Assembly (NCBI GenBank): GCA_015501585.1
Contig: JADNRY010000245.1
Coordinates: 28,844 to 92,843, forward strand
From: Rhodocollybia butyracea
Lineage: Eukaryota; Basidiomycota; Agaricomycetes; Agaricales; Omphalotaceae
Length of the DNA stretch: 64,000 bases
Direction of reading: 5' to 3'
The notes beneath the pieces were generated by a model. That model searched no databases. It was not told the DNA's origin and worked only from the letters and a program-made list of their open reading frames with translations. Positions 1 through 64,000 of the stretch are shown piece after piece (within the stretch, counting starts at the first letter, position 1; every line of letters begins with the position of its first letter). The position numbers and the translations under genes were made by a program.

Positions 1-2375
1 TTCCCTTTCTCCCCGCATCAAAACTTGTCTCCTGTGTTATATGCTCAAGAGACCCGACGTTTGTGTCTGGTACCTCATTTAATGCACTGTAAATATAATT
101 AGCACTAACCCGAGCCCCAGGGTTCGGGGACCAGCAGAGTTCAATAAGTGACCAAATGTCGTCAGGACACCATACTCCTTCAGGTCTTTTTGGGCGCAGT
201 CCACGCACAACAGCAAACATGACAGCAATATCCGTCTTGTCCGAAAACGGTATATTGCACGAAAGAATCTGTTTGTTGAAAGTAATCTCGTCAACTACAT
301 TTATATCAACAGAAGAATATTACCAACCTCAACAACCGTACACGCAAACGCATATACATCCCTAGGGCGTTGATCCTGGACAGGGGTTTCCTTGAGCGCT
401 CCCCAGTATGTATTAATTCGGGGGCCATCCAGCGAATAGCTCCTCGCGTGCCATGACCAGTCGTGGTCAGCAGTCCCGTCGATTCCGAGGCAATGGCAAG
501 TCCAAAATCGGCCAAGCAACAGTGTCCATCGTCGTTCATCAGGATATTCGCCTGAAAGCTACCAGCTCAACAAATCGTGATAAACAGATATTAGAAAACG
601 CACTCCGCGCACGTCACCGTGAACAACAGGCGGTTTTAAAGAATGTAGATAATTGAGACCATCAGCAATCTCCATTATCTGCGGTAAGTCCAAGTTAATT
701 TTGAAACTGTAGATGACTCGGAGGTGGGACATACCACAGATCGTCTGTTGTGATCAGGGTGGTTTTTCAGATACATTACAATATCACCGTTGGACATCCA
801 TGGAGACACTAGGCAGAACCCAAACAAAGTCGTGTTGACACCAAAGAATGGAAGAACATTTGGGTGGCGTAATTGACGCCAAAGTAGAGCTTCATGGCAG
901 AAATCCTTTCAGATGTTGTATATGTTTTAATATAGATTGTGATGAGATGATCAGACATACAGATTCCAGCTTCTGGCGAATCTGTTCATCACTTTCCAAA
1001 TACATACGTAAAACCTTCAAACATACAGCCTGGTCGCCTATTTTCCCTCTCCATATGTCCTTGAATTTACTCATCAGCATAAGAATATCAATTGAGTGTA
1101 GGGGTGCACCTACTGCATAGCCCCCTCCACGGATAGGATGTGGGTGTTCCCGCTGGATGTTGACCAGGAAAAGAGAAGGAGGGAGGACATTGAAAGCTCT
1201 GGATAATTTTCGGATACAGGCCATACACAAACTTCTGTACTTCTCATCAGTATTTGCCCAATCATCCAGTTCCTGTCAGAAATGATCAACCCAACTCTGA
1301 TCGACAATTTGAACATTAACACACACCAACTGTAGGAGTTCCATAACACACGGGATCCAAAGGTGATGCACCTGCATTAGTGTCCACACTGGGTCGGGTG
1401 ATGCTAATACAGTGCGCAGGTCGGCGCTAGATGTCACTTCAGAAGTAGTGAACTTGGATTCAATAGCTGTTGGTACAATTTGGGATTCTCCCGGAGCTCC
1501 CGATGATATGATCACGAAAATGGTGTACCCCTTTTTAGGATGGAGCACCGGAATTACATTAGTAGGTGGGGACCTCAATCGAAAGACAGAGGGAAGGCCT
1601 TCAACCAGGTGGGACTTGAGATAAAAACTTTCAGGTAAACTTTGAAGAAGGCGGATTGTGTCTAAACTACAAATTCATAGCCGGTGAGCTCGGAACACTG
1701 CCAGGATCATTGGACAAACCTTCCTTTCCACCACTTACCAATGGCGTTCATAATGAGCCTATGGTCCTCCGTACCCACATGCCACTCGATATCCCTGAGA
1801 TACTCTTTGACTTCGAAATCACCAAGTTGCGGCCACGATTCTGCCAGAAAGTCGTGGCTATATTCGCTGTGAGCATCATCCTCATGTTGAGGTGATGAGG
1901 CTCGATCCGAATCCGAGTCAGGATTGAAATCAAGGAAAGAAGACCTTTCGGATGAGCTATACATCAAACTTGGTGATATTGTTGGTTTGGCAGACACAGA
2001 TGAGCTCCTGGAAGAAGACTGGCCCTTCTCTTTCTGTCTCTTTGTACTAGATGAATCTCGTGAATAAGCATGACTAAAGCGACCTTGCCCATTGCTTGGA
2101 TGCTCCCACTGAGTAAGAGGAGAATTGGGCTCAAAAGCAATGGAAGAATGATTTGAGAATGTAGGAGAAGGGGGAAAGCCAGTGAATATAGAAGAGCTAT
2201 CCGAGTCATAGCTGTCATCTGCAAAAGAGCTGAACGGAGAATCGACCAATGGTGCTACGTCCTGACTCGGGGCTAAGCTCAAACTCCATGGAGGAGAAGA
2301 TGACAATCGATTTCCACTGCTATCATCAAACTCATTAGCCTGGAATGGATTTCTTGGCGAGATAGGCGGGGGCAT
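1..2375 (-). pseudogene. Tyrosine-kinase-like protein kinase, tandem copy 1, frameshifted, cut by window edge
   Basis: Reading leftward from an ATG at 2375 (MPPPISPRN), a Ser/Pro-rich N-terminus leads into a roughly 250-residue region shared only with copy 2, then a kinase domain. Visible kinase parts are the glycine loop GGGYADIWRG (joined over an intron ending near 1060), the lysine in VCLKVLR, LRHPNVLPFFGV, catalytic loop HGDVRGAN (split by an intron near 540-600), DFGLAI, GTRGAIRWMAPELI and a C-lobe with DVYAFACTVVE. Introns are about 45-55 bases. HGDxRGxN in place of HRDxKxxN is common in expanded agaric TKL kinases. Compared with copy 2, one base is missing near 375-380, between the APE motif and DVYAF, which breaks the frame just after the activation segment. 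The 3' end lies outside the window. A sequencing error cannot be excluded for a single indel. Confidence 0.75.
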
Positions 2376-3234
2376 GGATGTTTGAAAGAAGGTGGATACG
2401 TGGGAGATTAACTTGATTGAATTTTTATAGCTCGGAAGAACATGATTGGAGCGCCTGCAAGTTGCGGTACGACTTACCGTTCGAGTAACTACTACTAACA
2501 ATAATCATCTTTCTGGGTACTTAGTGGCATGACCGGGTAGCGTCCAGAGCCTATACGACGAGCATGAAACCCTCCTACTTACCGCCACTGCGCTGGTCAG
2601 TAGTTGGCATCTATCATGGGCTCTCTGATATCCGCTTGGGACGCTGATTTACAACCAGGCATGTCATAGCACAGGATTTTGGAATGGCTTAATTGGAATC
2701 AATTTAAATCTCGACCTTTAAGGTTCTGGACGAGTCTGGGGTCTGACTGGGATTGTCGTGACTGGTATTTATATAAGGGTGTTCAGTGTCAAATGAGAGA
2801 GTGTACAAAATTTACCATTCCAACATCTCTAGTTACAGTCTACGCTATATTCAATTGGCAGACCTTTAAATCTTCGAAAGAATAACATCAGTGTCCAACG
2901 CAAAAGATTGAACAGATGATGAACAAACTGCCATGGACCATGAGCTCGAGCTCGTCGCGCGACTCGGCAGTCTCCGTTTATATTTTTTTACAACTCGGTT
3001 ATCGCTCTATTTGAAATCGTAGAGACAACTTACTGAAGCAGCTGAGAAGGTTGCAAGTAGAAGAATAAATTGCCGTCTTAGAGAGTCACAGCATCAATAA
3101 ATGGAGGAATAGTAGCCTTTAAGGTCGAATCTGGGTTGGAGTGGCAGTTCTTCCGGAAGAGACGCAAAGGAGTAGAGGTTGAGAGAAAAAAGAGGTAAGC
3201 TCCATTGTATAAAAGAGAAGTCTTATCCTTATGC
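2376..3234. other. Intergenic; duplicated upstream region of the kinase copies
   Basis: No gene of its own. The first part and the stretch around 2790-2895 match the DNA upstream of kinase copy 2 (5640-6110), so the tandem duplication covers kinase plus upstream flank. On the minus strand, 2862-2895 resembles the last codons of the peroxiredoxin gene at 6082-6912 (ending SKI stop versus SKL stop). This suggests the duplicated unit once included the end of that gene. The relic is too short for certainty. Confidence 0.4.
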
Positions 3235-5635
3235 TCACCTACACCTTTGCTGAACGAAAACTTTTGAAAACCCCTTCAATCTACCTCCTTCCCTTCTGCA
3301 TTTTCTCCATGCATGCGAGCTTGTTTCTCGTGTCAAGTGCTGATGAGTATCTGACTCAATGGTCCCATTGGCTACCTCATTCAACAACGTACTCCAAATA
3401 TAATTAGCACTCACCCGGTCCCCAGGTTTCTGGGACCAGCAGAGTTTGATGTCATCCGGACACCAAACAGCTTCAGGTCTTCCAGGCCGCAGTCCATTCA
3501 CAATAGCAAACATGACTGCAATATCTGTAGGTTTTTCCGAAAATGGGACATTGCACGACAGAATCTAAAAAATCTTGTCAACCACATTCATATCAACAGA
3601 TGAATGATAGTCAAAACCTCAACAACTGTACACGCAAATGCATATACATCCCTAGGACGCTGATCCCGGGACAAGGGTTTCTTAGCCTGCTCGCCAGTAT
3701 GTATTAGCTCGGGGGCCATCCAGCGAATAGCTCCTCGCGTGCCATGACCAGTCGTGGTCAGCAATCCTGTCGAACCGACGCAATGGCGAGTCCAAAATCT
3801 GCCAAACAACAGTGTCCGTCGTGGTTCATTAGGATATTCGCCTGAACACCTGCCAGCTCAACAACTCGTGATGAAATCAAAAGAAAAACAACGCACTCCG
3901 CATACGTCGCCGTGAACAACAGGCGGTTTTAAAGAATGTAGATAATTGAGGCCATCAGCGATCTCCATTATCTATGGGAAGTTCAAGTTGTATTTGAGAC
4001 AATAGACGAGGCGGCACTGGCACGTACCACGGATCGTCTGCCGTGATCAGGATCAGATACGTCACTATATCACCGTTGGACATCCATGGAGACACTAGGC
4101 AGAACCCAAATAAAGTTGTGTTAACACCAAAGAATGGAAGAACATTTGGGTGGCGTAATTGACGCCATAGTAAGGCTTCATTACAGAAATCCTTCTGGAC
4201 GTTGCACACGTTATCAGTAGATCGCAAAGGAATGACCGCAAACTTACCGATTCCACCTTCTTGCGAGTCAACTCATCACTTTCCAAGTATGTACGCAAAA
4301 CCTTCAAACATATAGCCTGGTCGCCTATTTTCCCTTTCCATATGTCCTTGAATGTACTGTAAGCGAACACAAAAAACTAATCCTTTATAAGGGTGCACCT
4401 ACTGCAAAGCCCCCTCCACGGATGGGATGTGGATGCTCCCGTTGGATATTGACCAGGAAAAGAGGAGGGAGGACATTGAAGGCTCTGGATAGATTTCGGA
4501 TACAGGCCATACACAAACTTCTGTATTTTTCATCAGTATTTGCCCAATCATCAAGTTCCTATGGTCGGGAATGATCAGCCCAACTCTGATCGACGATTTG
4601 AACATTAACACACACCAACTGTAGGAGTTCCATAACACACGGAATCCAAAGGTTATGCACTTGCATTAGTGTCCACACGGGGTCGGGCAATGCCAATATA
4701 GAGCGCAGGTCGACACTGGATGTTACTTCAGAAGTAGTGAACTTAGATTCAATAGCTGTCGGAACAATTTGGGAATCCCCCGAGGCTCCTGATGATATGA
4801 TCACGAAAATAGTATGTCCCTTCTCAGGATGGAGCACCGGGAGTACATTAGTAGGTGGAGACCTCAATCGAAATACAGAGGGAAGGCCTTCGACCAGGTG
4901 GGACTTGAGATAAAAACTCTCAGGTAGACTTTGTAGAAGGTGGACTGTGTCGAAACTATGAATTCATAATCGGTAAATTGGAAACCCCAAAAAGAGTAAT
5001 GGACATACATGCCCTCCCACCATTTATCGACGGCGTTCATGATCAGCTTATGGTCCTCTGCGCCCACCTGCCACTCAATATCCCTAAGGTATTCTTCGAC
5101 TTCTAGATTACCAAGTTTCGGCCGTGATTCTGCCCACAAATTCCGGCTGTATTCATCATCCTCACATTGAGGTAGAGAGGATTGATCCTGAACAAAGTCA
5201 AGGAACGAAGACTTTCCGGATGAGTTGTACGCCAGACTCGGTAATATCGGTTTGGCAGACAAGGACGAGCTCCCGGACGAAGGCCGACCCTTCCCTTTCT
5301 GGCTTTTTGTACTAGACGGATCTCGTGATTGAGCGCGACTAACGCGGCCTAGTAGTAATCCAAATTCACCATCGCTTGGGTGCTCCCCCAGAGTAAGAGT
5401 AGGACTGGGCTCAAAAGCAATGAATGAATGATTCGAGAGAGTAGGAGAAGGGGGAATGCCAGCAAAAATAGAGGAACTACTCGAGCCGTGCCCAGAGGTG
5501 TTATCCGTGATAGAGCTGATAGGAAAGTCTACCGAAGGTCCTACATCCTAGGCCAAGATAGCCACTGATTTTCATCGTTACTGTCAAGCTCATGGGCTTG
5601 GAAACTATTTCTTGGCAAATTAGGGGGGGGGACAT
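3235..5635 (-). pseudogene. Tyrosine-kinase-like protein kinase, tandem copy 2, multiply disrupted
   Basis: Same architecture and intron positions as copy 1: N-terminal Ser-rich part, shared middle region (EYLRDIEWQVG, then LVEGLPSVF-type sequence), GGGFADIWKG glycine loop, ICLKVLR, LRHPNVLPFFGV, HGDVCGAN, DFGLAI, RWMAPELI and C-lobe ending at the stop near 3235. Lesions relative to copy 1 are: (1) a run of nine C just after the start at 5635, one base short of the copy 1 frame; (2) a small deletion with an in-frame TAG near 5548; (3) one base missing near 3775-3780, right after DFGLAI, which shifts the activation segment out of frame. The Arg of HGDxRG is replaced by Cys. The unit repeats about 3.2 kb from copy 1. 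Confidence 0.75.
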
Positions 5636-6081
5636 GGATGCCGTAGAACAAGGTGCACAGGTGGGAAATCAGCTTGATTGATCTAAAGCTGGAAGGGAAA
5701 CACGGTTGGATTACGCCCACAAGTTACAATACGACTCACCATATGAGTGGCGCAGTGTCCAGAGCGTATAGGAGCATGAAGCTGACCACTGATCCAATTC
5801 TGATCCACTTCAGACATTTATCCATGGCCAGGCCATGATATAAGTAGCACAATTATTCTTTGATCAATCTACTTGACCTTTGACAGTCTGGATCTGACGA
5901 GGATAGTTTTGGGGGAAGACATGGAGATACATGGCGAAATGAAATGTGGTGGCAGATTCTAGACGAGACCAGAAGAATTGCTTGTAGGTATCTAAATGTG
6001 TTCAGTCAAACAAGAGAATACAAATTTACGATTTTCAACATCTATAGGTTACAGTATACACGATATTCAATCACCAGACCT

Positions 6082-6912
6082 TTAAAGCTTTGACAGAACA
6101 GCCTCAGCGCCTGACACAGTGACTTCCCTCCCAGGCTCAACCTGTATAAACAATGCAACGCATGAGCAGCTCAACTATTGAAGAATAATGAATATCACAA
6201 ACATCAACATATTTGACGACAAGGTCATCAAGAATCAACGCATAACGCGCAGTACGCACACCAAGGCCTGCAGCAGAGAGGTCGAGGGTGAGACCGAGTG
6301 CTTTGGACCATTCGACGTTGGGATCGGAGAGAGTAAGGATCTACGAAGATCACGTTAGAATCGGAAAGTAGGTAGAGCCAACGTAGCGGTAATGAAGAAA
6401 CAGTAATCAAAGTAATCACCTTGTCCTTCAATCCCTCGAATCGCCCCCATCCGCTCATCACAAAGGGATCGTTGGCAGCCACGACGGCAATCACATCAAC
6501 ACCCTTAGCCTTGAATTCGTCGTACTTTGCAATGTAGGGGGGAAGATGGTTGACATGGCAAGTTGGCTAAGAACTTTTATTAGGACGCGACAGCAATGAT
6601 CAAGCGAAGACATCATGTACTGACCGTGAATGCGCCGGGGACAGCAAAAACAACGACCTTCTTTCCCTTCCATTCCTTATTTATGTTAAGTTTTGTCGCT
6701 ACAAAGCCACTGGTCAGATATCTTGGTGTATTCTACGAAAGGTGTACTTACGAACACCGCAAGCAGTCTAAGGCAACGCAGGACAATCAGCCACTAAGTA
6801 TAACAACGAAGCGAGGAAAGGTACGGACGTGGCTGTCGAGTTCCGGGGTATAGGCAACATAACTGAAAGTTCCATCCGGAATAGTGTCGCCTACTTTGAT
6901 TGTGGGAGCCAT
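6082..6912 (-). CDS. Peroxiredoxin, Prx5/Asp f3 (PMP20) type, atypical thiol peroxidase
   Basis: Reduces hydrogen peroxide and alkyl hydroperoxides through a peroxidatic cysteine. The spliced product is about 172 residues, normal for fungal Prx5. It starts MAPTIKVGDTIPDG; the active-site region reads FAVPGAFTPTCHVNHLP, with the peroxidatic Cys near residue 61 and the usual Pro/Thr before it. A second Cys (TACGVP, near 31) lies N-terminal. Further family blocks are GVDVIAVVAANDPFVMSGWG, LSDPNVEWSKALGL and a C-terminal VSGAEAVLSKL. At least five GT-AG introns are needed, one of them inside GAFT/PTC, and every exon joins in frame. The gene looks intact and lies between the kinase duplication and the MAPK kinase. 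The C-terminal SKL could act as a peroxisomal targeting signal of the PTS1 type, as in PMP20 proteins. Confidence 0.92.
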
Positions 6913-6947
6913 AGTAAAAGATGGACGACAGAGAGAAAAAGTTCAAA

Positions 6948-6957
6948 CTTTATAAAG
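6948..6957 (-). promoter_or_regulatory. TATA box of the peroxiredoxin gene
   Basis: CTTTATAAAG lies about 40 bases upstream of the ATG at 6912. The rest of 6958-7465 holds no gene; it contains repeated CACGTGATACACGTG and GCTGACAAG motifs whose role is unknown. Confidence 0.45.
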
Positions 6958-7465
6958 CATCGATATCGCGATCGGTAGCATACACGTGATACACGTGACC
7001 TCACAGTGCGCTGACAAGTGACTTACAAAGTGCTGACAAGATGCTGATACACGCGTATAAGGTTTACGGGGCGTCGATCCCACAGCATGAATTTCATCCT
7101 CGAGTTCACCTGGGGTTGCTCACATCCGCGGTACACGAGGGCAATACACCTCCTTACACATGTACGCTGACCTGTCCTCATGATATCTGCTTCAATTGGT
7201 TGGAAATGTGATCCAGAGCCAGCGCTCCTCCAAAGGCGCTGAGCTAGTGCTGAACCTCCCCGTCGCAGAACGTTTGAGAGGACATTTCTCTCTTCAAACC
7301 TCGTAATAAATACGATAAAATAAGTAGCTACATAAATAATATTAAAGAATGATAACCTAGAGATGTTCGAATCACCAGGGAAAAAAAGAAAAGACTATTG
7401 TACCCAAACCGCCTACGGCGAAAAAAACATCGCCTTTCAAACCCGAATGCAAACTACTTTCTGTG

Positions 7466-9543
7466 TCACAGCGTCCCTGCCCATGTCCTCAAATCCATCT
7501 CCTTTCTGGTACGATCGTTATCCATCCAACTCGTCCCTAACAGTTCCCTCGGATTCAGCCTGGAAACGGGGTCCTTCTTGAGGCAGTTCCCGACAAATTC
7601 GTCTGCTTCGGTGGCTGTTCAAGGGGGGAAATCAACAACGAGTAGCATCAGATAAGAAGGAATATGCGGACCGAAACTCAGTGAATGTTGAACCGAGGGT
7701 GTGATAAGTGTCGGTGGCGGTTCTTGTACAATATGGTGCATGAGCTCAAGGATCGATAACGAGCCCACGCCTGTGTGCACGGAGATACGCCGGGATTTCC
7801 GTGAACTTGCTCGTTTGGAGAGGGCAGATGGGAGGGTGGCTGAAGATACTGAACCTAAGACAGTGAAGGCAATAAGCATCAGTTCCACGTCTTCAAGAGG
7901 CATTGTGACAGAGGAAACCCACCTGACTTCAACGGACTTTCGCCTTCATCCGTATCGGAAAACGGAAAACATCCATGTGCGAGCTCGATGAGAGTGACTC
8001 CGAGACTCCATACGTCAGACTTGACAGTGTAATCGGAGCCTAGAATACGTTCGGGCTGGTTGGGTGAAACGCACATTAGGTTAGTTGAAAAAGGACACGA
8101 TGAAATTAGAGACAGCTTACGCTCATATACACACTGGTCCCCACGAACGTTTTCGCCACACTGTTCTCCAGCTCTCCGCTGACGCCAAAATCACACAGCT
8201 TGACTTGACCTGTAGGGCACGTCGATGAGAAGATCCTTTGAGAAAAAAGTCGAAAACTTACCCTCCGAATTCAACAAAATGTTACTGGGCTTGATATCCC
8301 GATGTAAAACACCCATGTCCTCGTATAAATAGACCAATCCTCCCAGTACACATCTCGCGACCTGTCTCACAATGCCAATCGGTATAGGTCCCGGTACCTG
8401 TTCCGTGTCCCCCGAATCCCAGGTATTCGCTCTGAGCAAGGAGGATCTGGGTCCTTTCAGCTTTATTTTCCGGCCGATATTCTTATAAATCGACTCGAAA
8501 GATCCTCTGTCCATAAACTCCATACATATACAGATGTTAGGCTCGGAGAGGAAGGCACCAAACGAGGACACGATGTATGGTGATGAACATGCGTGCATAA
8601 TGTGCAGCTCGCGGAGAATTTGCTTCCTGATGGTGGGTTTCGCGTCGATAAGGACAATCTGAAATTCAAGTTGGGTTAGATGGATATCAACTGGTAACAT
8701 ATCTAGCTATACCTTCTTCGCCATTACAATCCCACTCGGGACGTGTTCAACCTTCATTACAGAGCCACCATTTCCCATGCCCAGCTCCGCAAGATCTTTC
8801 AGATCGCTTTCCTGCAGCGGATCCGTGATCAAGCGAATATCTTGCTTCGCTTTGCAGTGATAGTCGGAGCCCATAGCCGACGTCACGGCTGTCGACGATG
8901 AAACATCACTGCGATCTGATGCGAGCCCACTACTTCCCAAAGTCGAAGAAGACGACGATGAAGACGACGACGTTAGGCCGGTGGCTGGTATTCCAGTACC
9001 GGGATTAGGTCTCCTCACATTCTCACTCTTCCTCATCTCCTCCAACGCCGTGGTTAACGCAGCCTGAAGACTCAATCTCTGGGTCGTGGAGCTTTCTGGA
9101 GTCATCAGCACACTAGCTGATATAGGCGGTAAGCCCGAGCCGAGACCGACAGCACCGCGACCAAATGGACCATAGTTTGAGATACCCAGGCCAGAATTAA
9201 AGGGCTGTGCATTCTGGACGTTGACGGATAGTGACATTGGTACACGTCGCGGTGTAGGGGCATTGCGTGAAGGAACAGGAGGTAGTGATAAAGGAGGCAG
9301 AGGAGGCAATGCCCCAGTTGGAGGTGGGCCTGGAGTTGGGTACAGATATGAAGCTGGGTTTGGTAGCTGGAGATTAAAGTTGCGCTTTTTACTGAACGAG
9401 TTGGGAACAGTAGTAGGCGGCGTTGGAAGGGCGGGTCGAGAACTAATCGACACTCGAGTTGGAGGAGGAGGCGTAGACGGAGGTACCGAGCTTTGCTGGA
9501 GAGATGAAGGTAAAGTGGGCGGGGTGGGTAATGCGCGCGGCAT
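7466..9543 (-). CDS. MAP kinase kinase, STE7/Fuz7 (pheromone/filamentation) type
   Basis: Dual-specificity kinase that should phosphorylate a Fus3/Kss1-type MAPK in the mating and filamentation cascade. Residues 1 to about 230 are Pro/Ser-rich and contain a MAPK docking-like motif KKRNFNLQL (52-60). The kinase domain follows: [54 protein letters not shown], the activation loop with S-V-A-K-T before FVGTS, YMSPERI, and [19 protein letters not shown] plus KQILREL is typical of the STE7/Fuz7 group, not PBS2 or MKK1. Five introns (8659-8712, 8210-8261, 8056-8120, 7855-7922, 7615-7671) all join in frame, and the last exon encodes [14 protein letters not shown] up to the TGA at 7466-7468. The ATG at 9543 is the first in frame. 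The gene looks complete and functional. Confidence 0.92.
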
Positions 9544-9575
9544 CTTCAAGTAGTGAACGTTCTCAACAAAGTGAC

Positions 9576-9628
9576 CTGGGTGTTATAAGGTGTGATCGTC
9601 CAAAAGTCTGAATTGACCTGATACTCAC
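9576..9628 (-). other. 5'-UTR intron of the MAPK kinase gene
   Basis: GTGAGTATC donor and CACCCAG acceptor on the minus strand, 53 bases, ending 32 bases before the ATG. This is a predicted leader intron. Confidence 0.55.
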
Positions 9629-11139
9629 CTGTCAATACCGTCCCTGCACCGGAGAGGATCCGGCAGAGAGAATTTCCTTGACAATGAGTCCCAGTGTTGA
9701 GAACTTGAGAATCCGCGGCAAATGAAACATAAAGGAGGGCTGGGTGTGTTCTAGTGTGTTACGGATATCTTCGAAGCAGTGCAAAGTTGAAAGTAAGGAT
9801 TTGAAAATCGGGCCATTTCGTCCTGGTACACGGAAAGTTCAAACTTCACCAGATTTCACCAGACTTCACCCAGCCAATAGAAGAAGCCAGTTTTGGAGGC
9901 ATGGCGGCTCATAGCGGCTAATGGGACCTCAAATTTCCTTGACGCGGCATGACCAGGCCCAGGCGTTACCCCGCCCTTGATGCATGCAGCCACGTTTCAG
10001 CTCGAGTTTCGGTCAAGCCAGCGCCCCTTCGGCTACAAAAGAATCTGAAAAGATGACATCAGTTACTCCAACTTTGTGTAATTTGCACCCTTGTGCACCA
10101 CAGATTGTCGAAGCTTTGAAGGGCGAAACAGGGCGAAACTTGACGAAACATCTCGCGCACGGGTGATGGAAAAAATGAAGGAGGTAAGCGCCCATAAAGA
10201 AATCGATTAGATATCATCAGATCTAATCATGTAATACTCCTCAGTGTCATTCCATTCTCGGGCTTGCTTGGTGGGTAGTGCTAGTGAGTATCCAAGGTAT
10301 CCAAGCATTAGGTACGTTTACCAAGCATTTACACTGACGCTGAACTTCCGAAAAAACGGCTTATCAGCAGATAAGCCAGATTAAAGCGTGGAATTGGCAT
10401 CTACCGACTCGATAAGTACAGTGAGAAGCTGTCGCCTAAGTAGTCCATATAGGCTATGCGTGATTGACCGACAGAAAAAGGAGCTGGTTACAGGTCGGCC
10501 ACGGTCACTATAACGACTTGGATAGCGGTAAACAGGGATTAGATCACAACTCCGGAGTCCGAAGTGAGGGTCTAGATTAGAGGTATGATAGGAGACACTG
10601 GTTTGCCTGTAAGTTAGGCTTTGCCCTGTGAGTGGGAGGTGCAGAAGGAAATAATACATTCGCCTCAAACACGGAAGAGCCGAGTTGGAACGCTGCGAAA
10701 CCGCTGAGAAGGGGAATACTTGAAGCACTTTTTGCACGCTGCCCCTACGAGTGCACGATACCCCAAAGATGTGGGAGGATGTAGGTAGTGCTAATTTTGT
10801 TTTCCGTACTAACTCGTTCTAATGACGATCTTTATCCTCATCCCGGTCAAACACCCGGCTTATGCCTCTTGAAGCTAGAGTGTGAAACTGTATTCTCTGT
10901 TGTCTTGTTATCAGATGTGGTGATTTAGAGTCGTATGCGCATAAGTATACTGACAAACGCTCATGGCTTCACAATAATAATGTGTTCTGCCCCGGCGTTC
11001 AGATCTTGGACCGCGCCGAGTAATTGACTTCCTTCCTTCCTTCCCCCAGGCACTTAGCTTGGTGACGGTCAATTAACCGAGGCGTTCAATCCCTTTTGAA
11101 TTCCCTGTTTAGAATTTAGAGCGTTGGATTGATTGTCAT

Positions 11140-11330
11140 CATAGTAAAGCTATATACAACGACATTCTTGGCTATTGAACGCGGTACCAGTATCTGTGTG
11201 TAATCACACCTTCAAAATTCGACCTTTACTTACATTCCTTGAATCCACACAATCAAACAATAACCAACCACATTGACTTCCCGACTCCCTTCTCGTGGAT
11301 CTTTCCTGTATTAATTCCAAATCGTATGTC
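11140..11330 (+). promoter_or_regulatory. Orphan promoter-like segment
   Basis: A TATA-like AGCTATATACAACG near 11146 is followed by a pyrimidine-rich, ACAATC-rich leader, as before many agaric genes. The first ATG (ATGTCCCTCAGCTAG, near 11323) meets a stop after four codons and no intron rescue is obvious. It may be the front end of a deleted gene. Confidence 0.3.
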
Positions 11331-12547
11331 CCTCAGCTAGACAGCTGCTGAGATGCAATGTTTCTATCTGGAGAAATGCTCGGGAATCGGAAGTGCTTTT
11401 TGGAGCGCCCAGCAGAGCCCCAGTAATATCAGTCTCGGGCTTTCCTTGATTGTATGTGTACTAGCTGGGGCTATTACGCTGGGCCTATTACTTAAATTAC
11501 GCCCTAAAATATGTTTGAATGTTCCTTAGTCAACGCCATAGCGAAGTTCATGTTGCACAGGTACTCAGAAGTACTCCCAGGTATTTACTCTCTCTTCTGT
11601 GATACATGCATGTATTCCTGTGACGACCTCATGCAAGCAGGTCTGCTTCGGAAGATCCGGCCTTCAGACTTTGGACCGCGCCAAATAATTCCCTTCATCC
11701 TTCCTTCCATATCCCTCCGGCACTATCCGTATCCACAAGCCAACTTACTGGTTAGTTCTTGAGATTACCTTCTCGTTATAATGGAAAAGTCAAAAACCGT
11801 GAATGCAGGCAGCGCATCCACAGGAACCGGTGAAATCAATTTCGATAGTCAAGGACTGAGCAAAAAACGAGATTATGCGTTCAGCTTCACCGCCTGGCGG
11901 GAAGAATTCTACTTTAGACCATCTTTGTGAATTGAGAAATGAAGAAGGGAGGAGCCTGAGGATTTGGTTTGTTGTGCTCACTGGTTTCTACCTGATGGCA
12001 GAGCAATTTCAGAACATGCTCCTGATACATCGAAATGATGACGGCTGTTTAATTTTTCGAGTTTTAGAAAAGAACCTAAGGGCCATTTGATAATAAACAT
12101 TGATCAATACGGGCGAGGGCTGAAACTTACCTTGGGCTTATTCGTGTGTTCAAGGCTAGCAAGAAACTTAAAGAGCGTGTCCAGGAAGAGCAATAGCAAG
12201 TACAACTTCCAAGAGAAACTGTCGGCCTTGAAGGTGGATGCAGCTTGGTTCTGCACAACGCAGTGCTGAAATACTGTCAGTATAAGTATGCTCCAATCGC
12301 CAGAACATGAACGAGACACGAGCCCGACCAGTAAGCTAATAGAGTATTTACGCCTCTTACAACTGACTTCGAAGATATGATCGGGGCCAGAGAGATGCCA
12401 TTGCGACAAAGGGTCATCTGTCGGTTTGGTCAACACAATAAGGCCGTTGCGGAACTTCGACGCCCATAGTGCAATACTAGCCGATGGTTCACATATATAA
12501 GCACTATTGTGAACAACGTAGTAAGAAGCTGCTATACAATGAGTTTA

Positions 12548-12807
<260 letters not shown>

Positions 12808-13180
12808 GACGCCAGAATGGTGGATTCTCACGTCACGTTCTTGGTACATATGCCTTCAATGAATGTTGTCCGATGCGAGTAGGAAGTTCCAAGCAATTTC
12901 CTACGGGGTGAATAAGTACCGTATAGATCAAAGTTTACCAGAGTGTCAAGGCTCCTTGGCAGTGAGCTACATGTACATACACTATATACAGTTCAATGGT
13001 CGGCTGCAGAATAGTACAGACAGGTACAGACGATATTGTGGCGTTGGCTGTAAACGACCTAGATGTTTACCGCAAAGTCTGATCACAATCAAAGTCCACG
13101 TAGGGTGTGTACTGTCTTCTGTGCGTCGACGGTTGAGGCGATCAGTGCGAGCGAAAAGACAATCGATCAGAAGTTCAAGC

Positions 13181-13188
13181 TATATAAG
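13181..13188 (+). promoter_or_regulatory. TATA box of the small gene at 13245
   Basis: TATATAAG lies 64 bases before the ATG at 13245. Confidence 0.5.
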
Positions 13189-13244
13189 CGCCGATAGACC
13201 ATGTGACTTGCTCGTTTTGTTGCTAACTACTATCAGCCACTATC

Positions 13245-13785
13245 ATGTCCTCCAAGTAAGTTTGATTCTTTCTTCTATTATTGCTAACGCTAACTAATTT
13301 CCAGGTTTTCTGATGTATTTCCGCCAACTCTCCCGCCTAAATCACCCCCTCCTTTTAGGAACGACGTGCAGCAAGGATTTCGTACGCCACAGTATCTCTT
13401 AGGCTGGGTAATTCGTCTGTCCGAGGCAGCAGCCCTATTAAGTGATGGACCGCGTCAGGGCGATCCAATCTCTCATGTTGCTAGTTGGACTCTTTCTGCG
13501 AGGTGGCCAGAGGTCCGGTCAAAATATCCTGCTTTAGAGTGCGTTTTTCGTCTACTTCTTTCCCCATCATCTCATATCATCACTAGAGCTCTCACGGCTC
13601 CAGCAAGCCTAACTTGGGATTACCCATACGTTATCGTATACATTTGCAGCAACAACTTTCCAAACAAGATGAAATTAGTCCTAGAACATGAAGATGAGGC
13701 TATCCGAGCAGCGATGGAGGTCATTGGTTTTCCTTCGGAAAGGGAGGCAGAATTGAAATGGTATCGGTCGAGCAAGCAGAAGTAA
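13245..13785 (+). CDS. Small protein of unknown function, about 145 residues
   Basis: Not recognised. ATG at 13245 with a TATA box 64 bases upstream. Two good introns keep one frame open: 13256-13304 (GTAAGT to TTCCAG) and 13539-13586 (GTGCGT to CACTAG). The product starts MSSKFSDVFPPTLPPKSPPP, has a hydrophobic stretch TWDYPYVIVYIC after the second intron, and ends in a charged tail WYRSSKQK. No signal peptide, no membrane helix of normal length and no Cys/His metal pattern is visible. The promoter, intron pattern and uninterrupted frame argue for a real gene. Confidence 0.6.
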
Positions 13786-14926
13786 TATTTTGGAATCACC
13801 TATCACACGATTTTTAGTATAGGATGACGGTACCATGAGCGGGATGTGTGATGAATCCGTGCTCAGTGCTCAGCCTCCTGGCCAGATAGGGTGGAATATG
13901 ATGGATAAACTCGCCTTTCCCGGTCATGTTCTGTTTTTAAATGGATCCTTTTGCTGATTTTCGCCACAGTTCCAGACCTATGTCGAGGAAGTATACATCC
14001 TGATTCAAAGGTTGGGGTGAGATATAAATGCAATGTTTTTTGAAAGTGGATTGTACGTTTATCAGCTGGGACCCGAAGGTAACTGGATTTCTTATCAGTG
14101 ACTTACTGGCTCTACTCTGCATATATATTGTTTTGTTGTCACTTGAGAGTTATTGACAACTTTATTCCGCTAACTAGAGCTCAGTCATCGTTATCAGTTC
14201 TCGTATAAAGGCTCAGATCTCAGATCTGAGCAAATCTTTTATGCCGGATGTATCAGGTACGCGTGGATACGATTGGTACAGGATATCCTAGTGAATGGAC
14301 AGACAACAGCGGGGAAATCAATACATGAATCAGATCTCCAGACGGTGCGTGAACTAGGCCGGTCAGCCGTTCACTATCCATCATGCTTGCTACTCACCCG
14401 TTGTTCCCTTGCCCATATTTAACCAACGTTAATTTGAACATTGTGTACTTGTTAACGCTCAGTCCTTGGGCTACAAACCTCATGGACACGAAGTATACGA
14501 TGAACATCAGACCCCAGTGCCAGTTTGAGATGTTTACTTAATTCACGCTGGCAGGTCAAGTTCGGAAACAGAAAAATATTTCGCGCGTTCAAAATGACGA
14601 CCCTGTTTCCAGCAGCAAGCAGGTTTTGTCAGTACGTTGAATCTGACGTTCAGATTGTTCACCTTAAGTCGGAAAAACACAATATCAAATGTTGAGAGTA
14701 ACGCTGTGATAGGCGCTCATAAATTGTGAGCGCTTCTTTCTCAAATTGCTTCCACCAGTTGGACGGACTGGGCATTCCCTTCACCACTTGCTTTCCCAAT
14801 CGAATTCAATCCTAGCTTATCTGATATCCAGATTCGACACCTACAGATTTCAAACGTTCATTCTTGTGCCTCTATCTCCAATGTTTGAAAATTGATATTG
14901 AAGCTTTGCGCTTTAATCCATAAGCC
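13786..14926. other. Intergenic with one dispersed repeat copy
   Basis: No gene seen. It contains the repeat copy at 14195-14345. The stretch just before 14927 is pyrimidine-rich and may be the old promoter of the O-methyltransferase pseudogene. Confidence 0.5.
14195..14345 (+). repeat. Dispersed repeat R1, copy A
   Basis: Shares blocks with the reverse complement of 35235-35405, in the same order: CGTATAAAG, AGCAAATCTT, ACGATTGGTACAGGATAT, and AGACAACAGCGGGGAAAT followed by ATGAATCAGATCT. The two copies lie in opposite orientation 21 kb apart. The family is unknown; a solo LTR or MITE remnant would fit. Confidence 0.6.
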
Positions 14927-15785
14927 ATGTTGGCCATTCCTCTCACTGAGCTTGGAAACATTTGTCATTTCCAGCATACAGACCCTTGAAGCCGGCTACG
15001 CGAAATCAGGCATCCCGTATCCTTCACTAGATGAACCCCACAAACCCGGTCCCTTGGACAAACCCGGTCCCTTGGACAACTTTGCTCTCGGACAAACAAC
15101 CCGTGTCCTCATTCAGCTGCATACCAGATCATCGCCACCGTCCGAGGACCAATACAAACAATCCAAGACTACGCTCCTGCGATGTACCTTTCATCTTCGC
15201 TTGGTGTCGCTGTAGAAACCAATATCCCTGACATTGTCTTGAAGGAATCGGGCTTGCAGGTATGGTGCGGTTGATCAGGCACAAGGCCCACTCGTTAGAA
15301 GAGATTAAGAAAAAGCAAAAAAATATTCGTCCCATTATACGCCCAGTTGATTTCCTCACTCACCGTACTATAGCCCCAAAATCAAGTACAAAGGCTCCCC
15401 TGCAGCCGTGTTTGTCGGCCATCTGTGAATCTCTCTATAATATAGTTGCAAACTTGAGCTCACTGTTCTGGTTTTTTCAGCACCGACGAGAGTTTGAAGA
15501 GCGCCGCCTACATCTCATCAAGGAAAACATGGATCGCCGACATGTGGACCTGGTATGAAAAGCCCGGCAATGACCTGCGCCTCATCCGATTCTCCTCTGC
15601 CATGAAAGGATCCGGCGACCGGTTTCCCCCTGACAAAATCATCATCGTAACCTTAGATTCACCCAACTTTTTTCGCAGGTGATTACTGGAAGGACCTCAA
15701 GCCCGACAGCGTCATCGTAGATGTTGGTGGGGGCGAGATGGGATGGCAACTCCAGTCTGTTCATATCGACGGTCCGCTGGCTTGA
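14927..15785 (+). pseudogene. SAM-dependent O-methyltransferase (family 2), decayed and truncated
   Basis: Fragments in order match fungal family-2 O-methyltransferases: MLAIPLTELGN, SSIQTLEAGYAKSGIPYPSL, YQIIATVRGPIQTIQDYAP, YLSSSLGVAVETNIPDIVLK, YKGSPAAVFVGH, an intron (GTGAAT to TTTTCAG), MWTWYEKPGNDLRLIRFSSA, MKGSGDRFPP, a second intron, then DSVIVDVGGG, which is SAM motif I. Lesions are a frameshift near 14965, an 18-base tandem duplication (PGPLDK repeated) near 15045-15080, a one-base loss near 15110, and degraded sequence after 15260. The frame stops at 15785 right after motif I, so the rest of the SAM domain and the catalytic His region are missing. Confidence 0.75.
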
Positions 15786-18050
15786 GTCGTGTTCGTCCCT
15801 GTGTAAAAAGCTTAAAAAATAGGATCTTGGTACTAGAGTCTTGCAGAGAATCAACAGAAAGTAGGAAACAGCAGGACTGTTTGTATCGCTATTGCTGTTT
15901 CTAGATAATATTACGGGTATTACGGGTGTACATGTACCACAATATCACAATACTACGATACTACAACGGTAGAATACAAGCTTGATCAGACTTTTGAACA
16001 GACGAGAAGCATCTCCTTACTGCCAGGACTTGAAAATGAAGGTCAAAATCAACTAACGCCGCCTGAGAGTCTGAGCGTAGCTTCTTAACTCAACGATTTC
16101 GACTTTGAAGACCCTGCGGGAAAGAGATGCCAATCACTAATTATCTGGGTTTGGTATGGAAGGATTGGATATCCAACGCCTGTAAAAAGACTGACTCGTA
16201 TTACCCCCGTGAAAAAGTTGTAACGAGAATCACAGCCCACGAAGGAACGAGGAAGGGCCTGGCTTTGCCAGACATTCAACATTGCGTGAATGGGGAACAA
16301 CCAGGAACAGGGCTCACAGGTTTCTCAGAGGCCAGGTCGAGAGAGATAGAACCTGGCAAAGGGAATTAATGAGATGCGAGTTAGAGCGCTGTAGGTGAGT
16401 CCTGAACAAGGAGATTGAGAGGATGTCTAAAGGGCAACGCAGAGATTCGATAAGGGACAGGGTATATTGCGTAGTAGTTTAAGAAGAATCATAGACCAGT
16501 GACATGGGTGCCTGGTGGACGTAACAGCGACTAGCAAAATGAAGCAAAGAGTGTCAGATAAGTATCAGAAGACAACCTGACGCGAACCTGAAGCTCACAA
16601 AAGCGAAACAACGCAAAGAAACCACTGTAAGTGTATCACATTATCAATATCATTTACAGTGATCATTGATAGTCACGTACGTGGTTCCCAATTAGTATTC
16701 GACGACACATCCGAGAGTAAGCAAATTTTCATTGAGCGAGGTTTCCGAAGATTGGGAATTACACCATACGTCAAAAACATGTCGAGATTGGAGCTCGGAG
16801 TCTGGAGCTCAGATTTTCACAGAGAGGTTGAAATTGGGTCGACTCTCTGGAGTTTTCAAAGTAGAAGTGGCATTGTTGATTTCCGATTGGAAGGACGTTT
16901 CGTTGTATAAGTTTCGGAAGTCCGGAATGGGAGCAGGGGGCTGATACGGCTGTTGATTTTCCTTTTCATCCATTTGCATTGGCACGAAGGAAGGACAGCA
17001 AGTCCTTCGTATACGTTTCCTGTTAGTTTGTATTTGAGCCAGATTGAGACGATTAGACTCACCGTAGCAGTCGCTTACGGGAAGCGCCAAGTATCAGGCG
17101 CCTATGGTGTAGGTGTGTCGGGATTCGAATAATATCATTGTAACCAGCGTATAACCCTTCGAAGTCGCAAGGCCAGCTACCCGGGGCTCCCACCGCGAGA
17201 TTCCTAACGCTGTGGGCCGTTGCGTGACATACAGGCGGAGCCGCACTCTGAACACTTTATGGAAACTAACTTGTTCGCTAACAAAACGCTTCCGCGGAGG
17301 CGAAATCAACAGGGTACAAAAAAGATTAACACTGTATGTTATCTGTTACCCGGTCGTAAGCTTCAGTGGGAGGTGCACCCTGAGACGAGGGCGGTAGAAC
17401 AAATGATATTGGGGAAAAGAGAGGAGAGGGATATGGTTAGCGTAACTTGAAATGAATGGGGACATAATCGAAAATAACTGGACAACCACCACCGATATAA
17501 AGAGCCAAATAGCGCGCGCAAGCTGGCCGGCTGAACCGTTGGACACAGCTGCGACCACATAAAACACGGGTCCAGAGGTCAAGACAGTGTTGATGAAGAG
17601 AAACAAAACCGCCGAATGAAGCGAAATGTATTGTTCCAGGTCGTAGGTAAATACAAGAATTCTAATGAGGGTTGCAAGTAGGAAGGAATGCCAATGTTGC
17701 ACAGCAGATTGGACGTACAGGTTTCCCTGCGTTTTCACTCCTCCCGTCCGCTAGGTACCTCACGCTGATCGCTCCCAAATCCTTCGCCGTAACGCCCTAC
17801 ATGGCAATTTTCCATATCATTACTGGATTTGCGCGGCTTCCATCGCTGCTCTACCTTCAGCGCTTGAGATACGCCCGCAGACAAGTCTGTTTGAATGTTT
17901 CATCGGTTGCTGGCAACAAGTCTGGCCGGTCTGAAGGCATGAATCATTAGAAAAAGAAAAACAGAGCTGGTAGAACTTAAGTATACGGACTGCTCATGCC
18001 AGCATTAGCTCAGGTTCTCCAATACCCTTCAAACCCATAAGCGTTGGTAT
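15786..18050. other. Gene-poor stretch
   Basis: Nothing recognisable except a hydrophobic open frame at 17346-17738 (listed separately). Confidence 0.45.
17346..17738 (-). pseudogene. Hydrophobic open frame, possible membrane protein fragment
   Basis: Not recognised. The minus-strand frame contains three membrane-helix-like stretches (LLATLIRILVFTYDL, SAVLFLFINTVL, WLFISVVVVQLFSIMS). It has no ATG at its start and no clear adjoining exons, so it may be a fragment or chance. Confidence 0.25.
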
Positions 18051-18383
18051 CGATGGTACAGGATTCCGACGCGTAGACGGCGTGGAAGTAAGGAAAGCGA
18101 TATTGCCAAAATTACTGAAGGAGATTGGGTCGGAAGGAAAGATAGACTGTATCGTTGTGGACGGCAGGAGAGGAGAAGAGGGGGGGAGGGGGGGGTCAAG
18201 TTGACTATTCTTGGATCGGGTTGCCAGGGAGTCGTCTATCGTCGAAAGTCACTGGTTGAAGGAAAGAAATTCTGACGCAATTCCATTCGCGAGCACCGAA
18301 ACTGCCACATAGCGCTTGGCGCTTTTTGTAAAAAATTGGTCAATCTGATGTTGAAATTTAAAACGTTGACACGGACGACGTCT

Positions 18384-18403
18384 TGGTGGTGGTGGTGGTG
18401 GTG
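18384..18403. repeat. (TGG)n microsatellite
   Basis: Six to seven GGT/TGG units in a row, in non-coding or degraded sequence. Confidence 0.8.
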
Positions 18404-18669
18404 TAACCGACGTGGTCCCATTGAGGAACAGTCGGGGCCCAATGAAGCAAGGAAGTAAATAAGTGCCCAGAATGTGCAGGCGCTTAAAAAGTGATGACCC
18501 TTCTTCAACGCTTTTTTCAGCCTCTGAACTTGCGCGCAGTCCATCACCTTGATGTGACCAGCCTTTCAAATGCTCGATATGCATCTTTGCTCTCAAACCG
18601 GGGGCTTTATCGAAAAAGATTCGTGCGTGTTGCGTTTTCATCTTATTCGAATGACACAACTAAACCAAA

Positions 18670-19511
18670 GTTACTCACAAGACCATATCCACTCTGGATC
18701 CCGAACGTCTTGTCGCTTCAGATTTCATCGACGCTGGAGATAGCACTCAAATTTCCGTATCCTACAAGGATGTTGCTTTCTTATTTCGGCGCTACTACAA
18801 CACTCAAAGACATGGGGCCAGGTATCCGCCTTACCCACCCGGAACCCGCGGCTACCTTTATCTACATCGTCTACCAGACGTTCATCCAGCTGCTTCGACT
18901 CTGCGGTTTAGAATCTGTGATAAAGACCTGCCGCCTCTCGAGTCGTTCTCCAATGGCAGGGACCTCACCCTGCCCACAGGTGTTCCCTGGGAAACGAATT
19001 GGCAACTCATGGACAGCTTTCGCATCCAAAACGTGTTCGAGGGTCTCCGTCTCGACAAAGTCATATCACCAGAGGTCCTCCAGCAGCTCAACAACTTTGA
19101 GAGTCTCAGGGAACGAAATATGAAGTTGTACTCTCCACCTATCCTCTCCTTCCGACAGCCATTCAGCGTCATAATGAAACAAATGGATGAAGGCGAGTAC
19201 TTACTAGCTTTTTTAATTTTTATCTCTCTCACCTTTCGGATCCTTAACGGTCAGATTCAGATCTCCCGGACAAAGGAAATGCGTGTACGATGTGTCTAGA
19301 CTACGATCCAGAGGGTAGAAGCTCCGCGAACAGAATCGTGTTGAGGCTAGTACAGATACCACAAGAGCTTCGCGGAAAAACACGCTGCGAAGAGGGTGAT
19401 ACCTTGCCATTCGAAGTCGTCCAACTGGGCACCGCACAGCTTTACGCCGACTTACTTAATATCTTGCTTCGACAATCACCGTCGTTATCCTCAGCTCAAT
19501 CACAAAGTTGA
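18670..19511 (+). CDS. Hypothetical protein, start not resolved
   Basis: One frame stays open from about 18670 to the intron near 19198. It reads DPERLVASDFIDAGDSTQ, FLFRRYYNTQRHGARYPP, GTRGYLYLHRLPD, STLRFRIC, LPTGVPWETNWQLMD and LRLDKVISPEVLQQL. After an intron ending near 19262 the last exon encodes MCLDYDPEGRSSANRIVLRL, QIPQELRGKTRCEEG and a Ser-rich end before the stop at 19511. The RGFLY-then-VRFR pattern with PWE resembles a conserved agaric protein family of unknown function. No ATG lies in frame near the 5' end, so at least one upstream exon is missing from my model. No domain can be named. Confidence 0.5.
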
Positions 19512-20149
19512 TTTCAGTATACCAAAGGTCCTAACCCTAACGCGATGACTGGAATCGCCTGCCGTAGCAGATGGATTTGCGAAGGCGAACAAGCTTGAAA
19601 AGTCGGAAGATTAGACGGAAATGGATGTATCTATACCACTGGGAAGAAGCCAGCCATTCGGGGATTCAGTGTTGAACTTCAGCGGAAAGCATGGCGCGGC
19701 TCGTTACAGCATGGGTATGCGAGAGGACAAAGAGCGATACGCTGAGACGACGGTGACAATAAAAGGATGGCATTAGATCATTTTACTTAATATGGGAAAC
19801 CACTAGGTAGGTAAACGGGGCACACAATCAACTCACTAGCTCAGAACCCGGGACCACCTGTGTTTGCGTTACTTCATGGACGAATGAGTAGCTAGCTAGC
19901 CTTCATATGCATGAGATTGAGCAGCTGGGAAACTGGGAAAAAACCATCCTTGAACTGCGTATCCACCTGAAATTTACAACTTGGAAAAATTGGACGCGTT
20001 GACGACAGTGATAAATGTTTCGGAGGAATAGCTAAGTGGACGGGTCTTTAGTACTTTGGTACTGCTGGCGAACCGCGTCGTCGACTCTGGATTGAGTCGC
20101 TGGGGAAGACGATCCACAAAAGGTTTTACGACCTAGAAATATACAGATT
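19512..20149. other. Intergenic, nothing seen
   Basis: No open frame, repeat or signal that I can support. Confidence 0.4.
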
Positions 20150-20585
20150 ATGTTCACTGCCTCCGTATGCAGCTTGTTCCCAATGACATTCTTCAAGAAC
20201 CAGACGATCTTTTTATCGGGTTCGATTGGTGAGCAAACAGACCATTTAACTAGCTATTTCGGGTACACGCGAACAGCCCCTCCTTACTGGATTCATCTGG
20301 ATTCATTTAGGCATACATTCATCACACCAAGGTCACCATGATATTATCTTCGTGCCCCTCTGTACAACTCTTTAATGGCTTCTCACTATCGGCTTATGCA
20401 TCCGTCTCCTCAATGTCGGCCTCATGGTCAAATCCAAAGGGGCCAGCGGGAGCATTGGCTTTCTCGTAGTCTGTCAAGTCCTTCAAGGCCTCGGCGGAGG
20501 CACCGCAGCATGTTCATCGCAGCATTTGGCACAGTCTGGGATATCATGCATCAGGATGGGGCACCGCTATTGCGTTTGTGTTGAG
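20150..20585 (+). pseudogene. Siderophore-iron transporter (MFS), scrambled relic
   Basis: Two pieces resemble fungal siderophore transporters. The piece near 20395-20510 reads GLCIRLLNVGLMVKSKG, then GFLVVCQVLQGLGGGTAA, a block from the C-terminal half of the family. The piece near 20160-20250 reads MTFFKNQTIFLSGSIGEQTD, which resembles the loop near the transporter C-terminus. Their order is reversed relative to the family, and no frame joins them. This is a remnant. Confidence 0.45.
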
Positions 20586-20589
20586 CATT

Positions 20590-21430
20590 CAAGTTTCCCT
20601 TTTTCGAATTGCTTTTGTATCCGAACTTAATAATTCCTGGCATATGTACGTGATCCCAATCTATGAAGGTGCAAATGGTTGATGTCCATTTGCTAGAATC
20701 CCAAAACTCCTTCTTCAGCATGCACGGATACTTTTCGGTCACTTCGTCTGCGAGTTCCAAGTCGTCGATAATTTCGTTGTTACGCGATTAGTCACAGATA
20801 GGGAGAATTTTGTATCGCACCATATGACCTGCAGAATGACATCCGCTGGCTCCACCAAAAGAGACCCACATACATGAAGAATACCATCGATTTTTCAATA
20901 ATGGAGGAACACTTGGTGGTGGATAAGGGGGTATCGTGGGTGGAGCCGTTTTTTGCTGCTAGGGGTTGCATGGGATCGTTGTGGCTCGTAAGATGCTCGA
21001 AGATGGTAAGAACAAATGAAAGGATAGAGTGAGATGATATTTGCTATCCACGAGTGGAGATGAACAGATAAAGGTATCGAGGATGAGATCATTGGCATCG
21101 TCATCTCTTTTGTGAACCTTCATGTACAGCTGATCAGCGACGCTGCCAAAGTGGAAGAAAGCGGTGTGTCAGTAGATGGCATGTGTACTGAAATCATCCA
21201 CGAGTGAACAAGGAGTGATAGAAAGTCCGAGCTAGTGGAAAGAAGACGCGAGAATGAAGTTTTGACCACAAGGATTGAGGATAAAATTATCGATGTAGGC
21301 CCAGATAGGCTGTCAGAGTTGGTCCAGCTTACTGTCAACAAGTATCTGCCTTCGCTGTCAGTGCTGATCCTATATTTCTTCAACAACGCTTTCATCGACA
21401 ACCACAATTGAGGCCATGTATCCACCATCT
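20590..21430 (-). pseudogene. Degenerate gene of unknown function
   Basis: The minus strand shows MVDTWPQLWLSMKALLKKY (from about 21428), and further on LADEVTEKYPCMLKKEFWD and STICTFIDW (20640-20760). These pieces vaguely recall large agaric MYND-zinc-finger proteins, but no MYND cysteine cluster is intact and several stops interrupt the frames. I cannot assign a function. Confidence 0.25.
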
Positions 21431-21873
21431 TAGGGATCTCGTTGCTGTCCAGAAATCATGCTCTCTCAAAATTTTGACCTTATTGCGGTACGAGCTGAGC
21501 TTTTCTTTGTCCTCCGACGAGAGTAAAAAGGAAGTATCGCCCTAAAACAGTTAACCAGGTAATGTGACTCGTAGATACGAGGGTATACTTAGTATACGTA
21601 CTGCGTTGCTTTGGGAATGCTTTCTAGTAGACAAGCAATTTCGCTATGTTTTGTTGAAGAGAGGAGTGACTCGACAGTGAGGGAAAAAGTCAAGATGTGG
21701 AGAGACAAAGAGCCATGGCCTTACACGATCACCTGACTTGGGTGCGTAGCGAAGACATTCGATCGTCTTCAAATCGTCTTTGCTTTCTACTAAGTTTCGT
21801 AGTGAACAATCACGATCGTATCATCTGAATGTTACACTCATATTGTTACAATGATATCATGAATCATGAAAGA

Positions 21874-24241
21874 CTACAAAACATAACGGAAATCGCGATT
21901 TTGAAAGTCGGTCAAGTCCAGGAATTCCTAGGGAAATCATAGCTCAGACCGCGGAAGGCAAAGAGAACAACCAAGGGAGAGACCTTTTCGACCTTGATCT
22001 CGTCAATACTTCCGTCATCGTTTATACGCTCAATGTAGACGTCGCTGTACTCATCACTACTGGGTGCGGCATCCCGTAATTTGTTCTGGCGAACCAAATG
22101 GAACTATTGAAGAGTAAGGGAAACGATATAGTTTCCTTTGTGCAAGAGCTAAAGGGATACACACCCGGATAAGCAACAGTAGGATCATGCAGCATCCATA
22201 GCAGATTCCGATAATCGTCCTGGAAAGAATGTACTTAACATCATTCGAAAGATATTTTGAGAAGAGTGATCAAACCAAGGTACGTGGTTGCTATTATACA
22301 GAATTATCGATAAGCGACCCAAGGACAGAACGTGAATCTATACATACCGAGGCTTGTATTTCTCTTGCCACATGAAAGGAGCGGTAGCGTTTCCAATGCA
22401 GTAGGCGCAAAGCATAATGGCGTTCGTGGTAACCTTTTTCGTATGACCGGCGGTGACACTAGAAAGCCAGGATAAGGATAGAACTAGAAAGAAACGAGGT
22501 GAATTTTTCATCAATCCTGCGAACGGCACAGGACTGACCAAAGCCAGTGGTACCAACACCTGCGTTCAATACGCTTTTCAGAACCCGATAAGATAGCCAA
22601 CAACAGAGCTCACCTGTTAGGTACACTCCGAAAAGCAAACCCACTGAGTCGGACCACGGTAGGGTGTTGACGATGATCACTCCGACGACATTGGGAACGA
22701 AATAGATAAAGCCAACATACGCCCGGCTATGGATGTACCTGATCAGCAACTGATTAGTCAAAAACTAGGAACCCACCCACCTGTTGGGGTAACGAGCCGC
22801 AATGTTCACTCCAGTCCAAATGGTAATGATCTCGACAAAACCACTGACTGTATTAAGCAACGTTGTTTGCAAATTCGTGAAGCCGAAGGAAGCTACAATG
22901 AGGGCTTGTTGGTTGGTGAGGGAGTTTGGGACATTATCTAAGGCGGAGAAGAGAGCGAACATCCACGTTTTTGGGTCTAAAAGTGCTTCAATCATTCTGA
23001 GGAGATTAAGTTCGATAAGATCATCATCATTATCAGAAGAGACGCACTGTTCCTTTTTGAAATGTTTATTCTCGACGCCAGTTTGGTTTTCCTTCAGTCG
23101 CATTACAGCAACGGCTCGTTCTTGGGGTGTCAAAAACCAGGCATTGGTAGGACTGTCAGGGAAAAACAAGCTAAACCGGGGGATATATGGGTTAGATACA
23201 ATGATGTGATTGCAACTTATGGTACACACAAGAAGCAGATCGCAATAATGAAGGTGATGGCCCCAGTAATAACCATGAGCCTGAGAGGTTAAGCAAAATT
23301 TCGAGAACTGTGACAGTGATCGTACCATTGCCAAGGCTCAAATTTTACTGTATGTATGTGTAGACAGCCAAAACTGACGAATCCAGAGATAATTTGGGCG
23401 GTCCCATTCATCAGGAACCAGTAACCAACTCTCAATGTTTGTTCGGTCCTGGTATAAAACATGGAACTGACAATCAGGAACCCAGCAGTGATAGATCCTT
23501 CGCACATTCCAAGAATGAGACGGACAACAAATAGTCCAGCAAAGTTGGTACAAGCTGCATGACAGCACAGAGCGACAGACCAAATGAATATGTTACAACT
23601 ATGACTACATGAGAGACGTAATTGGCAGAAGAAAAAAACACGCACCTCATCCATTTCCCAACAGGAAATTTCTGCAGGGCCAGGTTTTGGGGATACTCGA
23701 ATACGAGGTAACTCAAATAGAAGATAGTACCAAGCCTGATTTAGAGAACAGGATTAGAGGACCAACCAGCTCCGGCGAGAGTCTCACCAATTATACCTTT
23801 AAAGACGTGAAATGAGCATCCAATCTTATCGGGTATGAAGTAGTAGTACTAACTGATTTGTAGTTAAGTGAGCCGCGGCGTCGATACCTAATATCGCCGC
23901 ATTTCCCAATGTGGTCTTGTCCATGTATTGTACCCTATACTTTGTAAACGGCGCTCTATGACTGTCAAATGAGGCTCGCACCAGTAGAGTATACACATCA
24001 TAGGAAGTATGTGCCGGTCTATCTTGTTCCTAGAGCGCGATACACAGTCAGTCCTAGCAATGGAAAAAAAGCCTAGTGCTTACCGGATCCTGATTGCTTC
24101 TCGCGGGTCATACTCTCCAGCACCAGCACCACAAGCAAGGAGTGCAGCGGCTGTATCAACCTCCTTTGTTGAAACCTCTACATGGCGTTCGCGTTCTGCC
24201 TTTGGCCGTAGTTTCTCGTCATATTCTGTGGAAGAACCCAT
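21874..24241 (-). CDS. MFS permease of the DAL5/TNA1 (allantoate/nicotinate-type) family
   Basis: Twelve-helix anion:cation symporter family, predicted at the plasma membrane; substrate not predictable. ATG at 24241 (MGSSTEYDEK). Exons join in frame through about ten short introns: DPREAIRIR, NKIDRHILPMMCILYW, QYMDKTTLGNAAILGIDAA, HLTTNQYNWLGTIFYLSYL, PQNLALQKFPVGKWM, RLILGMCEGSITAGFLIVSS, GYWFLMNGTAQIISGFVSFG, FEPWQW, LMVITGAITFIIAICFLC, FFPDSPTNAWFLTPQER, DPKTWMFALFSALDNVPNS, then the C-terminal half and a last exon LDLTDFQNRDFRYVL ending at the TAG at 21874-21876. The D-K-T-T-L-G motif of helix 1 and the C-terminal FRYVL are family signatures. No lesion was found, which stands out against the broken genes around it. 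Confidence 0.85.
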
Positions 24242-27200
24242 GATAACCAGTGGATAGGGCAAGATAAGTCACCATGGGACACCTTTTATTTAAACTAGTG
24301 GCGCCAATACATGATGCATGTGAACTTGGGGCTTCGTCCAAAGATAAGGCAATGCAGTATAGCGTCCACATGATGAAAGTCGGCGAATCGCGTAACGCTT
24401 CTGTTTCTTATCGAGGCTTTTGCAATAGAACGAATCAGGGCTGGAGTATGGGAGTCACTTTATTACAGAGTGTTCAAAGATAAGACTTTGTACATTGAGG
24501 TTGAAACTAGGTGATGGTAGTAGTTAAAACGTGGGCGTCTAACCAGTCGTATTGTGTCATGTGTTTCTTCGCTCGGCCAGCTAGGCTATCAAGTTTGCAA
24601 CACCCCCAAAAAATGGTTGGTCTTATAGGTTCTATCTTGAGATATGCACTCTTCTAATCAAAAGCTCCAGTCTCTCCCCTTCTGGGGAACGTAACCGGCC
24701 CGAGGTCCTAAGTACACACGGCGTACTAACTATCTACAGCTCTCAGTGTAGATTTTGCGCAGAGAATGCTTTCGGAAGAATAATATATGGTCTGTACCAC
24801 GCGTGCGCCTCAATCTGTGGTAGTGTCAAGCTGTTATTCTCTTGAGTAATGAACAAAACCAGCTCAACCAACAGGCAAGGCGAAGTAATCCTTCAGTGTC
24901 GCCTTCCGGAACTCCTAAATTCACGAAAGGCGCAGGCTCAACTAATGGTTTTTATTATCCTTCAGCTGTCCTTGGCTCAGCCCTCGACGTTCCCGATCTT
25001 ATTTAACTTTGGCTTATTCGGACTCAGTCGAGCTAAGTTACATCCTGCATGATGTTTAAAACAAAAAAGTAAGATGAGCGAACTGAAGCGGAAATTTTCA
25101 CTGACTATAGACCCAACCCATAGCAATATACTAGGCGTCGCAAGATTCACGAGTCTTACACAAGTCCGACAAGTCCTTCCCGGCGGTGGTGGCTCCCCTC
25201 ATCCTCCAAATCGTCTTTTTCGGTCTGTCTGCCATACAACTTGATGCCTTTGCGGTGACGCTGCTAGGTGTCATTCGATATCGAGGGAACGTTGTTATCC
25301 AATGTAAAATAATGAAGGAAAAAGCGAAGAGAGGAGCAGGGCTTAAGTATGGTCAGTCAGTTCGATTTATGAAAACCTGAGGGCTGGTTTAACGACGACA
25401 GTAATTAACTTGAGATACAGAGGCCAATTGTGAAATCGGAGTCTATCATCTTCGATCTGTAAAGAAGCGCAGTATATATTCAGATCAGGTACAGCAGTGG
25501 TTTTCAAACCTTGAGTAAGATAGTGAGGACCCATTCAAGATTTAGTGTATTTTCAGACCCGACCCCGACTACACAGCAAGGCCAATCTATGCACCTGAGG
25601 TTGGCCCAGCTTTGTTGATGCCTAGGGTAAAATATCTGGAGCCCAGTGCAAAAACCGTAATTAAGTGCTCAGGCGCAACCAGCAGAATTCGTGCTCAGGC
25701 GCAAGGCAGCCGTGCTGAGGATCAATTGAACGCGGTGCGAAGGATCGCGCCGCCAGTGCCTCTGTCCCGGCTCTCCCATTTCTTCCGATTTTTCCCTATT
25801 ATTGGTTTTTATCATACTATACATGCGACTAGTACTACATATTCCAAACAGTACATACCGTGTTCAATACATACCCATGCACCAACCGTTCATAATCTAT
25901 TGAGCAACTATAAGCTGATATGTGCTCCTAAGGCCAAAAAAAAGCGTACCGTCGTTGCCCAAAGAACGGAAGACTCTTAGAGCTAGAAAGGTGAAAAAAA
26001 AAGAACGACAAACCATGTCAATAACCACGAGAGAATGTTGAACCTTGAAGAATAAACATCTTGAGGTGTCAATTCTCCAGAGTAGCTTTACACAGAAATT
26101 TGGGCCACCGATATAACACAGGGCCTTGCGTTGAAGCTTATTCAGTCTTCTTGAAGGGCGTGGCCTTGATTTGAGACACAAGGAAGGATTTGAGTTGCGT
26201 TGAAGAGCGTTGAAGGCACTTGTAGCTTGCTGAACAATGTTGCGCTAGTCTTGAAGTTCAATCAGTTCCGTCCTCGCAGTCTTGAAGACTTGCTGAGCTT
26301 TGACATGGAGCTCATGGACGTTGAGAGAAAAGAGGGCCTTACATCACGCACAACTTCATGACTCGTAAATTTTAAAACCAACATATCACGCGACTTGAAT
26401 GTAGTCCTGAGGGCATCGGGCGGTTCAGATGGACTGCAGTACCAAAAGAAAAATATCCTACGCATTATCCAGCCGTTTGAGGCTAGGGTCCAATTTTTTG
26501 CGCCTCAGCACAAAATCATAATCAGACTCGGTACGTCCGGATCTTTTCAGCCCGAGCCGCAAGGGAGGGTTTGGCCGTGTAGTCAATGCGTTCAAGGACC
26601 AAGTATTAAATCCTACTTCTACTAGCTTCTACTACATCATAATTTAGGACATCTGACACCCTAGCAACCACCTCCCGAATTCATCTGTGTGCAAATTGGG
26701 AAGGTGGAGCGCGAAGATGATGGGTAGACCATTTTCATTTTCAATGACATGTCCAGGAACATGGGATGAGGTAGGTTGAGATCTTCTAGACTGGCGCTGA
26801 GGGGTTCGTATATTCAGATTCAGATTGAAGAAGCTTCGGACTCGCAAGAAGCGAAGATCAGGAACGAGAGAGTCGTTCCTTGGACCGACAAAGCTAAACT
26901 CTCATGGGAACGTTGAGTTCGAAGCAAGTGGGCGGGGGCGGGGTAACTCATCTTGACTTGATCCTGACTTGGCCAAGTTGTATCGAGTTGAAAAAGGATG
27001 CGCTCATTGTACAACAATGAGCTGTACATAGAGATACCAGTCCTTATCACAAGTGTATTATCAACACAGTGCTGCTTCCCAATTTTAGACGAGCCTCTTC
27101 AGTCCAGTATTTACACTCGTTCGGGGAGCGACAAGGCTCAAGATGATATAGATCAGGTTGGGATCCTGCTCATGGCAGACTGCAAGCGCTTATGTGTGAA

Positions 27201-28483
27201 GACCAATCAGCTGTTCACAAAGGAAAAAGTCAAGCACCCGGCTGGCCAACTCTTCCGCGATTTCTTCACTCCTTGTGAGTGACTATCACCAAGTGACAAG
27301 CAGGCTCACATGCCCAAATTGTCTGACTGTCTGTCGATTGAAGCTTCCTAAAGATCCGTCACCCTCGGTAGGTGTGTACAAGGGTGGGTAGTTTAAATAT
27401 ATATTTACCTACTTTTCATCGATTCAATCAACCGTCATGGTCTGTTCAAATTTGGTTTTTCGATGTCGGGCCCGAATCCCGCTTCATTCGTATTCCTAAA
27501 ACAGATCTTTCTTCACAGCATTCTTGGGATCCCGTTGGCAGGTTTTCGGGGTCCTCGAAACACTTTATTCAGCGGTGATTCTTCGGTTTCTGGTGCGAGC
27601 TCGAATGTTACTAAGCACGGATCCGTACGAACGGTTTACCAGTGCCACTTTCGAATTCATTGTGCATGTCCATGTACTGAATGCTGAGATAGTCTAGAGA
27701 TCATATAGTATCCGTGTGTGATCTTGCAGTAATACTAGATTGGGTGACTCTAGATTTGGCTGTGGTATCGAGTAGGCATTTCTAGTTCGCCCCAGAGTCC
27801 GATCACCTTCACTAAGCTCAGATCTCAGAGCCCCCCCAGTTTATCTTCTGCTCACCTACGGATCCCGGACCTATTTATCTTTGTATTTTCGAATACGCTG
27901 AATCCTGATTGACGTTCACCATAGGATATGTCAGAACAAGAAGATGGCTAGCATATTTTTGACAGGACAACATTTCGAGTCTAAGCCTTCTTTTTTTATT
28001 TATCACTCAAGACACAGGCCTAGGCGCATGAACGGAAAATCCAGGCAACCTATTGCCGCCAGCCATTCATGCGATGCAATGTCTATTCTGGGACGCCAAG
28101 GAGGAAGCATAGGACAAATAGTGCCTTTAAGGAGACGTCTCGTGGCATTATTTGAATTATAAGGCGTTGAAGGCGATTCATCAAACGTGTAATGAGAGGT
28201 ACCAGTGCACTCAGTACCTTTGATAGGCAGCGATTTTCCAGTCAGCCTGAAGAAGCAATTATTTCCATTGAAATACAAGATGCGCTGATAACTAAGTTTG
28301 AATAATGGTATAATACGTACGTAGAATAACTTTTTTAAAATAAACAAATGATACGGCTGGTCAAGAAATTAATGACAACGAAACCACAACAAAGCATAAT
28401 TAACAAAAAGCCTCGCAAAGAAAAAAAGAAAAGAGTAGCAAAAGTCCAGTATAATTTTGGTTCGTTCGTAACGCTCCATACCT
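24242..28483. other. 4.2 kb without a recognisable gene
   Basis: Only short open frames. A stretch at 26140-26310 is rich in CTTGAAG/TTGAAG words and looks like decayed low-complexity repeat. Stretches near 25186-25300 and 27000-27280 encode short hydrophobic or charged pieces that I cannot assign. 28340-28450 is A-rich and may hold the polyadenylation region of the gene at 28484. Confidence 0.4.
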
Positions 28484-30309
28484 TCAAGATGGACGTCGCA
28501 GCTGCGTCATTTCTCCATCGTGCATTCCAGACATATCAAACATCAGATCGTGGGTAAACATGGATGGATGGAGGTAGGAATTCGCATCCCCAGCCGAAAT
28601 CATACCCAGTCCCATTGCACCACTCATCGACATGTCGCCCATGCCTGATCCGCCAGGCATTCCCTGGTGAGGACTTTCATCGCCAGGAATGAATCCCAGC
28701 CGGGGAGATAGCGTTCGGTGATGATGGGCTTCCTGCGGATAGAGGTGACCTCTTGGCGGATGCACTGGCAGGACTTGCGGCGGCGGATACATCTGAGCCT
28801 GGAGACCCGACACGGCCCGCGGTACCCCCATACCCTGCATGTGAGTTCCCGTTCCCAGACCGATATCCCCCATAGGAAGAAGACCCATCTCGCCCGTACC
28901 CATACCCATATGCAAATCGGTCCGACTCGATGGGCGAGTGAGGTGAGCCTGAGGACCTGTATGATCCGGAAGTCGACGGTCTGGCAGCATGGGCAGAGAG
29001 TGGGGACGGTGTTGTGGAGGGTCCAGGGGACGTTGAAGAGGAGGTGTTTGTGCTTGGACGGTAGAAAGCTAAATGGAAAAAAAGTACATTAATTATACGA
29101 CAATCAACCAATTTTGTTTTTTGACTCACCCGAACTTTCTCCCTTGCTCTTTGAAGCTGCTCCTCCTGCTGCATGCGCAGCGCGTGAGTGTAACTCAAAG
29201 CCTTTTGATGTCGTGCCATTGTCTCCAAGGGCGAGTCCTGCAGCTCCACGGACAATGAAACCCGTTCCGCTCGTGCCTGGTCGACTCCCGGCGCTGGAGT
29301 ATGAATCTCTCTCTCTGTTGATAGGGGTGAATAGAATCCCGCTGTTTCGGGTGGATTCAGACGAGGATCCTGGACGAGCATATCCCGCGACTTCATCGTC
29401 GTCTGACCGAAGGAGGTCCATGACGCTGAGTCTTCTCGACTGTGGTCTCGATTCACTGGATCCGGCATCACCATCTCCGTCATCGACAGCTGAGAAGCCC
29501 CGCTTCTTGCTATTCCCATTTCCACCGCCGCTGGAGGGTGGGTGTGGATTGAGGGGTGGAGCATTGAACGAGAAGGGTGATTCTCCGTAGGAACGATCGT
29601 CTTCCCACCCGAGGCCCATGCCTGTCCCAGAACCGACATTATAGTTGGAGGCTCCTGGGGACGTAACGGGTCGGTAGCCATAGGCGTATATCTCGAGCCC
29701 ATGTGATGACCCCCCTCGCGACCCCGGACGGATGTCGAACCCACCTGAGCTCGGCGGGGGGAGCCTGAGACCGTTCGCATTCCCGGGACCTGATAAGGCT
29801 GGTAACGACGGGAGTCCACCTCCGTTTCCATTGTTGAAGCCACTGAGGATGCCTCCACTGGATATGGGGCGTCCTCCGAGACCTGCGTTGGAACTCGGGC
29901 GCGCGAGCGACGTTGACGGGGGCGGGAGTGAAGCGATGGAGCTGGGGAGGACACTTGAGAGCGGAGGGAGTGTAGTTCCTGTGGCAGGTCGGCTCCCTGT
30001 CCCTGGCCTAGCAGTTGTGGCGGTGGACGGTCGGCTGGTGCTGCGTGTGTTTGTGGAAGGCCTTTCTCGTTCACGGGAGTATGAGAAGCTAGAGGGGTTA
30101 TTGCTGACGTCGTCGGGGACGTTGAATCTGAAGACGTCGTTAGCGCTGCTTGAGAAGGAGCGGGAGTGTGGGCTTTGGGAAGGGTAGGCTGAGGTACTGG
30201 GTCGTTGTTGGCTTCGAAAGGACCGAAAGGAATAGTTGTCGTCTTCATTGCGGTGGCCTCGAAAGGACTGCCTTGTCACGTTCTGATTCACGTCGAAATC
30301 AACATCCAT
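28484..30309 (-). CDS. Ser/Pro/Gly-rich, probably nuclear, low-complexity protein
   Basis: Not recognised. The likely frame starts near MDVDFDVNQNVTRQSF (ATG at 30309; an upstream exon ending at a TTTCTTTAG acceptor near 30353 is possible). It runs as biased Ser/Pro/Gly/Arg sequence with RPGTGSRPATG, then RLSVMDLLRSDDDE and FIVRGAAGLALGDNG to about 29110. After an intron the sequence continues as FYRPSTNTSSSTSPGP and a Gly/Ser/Tyr-rich stretch, and ends near 28484 with a Met-rich tail (SGMGDMSMSGAMG, HDLMFDMSGMHDGEM). The last two exons use different frames and I could not place their junction. A second long frame (28677-30248, with LRMQQEEQLQRAREKV) competes over part of the region. The composition and neighbour suggest a transcriptional regulator without a visible DNA-binding domain. 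Confidence 0.5.
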
Positions 30310-31709
30310 ATCATCCTGGTGGCGGATATTCGAGTAGTTCGAATAATGACCTAAAGAAAAATCATGTAAGCATTGGGTAAAAAGCATGATAGACGTGAGA
30401 GGAGGAAGAGAAAGAGAAAGAGCGGCGCAAAAATAAACATAAAGAAACAAAAGATAATAAAAACAAATGCAAAAGCGTGAAAAGCAAAGAAGAAAAAAAG
30501 TTGCGAAAAAAAGGTCCTCTGCCTCTTGGTAATGCCCTGCCAGATGCCTTTGCCATACCATATGCCGTATATGCCGGACGAGACCACATTCCAGATACTA
30601 AGGACGCCGCCGTCGACTCTCTTTGAAGACCCGGTAGCACCAGAAAACGCCGTAACGAAATCATTAGCCGTAACAAATTTGTGCCTGATCGCAAACAGTT
30701 CGTCAAGCTAGATGTAGGCAGAAAGCGCGGCTACGATTAAGGCTGGGGCTACCGATAGCTGGGCTAGGCTGATTCGTCGAGGGACAGTTAGAATAAGGCC
30801 TGTAGTCCACAGTTCCGTCATCCTCACCCCTCCCTGAAACGGATATAAACAAAAGAAAAGAAAGTTGGAAGAGTGAAGTATAACGGGAGGTGGCAGAGCG
30901 GAGAGGGCAGGGCAGAGGGCAGAGAGAGACATGAAAAGAAGAGGTTTTCATCAACAACTCGAAAAAACAAATGAGGAATCATAAAATTAAAACATAAATC
31001 ACAAAATCCAACATCGTTTATTGCCGATGTTGGATTAAAATGTTAAAGGTCACTAAAGTAACAAGTTACGACTCGACAGAGTCACGGGGAGGAGAACGGG
31101 GGAAACGGGAGGGGAGAGGACGGGATCCAAGGACTCACCCTACTTAGTTGAATGTCCACGGCGCGATAAGCGGGCAGAGGCATGTCGATCGTGAGGCAAG
31201 GCACAGAGCTGGAGGCAACGAGAGACCAAGGAAGAAGAGAAAAAGTAAAGGAATCGGAAAGGAGCGGAACGAATTAAATCGAAGTATACCAGAAGAACGA
31301 AGTTCAAATAACGAAACGGAAGAAATTAAGAGAACCATCGTCAGCAGCGCACAATCACAAAGCCGAGCGTGATACAGCGTAAGTACAACGTTAAACAAGG
31401 CGAAAGACATAGGGCAGCCATCATACATAGATATTCAAGAACCGAACACGGAGAAGGAAACGAGCGGGGCGAAATGAGCGTGAAGTAGGAACGAATGAGC
31501 GTAATACATTGAAAGGAGCGCAGACAGGTCAGTTTTCCAACAAGTTTCCAAACATCACAAAAAAAAGTGCGAAAAATATAGATAAACATAAAACATAAAA
31601 CGGTCGCAGGCAAAAAGTAGGAATTATACAACAAAACCCCCAAAAAGACAACCAAAATCCCAAAGAATTAAAAAAAACGAATGAAATATTTTGAAATCAA
31701 AAACAAAGA
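30310..31709. other. Intergenic or leader region between the two regulator-like genes
   Basis: Purine-rich on the plus strand (pyrimidine-rich on the transcribed minus strand), as in long agaric 5' leaders. Around 30560-30930 the minus strand shows short coding-like pieces joined by splice-like signals (a hydrophobic piece ending LIVAALSAYI, then LDELFAIRHKF) that could be upstream exons of the gene at 28484. I see no domain. Confidence 0.35.
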
Positions 31710-33413
31710 TCAACCCCAATACCCGCCCCCACCTCCACCTTGCGCACCCTGAGCCACCCACGCCGCAGAAGACGTATACCCATGTCCAGGCCCTTGAGCA
31801 GGCACTCTGGACGGGTTATAACCACCACCATTATTAGCACCAAACCGTCCCTCGAACGGAGTACCCGGCAACGACGTGGAATGATGCGGATGACGACGTT
31901 CGTTGGAGTCGACAGGAACGAGAGGGAAATAGCCGCCACTCGAAGACCCAGAATGAGATGCAGATAGAGGAGGAGAATGGAATGGGCTTCCGGGATGTGG
32001 GTGATGCGGCGAATGCGGTGGGTGCTGTAATTGGATGTGTAGGTTGTGGAGATGTGGGTGGGAGGTTCGGGAAGAGAGTGGCCTGCCAGACGGCGTACCA
32101 GGACCAGTTAGACCGCTCAAGTCGATGTTCATCGGAGGAGGCATTTCCGAAACGGGACTTGTTGATATGGGTAGACCAGAAGTGAGTGGAAGATACGGTG
32201 CGCTGGCGCTGGCGGAGTTGAGATCAAGATGTGCGTAGGAAAGTTACTCCCGCCTCCTGCGCTGCTACTGGTATACGACGATTCGAGGTCTTGCACTGGC
32301 GAAGGCGAAGACGAGGAAGATAACGAAGGCGACGGCGCGGTAGGAATGGAGTAGCCATGAACCGAGGGCGAACGGTGGGGCATTTGAGGGTACGGGGTTG
32401 CAGAAGTAGGAGGGGAATTGTAAGAATTATAAGGATAGCTATTGTAAGGATGATGGTGGTGGGGGTGAGAATGAAACCGATCATACCCACCGTTTTCGTT
32501 GCGTGAATAAGGACCTAAAAGAATCGAGTCAGCGAGATTCGGGTCGAACGAGCGAATCGTGCATAAAATAAAAAGCTTACCGGCATCGCCGTCCATGGAA
32601 CCTAGGAGAACGAAGAAAGCAGACGCGTTAGAAATGGATAACAGAGCAACAAAAGCGTACTCACCATCCTCTGACTTGAACTCCTTCTTCCGAACAAGAT
32701 ACGGATCAGGAAGATCAGGAAAGCCCGACAGGCCAAGTTGGTTAGACTGATGAGCGAGGCCAGGATACATGGCTACGAGTTGTCAGTAAAAAACGAGGAA
32801 GAGGACGTTTGAACGAAAACACTAACCATCGTTTCCTGCGCCTTCGTAGCCTGTCGAAGTTCCTGGACGCGCTCTTGAGCGACGTGTTCCGTTACCTCCA
32901 GCACCTCCAGCACCGCCAGCTGCAGTTCCGTCTTGGGAGCCTCTGCCACTACGAGTGGAACCACCTTGAGCGGCAGCTTGTTTATTGGCTGCAGCCATAG
33001 AAGCATGAACGCGACCTAGGTCACGCATCATACGCTCGTTCATTTCAGCTTTGTCGGCGTGAACAGTCTGAGCATGTTGGCGAAGATTGTCAAGGCTAAA
33101 AGACGAGGTGAGCGACGATTCAGGCAAATAGAAGGGCTACTCACCGAGAAAAGTTCTTGGAACAATGGCAAGTAAATGGTCTCTCTCCAGTGTGCTTTCT
33201 GATATGCCGAGCGAGATGTTCCGAGCGAGAAAAGACCATACGACAGTCTCCAAAGTTGCGACATTGGAAAGTTTTCGACGGCGTTGGACGAGTACGCTTG
33301 GTCGCGGTGGGGCTGGACGGAATATTATTTGTAGAGGAATTAGTGGCGGATGTAGCGGATATTAGCGCCATCTTGGAATCCTCAGGGGAGTCTCCAGGAG
33401 GGATATTGTCCAT
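31710..33413 (-). CDS. C2H2 zinc-finger transcription factor
   Basis: Nuclear DNA-binding regulator. The ATG at 33413 ([13 protein letters not shown]) opens a Thr/Ser-rich leader followed by two fingers: [13 protein letters not shown] with [11 protein letters not shown], the linker TGERPF, then [10 protein letters not shown] with [12 protein letters not shown]. The second finger is split by an intron starting at 33144 (GTGAGT to TTTTAG); the join restores SRLDNLRQ exactly. The following exons encode [19 protein letters not shown], an [15 protein letters not shown] block, [17 protein letters not shown], tiny exons (SMDGDAG), a His/Tyr/Pro/Ser-rich region and a Gly-rich tail ending GGGGYWG. A frame change near 32230 is explained by a short intron of about 39 bases (GTAACT to CGCCAG) or by an indel. 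The fingers are close to a group conserved across basidiomycetes. Targets unknown. Confidence 0.85.
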
Positions 33414-34807
33414 TTCAGGTACAGGCCTATGTTATAGTTGCTCGGTCCAGAAGAAAAAAACTGCAGTCAGGAACGTCTAGCAGAAACTGCGAGGCGTTGT
33501 GGAGCTGAGCTAGGAACGGACAGAATTGTTCAGAGCGCAAAAGCAGGAACAAGGTACTGCCTTGTTATGTACTCGCCAGGAACACCGAGAAAAAGAAAGG
33601 AAGATGGACGTTCACTGTAAACCTCTGATGGAAATTAGCGGACTTTCAATCGGCACTGCCTCCGTACCTGGGGACCCGGGACACCACGGAATTTATCGGC
33701 AAGAATATTTCCCGACGGCGTTTGCCTTGACTCGCCAAATTCAAGTTTATTGTCAACGTCGCGTCCAGAAAATATTCAGCGCTGCACATGCTGCTGCCTC
33801 CAGCGAGCTTTAATACCAACGAAGATTCCATGTTATCCGGACTCCGAGCTATAGCCTAATTCCTGGATTCTTGGTAAATTTCAAGTGCATAGGCCTCTCC
33901 GGAATTCTGAGCCGTTTTAGCTGTCACCCCATTCGCGGAGGTGTTATCGATACGTCTTCGAAGAGTGCCCAAAGCCTCGTAGAGTCACCGAGTTACAGCA
34001 CCCGAGTGAGTTCAACTCCCGCGTTACCAGCCCTGCGGCCTGCGTGTTCTATACCAATTTTTTTTAAAAAAATCAAGCTATAGCGAGAAGCAAAGTAACT
34101 CAAGTCTTTGAGATTCTGCTGCTCAATCTCTTACATTTTTTGTGCATTTCCTCCATCCTAAACTTTCTACAAGCTTGTTGTGGCTGCAAGGTGGCATATC
34201 AAAGGAATCTTCATGGATCGATAAAGTTTGATATGACCCATGCTGCCCAATGCAAAACATCATCAACACTCTCTCCTCCTACGCACGCGTGTCTGACAGC
34301 CCAGATGACCTTGCACCAATCGCCAGCGAATAGTGTCAGGTAGTGTCACTTTTTCTACATTAAACATCAAAATAAATACTGATATTTTCGCTTTCCAAGT
34401 GGCATGAAAAGCCACGTCGCTTCTCTCCATGTCGTGATGGCCTCGTATCGCGGCAGACTAGTGATGGGGCTGCTTCCCGAATATAACTCGTTCATATAAA
34501 TCGGTAGCCCGCCTCATAAACGACACTTCGTCTTATGAGAATCTACCCACCGCAACACCCCGGATCTTATCATCGATGTATCTATAGAGAACCTATCACA
34601 CAAGCCGCAATCTAATTGGCCTTGGTCTAGTATCAACGGGAAATGGCCCCAGGTCATCGCGTTCAAGTTGACTTTTACGCGTTTAAAAAATACGAACAAA
34701 CGCAAAAAATTCACCCTTCGAGTTCACTTGGAGCTGAGTACAGCAAGAACGGCCGCAAATATAATTAAATAGCCCCCAGGTCATCCCGTTCCTTGAAGTG
34801 CATTGAT

Positions 34808-35225
34808 CTACGTAGGTATCGCATCCTTCAAAACAACTACTTTATCTCGAAACTTCTCCCTTATTGCAGTCCAGTACGGAACACATAACAAATGAATACA
34901 GTAGGCAAACGAGCTGGGTATCGCATCTTTCGAAACAGCTACTTCCTCTCGAAACTTCTCCCTTATTGCAGCGCAGTGCGGAACACAAGCCAATAACAAG
35001 TGGATAACAGTAGGCGAAGGAGCTACTAGTACAATAATCATCCCAGGCCAACGCATCGTGCGGAACACAAGCCAATAACAGTGAAAACGGTAGGCGAAAG
35101 AGCTACGATAATCATTCCAGGCCAACGCGTAGTACGGAACGGAACGTAAGCCAATAACATGAATGTGGTAGGCGAAAGAGCTACGATAACCGTTCCAATA
35201 GCCTTGGTCCGCCTACCTACGGTAT
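34808..35225 (-). repeat. Composite tandem repeat array
   Basis: Read on the minus strand, units contain GTAGCTCTTTCGCCTAC, a variable middle, TATTGGCTTGTGTTCCG and GCGTTGGCCTGGAATGATT, about 75-90 bases each. Toward 34810 a second unit type takes over (CTGCAATAAGGGAGAAGTTT followed by GATGCGATACC), sharing the TTGCCTACTGT/ATGTGTTCCG core. Units differ by substitutions and small indels. Confidence 0.75.
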
Positions 35226-35234
35226 ATCTTAACG

Positions 35235-35405
35235 CCACTTGTAGATCTGATTCATTTACTTATTTCCCCGTTGTTGTCTCTCTGTGCACATAAATATCCT
35301 GTACCAATCGTTCTTGTGAGATCCAGCAGCATCTGATACCGTGACGTCCGGAATAAAGCGACACGAAGATTTGCTTAGATCTGAGAATCTTTATACGATA
35401 AGTGG
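35235..35405 (-). repeat. Dispersed repeat R1, copy B
   Basis: Inverted relative to copy A at 14195-14345, with the same ordered blocks. It lies directly beside the tandem array. Confidence 0.6.
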
Positions 35406-35544
35406 CTAGTGATACCTGATATAGATATCTGATAAGCTCTATCGAGCAGAGAATTATCGATCATCCTCGGGTGATACTAGTAAACCCCACCGTCGTCAGC
35501 ACCAAACGCTTCTACTTCACTACATCCCAGAGCACCTGTTGAGT

Positions 35545-35745
35545 ACCACTTGGATAAGAACTCGGTCACCCTAACTTGAGGTCTTTTATGCGCTGGTCCT
35601 GTCCTGTGATGATGTTAGAAGATAAGTATCGAAAGGTGATTAGATAGGGTGAACATAGCCGGTTGGAACGTGTACCGTGCCAAGCATAAGTACGACAAGT
35701 TGAGGAAAATCCCCAGCATCTGTCGAGTCTTCTCAAAGCTATAGA
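35545..35745 (+). repeat. Dispersed repeat R2, copy A
   Basis: Shares CTCGGTCACCCTAACTTG, AAGTATCGAAAGGTGATT and a GGTTGGAACG-like block with 40585-40770, in the same order and orientation. Confidence 0.5.
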
Positions 35746-36221
35746 GCCCGTTGACCCATGCTGTTGTGGTTGAAAATTATACTTTTAACCAAGCCACTCT
35801 TGGCTCGAATTGTAGCTTGATCAAAGAGGTACTAGGAAAACGTTTGAGAGATGTCGCCGTGTCTGGTCTGAAATTGGCGCGAAAAACAAACTTGTATTTA
35901 ACTTATGTGTCATTTGCTACTGCTCGTTTGGAAAATTAAAAATCTCTAGGAATATTCAAGAGGTTTGAAACTTGCGACTTGACACTTAGAGCGCAAGCAG
36001 GTGAGCGTGTGTATGACGCATCAGCTGGCACACATCGGTCTATCACCGTACTACAAAATCTTCCGACGGTTGCTATGGGTAAATCATGGAAAGAGAAGCG
36101 TGAAAAGAGAGCGACGTTAGCTGAAAGTTACATCGAAAATGGTTGTCCGAGTTGAAGAGTACGCCAGGATGGTCATGTGATAAAGGATTCTTGAATCTCG
36201 CCTAGGTAAACTACCTCTCGT

Positions 36222-36246
36222 TAGTAGTAGTAGTAGTAATAGTACC
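36222..36246. repeat. (TAG)n microsatellite
   Basis: Repeated GTAGTAGTAGTAGTAATAG, shortly before the gene at 36306. Confidence 0.75.
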
Positions 36247-36305
36247 AGCCTTGCTGCACTGTAATGCTCAGCTTGCTAATTATTTTTTTTGCTCTAGATC
36301 TCCCC

Positions 36306-36765
36306 ATGGCACCTAGAACGTGTTTCCGATTCTCAATCCCTGATGAGCACATGCAGTTTGCATGCAGTCTACTTATGTATTATGAAAAACTCTATCCGAA
36401 AGATAAACTGCCAGATGAGCGAGTTGGGCACGCCATGTATGACTGTGTTACCACTACAGCTCTCCTTGGTAAAGTCAAGGAACTACCATGGGCGCTCCCA
36501 AGAATGGCCACTGTTTACTCTACCCGTGGAGGACGTATCGTTATTCGATAACTTTTCACACCGCCCCGGACAACTTGGTAACTCGAGGCGTCCTGAACCC
36601 AAACAGGTTGCTCTAGAAGTCGTCAAGCAGTTCCAAAAGTTGCTTGAGATTCAAACGTTGGCGCGCTGGTATACGGAGCCGCACTGGTACGTCGGTTTGC
36701 ACGGGGCTCCTACTTGGTTGAAATCCCGCCTGAGGATCGATAGTTACGGAACCGTGCGTTGGTAA
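36306..36765 (+). CDS. Small hypothetical protein
   Basis: Not recognised. ATG at 36306 gives MAPRTCFRFSIPDEHMQ and YEKLYPKDKLPDERVGHAMY. Reading straight through stops at 36551. A 34-base intron (GTAAAG after CTCCTTG, acceptor CCCAAG) joins this to EWPLFTLPVEDVSLFDNF, RRPEPKQVALEVVKQFQ and a Trp-rich end (RWYTEPHWYVGLHGAPTWL) with its stop at 36765. Such an intron is shorter than the others in this window, so a frameshifted pseudogene is the alternative. Confidence 0.4.
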
Positions 36766-37380
36766 TGAAAGGTGTATTGACATTGGCTGTGGCCTCTGGG
36801 AGTATTGGTGGGTTGGGCCGGAGGGCGCCAACGGCACAAGCCTGTATCGGCTTGACAATTCTAAAGTAATGTTTGCATGATACCCCGCCTTCGTTGGTAA
36901 GACTGGGGAACCACACGTTAATCCCTGGGCTTTTCAACCTTGGATTAGCCTTGAGTACTTGATTTCTCGAAGAACTTCGAGAAGGTTCTGTGGAGATACG
37001 TGGAAGGGATCCCCGAAAACTACAGTACGTCCCATCGATAATTGTGGTTTGTAGAGACCTGCGCCAACTGACGAAACCATGGAAGACATCAATTTCAAAA
37101 TCTGAAGTGTGTAGAGTTCGACCTCACGTTGGGACAGGAAAGAAACAGCGAAAATGGCTGTCGAGGAGTCGGACGTTGGCAATTTCCAATTCATAGTAAC
37201 AAACGCCCATCTATACACTCTTTATGAACCCGGTTGGTGACAACTTGTAGGTTGTTTCTCTATAAAACCGAGACTGGTAACTTTAGCTATATTTACGTGG
37301 TTACTTGGCTGTAATTAGAACAAGGCAATATCATACGAGCCACTTTTATAACCTAGCCAACCCCTCCTTGCTCCCGTCAG

Positions 37381-38437
37381 CCTAACATACGCAGAATATC
37401 CCTGTTTTGTCGAAGAATTTCTGCATTCTGCTCCTCGATTGCGGACAAATGATGCAGCAAATTAGAGCGATCCTTTTTGGGTGACACCACTGAGTCGTCT
37501 GTTTCAGTCTTATGCTTCTTTGTCAGAGGTTTCTGGCTTCGGTTCCTTGGGTAATCCAAGAGCATTGTACCTTTTTCAGTTTGCATGGGACGCAGGTTGC
37601 CGAGCGGGGCATTGCCTGAGGCACACAACCTGTGGGGTCCTTGGCGCGGATGCAGCTGTCACATGGTACGCGCTTACTCTCCTCAAAGTGGGGTTTCGAG
37701 TCCTCGGAATCAGACAAGAAATCAATATCGCTCTGATCAGAGCTATCCTAAGGAAAGTTAGCCAAAGAGAGTTATTCAGACCTGTGTTGACTCACCTTTG
37801 GGTCGATCACTTCCATCTTACGCTTGTTTAGGTTCACTTCTGTTTTATTTTCATTCTTCTCCGACGCCTTACGCACAGGAGATGTCTAAAGTCGATCAGC
37901 ACGAGAGCTTGGGAGCTATAGCCTAAACGGCTTACATTGGACTTTTTATTCGAACCTGACGGAACGAATGAGAAGGAAGAGTCCTCAGAACTCTTCAACC
38001 CAACAGCCTTGCGAGCCCGGACTTCATTTGCCTGCTCCAACTCTGATTTCTTCTTACTAATTCCTCGGCCTTGACCTTCCTTGATCCATCCTTTTCCCTC
38101 TTCAAGTATGACTTGACTTTATTTCTCTCCATAATTTCCCTATCGATGCGCTCCTGTTTGGTTTTCTTTGCCTGGAGCTGTTCCTCCTCTTTCTCTTTTC
38201 GAACCTTCTCCACTGCTTTCTCCAGGGCTAGTTTCTTTTTCTTCAACTCAGCTCTTTTGTCTTCGGCAATTTTCCGTGCTTCCGCCTCAACCTCGTTGGC
38301 GTTTTTTTCAAGCCATTCGAGATCAGAGAGAGTTGGAGACGGAGACTGGTCTTTTTTGAAGTATTCAAACTCGGAGAGGGTAGGAGACGGAGGCGGGTAA
38401 TCTGATTTTTTTTTTGACCATTCTGAAGAGAGGACAT
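37381..38437 (-). pseudogene. Coiled-coil and Cys-cluster protein of unknown function, frameshifted
   Basis: Minus-strand frames in order: PSPTLSEFEYFKKDQSPSP (a near-duplicate PTLSDLEWLEKN follows), a long charged coiled coil (LEKAVEKVRKEKEEEQ, KKTKQERIDREIMERN), SELEQANEVRARKAVGLKSS, then VPCDSCIRAKDPTGC and RSATCVPCKLKKVQCSW, and a C-terminal helix LLHHLSAIEEQNAEILRQN. The C-x2-C-x8-C and C-x2-C-x6-C spacing resembles Cys clusters in agaric proteins often found near transposons. The coiled coil and the following block are in different frames near 38065, and so are the Cys cluster and the C-terminal helix near 37560. Neither change has a plausible intron, so I call it a pseudogene. Confidence 0.55.
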
Positions 38438-40584
38438 GGTTTAAGAAGGACGAGTTTAAGCGGAGGACACGACAAATGAAGTCAGTGGGGGGAGGGGAAG
38501 CTTTCTCTTATCGTTCCCTGCCCAAGAGCGTCCCTAACCTTCAATAGGGTGCTCCAAACTGGCCAAACCGCATTGAATCACCGATTACATCCAGGATTTG
38601 CCAAGGCCGCTAGTACCACTCAATAATTGAAGTGAAGATACATCAAAGCTAGGCAACCATCCTGTCAAGGAGTCAGTCTCCTGCGGACTAAATATCATTG
38701 ATAGTGATTTATATAGATACACTTAGTATCCAGACTCAAAAGGTCGACGCGTCAAGGCACTGGTACAGGCGCCTGTTTTTCAAACATTCCACGGACTTGA
38801 AAATCGTGCACAATAAAACAACAAATCACTCTCAACACGTCTGCTTAGGTTCAACTTGTACTTATACACTTTCGCTCCTGCCTGTACTACAGCAGAGATG
38901 ACACTTTATATGAACTTACTGGGAAGATATGCGCCCCTCCTTACAAGTTTACTGACCCTATGCCTATGCACGCTATGGTCCGCCATTGATACACCTTTAG
39001 AATTACAATCTTATTTATCCAAAGCTGGGCAAATGATTGATACTTAATGTTAGACCTCGGCATGAACGCGTATATCAGATCTTGCTAACCTATTTTATAA
39101 GATGACCAGGAGCATCATTTGGATCCTCCTGTTTCGGATCGCCGAACAGAGACTCACCGCCGCAGTCAGCAAGTTTTGCTGCTGGAGCCTCAAAGACGAG
39201 CAGGTCTTTTCAAGTCAAAGTGTATAGCTGTGTTTAAACCAGCTGAGTCCTGACCTGGCCCAAGCTGCCAAGATTAAGTTGGCGCCACAAGGCGCGCCCA
39301 TGCAGTTGAACTCCAAACATTCTGGTATCTAAGGCGCTTTTGAAAAAGGATACATTATTGCCTACCTGTAAAATGAAATGCTTGTACTCACTGGAACCTG
39401 AATTAAAGAAGCCTCCCATGTCTTGAAACGGCAGCCTATCTCCTCCAAATCTCGGTTCGATATCCTTCTTCAGCGCGGCACAAGGAACCAGAGACGGTAT
39501 GAAACGCAATCCCCTTCAGGAACTTGAGTATAAACATCGGTCTGTCTGGGATGACTTTGACGACATCATGAAACATCATGAATACATAGGCTGCTGAAGG
39601 TGACCCCACCGCAGGTTGGAGAGAATATGAATTCACTGAAAGATGGCTTTGATACCAGCAACTAAAACAACTCCCTACCTTACTTCTCCTCCTACATCTG
39701 GCCATTTATTATCTCCGACTGACCTGTAACAGTCTGTATTCAAGGTGTCCACATAATGTCACCCGTAAGAGTGTTTAGTGAAATATCTAGTAAGGAGTAA
39801 GAAGAGCGTGAAGCGGGAGTGAGGAACGGCGTAGTATTCGGAGTGTAAAATAATTGACGGGGTGACAAGAGCGTGAGTGAGAGGAGTAACCGGAACAGAG
39901 GCGTGAAAGTGTAATATGAGTAATAGTCGGGGAGTCGTATCCAGTCACTGCTGGCCTGCAACTTAAGAGCAGTAAATGGGGCATAAGAGAATTAAATTGT
40001 TCTATCTACTTCGTAACCTTTAAATACTATTCTACTTATCCTATTTAGGCCTCGCTCCACTCGCCGCCTGTGTGCGTACTTCAGTCGGCATCCTATTTTT
40101 GATCCACTACGGTTGCGTATGCGTACGGCTCGCTTTGACTCACGTGCCGACCTTTACTGAAAACAAATCCACGCTAGGACAATAAAACCCTGGACTGTTA
40201 CTAAAATTTGGTGCGCCAGTTTCGACACCTCTAGCCCAGGACATCGATACCGCAAACGCTTGGTGTTTCGGGTGGCTAGTCCTAACCCGTATTCTCTTTT
40301 TGAACCTGGTTTTTCTTTCCCTCCGTCCGGATTGCGCATATCTTCCTTCAGGATGAGCGTCATGACGCTTTACATTTATTCCATCCCTCAGCTCTGTTCT
40401 AGATCTGCCCTTGTAAATGAGCATGCCACCACGTTCTCTACATGCGGGGCTGTCTCATGCCGCATGCGTCCCATCCACATTGGCTTCTATGTATCTCAAA
40501 AAAACAAAACCACCATCAGGCTCAAGGCCTTAAGTTCATTTACCACACCCAAGGGCAACTGACTCGGAATGTCCTGCCTATTAC

Positions 40585-40770
40585 TAGATCTCGGTCACTC
40601 TAACTTGGCTGTCCTCTGTCAATATTAAAAGGTATCGAAAGGTGATTGGATACTATGGGCTGACATGGTCGGTTCAAACGCATGCGCCATGCAAAGGATG
40701 ACCAAAAGAGATGGTAAGTTAAGGGAAGTGTCCATTTCTGTAGAGTCTAATCAATAGTGCAGGAATCGCT
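40585..40770 (+). repeat. Dispersed repeat R2, copy B
   Basis: Ordered matches to 35545-35745, including TATCGAAAGGTGATT and a GGTTCAAACG block. Confidence 0.5.
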
Positions 40771-42824
40771 AACGATTGTATTGCCTTAGTCTAGATGACA
40801 CTACTGTCGATTGCGGGATAGCGAAATCTCAACCAAGTCGGGCCTACCTCGCGTTCGAAAACGGGTTAGATACATTCAAACACGCGGCGATTTTACTACC
40901 CATGTTTGGGACTTGCAAAAGATGATTATAAAACAATTTGATCATCTTGGTTGCCGCTTCAATCTCAATATAACAGTGAGTAGGGAATCAGCAACCTCTC
41001 AGTCAGGGGATAATAGTGTACGGAGTCGTTTTGAATCCGGCTCGCCAGTCGATTTGAACGATTAGAGGTCCAACAAATAGTTGTCAAAGAATAACACCAT
41101 AGGCTGTCACTCTCAATGCTCGTACAGGATCACACAAGGAAAGACCCAGATACAGGTAGGACATTTACAGGCAGACAGCTAGCTCTTTCGAACAATCAAC
41201 ATAAATTTGACTATACTAACATATCTCGGTGAAACTCCATCGGACCATCTGAATTGACGTAGTTGAAGGCAAGATAAGGGACAAAATACCGAAAAACTCA
41301 CAGCAACGAGTTGAAGCAACAAGTCGAGGAATGCAGACGTGGAAGTATTATCTCAAATCTATTGACGATAGTTTGAAATGAAGTCGGGCCGCATGGCTGA
41401 TACCAGAGCACACGTATCACCCACGGAATAGTCTCGAAAAATCTCCATTAGTACATCGAACGTGGACGTGTACTTTGAAGGATAGCTTACCGAACCCGAT
41501 ACTATCTGCAGCGCATGTATCACGGTAACCCGCATCGCAAATCCTGCAAGATGGACCGATGGTCAGAAAAATCCATTGGAACACAACGGCTATTTTCAGC
41601 TACGCATCGACAGATGCCTGACTATCTCTATCGCGTGTTCCATTATTGGATTCTGCGATAAAGATCACGCTCAGCGCGAACTGAAAGACAGAAATAACTG
41701 CAGCATACCTACAACATATTATGCACTCGCATACTTGTATATCTCCCAATCACGATCTCGGGATCAAGATCACTGAAAGTCGAGATGCACCTAAGTCCCA
41801 AAGCGTCCGAGGCTCTTGAGTGCGGCTTTAGATTGGGTTACTGGGCCGAGGACGGGAAAATCAAGATCTTGATCATGCAGCATTACATACTAAATGGGCT
41901 GAGACCAGGACATAGAGTGGAGGAGCAAACACGACGGTGGGGATACTGATACGACGTGGTAATACTCCACTAGCGCTAGTGTTGCTTGCCATGACGAACA
42001 AAGCCTATGTAAGCGGTGTGAGGCAGGTGAGAAGCTGTTAGCGAGGTTCAGCAATGCATCAGCTCACTTTCGAAAATCGGCCCACGGACAGAACATTAGC
42101 CCGCAAGGACGTCAACTCGAGAGAGATTTTTTGTAATTTCGGGTTCGAGTACATATCCCGACTTGCACAAATGAAGGTTTGATGGAAAGAGTTGGGACGG
42201 TATACAGATGACGACGGTCTTTGTATTTTGACCTAATCAACGAGGACTGGGTCAGTAATAGAGCTTAAAGCGACGGAATAATGACACCTACCTATCGCAT
42301 ATCTAGAACTGAGTACCATAAATCCACTCAAAGTACCGAGATGCAGAAGCCGGCACGACGATGTCACGACACTAGCTTCATGCTTTGAGTAAATTCACTT
42401 CATCGACGCAATGACAAGGGAGGTCGCATGAAGATATAGGAAATTTGGTCCGAACATAGTCGAAGCCAGTGGTCCGTTAACGCGTTAACGTTCAGCGTGC
42501 GGTGTGCATAGGCACCATACTAAACCCAGTATCGCCAATTTCCCTGCGTCAACTATGTGTTCATTTTCTTCCCCTGAAATTCATCGTGGAAGTATGTAAA
42601 TCCCCGCCTGTAGCGTTCAGTGTCTCGCAAGTTCAAGTGCGGGCGCCGATAACAGCCCAGATAAATGAATTTTTAGTTGCTCTGATTGTGGTGAAGAGGA
42701 GAATATGCTGAGGCAACGTCAGTCAAGAAAGTACGAACATGCGCAATGATACGCACCCGTTCAGACTTTTCCAGATTCTGAGTCACCTTGCTGGTAATCA
42801 GGGTAAACTGAGGCGTAATATGAG

Positions 42825-43175
42825 GGTTGAACGTTGAATACTGAACGTACTTAACGCTAGTGATCTGCAGCTCAAGCTAGCGTTGACAAGGTTGACATTG
42901 AATATTGAATATTGAATATTGAATATTGAACGTTGAACACCGAGTGCTTGACTCGCGCTGAAGCTGAAGTGATGAAGGTGGAGGAAGCTGGAGATCGAAG
43001 GAAAGAGAAAGGTAATAAACAAGAGCCGCTAATCGGGCCGTTCGAATGATGTCTCAATGATAACGATAAGCGCCGATCGACGATTTTTGCTTTTGTTCAG
43101 TGACTATGCGAAGCCCAAAGCTTGAAAGACCTAACGTTCAACGTTCAACGTTCAAACGTTCAACGTTGATGTTAA
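42825..43175. repeat. Minisatellite pair in inverted arrangement
   Basis: The left block (42825-42940) has TTGAATA repeated four to five times and TTGAACGTTGAA. The right block (43129-43175) has TTCAACG repeated several times. The right block is close to the reverse complement of the TTGAACG part of the left, with about 190 bases between, so the pair could form a hairpin or be terminal inverted repeats of a small element. Confidence 0.65.
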
Positions 43176-44903
43176 TGTCCATCTCTCCACGCGTTGCAAG
43201 CTCTCACACTAAAATCTCCGCCAAAACCAACTGCTGCACCAGACACTCCTCGACTATCGTCAACAGGAACTTTCTTGTCACTATTAATCTGAAGAGCTGA
43301 AAGGGAAGTTTGTGGCTTGGAAACCGCTTACATCTCCCGCATCATCCACCTGTAATGTCCTCACTGACTTGTCTGACTTGTGGAGTACGCTCAAGCTACC
43401 GTTCATCAATCATTAATCATTACTCTAACTCTATCCTCGTGGCTAGTCGATGTTGCTCAAATATTCAACTTTTGTGCCAACCAAATAACAACAGTACATT
43501 GTGTTCTATCTTGTCCCTGATTTCATCACTAATGGGTTTCCCTTAGTGTGTTTGTCTCGATGCTGCCAATGGTCCAGCCACTGCTCTCACCATTCTCCGT
43601 TCGACTCATCGACAACATTCATCTCAGCTTAACGCGACAATTTATACTGCCAACTCTCAGAAAGCCGCGTACCACGAAATAGAGTCACTGCACTCTTGGG
43701 AACCAATTTATTTTCAAGTACGTGTTGTTCATTGTCAGCAACCGATACGAATTAATATGTTTTCTGGTATACAGTTGCACTTTAAATGCCTCCATATTTT
43801 CACCTAACTATGATGATTCTTTGTCGCCTACGAAAACCGCAAAATATGTAACCCTTTGACTGACACAGATCACATCGGTGTCTGTACCACAGTTTTTCGT
43901 TCCAGGTATGGCTACCGAGCCTTCTCTTTTCCAAATCAACAATACAGTCCCACTTTCCTCACTGATACATCTCCATATGTTGCTGTTCATGGTACTATAC
44001 ATATCATACAGACTTCTCTTATACCAAACCTTTGCACAGTAATGACCACAACTGGTGTTGGATTTGACCTGGGACTCTCCACACGGAAGGAACCACTGGG
44101 AACTAGAAAGAGCGACGTCACATTTACTCCGTTGAGGGATGCGAAAGTCTCTCCACCTTAATGAACGAGAAACGTGGGTTTCACACCTACTATTTTCTTC
44201 TTGAGTTGTCTTCTCATTTTTATGTCTTCCAGTGCGAAGATTCCCGGTGATTTTTCCGAACGCCATCTTAAAACTAGGTCATGTCAAGAATATCCCCTTC
44301 GTGGATCTAGACAGAGCGCTGAGGACGTTGAAGGCTGCCGGGAAGATGAACGAACGAAGTAAAGGAAGTAAGCACCGATCAGGGCCGGGCGCCGGTGCTT
44401 GAACAAGAGAATTGTTCAATCTAAGTTCTTTACCCTCATCGCACCATGACTGTTGACTCACATCCAGGCGTGGCCAAGCCCTGCCTTGGTTGATGCCTTC
44501 AGCGCTTCAGAACCTATTTGTGTTCAAGACCTCTCGCGTAATGGCCTCTCAATTTTCCGTAGCAAGCGTGGATTTTGCAGTCCATAGAAATACCTGCACA
44601 ACACTGCTAGAAACCTACTGCAGAGACTTGTACACTCACTGGCTGGTATTGATGCAGATCTGCTGAAACCCATTAAACTTTCAACAGGCATCAAGCATGC
44701 TCATCGAGCAAAATTGGGGGTTCTTTAACGCATCTCTTCAGTGCCCTCCGCTCTGATCCGTCAAATCTAGAGCACGCCGTATCATAGCGAATGAACCTGG
44801 CATTCTAAGTAATTTTTCCCGTCGCATAAAAGGCCCAGTTCGATCACATCCCGATTATCTTTATTATACCCTCCACTAACTCTCCGACTACGGCTTACTC
44901 GTG

Positions 44904-46829
44904 ATGCCTTACAAAGATCTTCATATGGTATCGTCCGAACGTCTGGGTAGCTCAACAACTCTTCATACCAATGTAGAAGACGCCTCCCATCCTACAGCCG
45001 CTCGCAACGCACGCCCACCTCTCACCCCCTTGGCTAGTTCAGCCGCAACACTCACCTATCCTCGGAATGAGCCTCAGAAATGCAAGAGCTCGGATCCAGA
45101 AAACTATCACGACATAGAGACGCTCAAAGAAACCAATACAACCATTAAATTTGATGCTCCAGATGCTCCTCCAGACGGCGGACTGAAAGCATGGAGTAGT
45201 GTGCTTGGGTAAGTTGAAGTCTGCTACTTTGACCTCCCAAACTTTGACCTCCCAACTCACACTTACGATCTACTACAGAGCTTCGTTAGTTGCTTTCACC
45301 ACTTTCGGGTATGTACGCTTAGTCTGATTTGCATGTCCAACCGTACTCACGAGCTGTGAGATAGGTTCGCCAATGCCTTCGGAGCATTCGCCGACTTTTA
45401 CAGCGCCTCATATCTATCAGAATTCTCTCCTACGCTCATTTCTATGATTGGAGCTCTACAAATTTTTGTCCTCTACCTACGTTCGTCCTTGCTACTAACA
45501 AAACTTAAATTTCACGCTTATAATATTGCGTAGTGGCGGGCGTATCTGGTGCAATGTTCGATGCAATAGGCCCTCAATACCTCATCCCATTCAGCGGGTT
45601 TATTGTAGTCATATCTTTATTCTTGCTTTCGGTAACGCAACCGCAGCAGATATACCAGCAATTTCTTTGCCAGTCCGTCCTGTTTACTATCGGCGCAGCC
45701 TTTGGGTGAGATTCCTGTACCACAATTTGGTTCATCCGTTCAATTGTATTTTATTTTCAGGTTTTTCCCCACTCTTGCCCTGATGTCGCATTGGTTCAAG
45801 TTTAAAATGCCGTACGCTGTAGGATGTATAATCTCTGGCTCAAGCATAGGTGGAATAGTCTACCCTATCATGCTCACTAGACTAGTTCCCCATATTGGAT
45901 TTAAATCTTTGCTCATGTTACCACCTCGCATTCTGACAAGACGATATCATAGGGTGGACCATGCGAGTCATTGCATTTATGTCCCTTTTCTGCTACGTTG
46001 TTGGTACCCTCACAATCTACCCTCGCCGACCAACCAAACCTCTCCGCACTTTACGAAACTACTAGACTTCAACGGGTTCAAAGACCCATGTTACCTCTTC
46101 CTCGCCGTCGGATGGTTCGGCGTTTTCTCCATCTGGAATCCGTTCTTCTATGTGGGGCTTTCCGCTGAACTGGCGAATCCCGGCTCCCCTCTCAATCAAT
46201 ACTACCTCTCCATCTTATGTGCTTCCTCGGTTGTGGGTAGAGTCAGTCCCGGGCTGCTTGCAAGTCGTGTTGGGAGGTAAGTTTTAAAACACGAAAATCG
46301 TCGATAATGCTCAAATTCATCATCAGGTTCAACCTCCTTTGGATGTCGACATTCCTTTCCGCCGTTCTTATATTCGCATTGTGGTATACCAGTTTCAGTG
46401 AAGCAAGTCTTATTACTTTTGTAGTGCTCTATGGTATTGTTGCCGGACCTTTTTTCACCTTTATTCCTGTATGTTTGTCTCTCTCCATCTCTATCCTACT
46501 CTCACATTGCGCTGCATTCTCCCTCTCACACCGTTTCAGCCTTGTGTTGCCTCGTTATCTCCCATTGACCGAGTCGGCGCACGTCTAGGCTTTTTGTACG
46601 CATTCATGGCCACTGCCTGTCTAGCCGGTACCCCAGTTGGAGGTGTCTTCATTACTACGAGCACTGTCGCCAACTACAAACATCTCATCTTGTTTTCAGT
46701 GAGTCGTCTATTTGATTCCTACTACGACGATGCTCTTAACTCCGTCAGGGCCTTATGGCTTTCATCGGCGCAGCGTTCTTGTTTGCCGCTAGAATGGCTC
46801 ATGATCGACGTGTATTCGCTAGAGATTGA
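44904..46829 (+). pseudogene. Monocarboxylate-type MFS transporter (MCT/MCH family), probably frameshifted
   Basis: Family of proton-linked monocarboxylate or riboflavin carriers; substrate here unknown. ATG at 44904 (MPYKDLHMVS), with CATAAAAG about 80 bases upstream as a possible TATA box. A long polar N-terminus ends in the family signature DAPPDGGLKAW. Exons join well through four introns: VLGASLVAFTTFGFANAFG, EFSPTLISMIGALQIF, MFDAIGPQYLIPFSGF, LCQSVLFTIGAAFG, FPTLALMSHWFKFKMPYAVG and IISGSSIGGIVYPIML. Later parts are MRVIAFMSLFCYVVGTLTIY, GFKDPCYLFLAVGWFGVFS, SILCASSVVGRVSPGLL, TPVGGVFITTST and a last exon ending RRVFARD at the TGA at 46827-46829. Two joins fail: near 45920-45960 no in-frame splice is found, and near 46045 the frame must shift by one base. 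Likely recently inactivated, or assembly indels. Confidence 0.65.
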
Positions 46830-49489
46830 AACACTCTACGGCAACACTTACTCTACTTTCCTGCCCTATTACTCAAGATGTAAACATTAATTATAATTAT
46901 ACTGTCTGACTTTGACCAGGGTACAACCTCATTATGGCTACTGCGAGTAGCTATAGTATTCATTCTTCCTAAGTTGGAAGATTTCGACACAACATCTGTG
47001 ATTGTCCGGTATTCCTTGGTCTCACAATCAAGTACCGCCGATTTCAGCTCCTCCAGTATAAGGTGTTGGTTCCGTTGATGCTACCACACCTTCCGGTTCT
47101 AATGCTCTCAATGTTCTTATCCCTTCAGGAAGTCTCCTCTAGCTATCCTCGCGCTCCTCCTGGCTTTCTGGAGGCCTCGACAAAGCTCTTGGCGATAGGA
47201 AAGCTTTTTTTTTGACCTTCAAACACTTCGAACGCCCTCCGCAAAGAGCTTATTCCCTGCATCGTTGTTAAAAGGGGATGGGCGGCTGGCTTTGGTATGG
47301 AGGACTCTGGATTCAGGTCCGGAGCACTTTGGGTTAGGACGGAAAGGCTTTGGGTATAGAAAGGTACAGGCACGTCAGTACCCCCAGCTCTCGTCCGGAT
47401 TCAACGGTGGGTCTTGGTTCTTGGGAACTTGTAGTTGCTTCTACAGTATACCCTTTTACCAGGTCGGTTTATCATAACCTCCGGGTCCTTCTTTCTCCGT
47501 CCCTCCCACATCTCCCCACACCCGCTACATCACTCTTCACACTCTCAGCATCTCTCCACATCCGAATTCCATCCGTTTCATCGCTTCAATTACCAGCCCT
47601 CCGTGGTTTGAATATGCTTCTATGATTTGGGTTCTTCGGGTTCTTCCAGTTCTTCACAGCAACGAAATTTCTGGATACCTAGATACCGTGGCTATGGAGT
47701 GTCCGGCAATCGGTAGTAAGGACCAGTCATCAAAGTAAGGCAGCGCTAGGCGAGAGGATCGCGTACAACCGCGGCGTGTTCAAAGGGGATTCGCAAAGTA
47801 ATATTGTGTATTCTAACGTTGATAGTACAGGAATACCCTGATATTCCGACCAGAGCTAAAGGAACCAATCAGAACTCAGCGTGGAGGGATTAGGCCTGAC
47901 CGAAGGGCTCACCTCCGCAAATCCTCACATCGTTAGACCAACGGCCAAAAAAAGTCATGATCCAACAGACTGGAAAAATCAGAAGGTGTAAAAGTGGATT
48001 CACTGAAGGCCCACCTTCACAAATGACAAAAGATTCCTGGGAGTTCCTACATCGAAAGCATTGAGAGCTTGAGAAGATTAGGCGCCATAGGAAATACTCG
48101 GAGTTGTGTAGGCTAGAGGGAACTAGTGAGTGGTATGAGAGGATAATCAGTGGTGTAAGTTATTATAGACGAGAAAGATGGGTAGTCTTACCTGATTGTC
48201 ATCAGACTATCTCGCTTCTTGAGTGCATCCTGTTGGCGCGTTATGTCAGGAGGGGAGCAGAGTGAAGCGCTGGATCTAGGGTCTCCGCCGGACTATCTGA
48301 AGCTTGGAATCACGAAGAAGCAGTCATGCATCTTGGCCTGTTATGTCGAAAAGGGAAAAGGCAGAAAAAAAAGACTGAAGACGCGACGTAAAAGGACAAA
48401 GATTGAATTTATTGCGGTAGAGATCACAACTGTGCAGTGTCCTTGATCATGAGAGAACGACCATAAGTAGTAGACCATGTCAATTTTGAAATGTGCTTCC
48501 AGATACTGCTGTAACTTGCAGGGAGTCCAGTGAGCCTTGAAATTGACCGCACGGAACTGTAAAACGGCCAATATATATATACATTTAGTCTCAGAGATGT
48601 GGCGAGGAACCATCGTAACGCATCGTCGATTTTTCGGCGCAGGATTTCGGGCCGTACCAGCGCTTAGATGTAATTTCGCTCTCCCTCTTGCAATGACAAC
48701 AACGAACTCGATGTCAGCATTTCCGGCACAGGATCTTTACCTTTCTCCCTTTTTTCTTATTTTCAGCACGCTCCCGAGAAAATCCTTGTCCTCCCACCGC
48801 TCCAGCGTTTGATACGCATCTAGAAAACTACAAATTCAAGTTCTCCGTCCTCGGTCTTCTTCTCCCAACCTCACTAACGAGAATAATAAAGCTCATGGTA
48901 CCCTCCTGAGCTGACCGGTTCATGTGCTTTACCCAAGTTTCAACTGGAAAGCGAGAGCGATAGGATGATAGCTGGGTCGAAGGCTTTAGAAGGCGATTCA
49001 GGACTTTTGGAAGGCATACGGTGGTGGATATGGTCGATAGCTGCTGGTGCGTAGTAACACTTTTACTTGCTTCTTTGAGCTCGGTTCTGACGCGTTTTTA
49101 TTTATTTTAGTAGACTTTAATATCGAGGAAGGGCTCGTGGTAGATGGAGTTTGGTCACTGCTCGTTTTGTTTCCAACAGAATCGTTAGTGTTCTTTTTTT
49201 CTCTCAGGAAGCTATCCACTAATCTGTGGCAATCCAGAGCATGAATTTGGTGCATTTCCTGTTTCGATGCAGACCCATTCCTTCTGTATTTGCGGCTAGC
49301 AAGAAATGACGCGACGCGTGACACACGAATGCTCAGGGATTCTCGCGTCGCTGGTAGATTTCAGTCTCTATCAACACCGTGAGTTTCTTTCCCTCCTTTC
49401 TTAAACCGAGTAATAAACTCGATATTCTTGCTAGGCATGTAACTCGCTCATTGACCTCGATGCCAATATTCCCGATCACACTCAAGACG
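46830..49489. other. 2.7 kb without a recognisable gene
   Basis: Short open frames only. 47460-47600 on the plus strand is pyrimidine-rich. No repeat or RNA gene was recognised. Confidence 0.4.
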
Positions 49490-51419
49490 CACTGCAAGGG
49501 CTACCCTCACCAACTCCTCCTCTGACATGTCCTTCAGCATTTTCACCCCAATCTCAACCGCCAACTCTACTGTTCATTCGTACAGCGATGCTCGTTGCTC
49601 AACACATACGTCGGTGCTCCGGGTCCGTCTCTCTTTCCAAGGATGTCTTTCAGACTATCGTCTGCGCAAGATTCGTGCCTATCTGTCCCATTTTGTAGCT
49701 CCCTACCCGGTCCTATTTCTCATACAGAAACTGTTCCGCCGGGGCTCCCTCTCTGCGATCTCCGCTCGCAGATAACGACCTTCTTTTGAGAGGGAGTGTG
49801 CTCTGTGATCAAAAAAGATATACTCCTTTGCAGGATTTGGTGCCGAGTCCAACTAGTGCCACCCCTCCTTCTGGAGATCGTATCCCTTCCAGGCCACCCT
49901 CTACATCATCTTTTTTTCCTTCGTCTTCACGCGCATCATTCCTCCTGGACAGTGCGTCCCCACCACAGCAATATTTCAAAGATCTTCGGTTTTTGAAGCA
50001 GCTTGAGGAGGGTCGTTTGAGTTCCGAGCAACAGAGTACGTCTATACAGCACTCTTACCGCTTTCTTCCATTTCTTATCATCACAGTAGATTGGATGAAT
50101 GCGGCCCCACCTCTCCCCTCCCCGTGAAATCCGCTGACAGAAATTGATGCTTCCTTCATCCTTCGACTGCGCCAAATCCTACGGCAAACGGCTTGACATT
50201 CCTTAATCCCCTGCAAGTTCGATCCACCATTTCCACTTTTCAAGAACTCGACAAATTATTCCTCCGGAGAAGGGCCGAGGTTTGTTTCAGTTTTTTTGAC
50301 AAAAATATTCAACGCGACTGACGAGTTATTCGCCTCAGATATATCCTAAAGCACTTTACGCTAATTCAAGAACACTATCCACTTCAAAACAACACCCAAA
50401 TCGTAATCGCCGTCGAAAAGTTTGATACTCAAAGCTATACAGAAACACCTCGTTTATTCAGGAACCACGCGGTCGAACTGGGGCTTCATCGGCATCTGTG
50501 GGCGCGGATGGATGAAAGGACGTGTGAGGTCCTCCAGGCGAAGAGCTCAAGAGTTGAACGTTGATTCCAAAAGGTGGATATATGGGGAGTTGGAAAAGGA
50601 TCGTTTATGTTGTACGTAGCGTTCTTTTCTCCATGAATGATGACTCAACATTTCTACAGGAGAATAACCCTCTGCCGTACCGCAGTGTTCCTCGAGTATA
50701 TCGCCTCGCGCGCACTATATACTCTTGAAATCCCGCCCCCGTTCCTCACATCCAATGAATATCCTTCCCGCCACACTACCCCGATGTCGACGCTGACTCC
50801 TCGACTTTCCAACGCAAGCCTGGTAACAAATGCGAAGGATTCGCCGTCGTCTCATCTCTTGACGAAGCTGACAACATAACCACGGCGTGGAACCGGGACT
50901 GTCGCCTTCCAGTTTCCCTCGCAGCGCCAGCCTCATCTTTGTCGGAGATGACGAGTACTTCTGTCCTGGAGGCTCAAAAACACGGATCCTGCGCGCTCTC
51001 TGAACTTCGGTGGGATGCGTTGAAGGAAGAATACTTTGCCTGGAGGGAACTTTCCCAGATGAAGTCTTCGCAGCGCAGGGTAAACGCCACCTAACGAATA
51101 TCACCAAGAGTCCACCGAGAACCCGGTCGAAGATTAAGTCGACGAAGGAGACGAACAGACTCTGACCGAACTCGATGACCTCGGATCCCTCTCCCTATCC
51201 ACAAGAATGCCTCCTCCTCATCCATCTATCAATGAAACAACCCTGCCGCGGCGCACGTTTTTTGGGAAGAATTCTCGAGCTCATGCAAGGGAAGAAGGAG
51301 CAGATATATTGGGAGAAGGTATTGGAGATGATTGGTATGCAGCGCTTGTAAAGTATCCGTTCGACTTCAAAACACGACGGTGTGGGTTTGTCAGTCGACA
51401 TTGTCCTGGTCCAAATTAA
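49490..51419 (+). pseudogene. Transposon-associated-type hypothetical protein, decayed
   Basis: Not assigned to a named family. Coding-like pieces in order on the plus strand: SKDVFQTIVCARFVPICP (near 49640), ADNDLLLRGSVLCDQKRY, TPLQDLVPSPTSATPPSGD, a Ser/Pro-rich stretch, QYFKDLRFLKQLEEGRLSSE, LQVRSTISTFQELDKLFLRR, ELRWDALKEEYFAWRELSQM, and DEGDEQTLTELDDLGSLSLS with an end at 51419. Several pieces are linked by GT-AG signals, but stops and frame changes between them (for example near 50100, 50430 and 51090) prevent a complete model. A related piece lies inverted at 53720-53980, so the family is multicopy here. Confidence 0.45.
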
Positions 51420-51469
51420 CGTACCAGGCTATTAAGCGCCTATCACATGGTGAACGCGTGAGGTTGATC

Positions 51470-52330
51470 GAAGCTGTTCGTTGATTTCATAATCTGCTCT
51501 TTTACCACCACCAGCACTTTCCTCAAGGCCATTCTTTTTACTGGTAAGTCTGCTCTTTTTGTTTCGGCACCTATTTCAAAATCTTACTCTAAATCTCCTG
51601 CAGTTTATAGCCCAAAATTGCAGTTAGTCCGGCAAGTTGAAGTGCTGCCTTTATCTAAGAACAGCTGTAGCTGTTCCGAGACACACTGTCCCTCTATCTC
51701 GTTGGTCGACTTCTGCTCCGTGTTTAGGGCTTTGGCTATGTGTGAGTTTCAATTCTTTGCTCACGATGGGCTCGCTTACCTTCGCTTTTAGCTCTGTCAG
51801 TTCACTTCCTCCACCACCAACAATTGACCTTGGAAAGACCTCGCTCAAGAACGCGACGTTAATTTTACTTGATGTTGCGCTACCTCAGTTTACAGTGGTT
51901 TCCGCTATGACCGGTAAGTCGCCTTTTTGTTTTTCCTGCCTATACTAATTCTCGACTTCACCCTACAGCAGGGATTTTCTACATTACACCATTCTCGTCC
52001 GGCCGGCTTAACACATTACGTTGCTCTCAACTGGTCTTTTCATCTCAAGATCTACACAGGGATTTGATCACAGCCTGTAAGCCACTCCTCTTTTCCCCCC
52101 AGGCTCGGAAAATAGCTTCATCGGAGGTCTAGTTACGTTCTACCCCAAGGGCGTCATCTAGACTGAAGTTGGGGCAGATTTTCGAGTTTTGGGGCAGGGT
52201 CTCCTTCATTCTTCAACTGCTTACTCGCTTAACCAGGTATCACAGCCGTCCTTGCGGAGAATTTTTTTTGCAGTATTCTCTGCCTACAGCAAGGAACAGA
52301 AGTATTACACCCCAAGGGCGTGGTCCCACG
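51470..52330 (+). repeat. Degenerate direct repeat D, unit 1
   Basis: Matches 54550-55590 in order: ACCACCAGCA with a following TTTTACTGGTAAGTC, GTTCTACCCCAAGGGCGT, CAGATTTTCGAGTTTTGGGG, and CAGTATTCTCTGCCTACAGC. The second CCCCAAGGGCGTGG near 52310 is also shared. The units are roughly 3.1 kb apart. Confidence 0.6.
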
Positions 52331-53719
52331 CCTTACTCTGACGCGGCTTGTGGTGTATTGTCATACTTTGTGCTCCTACTCTACGGCCCTTGTCCTCGAA
52401 ACGTATGCCATGCCGCAGAACGCCAGTTGCTCACGGTTCTGGTGCACAGATAATGGGATTGTCACTGGCACATGCACACGACGTGCACGCAACTTTCGTT
52501 GTCTATTCCGAGTATTATTACGCGAAGCATTTGTGGGCATATCATCTACGGCATTCGACGTTCCTTCTCTTTCCTGGCCTCTTACTCTTCCCTCGAATTG
52601 TCGGGCCGCACGACGAATTAATGTGTTTTACAGAGCGCAAACACGTTGTGCTCCAGCCTCAGTTTGTAGAGTGTCTCCGTCACGGTGCTGAAACTTCTGG
52701 TCCCAGTTTTGGATATCGTCTCCACGCCGCCCAAACATCGAAGCGGCCGGTGAAGAGAAGTCAAAGGGTTTGAGCGTTGCGAAAGGTGAATTATTGTATG
52801 TTTCCTTCTCGCCTGATTCATACCTGATGTCTAAAGATCGAATGTTTTACTGGGACTCAATAGCTCGTCATGCTCCGTTCATCTCATTCCTGCACCCGAA
52901 ACTGATATTGGTGCCCTGGTGCCGCTTAACCGCTGCTGGATGTTGAGTCCGCCTATTTGCTAGACCGCTTTTCAGGGGTAGAATATGAGTAAAGCGAGAG
53001 CCAGGACATGTGCCGTCGAGAGTGTTGGATCAACCAGGTTACCATGATTCAATGTATGTACCATAAAAATTACTGAAAGTTACCGGCGCTGATATTTTGA
53101 GCAGCTTGACGTTGTACCATTATCATCATGCAACATAAAGCAACGAAAACTACTTCCACGTCCTTACAACGACTCGCTCCGCCCTCTCGATCTCTATAGC
53201 TCATACAACACTTGCTTTGAACCTTGAACGTTACGCTTTTTTGGATGCAGCAGATTGGGACATCTTACAAGCTTCGCCTATCTTTATACACTTCATTGAA
53301 TCGCCTGATATGTATGTCGCCTGGTGCTATTGAGGGAATCGTCGTAGGAACGCAAAAATAAATCAACACAGCCACACACCAGCAAATGCCACGGCGACCG
53401 TTCATCGTTTCTCGTTTCAACTACCACATAGATGGACTCGTATCGCAGGTATGAATAGAGATGGAAAGGATGGGTAGTAGGGTTACATAATTGTGAGTTG
53501 AAAAGATTTTCCTTCTGTGTCGCGTTCTTACCATTTTGTTTCTTTTGAGAGCTTTGTAGAGCTGCGTCAAGTAGAGCTTTGTCGAGTTTGTGTCTTGTCT
53601 CAATGCATAATAATTGGACCCTAGCTGCATACGGAGGCGGCGAACATAAGCTCGCCCACTCCATATCTTTCTAGGAACCCACCACAACACATGTTGATTA
53701 CACCCCGCTCACCTCTTAA
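52331..53719. other. Decayed coding-like DNA
   Basis: 52340-52770 (plus) contains long overlapping open frames with pieces such as RCLFRVLLREAFVGIS and RAARRINVFYRAQTR, which look like a decayed protein of the same transposon-associated set. Nothing is seen in 52780-53719. Confidence 0.3.
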
Positions 53720-53980
53720 TCAACAAAGTTTTAGTGTGAAAAATAAGTTCTGGTAGAGAGCTACGAAATGGAGTGATAGGTGGCCGCGAATCTTGTACAG
53801 AAGATGGTCCAGAAGCTGGGGTGGGTTACGCTGCTTTAGGTACTGGTTGTGACGACAGACAGTGAACCTGGGAGCAATGTGTATTCTTCGGAAAAGAGGC
53901 ACATTGGGAGCACCAACGTATGCGTTGAGCGGAATGAACATCATCCTGCGATTAAATATTGGTTGAGGCTGGGGTGACAA
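53720..53980 (-). pseudogene. Inverted relic related to 49590-49740
   Basis: The minus strand has CTCAACGCATACGTTGGTGC, CCTCTTTTCCGAAGAATA and CACTCCATTTCGTAGCTCTC, matching CTCAACACATACGTCGGTGC, CTCTCTTTCCAAGGATG and CCCATTTTGTAGCTCCCTAC in the decayed gene at 49490-51419. It is a short truncated copy. Confidence 0.5.
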
Positions 53981-54549
53981 TTCTGTCAGAGGACACGTTG
54001 GTGGGGGTAGACATCTTGAGCGCGATATGCAATGGGCAAGTCATGGGCCTATAAATAGTGTTTATTCTTTAAGAACATTGGAATCCCACTGTACGAACGC
54101 GCTCACCCTCTCTACCTTCAACGTGTTAATTTTGCGAAACTACCGCGCAGCTTGATCCTCCTGCGCGGACGAAGAACTAAACACAGCCGTTTTGTTCATG
54201 AATACAAACAGCTGAATACAAAAAGCTGGTCTCGAACAGCCAAAGCGGTGGTGGGATGAAAGGCAGGGCCGATGCGAAGATCTTAGGAGGGGACGCTCCG
54301 TTTAGTATTAAATAGAGAAACACAGAGACAGACTAGTTATCTACTGGGTGGGCGGGCATAGGTTCGCCGCCTCCGTATGCACCTAGCTAAATAAATCACT
54401 AATAGAATAAGTTACAAGATATTCATGCAAAAGGATGCTTATTCAGCCGTTAAAGCAAAAGATCAAGCACATTTTTGCCTGACGCGTCGCGTACAATGAA
54501 GTCTTGAGGTAGAATTCAGACGTTCCCGGAAATTTAGCGCCCGTTATAT
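53981..54549. other. Intergenic, nothing seen
   Basis: No gene, repeat or RNA signal that I can support. Confidence 0.4.
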
Positions 54550-55590
54550 GGTGGACGCGTGCACGTGAGTTACAACCGTTTCGTTGCTTTGGTAACTTCT
54601 CTTCTACCGCCACCAGCAAATCCCCCAAGAGTTGCAGGCCTGTTTTACTAGTAAGTCTTACCTTCCGCTTGGGCTTCTGCTATAAAATTTTACACTAAAC
54701 TGCTGGCATCTCCTTCGGTTAGCAGCTGAAAATCCTTTCAGGACAACTTGGGATAAATCTGTCGCGTCTAGCCGCTACTGTCATCTAAGTCTTCCTGCAG
54801 CCGCCCAGGAACCGCCGCGCGTCTACCTCTTCCCTTTGATTGTCGCTCAGTCTGCAGGCTACAGGTGAGTTGCTATTCTTTGCAGTGGCTTACTCACCTA
54901 CCTTAACTTTTAGGTGTACGACAGGCCAGCGCATCCCCTTCACCAATTACAACTAATCGTCTTCTCTGTTAAGAAACCGATATTTGCGTGTTTTCTGACG
55001 CGTCTGCTTGCCACAACAACAGACGTGTGTGGTTCCGCACATCTGGTAGGTCATCTATCTATTCTTCCCTATTATAGTCGTTAATTCTTGACCCCTCCTT
55101 ATAGCAGAGATCTTTCGTTCTACGCCGCTCTCTTCCTTCACGCCAACAGTACGTTTTCTATCCAGCTTTCCCAAATTCCATCTGATATCATTTTTCCACC
55201 AGCTTCTACATCCCTCCTCTCGCTTTCTGGCCTTCTTCTCACCCCGAGATCTGTTTTAGGAAAATCAGGGGCTGCAACTAAGGCCTTACCGCGCGTAAGT
55301 CGTTTATCCCGTTCTCTTTTCCCCTCAGGATCGGAAAACTGCTTCTTCGAACGCTCAGTTACGTTCTACCCCAAGGGTGTTATCTGGGCTGAAGTTGCGG
55401 CAGTATTTCGAGTTCTAGGGGCAGGGGGGTCTTCCTACTTCAATTGCTGAACTCCTAACCAGGTACCACAGCTCATCTTTCGGATATTCAGTTTTTGTAA
55501 GTCTATTTTGCCATATTTTCTGCCTACGGTGAAGAACAGAATCCATACGCTGCTGGGTCCACGTTCTACCCCAAGGGTGTGGTCTTGGTT
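54550..55590 (+). repeat. Degenerate direct repeat D, unit 2
   Basis: Second copy of the unit at 51470-52330. It retains longer coding-like pieces, for example SVTFYPKGVIWAEVAAVFRV and a later TFYPKGVVLVALGFCFR. The repeated TTCTACCCCAAGGGTGT words occur twice within the unit. Confidence 0.6.
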
Positions 55591-55829
55591 GCTCTCGGCT
55601 TCTGTTTCAGGTCTGCGGGCAAGAAATCGGACTTACCTACACTTTTACTGATCGTCCTTTACAGAACTTAAACATCCCGGTAACATCCCTATTTTTTACG
55701 AACAGTACGTTTCGCTTGAACCTCAGGTTCATGCTTTTGCTAACCCATTTTTCTCCAGCACGTCGGCAAGACTCCCATTGCATACCGGATTGCAGATCCA
55801 AGGTTCTTAAACCCGGGTTTTCACTTTCA

Positions 55830-57370
55830 GAAAGCAGTAGAACGGGCGTTGGAGGACCATCGGAACGCGGCGCTCGAGGAGGACAACCTCGGGGCAGACT
55901 TTATCGAGCATGCTCCTTTGGAATCTCCCTCACCCTGCCCTGTTGGAGCAACCTTCTCAACTGCCGGAACAAAGCGCAAACGCTGCTCAGTCGCCATGGA
56001 AGAAGCTCCTGACCCCGATACACCACGTATTCCTCTCCCGCCCTCTGGTTCTTTGGACACGGCGTTGAATCCAGCGCAGTCGCACAAGCACCAAATGCGC
56101 GCGGCCAAACGCTGACTCGCAAAGGCTTCAGATCGTACAAGTAGCCCTCAAAACGCCTTGCGCCAAGTCCTATCCCATGGCACTGCTATTGAGACAGACT
56201 GAAGTGCCGAGACATTTGACGCCAGTAGGGTGAGCTCACACTGGGAAACCGGGCGCGAAGAAGCAGCTTGGGACGGTTGAAGAAAGCCGGAATTTCTATC
56301 AACTTGCAGAGCTTCTCGCTCAGGGCTTTGAGCATGTTAAATGGGATGGAAGGTGTGTTTTATTCTTTTCCTTTTTGCTCTATTGTTAACGTTGTTTTCT
56401 AGGATGCCTACACTGGTTATCGATCGACTAGGCCGTATCGTGGTTGTTCTCGCCGGACAACCAGAAGACCCATCGTACTCGGACGACCTCATGAGTGCAT
56501 ATGACTTAATGGAGACCCGAGGTCATGCCTACGGTATTGGATCGTCCGCGTCTGAGCCTCAGAGACGTAGCAACTTTTCTGCTTATAACTGCGGTACAAC
56601 TATGGGGATGAGTAACCGGTTTCCCGTGTTTATGAATCCGAAGGCCAAGAGGCCGCTCATTCAGGAGCTACTCGATGCCAAACCCTTCCAACGAATGGCC
56701 TTGTATCAAAGTCGTACATATATTTAAGTTCTATTATATATTATTCCTGTCTAACTCTTTTATAGGTGCTTTCCAGCTATGGCCCCTCGTGTATATGCAG
56801 AATACAAGCATGTCAACGGCGTACTCAGCCAGAAGATGTGAATCTGCCCTAACTTTGCGGGAAGTGTCTTCCTCGGTGCAAGGTTCAATTTGGGTCGAAC
56901 GTCTGGACATTCAAGCACCGGGACCAGCTCAATCGGGCCTTCGGTTGGTGTACTATCACTGCCCTGGGTCGGTTTAACGCGAGACGGAGTGCTCAGCTCA
57001 TTTTGTGGGAGATGAAATTGGTTATTGATTTTCCTCACACAGCAACAATTCTCCTTCCTTTCCGCTGTTATCACCCATTCAAACACTCTCATTCACTCCG
57101 ACGATCGCCGCAGCTCCTTCACTCAATTCTCCGCTGGCGCTATTTTCCGTTGGGTTGAAAATGGGTGTCGTACTGAGGCCAAGTTTGCGCGTAGTACCCA
57201 TTTCCATCCTCATAACTTCCCATATAGCCCTACCAAAATAGAAACACTGCGATTCGAGTGTGGGCATGTCCTACACAATGATCATGCCATATCAAACTTC
57301 CCTCTCTGTTTCCAATCTGAAGTCCCGTGGTCATTCCACCGCATTCAATCCTTGCAATTTGGAGCATGAT
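55830..57370 (+). pseudogene. 2-oxoglutarate/Fe(II) dioxygenase-fold protein resembling fungal TET/JBP, multiply broken
   Basis: The N-terminal part has ALEDHRNAALEEDNLGADFI, GTKRKRCSVAMEEAPDPD and NPAQSHKHQMRAAKR, then an in-frame TGA at about 56113. The same frame continues to a second TGA near 56200 before SAETFDASR. A frame change near 56277 leads to EESRNF and GFEHVKWDG. After an intron come VIDRLGRIVVVLAGQPEDP, FSAYNCGTTMGMSNRFP and ELLDAKPFQRMALYQS. Next is the putative oxygenase core: VFLGARFNLG, FKHRDQLN (the H-x-D iron ligands), GWCTITALGRFNARRS, LILWEMKLVIDFPHTATILL, ITHSN (distal His) and RRSSFTQFSAGAIFRWVENG (candidate 2OG-binding Arg). One-base shifts break the frame near 56895 and 57058. 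TET/JBP genes in agarics are linked to KDZ transposons (Iyer and colleagues, 2014); no KDZ transposase is visible here. Confidence 0.6.
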
Positions 57371-58219
57371 TGGTATCCAGCGTGGAATGAGGTTTTCATC
57401 GATATTAAATCTCTTCTTTCCGACGTGTACATTTACCCCCAATATTATCTCTGGTTGCGGGATTCCGAATACTTGCCTCTTACTCTCCGGGAAAGAATGG
57501 TGGAGCGCCTCGACCCAAACGAAGATGGAGTCACTCGCCCTCTCGACGATGCTGACAGGGCGCTCGTGCCATTACAAGCAGATTTCGGAGATGCCTATCT
57601 CGCACAATTGTTGGCATCGTCAGAGCCGATTGACGGTGATACCTCGTTTGGAAGCGAAATCACTGTCTCCGGCTCTCCAAAGGACCTGAGACCAGACTTT
57701 TCTGTTACGCATCTTACCACACGCCCTTTGCATGGGGATCGCGCTACTTCTGCCTATGGGAATAACCGAGCAGGTCGCAAAATCCTCCATGAATGCCATT
57801 TTGTCATTTGTCCTTCTCGCCAATTATCAGAATTAGCAAAAATGGATGCGCTCGCTGGATTATTTGGGGAGGCACAAGATGATTTAGCCATGTATGCCAA
57901 TAGGTATTTCCTAGCTGATGGTGGTCTTCGACGAGACAAACTCTTACTTTGGGCTTGTGTTGGTGCTTTTTGGACATGGGTTTCCGTTTCCAGGGAGGAT
58001 GTTCCAGCGTGGAATTGGAAGAGAGGATCCTTCGCTTTCGGAGCCAATCCTAGCCTGTTTTATAGTATGTTCTTGGAACCGTTTGAGCTCTGTACTCCCG
58101 ACTCAGACGCGCAGATTAATTTCCTCGCCACCCATTATTTTCAACCAGACCAAATCCATGAACCGAATGATAGGGGTGATCTCGAGTCGGGTAGCGACCA
58201 TAACATGAACGAAGGGTAA
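57266..58219 (+). CDS. Hypothetical protein, about 317 codons uninterrupted
   Basis: Not recognised. An ATG at 57266 opens a frame that overlaps the decayed end of the dioxygenase-like pseudogene in another frame. It encodes HDWYPAWNEVFIDIKSLLSD, LTLRERMVERLDPNEDGVTR, RPDFSVTHLTTRPLHGD, LLLWACVGAFWTWVSVSRED and a Asp/Asn-rich acidic end. No signal peptide or named domain is visible. Its real 5' end may be an exon upstream. The uninterrupted frame is unusual among the broken neighbours. Confidence 0.4.
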   Translation: MSYTMIMPYQTSLSVSNLKSRGHSTAFNPCNLEHDWYPAWNEVFIDIKSLLSDVYIYPQYYLWLRDSEYLPLTLRERMVERLDPNEDGVTRPLDDADRALVPLQADFGDAYLAQLLASSEPIDGDTSFGSEITVSGSPKDLRPDFSVTHLTTRPLHGDRATSAYGNNRAGRKILHECHFVICPSRQLSELAKMDALAGLFGEAQDDLAMYANRYFLADGGLRRDKLLLWACVGAFWTWVSVSREDVPAWNWKRGSFAFGANPSLFYSMFLEPFELCTPDSDAQINFLATHYFQPDQIHEPNDRGDLESGSDHNMNEG

Positions 58220-59370
58220 TTAAGTCCTGTACTTTATATCATACATGTGTCTACATTCCATGCAACTCAGAAGAGTTTACCACAATGCTTTTCCACCTTA
58301 TATAACCTCAAGCTTCAAGTCATGGGCCCATCCGGCAGTGTACGCGAAGAGTCATAGAGAAAATGAAGCTGAAGTAGTAGGGCATTAGTCGGCGAGGAAG
58401 CATAGGCCATCCGCACAAGTATCTGATATAGTATCTAAGTGGAGTCTTATAGCAGAGACGTACCTCATTCTTATCTGAATTCTAATCAGGTTTGCTATTG
58501 GGAACGGCGGCGGAAGATCTAAGGCCATGGATAAGTATCACCCAGAAATTGTGGCGGTAAGGGCAAACGCAAACGGATAGTAATTGTTTATCCTACTAGT
58601 CGAGGAATTTCTCGGGGAGAATTCGCCGTCAGCGAACTTGAACTCGTCATCTGTAGCCAGGGCAAGTGACAAAATGAGATGATCAGAGCAAAGGGGCTTA
58701 CCGGAAGTGTCAGGAGATTCTGCACGGATGTAGGCTGATGTTCCTGGGAAAATTCCATGGACTGGGAGTCATCGTACTCTAGCCGCTGGTTGCTTGCAAC
58801 AGTGGGAGCTTGAATTTTTGAACGCCAATGATCTGCCTATTGGCGCGTACTACATCGCTAAATTGGCGGAAATCATAAATACGCTTGCATCAGTTACAAT
58901 CATCTCACGGTCAATACTGCCCCATATAATACATGGTAAGCGGCTACGATGGATCCGCAATCTCGCAGGTCTTTGTACTGCCTTGTGATATTAGTATGAT
59001 AATTGCCAATCATTATACAGGCATATGGACTCGTGATATTCATACCTGGTCCATACATGAGAATAGGATCGAATAACAAGAAAATCAGACAATATATGAG
59101 CTTCTACTGAAAGTGGGTCATCATCATGCTTCTACGAGGCGGGCCCCGTTCATCCGTATTATCGTACATTGTCTGCTTGCGGAAAATTTATTCTTCCCCC
59201 CCCCCAGTACATTGTTCAATTGAATCTGAAACTGACTGACATGCGGATGATCTAGCATTTTACTACTCTCAACTACATTTGATGGCTCAGTTTGCACCTT
59301 GGCGCAAGCGCTGTGGCTCTCCCATGCAAGGATACTACGACTTGTCAGATGCTGGAAGTAGCCCTGTTCG
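58220..59370. other. Subtelomeric DNA without a gene
   Basis: Nothing recognisable. It ends where the first internal telomeric repeats begin. Confidence 0.45.
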
Positions 59371-59387
59371 GGTTAGGGGTTAGGGGT
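59371..59387 (+). repeat. Internal telomeric repeat, block 1
   Basis: GGTTAGGGGTTAGGGGT, G-rich strand in the same orientation as the chromosome end. Confidence 0.8.
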
Positions 59388-59469
59388 GGTCCTGACAAAA
59401 ACGACGAGTGAGCGAAGCGAACGAGGCGTTTTTGGAAGGGCCAAGTTCGTTAGTTTGTTGGGTAAGAGC

Positions 59470-59546
59470 GAAAACAGCCAACAGGGTGTAAGATACTTTC
59501 TTACACCAAATCCTGTTTCGCTTTTATAGCTCATCAGGGCTGTTTC
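59470..59546 (-). ncRNA. Hammerhead ribozyme (open at stem I)
   Basis: On the minus strand every core element is present. Stem I 5' arm GAAACAGCC (59546-59538) is followed by CUGAUGA (59537-59531), a 3-bp stem II GCU/AGC with a five-base loop (AUAAA), and GAAA. Stem III is ACAGG paired with CCUGU, capped by an extension that forms a hairpin GGUGUAAG/CUUACACC. The cleavage base U lies at 59480, followed by the stem I 3' arm GGCUGUUUUC (59479-59470). Stem I pairs over nine positions. Predicted cleavage lies between 59480 and 59479. Hammerheads in Penelope-like elements are described (Cervera and De la Pena, 2014); there they sit in the terminal repeats and are thought to process the RNA ends. 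Confidence 0.85.
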
Positions 59547-59692
59547 ACATCGTCACAGACTTACACTGCTCGTCGATAGTACTTCTGGTACTTGACGAAC
59601 TTTGCCTGTATCTTGGAACACATGTTCGAGCGTTGTTAGTGCCATTGGTCAGTCCCACGCTGCCAGGGGATAACAATACTCCTAATACATTA

Positions 59693-59731
59693 GACGCTTA
59701 GTGAGCGTCGTCCGATGTACGGTCGCATCGG
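59693..59731. ncRNA. Two adjacent GC hairpins in the ribozyme-bearing segment
   Basis: GACGCT/AGCGTC (59693-59698 with 59704-59709, five-base loop), then CCGATG/CATCGG (59712-59717 with 59726-59731, eight-base loop). Both are perfect six-base stems three bases apart. They suggest a structured untranslated RNA region of the element; function unknown. Confidence 0.45.
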
Positions 59732-59961
59732 CTAACTCGTAATCCTAAATAGTAAGACCGAAGCCCGAGAAGACGGACTTAGCATCAAAGCCACTTGACA
59801 TCTCATGGGGTTAGCACAAAACGCCGAGATCCGCCGGGGACAGCTGTCGATCAAAATCTTACGTTACCTTAAGCGCGCTACCTGTTTAGCGCCCCAGGCG
59901 TCTACGGGTCACTAGCCGACAGGCCGAGAGAAGAGACGCCCAAACTACGGGCCTAACTTAC

Positions 59962-60051
59962 CGGTTAGGGTTCGGCACGTAGTGCCGGTTAGGGTTAGGT
60001 TAGGGTTACCGGGCCGTAAGGCCCAGTTAGGGTTAGGGGTTAGGGGTTAGG
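59962..60051 (+). repeat. Internal telomeric repeat, block 2, interleaved with hairpins
   Basis: TTAGGG and TTAGGGG units interrupted by two perfect hairpins: CGGCAC-GTA-GTGCCG (59973-59987) and GGGCC-GTAA-GGCCC (60011-60024). The G-rich strand points toward the telomere. Confidence 0.75.
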
Positions 60052-60108
60052 CTATATGAATTGACATATTAGCATGTGTTCGTCATTTATTAGATGACAG
60101 TACGTACG

Positions 60109-60138
60109 TTTAGGGGTTAGGGGTTAGAGTTAGGGTTC
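60109..60138 (+). repeat. Internal telomeric repeat, block 3, at the element 3' end
   Basis: GTTTAGGGGTTAGGGG, then TTAGAGTTAGGGTT. On the element strand this is AACCCTAA, so the element RNA would carry a sequence able to pair with a telomeric G overhang. Confidence 0.75.
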
Positions 60139-60528
60139 AACTTTCCTAAAAGACCTCGGTTAATACCGTCTGCGGGAGACGCAGTTATCGTAGTACTTAC
60201 AAGATAGTGTGTTCAAAAGAACTTTCAATAAGTAATTAGTTTAAGATCCGGCGTACACGTCGCTGGTTTTGGTTACAAGCTACTTCCTACAAGGACAGGG
60301 AGGGTTTTACACCTCGCGCGATGCACACCCCCCTGTCACAACATTGAACTGTTCGTCAGGTTTTACGCTGGTTTACTAAGTCCGCCGTCATTACGACCGT
60401 CCGGCGAAACGCCTACTAGGAAGAGGGGGCATACAATCGTGATCAATTAAGAACACGTCCGTAGGGTGCGGTCTTTCGGCGGCGTTTCACGTTCACCTCC
60501 GTACGATCGCAGTCAGATCTAATTTAAA

Positions 60529-62157
60529 TCACACAGTGTGATAGACGAAGTCAAGGTCTCCAGGTACGGCGCCACCAACATTGCGGGAAGGACCAGCATC
60601 TTGGTCCGACATATCCGCATCCATGTCAATAGATGGTGCCTGGGAGATTTCTTTTACAGCATCTTCGTCCAGGGTTTGTATTACAATTTTCTTCCAAGAA
60701 CTTGCAAGGTCGAAAAGGTTAGTCGTACGTTTCCGAGAGACTAACCACCGAGCTTTGGTAAAATTGGTTTTGCGTATATCCGGCACAGTTACATCCTTCA
60801 AAGCAGTGCCTAGGTCGTCCCTCTCCACAATTAAAGTTTCAAAGTCGCCCGAGCGATCAACTAAGTCTGATGCTGCGTGTTTATACGCCGGATAAAGGCC
60901 CGTATACGAGCCAGTTTCCGCGTGTGTCTACCACGAATTCCAATAATCCGTAATACGTTTCCCAAGTTCTTTCGCATTGAAATAATCCCATGCAGTGTTA
61001 AACTCGGACTTAAGAACAAGAACGGTATCTTCCGTGTCCTGTTTGTCTTTGGTTGAGAGTCGTTTCTCCCACCGTTCTTTCTTGTATTTATTCAGCCAAG
61101 AATAAACTGCTTGGGTAGGATAACCACGCTTTACATACAAGGCCGCCAGGCCTGATATGGCGTCTAAGTAGTGTGACTGAGTGCTACTAAGTGTGGCTAA
61201 ACGGGACATTTCTCCTATGAAAGTTCCACGTCGAACATCGAGTGGATGAGCACTGCCCCAAGGTATTCTTTCTTGATGGGATTTCGCTTTCCGAAACGGA
61301 AGATGTTGAATTGCACCATTGTCGTCGATATATATGGTCATATCCAAGAACGTACCGTAATTATTACGACATTCCCATTCTATTACACAGCCATCGAATT
61401 GTATTGTCTTACTACAAATATCTAGCGCCTCGGCTGCAGTTGAGGCATAAACTAGGGCAAGACAATCGTCGATGTATCTACCGTAATATAAAAATTCCGG
61501 TAAATCCATTACTCCTGCTTGGTGCTCGAACCAAAATCCGAACAAGTTAGCCAAGTCCGGACTACAGGCTACGCCCATAGCGAGTCCCTTCTTTTGACGG
61601 AAGTAATGGAAGTCTTTGTATTTAGTTACAAATAACTGTGTGACGAGATCTCTACAGCTTACGTCAAGGCATTTCATGAACAAAAGTAGTTTACTTTGGT
61701 CAGCTGTATCTAATGGCACACCATTCTGATCATTCTCGATGTTGTAAAAATGGCAAAACATTTCTATGACTACTTCGAAACATCGATCTAATGGAATGTT
61801 CGGATAATATGCTACGACATCTCCGGTAACTATGTACAGTTGTCGCATCGGATCTCGTTTGATCTTACTTAATTTAATCGCCAAGTCCTTGGACCCATGA
61901 ATAATGGTAGGCGCCGATAATATAATCGGTTTAAGTTTCTTACTAATGTATTTGGCAGCGGGATTCTGTATAGCACTATGACAGGGTATTATTGGTCGAC
62001 CTTTCACTGGTTCCTTGTGTATCTTTGGGATACAATAGAAGGTCGGTATTTCGTGCTTATCGGAGTCTTTAGGGGTAATTCTATGTCGGAAAAACTTATC
62101 AAGTTGATCAAATACCTCCGGCTCTGCCTCCGCCGTATAGCCGGTTAGGGCTTCCAT
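60529..62157 (-). pseudogene. Penelope-like reverse transcriptase, 5'-truncated, with one internal TAG
   Basis: RNA-dependent DNA polymerase of a Penelope-like element. From the ATG at 62157 the visible motifs are FYCIPKIHK (residues 40-48), GRPIIP, motif A GDVVAYYPNIP (Asp 113), motif B KKGLAMGVACSPDLANL (189-205), motif C YGRYIDD (225-231, catalytic YIDD) and NYGTFLDMTIYID (266-278). A frame stop (TAA) lies just upstream, inside CCCTAAG, a telomere repeat, so the N-terminus including the usual Penelope N-terminal extension is lost at a telomere junction. The frame ends at TAG (60928-60930) after DYWNSW. The same frame then stays open another 132 codons (THAETGSYTGLYPAYKHAAS, TNFTKARWLVSRKRTTNLFD, an acidic linker, end at 60529). 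That continuation looks protein-like, so the TAG is probably a single point lesion (from CAG or TGG), or a read-through site. Confidence 0.85.
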
Positions 62158-62163
62158 GGCGTC

Positions 62164-62172
62164 TTAGGGTTA
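62164..62172 (+). repeat. Telomere unit at the truncated 5' end of the reverse transcriptase
   Basis: TTAGGGTTA directly abuts the point where the coding frame begins. Confidence 0.65.
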
Positions 62173-62296
62173 TAAGTAGCATATACGGCGTTAGGGACGG
62201 TAGGGTCTGTCCAAAAGTTCACCCTAGGGCGCCATATCCAGCGCATCAGGTATACATGCACACAATTTAAGAGTGGGATTTTCCCCGTGCTTTGGA

Positions 62297-62364
62297 GTGC
62301 AAGTAGCGGGGCAGTACCACACACAGATAGCTTTCTCCGTTGTGTGTGGGCCCCGCACTTGCAC
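62297..62364. repeat. Long imperfect inverted repeat
   Basis: GTGCAAGT, GGGGC and CCACACACA on the left (62297-62325) pair in order with TGTGTGTGG, GCCCC and ACTTGCAC on the right (62341-62364). There are small bulges (AGC, AGTA) and a 15-base loop. Confidence 0.75.
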
Positions 62365-62920
62365 GCACGTCACACAGAGCAGAATACCGCCGCCGAATGC
62401 GGCCAGAATTTTTCCCCGAACTCGGCGTGCATGCTCACTGATTGTGGGCTGACCTTGGGCATACTCACTGACTCACTGTGTGTGGGTTGGCCGCGCAAAT
62501 AGTACACACGGGTACCCTCGCACAGGCCACCCACACGTCCGGCCAAAATCTGCCGATGCATTTGCATACGTGTGAATCCAGAATGTGTTAACGAATGAAG
62601 GTAAGATTGATTGATGAAAGTAGGACACGAACACTAACGCGAGCACTACTAGTAGCACTAAGACTAGAGACGCGTAGCATACGGGGAAAATCGCAGGCCA
62701 CATTCAGTGCATGTTTAATTAAATATACGCACTCAGTTGCCGTATCTTCTGATAAACTACCACCGGATTATCTTATCTTATCGGATAAGGACCACAAATG
62801 AGCGGAAAACTGAAGAGTTGCATTATGACGCGCCCAAGATAGAACGAATTATGCCTACATGTATCAAACTAACACTATGAATACGAGACAGCGCACGCAA
62901 CGAATAATAAATACAACAAA

Positions 62921-62970
62921 GTCCAAGATCTAACGATACAACACAGTCCAAGACCTAACGATACAACGAG
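62921..62970. repeat. 25-base tandem duplication
   Basis: GTCCAAGATCTAACGATACA plus ACACA is followed directly by GTCCAAGACCTAACGATACA plus ACGAG, just downstream of the stop of the gene at 62997. Confidence 0.85.
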
Positions 62971-62996
62971 TGTTCAAAACCAATGATTGATCTACA

Positions 62997-63493
62997 TCAG
63001 AATGCCATTCGCTTCAATCGTCGAACCAAACGAGGGATTTCCGAGGCGGAGAACGTAAATAATTCGATATGGCGCGTCCCACCTGCGAATCAATTAAGAA
63101 AAGTTGATATACGGGACGGAAACGCGTACAGGTAAGGCAAACGTTTCGAGGACGGTCCAGGGATAAGATCTCCAGATGCAAATGAAGCAACGCTTCTAGG
63201 AAAACATTGCAAGAAGATTCAAAAGCTAATCTCAAAGACCTACCAGTTCGACGTCTACACGTCACTTTTCTGTACCACAGTACCTCCCGAATGACCTGGG
63301 GACACTTCTGGTCGTGTTGGGCCAATCGTTTCTTTAGATTTTTCGTCATCCCGGCCTTCACAATTGTCGCGTTATTGGCGACGTTCCGCTCACGGAGTAA
63401 ATAAACGTAGCCCTTGCCATCGGATTTAGAGACAGGACGAGATTCACGACGAGAAATGAGGTCCCAGAGGTCGTTTGTTCCGCGCCGGACCAT
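62997..63493 (-). CDS. T5orf172 / GIY-YIG-like domain protein, small, intact
   Basis: ATG at 63493. Two introns, 63196-63243 (GTAGGT to CCTAG) and 63083-63129 (GTACGC to TCGCAG), give a 133-residue product. It has GYVYLL (28-33), KAGMT (46-50), Arg 56, His 60 and Cys 64 in MTKNLKKRLAQHDQKCP, then EALLHLHLE, a CLTCGTRHIELFTF block across the second intron, and ends RLVRRLKRMAF. The pattern (G-Y-V-Y, K-x-G-x-T, R-x-x-x-H, x-EALxHLxL, C-x2-C-x-x-x-H-x-E-x-F) is the T5orf172 branch of the GIY-YIG-like fold, common as single-domain fungal proteins. Whether it cuts DNA is unknown. Restored frames at both splice joins show it is intact. It starts 336 bases from the telomere array and is transcribed away from the end, on the same strand as the neighbouring Penelope element. 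Confidence 0.8.
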
Positions 63494-63828
63494 GAGTAAT
63501 TCAAAGTTTTAATGCAGCGATGGTGCTGACGCGACACTCGTCAGAAAGATTCCGTCCAGCGAGAAATGAGTGGCGTGTCGCGGCGCGTCAATAGGGGCGC
63601 CTAACTGTTGCGGTGCATACCTGGGGAAATTAGCGCCCACAGGCCCGACACGGGTCAAATTCAGCTCGTCCGGTGAGTGCGGGCATAATATAGTGATGTT
63701 CGGGCATGCGGCCGCACGTTGATCTAATAGGGTCATTTGGGTTGCGTTTTGAACGACTCGCACATGCGATAAGATGTGTGTGTGCGCCCGGTGAGTTGAA
63801 CTTTAAAATGCTACCGCGTAGACGGGGG
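63494..63828. other. Promoter-side spacer between the last gene and the telomere
   Basis: No gene. GC-rich, with no TATA box that I can support. Confidence 0.4.
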
Positions 63829-64000
63829 GTTAGGGGTTAGGGGTTAGGGGTTAGGGGTTAGGGGTTAGGGGTTAGGGTTAGGGGTTAGGGGTTAGGGGTT
63901 AGGGTTAGGGTTAGGGGTTAGGGTTAGGGTTAGGGGTTAGGGTTAGGGGTTAGGGTTAGGGGTTAGGGTGGGTTAGGGTTAGGGTTAGGGTTGGGTTAGG
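63829..64000 (+). repeat. Telomere array, mixed TTAGGG/TTAGGGG
   Basis: Continuous units to the window end, G-rich strand 5' to 3' toward the end. The inner part is mostly TTAGGGG, the outer part mixes in TTAGGG and a few GGGTGGG/GGGTTGGG variants. This marks the chromosome end or a point very near it. Confidence 0.95.

Follow-up and report, generated by a model that had tools for sequence, protein, structure and literature searches.

What does a self-cleaving RNA do among telomeric repeats? The question is raised by a stretch of 64,000 nt from the basidiomycete Rhodocollybia butyracea (contig JADNRY010000245.1, hereafter the window), where a first-pass annotation described a complete hammerhead ribozyme and proposed that its cleavage could define an RNA end for priming or templating at chromosome ends. 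We analyzed the motif itself, the element that carries it, and its copies and relatives elsewhere in the genome.

A type I hammerhead ribozyme on the minus strand

The motif comprises the following features:

59471..59546, minus strand: hammerhead ribozyme of type I topology, with stem I open (descriptor match, folding)
59546-59538, minus strand: 5′ strand of stem I, GAAACAGCC (read from the letters)
59479-59471, minus strand: 3′ strand of stem I, GGCUGUUUU (read from the letters)
59479..59480, minus strand: predicted cleavage site, between U17 (59480) and G1.1 (59479) (descriptor)

The CUGAUGA core begins at 59537 on the minus strand, and GAAA, the A15.1-U16.1 pair, and H17 are all present, with three helices surrounding the core in the topology of a hammerhead whose stem I is open. 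Stem I has 9 bp, the outermost a G-U pair, stem II has 3 bp (GCU/AGC) and a 5-nt loop, and stem III consists of 4 bp (ACAG/CUGU) and, beyond a 5-nt bulge, a hairpin of 9 bp closed by a loop of 5 nt. The first-pass annotation was accurate on these points, as the full core and three stems lie on the minus strand where it had placed them, and both the nine stem I pairs and the extra hairpin on stem III are seen.

A descriptor (CUGAUGA, stem II of at least 2 bp, GAAA, stem III of at least 3 bp, UH, and stem I of at least 5 bp) matched the whole window exactly once. In 6,670 simulated windows with the same dinucleotide content, it gave 35 lax matches and 0 at strict thresholds, which were set from the observed motif (stems of at least 9, 3, and 4 bp), and a smaller simulation gave 0 matches in 60. 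The folding energy of the motif was better than that of 200/200 shuffles (z −4.85); the minimum-energy fold, at −26.8 kcal/mol, is not the hammerhead, and the active fold lies 1.5 kcal/mol above it at −25.3.

Covariance models, which had been proposed as a check, gave weak matches at the site with RF00008 and with a model of our own, but none that was over a cut-off or significant. No hammerhead reached the Rfam gathering cut-off in the window, the region, or the related loci, and the RF00008 match at the site (15.7 bits) is in the wrong register. Genome-wide, RF00008 gave 12 weak matches, none from the window's family, and the best Rfam scores below cut-off came from a locus of a second family described below (32.9 bits) and from a type III locus (32.2 bits); RF00163 gave no matches genome-wide and was equally silent in its 14 control genomes. 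When built from the second family and run with filters off, a covariance model ranked the site first in its 34-kb half-window (12.1 bits, E 0.78); with default filters it missed the site, and it recovered 0/14 other loci holding the window's family. No relatives were confirmed in viral or prokaryote contigs outside the R. butyracea genome, and a search of solved structures gave no match. The motif is a genuine type I hammerhead and is probably catalytic.

The host is a telomere-associated Penelope-like element

The surroundings of the ribozyme hold the following features:

60529..62163, minus strand: 5′-truncated reverse transcriptase (RT) frame of 411 aa followed, past an in-frame stop, by 132 aa (protein homology)
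59388..59479, minus strand: 3′ tail from the cut to the telomere-complement repeats, containing UCGCUCUUACC (copy alignment)
59397..59433, minus strand: inverted repeat in the tail, AAAAACG...CGTTTTT (by eye)
59370..59387, plus strand: telomeric repeats at the 3′ junction of the element, whose RNA reads CCCCTAACCC (letters, alignment)
~59960..60052, plus strand: internal telomere-like repeats and two small hairpins, kept in 8/8 copies reaching the tract, a count that takes in the window's own copy
60109..60138, plus strand: second internal telomere-like tract, kept in 7/7 copies reaching the tract
62164..62172, plus strand: short telomeric repeat where the element is truncated on its 5′ side (letters)
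63826..64000, plus strand: terminal TTAGGG(G) array at the contig end (repeat scan)

As the first-pass annotation had claimed, an RT frame on the same strand ends at 60529, about 1 kb upstream of the ribozyme. It has 342 homologues in total, the best at 59% identity, which identify it as an RT of the Penelope-like element (PLE) type; among the 120 matches listed, the named relatives are all fungal (Armillaria, Mycena, Leucoagaricus, and others), some of them named reverse transcriptase, and the Pfam model RVT_1 matches the frame below its cut-off only. RT protein matches were found at 6 loci of the window's family. In the copy on C983 the RT frame is open over 789 aa, and the order runs from terminal repeats through the RT, internal tracts, ribozyme, and tail to CCACCCCTAACCC and other DNA with an open frame. 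No endonuclease domain was detected by Pfam, and GIY-YIG was absent from the 789-aa frame at E 0.1. The similarity of the window element to C983 and C201 stops at 62163. Outside the RT frame, between the repeat that caps the element at 62164 and the terminal array, lies a T5orf172 or GIY-YIG-like frame (63015-63508, minus strand), and a protein matching it is listed for R. butyracea.

The ribozyme segment and the upstream element are colinear, with the spacing seen in the window, in 8/8 copies that reach the upstream sequence (the window's included), which places the ribozyme in the 3′ UTR of the element and makes the outer arrays part of its sequence. The earlier description of a segment bounded by telomeric arrays therefore has to be revised, as the inner repeats are the 3′ junction of the element and the outer tracts are conserved internal parts of it. 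The ribozyme sits in the 3′ UTR of a telomere-associated PLE that apparently lacks an endonuclease.

Copies of the family span the predicted cleavage site

A search for the same motif elsewhere, as the first-pass annotation had advised for other subtelomeres, was productive. The 571-base ribozyme segment has at least 20 copies in the genome, and the 20 that were aligned in sense orientation share one body with variable 5′ ends. CCCTAA-type repeats follow the 3′ end in 17/20 (the exceptions are L011, L012, and L013), and 11/20 lie within 6 kb of a contig end on the predicted telomere side, where 1.4 were expected; on the opposite side the number is 1/20, with its C201 neighbour at 6.06 kb. A telomere-complement junction at the 3′ end and a location at chromosome ends are what characterizes telomere-associated, endonuclease-deficient PLEs. 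Some copies are arranged head to tail, for example a pair on C1326 and another at the left end of C455. The tail inverted repeat is absent in L010, L012, L013, L014, and L020, and L011 stops inside it. At least three different 3′ ends follow the ribozyme among the copies (59388-59435; L010-L014 and L020).

The hammerhead core is intact in 18/20 copies, the damaged ones being L011, with a G-to-A change in the core, and L014, with an extra A. Variable columns number 4/76 in the hammerhead vs 75/495 outside it, as raw counts uncorrected for coverage. In the upper stem III hairpin, one G-C pair has become U-A through a double change in L011, L012, and L013, and its covariation score was reached by 57/500 shuffles; as this is apparently one event, and given the shuffles, the covariation of stem III is suggestive only.

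The telomere-complement end is reached about 90 nt downstream of the cut, and all 20 copies have sequence on both sides of the cut, with none ending at U17, indicating that their templates were uncut there. No copy ending at the cut was found in either family, and tail-only copies of the window's family number 0/20. The search for its tail start gave 44 matches vs 14 for the control; the 19 with at most one mismatch are all among the 20 copies, and the 20th, C455:132, has a one-base insertion. A match with two mismatches on C827 was rejected as chance because it does not extend.

A second family and its tail-only insertions

Three distant RT matches (26-30% identity), on C503, C1338, and C1140, belong to a second Penelope-like family, and a hammerhead lies about 420-565 nt downstream of each. 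A core pattern matched the genome 45 times, against 11 times when reversed; the window's family accounts for 18 of the 45, the second family for 9, and a type III kind for 3. The second-family hammerhead mostly has a GUC cut site, with 5 bp in stem I, 4 bp in stem II, and at most 5 bp in stem III, with exceptions in C583, where stem I is broken, and C456, where stem III is shortened. After the ribozyme, UCGCUCUUACC is common to the window's family and the C503-type members of the second family, and a variant of it occurs in four other members (C756, C1094, C1140, and C1338). The C503 copy (L053:2117-4490) is compact, with 2.37 kb between 22-bp target duplications and a frame with stops, and has a single hammerhead at its 3′ end; at its 5′ end, no ribozyme and no clear tail copy were found. 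By eye, a second-family fragment was also noticed in L054 (~3180-3290 and 5290-5440), after telomeric repeats, between inverted repeats, and far from a contig end.

With C503 as the query, three matches started exactly at G1.1 (C439, C606, and C49). A pattern for the second-family tail gave 43 matches; the 22 with up to two mismatches were used (a control gave 7 at up to three), and the 21 with three mismatches, of which C610, C558, and C561 were read, were left out of the counts. Matches with the same flanks were merged as alleles (C494/C1196, C49/C606, C825/C950, C235/C977, and C491/C456), which reduced the 22 matches to 17 loci. Nine copies at seven of these loci are tail-only insertions, without the 5′ part of the ribozyme. 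The insertion on C439 (L072) starts exactly at G1.1 and matches C506 at 100% identity across 55 nt; the 62-bp insert has a 2-bp duplication, its G1.1 is preceded by two additional bases (CA), and the allele on C975 (L101) lacks the insert. The C49/C606 insertion also has its start at G1.1, but should GTGG be part of a 9-bp target duplication, the start shifts to +5. The remaining five of the seven loci (C953, C494, C483, C523, and C113) have their starts immediately outside stem I, at about +7 to +12, and the C494 insertion carries a 17-bp duplication.

In the stretch from −60 to +12, 5′ ends, their positions read by eye, occur at 11 loci. Seven fall in +1 to +12 (P 6e-4 if uniform), one at −32, and three between −48 and −44, close to where stem I begins on its 5′ side; C583 and C825/C950 start near the 5′ edge of the ribozyme. 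For two ends exactly at +1, P is 0.01, or 0.14 when C439 only is counted. The tail pattern reaches starts only as far as +12; a longer pattern (8 matches) and a BLAST-type tail search (18) gave none beyond this point except a split copy on C291, and the BLAST-type search is of limited reach, as it missed C494 and C523. An extra 3′ stretch (GGGTTCGCCTTCGGCTCACC and similar) is present in C49, C483, and C494 and was seen in none of the ribozyme-bearing copies read, so another source element may have produced these three.

The 5′ ends of the second family gather at the edges of the ribozyme. A start at +1 would be explained by run-off at the cut end, and starts at +7 to +12 would be compatible both with a cut RNA and with arrest of the RT when it meets a folded stem I. 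The tail-only insertions suggest, without proving, that the ribozyme is cut or folded in vivo. Among the titles and abstracts listed by searches of one open-licence paper collection, we found no report of PLE insertions starting at a hammerhead cut.

Other features of the genome

The core pattern also revealed a type III hammerhead-like motif in three copies (two on C672 and one on C750), with stems I and II closed and a GUC cut site:

L068 ~967-1018, plus strand: type III hammerhead-like motif (core pattern)
L069 659-715, minus strand: type III hammerhead-like motif (core pattern; RF00008 32.2 bits, below cut-off)
L070 ~894-944, plus strand: type III hammerhead-like motif (core pattern)

An open frame without a Pfam match is conserved among the three loci, and in L069 it precedes the motif by about 170 nt. 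Some stretches of the assembly occur on contig pairs with the same flanks, as if both haplotypes had been assembled. The window holds a run of about 224 A (12563-12786) and a 78-bp tandem repeat of 2.9 copies (34975-35197). Locus L012 (2911-3079 and 2506-2603) has a long hairpin matching a microRNA model below cut-off, and a nearby tRNA match over cut-off contains an insert that may be an intron.

Relation to known Penelope-like elements

Gladyshev and Arkhipova reportedly described in 2007, under the name Coprina, endonuclease-deficient telomeric PLEs of basidiomycetes, which would resemble the window element in basidiomycete host, RT type, and telomere attachment. Cervera and De la Pena reportedly found in 2014 that fungal PLE hammerheads are stable as monomers, so a stem III of such length has perhaps been described before. 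The first-pass annotation called the stem III extension unusual for Penelope hammerheads; it is indeed longer than in the reviewed ones, but among fungi it is possibly nothing new.

For Agaricus bisporus, a basidiomycete, PLEs at the ends of chromosomes are in print (PMC7473861), and hammerheads of PLEs have likewise been published (PMC6155905, PMC7761336). The hammerheads reviewed in these last two papers and the window ribozyme are alike in being of type I, inside a PLE, and without obvious loop-loop contact. The reviewed ones are minimal, mostly without helix III, and lie in flanking repeats, whereas the window ribozyme has a long stem III and was found only at the 3′ end, in a family for which no complete 5′ end was seen.

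A close published arrangement is that of Terminons, giant PLEs of bdelloid rotifers with hammerheads at their 3′ telomeric ends (PMC6431247). They share with the window element a PLE RT, 5′ truncation by telomeric repeats, and a 3′ hammerhead followed by reverse-complement telomeric repeats. The ribozyme is immediately upstream of those repeats in Terminons, whereas here it precedes them by about 90 nt, and the window element also differs in its bulged long stem III, its fungal host, and its single RT frame (in C983, up to the terminal repeats), with no giant size seen. Giant size, accessory ORFs, and a ribozyme abutting telomeric repeats, by which Terminons are recognized, were not seen in the window element.

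The GIY-YIG endonuclease of canonical Penelope elements is apparently lacking as well, unlike in PAc, the Poseidon element of Anolis, which has one (PMC11167929). Both PAc and the window element carry a PLE ribozyme, but that of PAc is at the ORF start and that of the window in the 3′ UTR. In that study uncut RNA was the dominant substrate for PAc insertion, and public reads showed no RNA ending at the cut. The window ribozyme thus appears to be of a kind already known, differing in its long bulged stem III, its tail of about 90 nt, and the finding of a ribozyme at the 3′ end only.

A hammerhead that may compete with retrotransposition

As all copies found in the window's family derive from uncut RNA, cleavage would compete with retrotransposition rather than prepare its template. 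The explanation we favor, and consider on balance probable, is that a hammerhead in the 3′ UTR, itself probably catalytic, would act as a brake or in clean-up. The G-rich chromosome end would pair with the CCCTAA tract at the 3′ end of the RNA and prime reverse transcription. Copying ran through tail and ribozyme, and in some of the 20 copies through the internal tracts into the RT, with variable 5′ stops. Cleavage some 90 nt before the RNA 3′ end would part the priming tail from the coding body, and because cutting would separate the two, cutting and insertion would be mutually exclusive, in agreement by analogy with PAc, where uncut RNA dominates. Cleavage may then act as a brake, remove read-through RNA from head-to-tail arrays, or see little use. 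Where the ribozyme was cut or folded, the tail alone may have been copied and inserted, as the second family suggests. A bolder version, which we put forward tentatively and regard as doubtful, holds that the hammerhead does cut in vivo as a switch against retrotransposition, that the RT inserts the bare tail and leaves cut-ended fossils, and that the ribozyme-tail module is common to telomeric and interior families.

Two further explanations are unlikely, and we give them about equal weight. The hammerhead could trim read-through or tandem transcripts, a cut in the 3′ UTR of an upstream copy setting the RNA 5′ end of the next. The head-to-tail copies on C455 and C1326 would fit such trimming, which has likewise been proposed for retrozymes and canonical Penelope repeats, with hammerheads in flanking repeats in the published models (PMC6155905, PMC7761336). 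However, C503 has neither a 5′ ribozyme nor a clear 5′ tail copy, and among the 11 loci with 5′ ends between −60 and +12, a start at the cut is seen in C439 and possibly C49 alone, both of them tail-only. The hammerhead could instead be a folded landmark at which the RT binds or pauses, with cutting weak or protein-dependent. The Anolis PAc ribozyme requires protein to cut, and insertion in vitro does not depend on cutting (PMC11167929); starts at about +7 to +12 in five of the seven tail-only loci, and near the 5′ edge of stem I at three others, also accord with a landmark. The exact G1.1 start in C439, and perhaps C49, would be left unexplained by it, and the catalytic core has been kept in 18/20 copies.

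The proposal of the first-pass annotation, that cleavage creates an RNA end priming or templating at chromosome ends, draws on the telomeric location and the telomere-complement repeats downstream of the ribozyme, but we consider it highly improbable, as some 90 nt separate the cut from the telomeric end and 20/20 copies span the cut, none ending at U17. A chance resemblance or dead relic, in keeping with Rfam scores below cut-off and weak covariation, is the least credible reading of all in view of the 0 strict matches in 6,670 simulated windows, the core intact in 18/20 copies, and a second family bearing its hammerhead at a like place.

Returning to the competition between cleavage and retrotransposition that we favor, tail-only insertions alongside copies from uncut templates in one mushroom genome make cutting in vivo testable. 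If the ribozyme does part the priming tail from the coding body, an element that lengthens chromosome ends would carry its own built-in limit.
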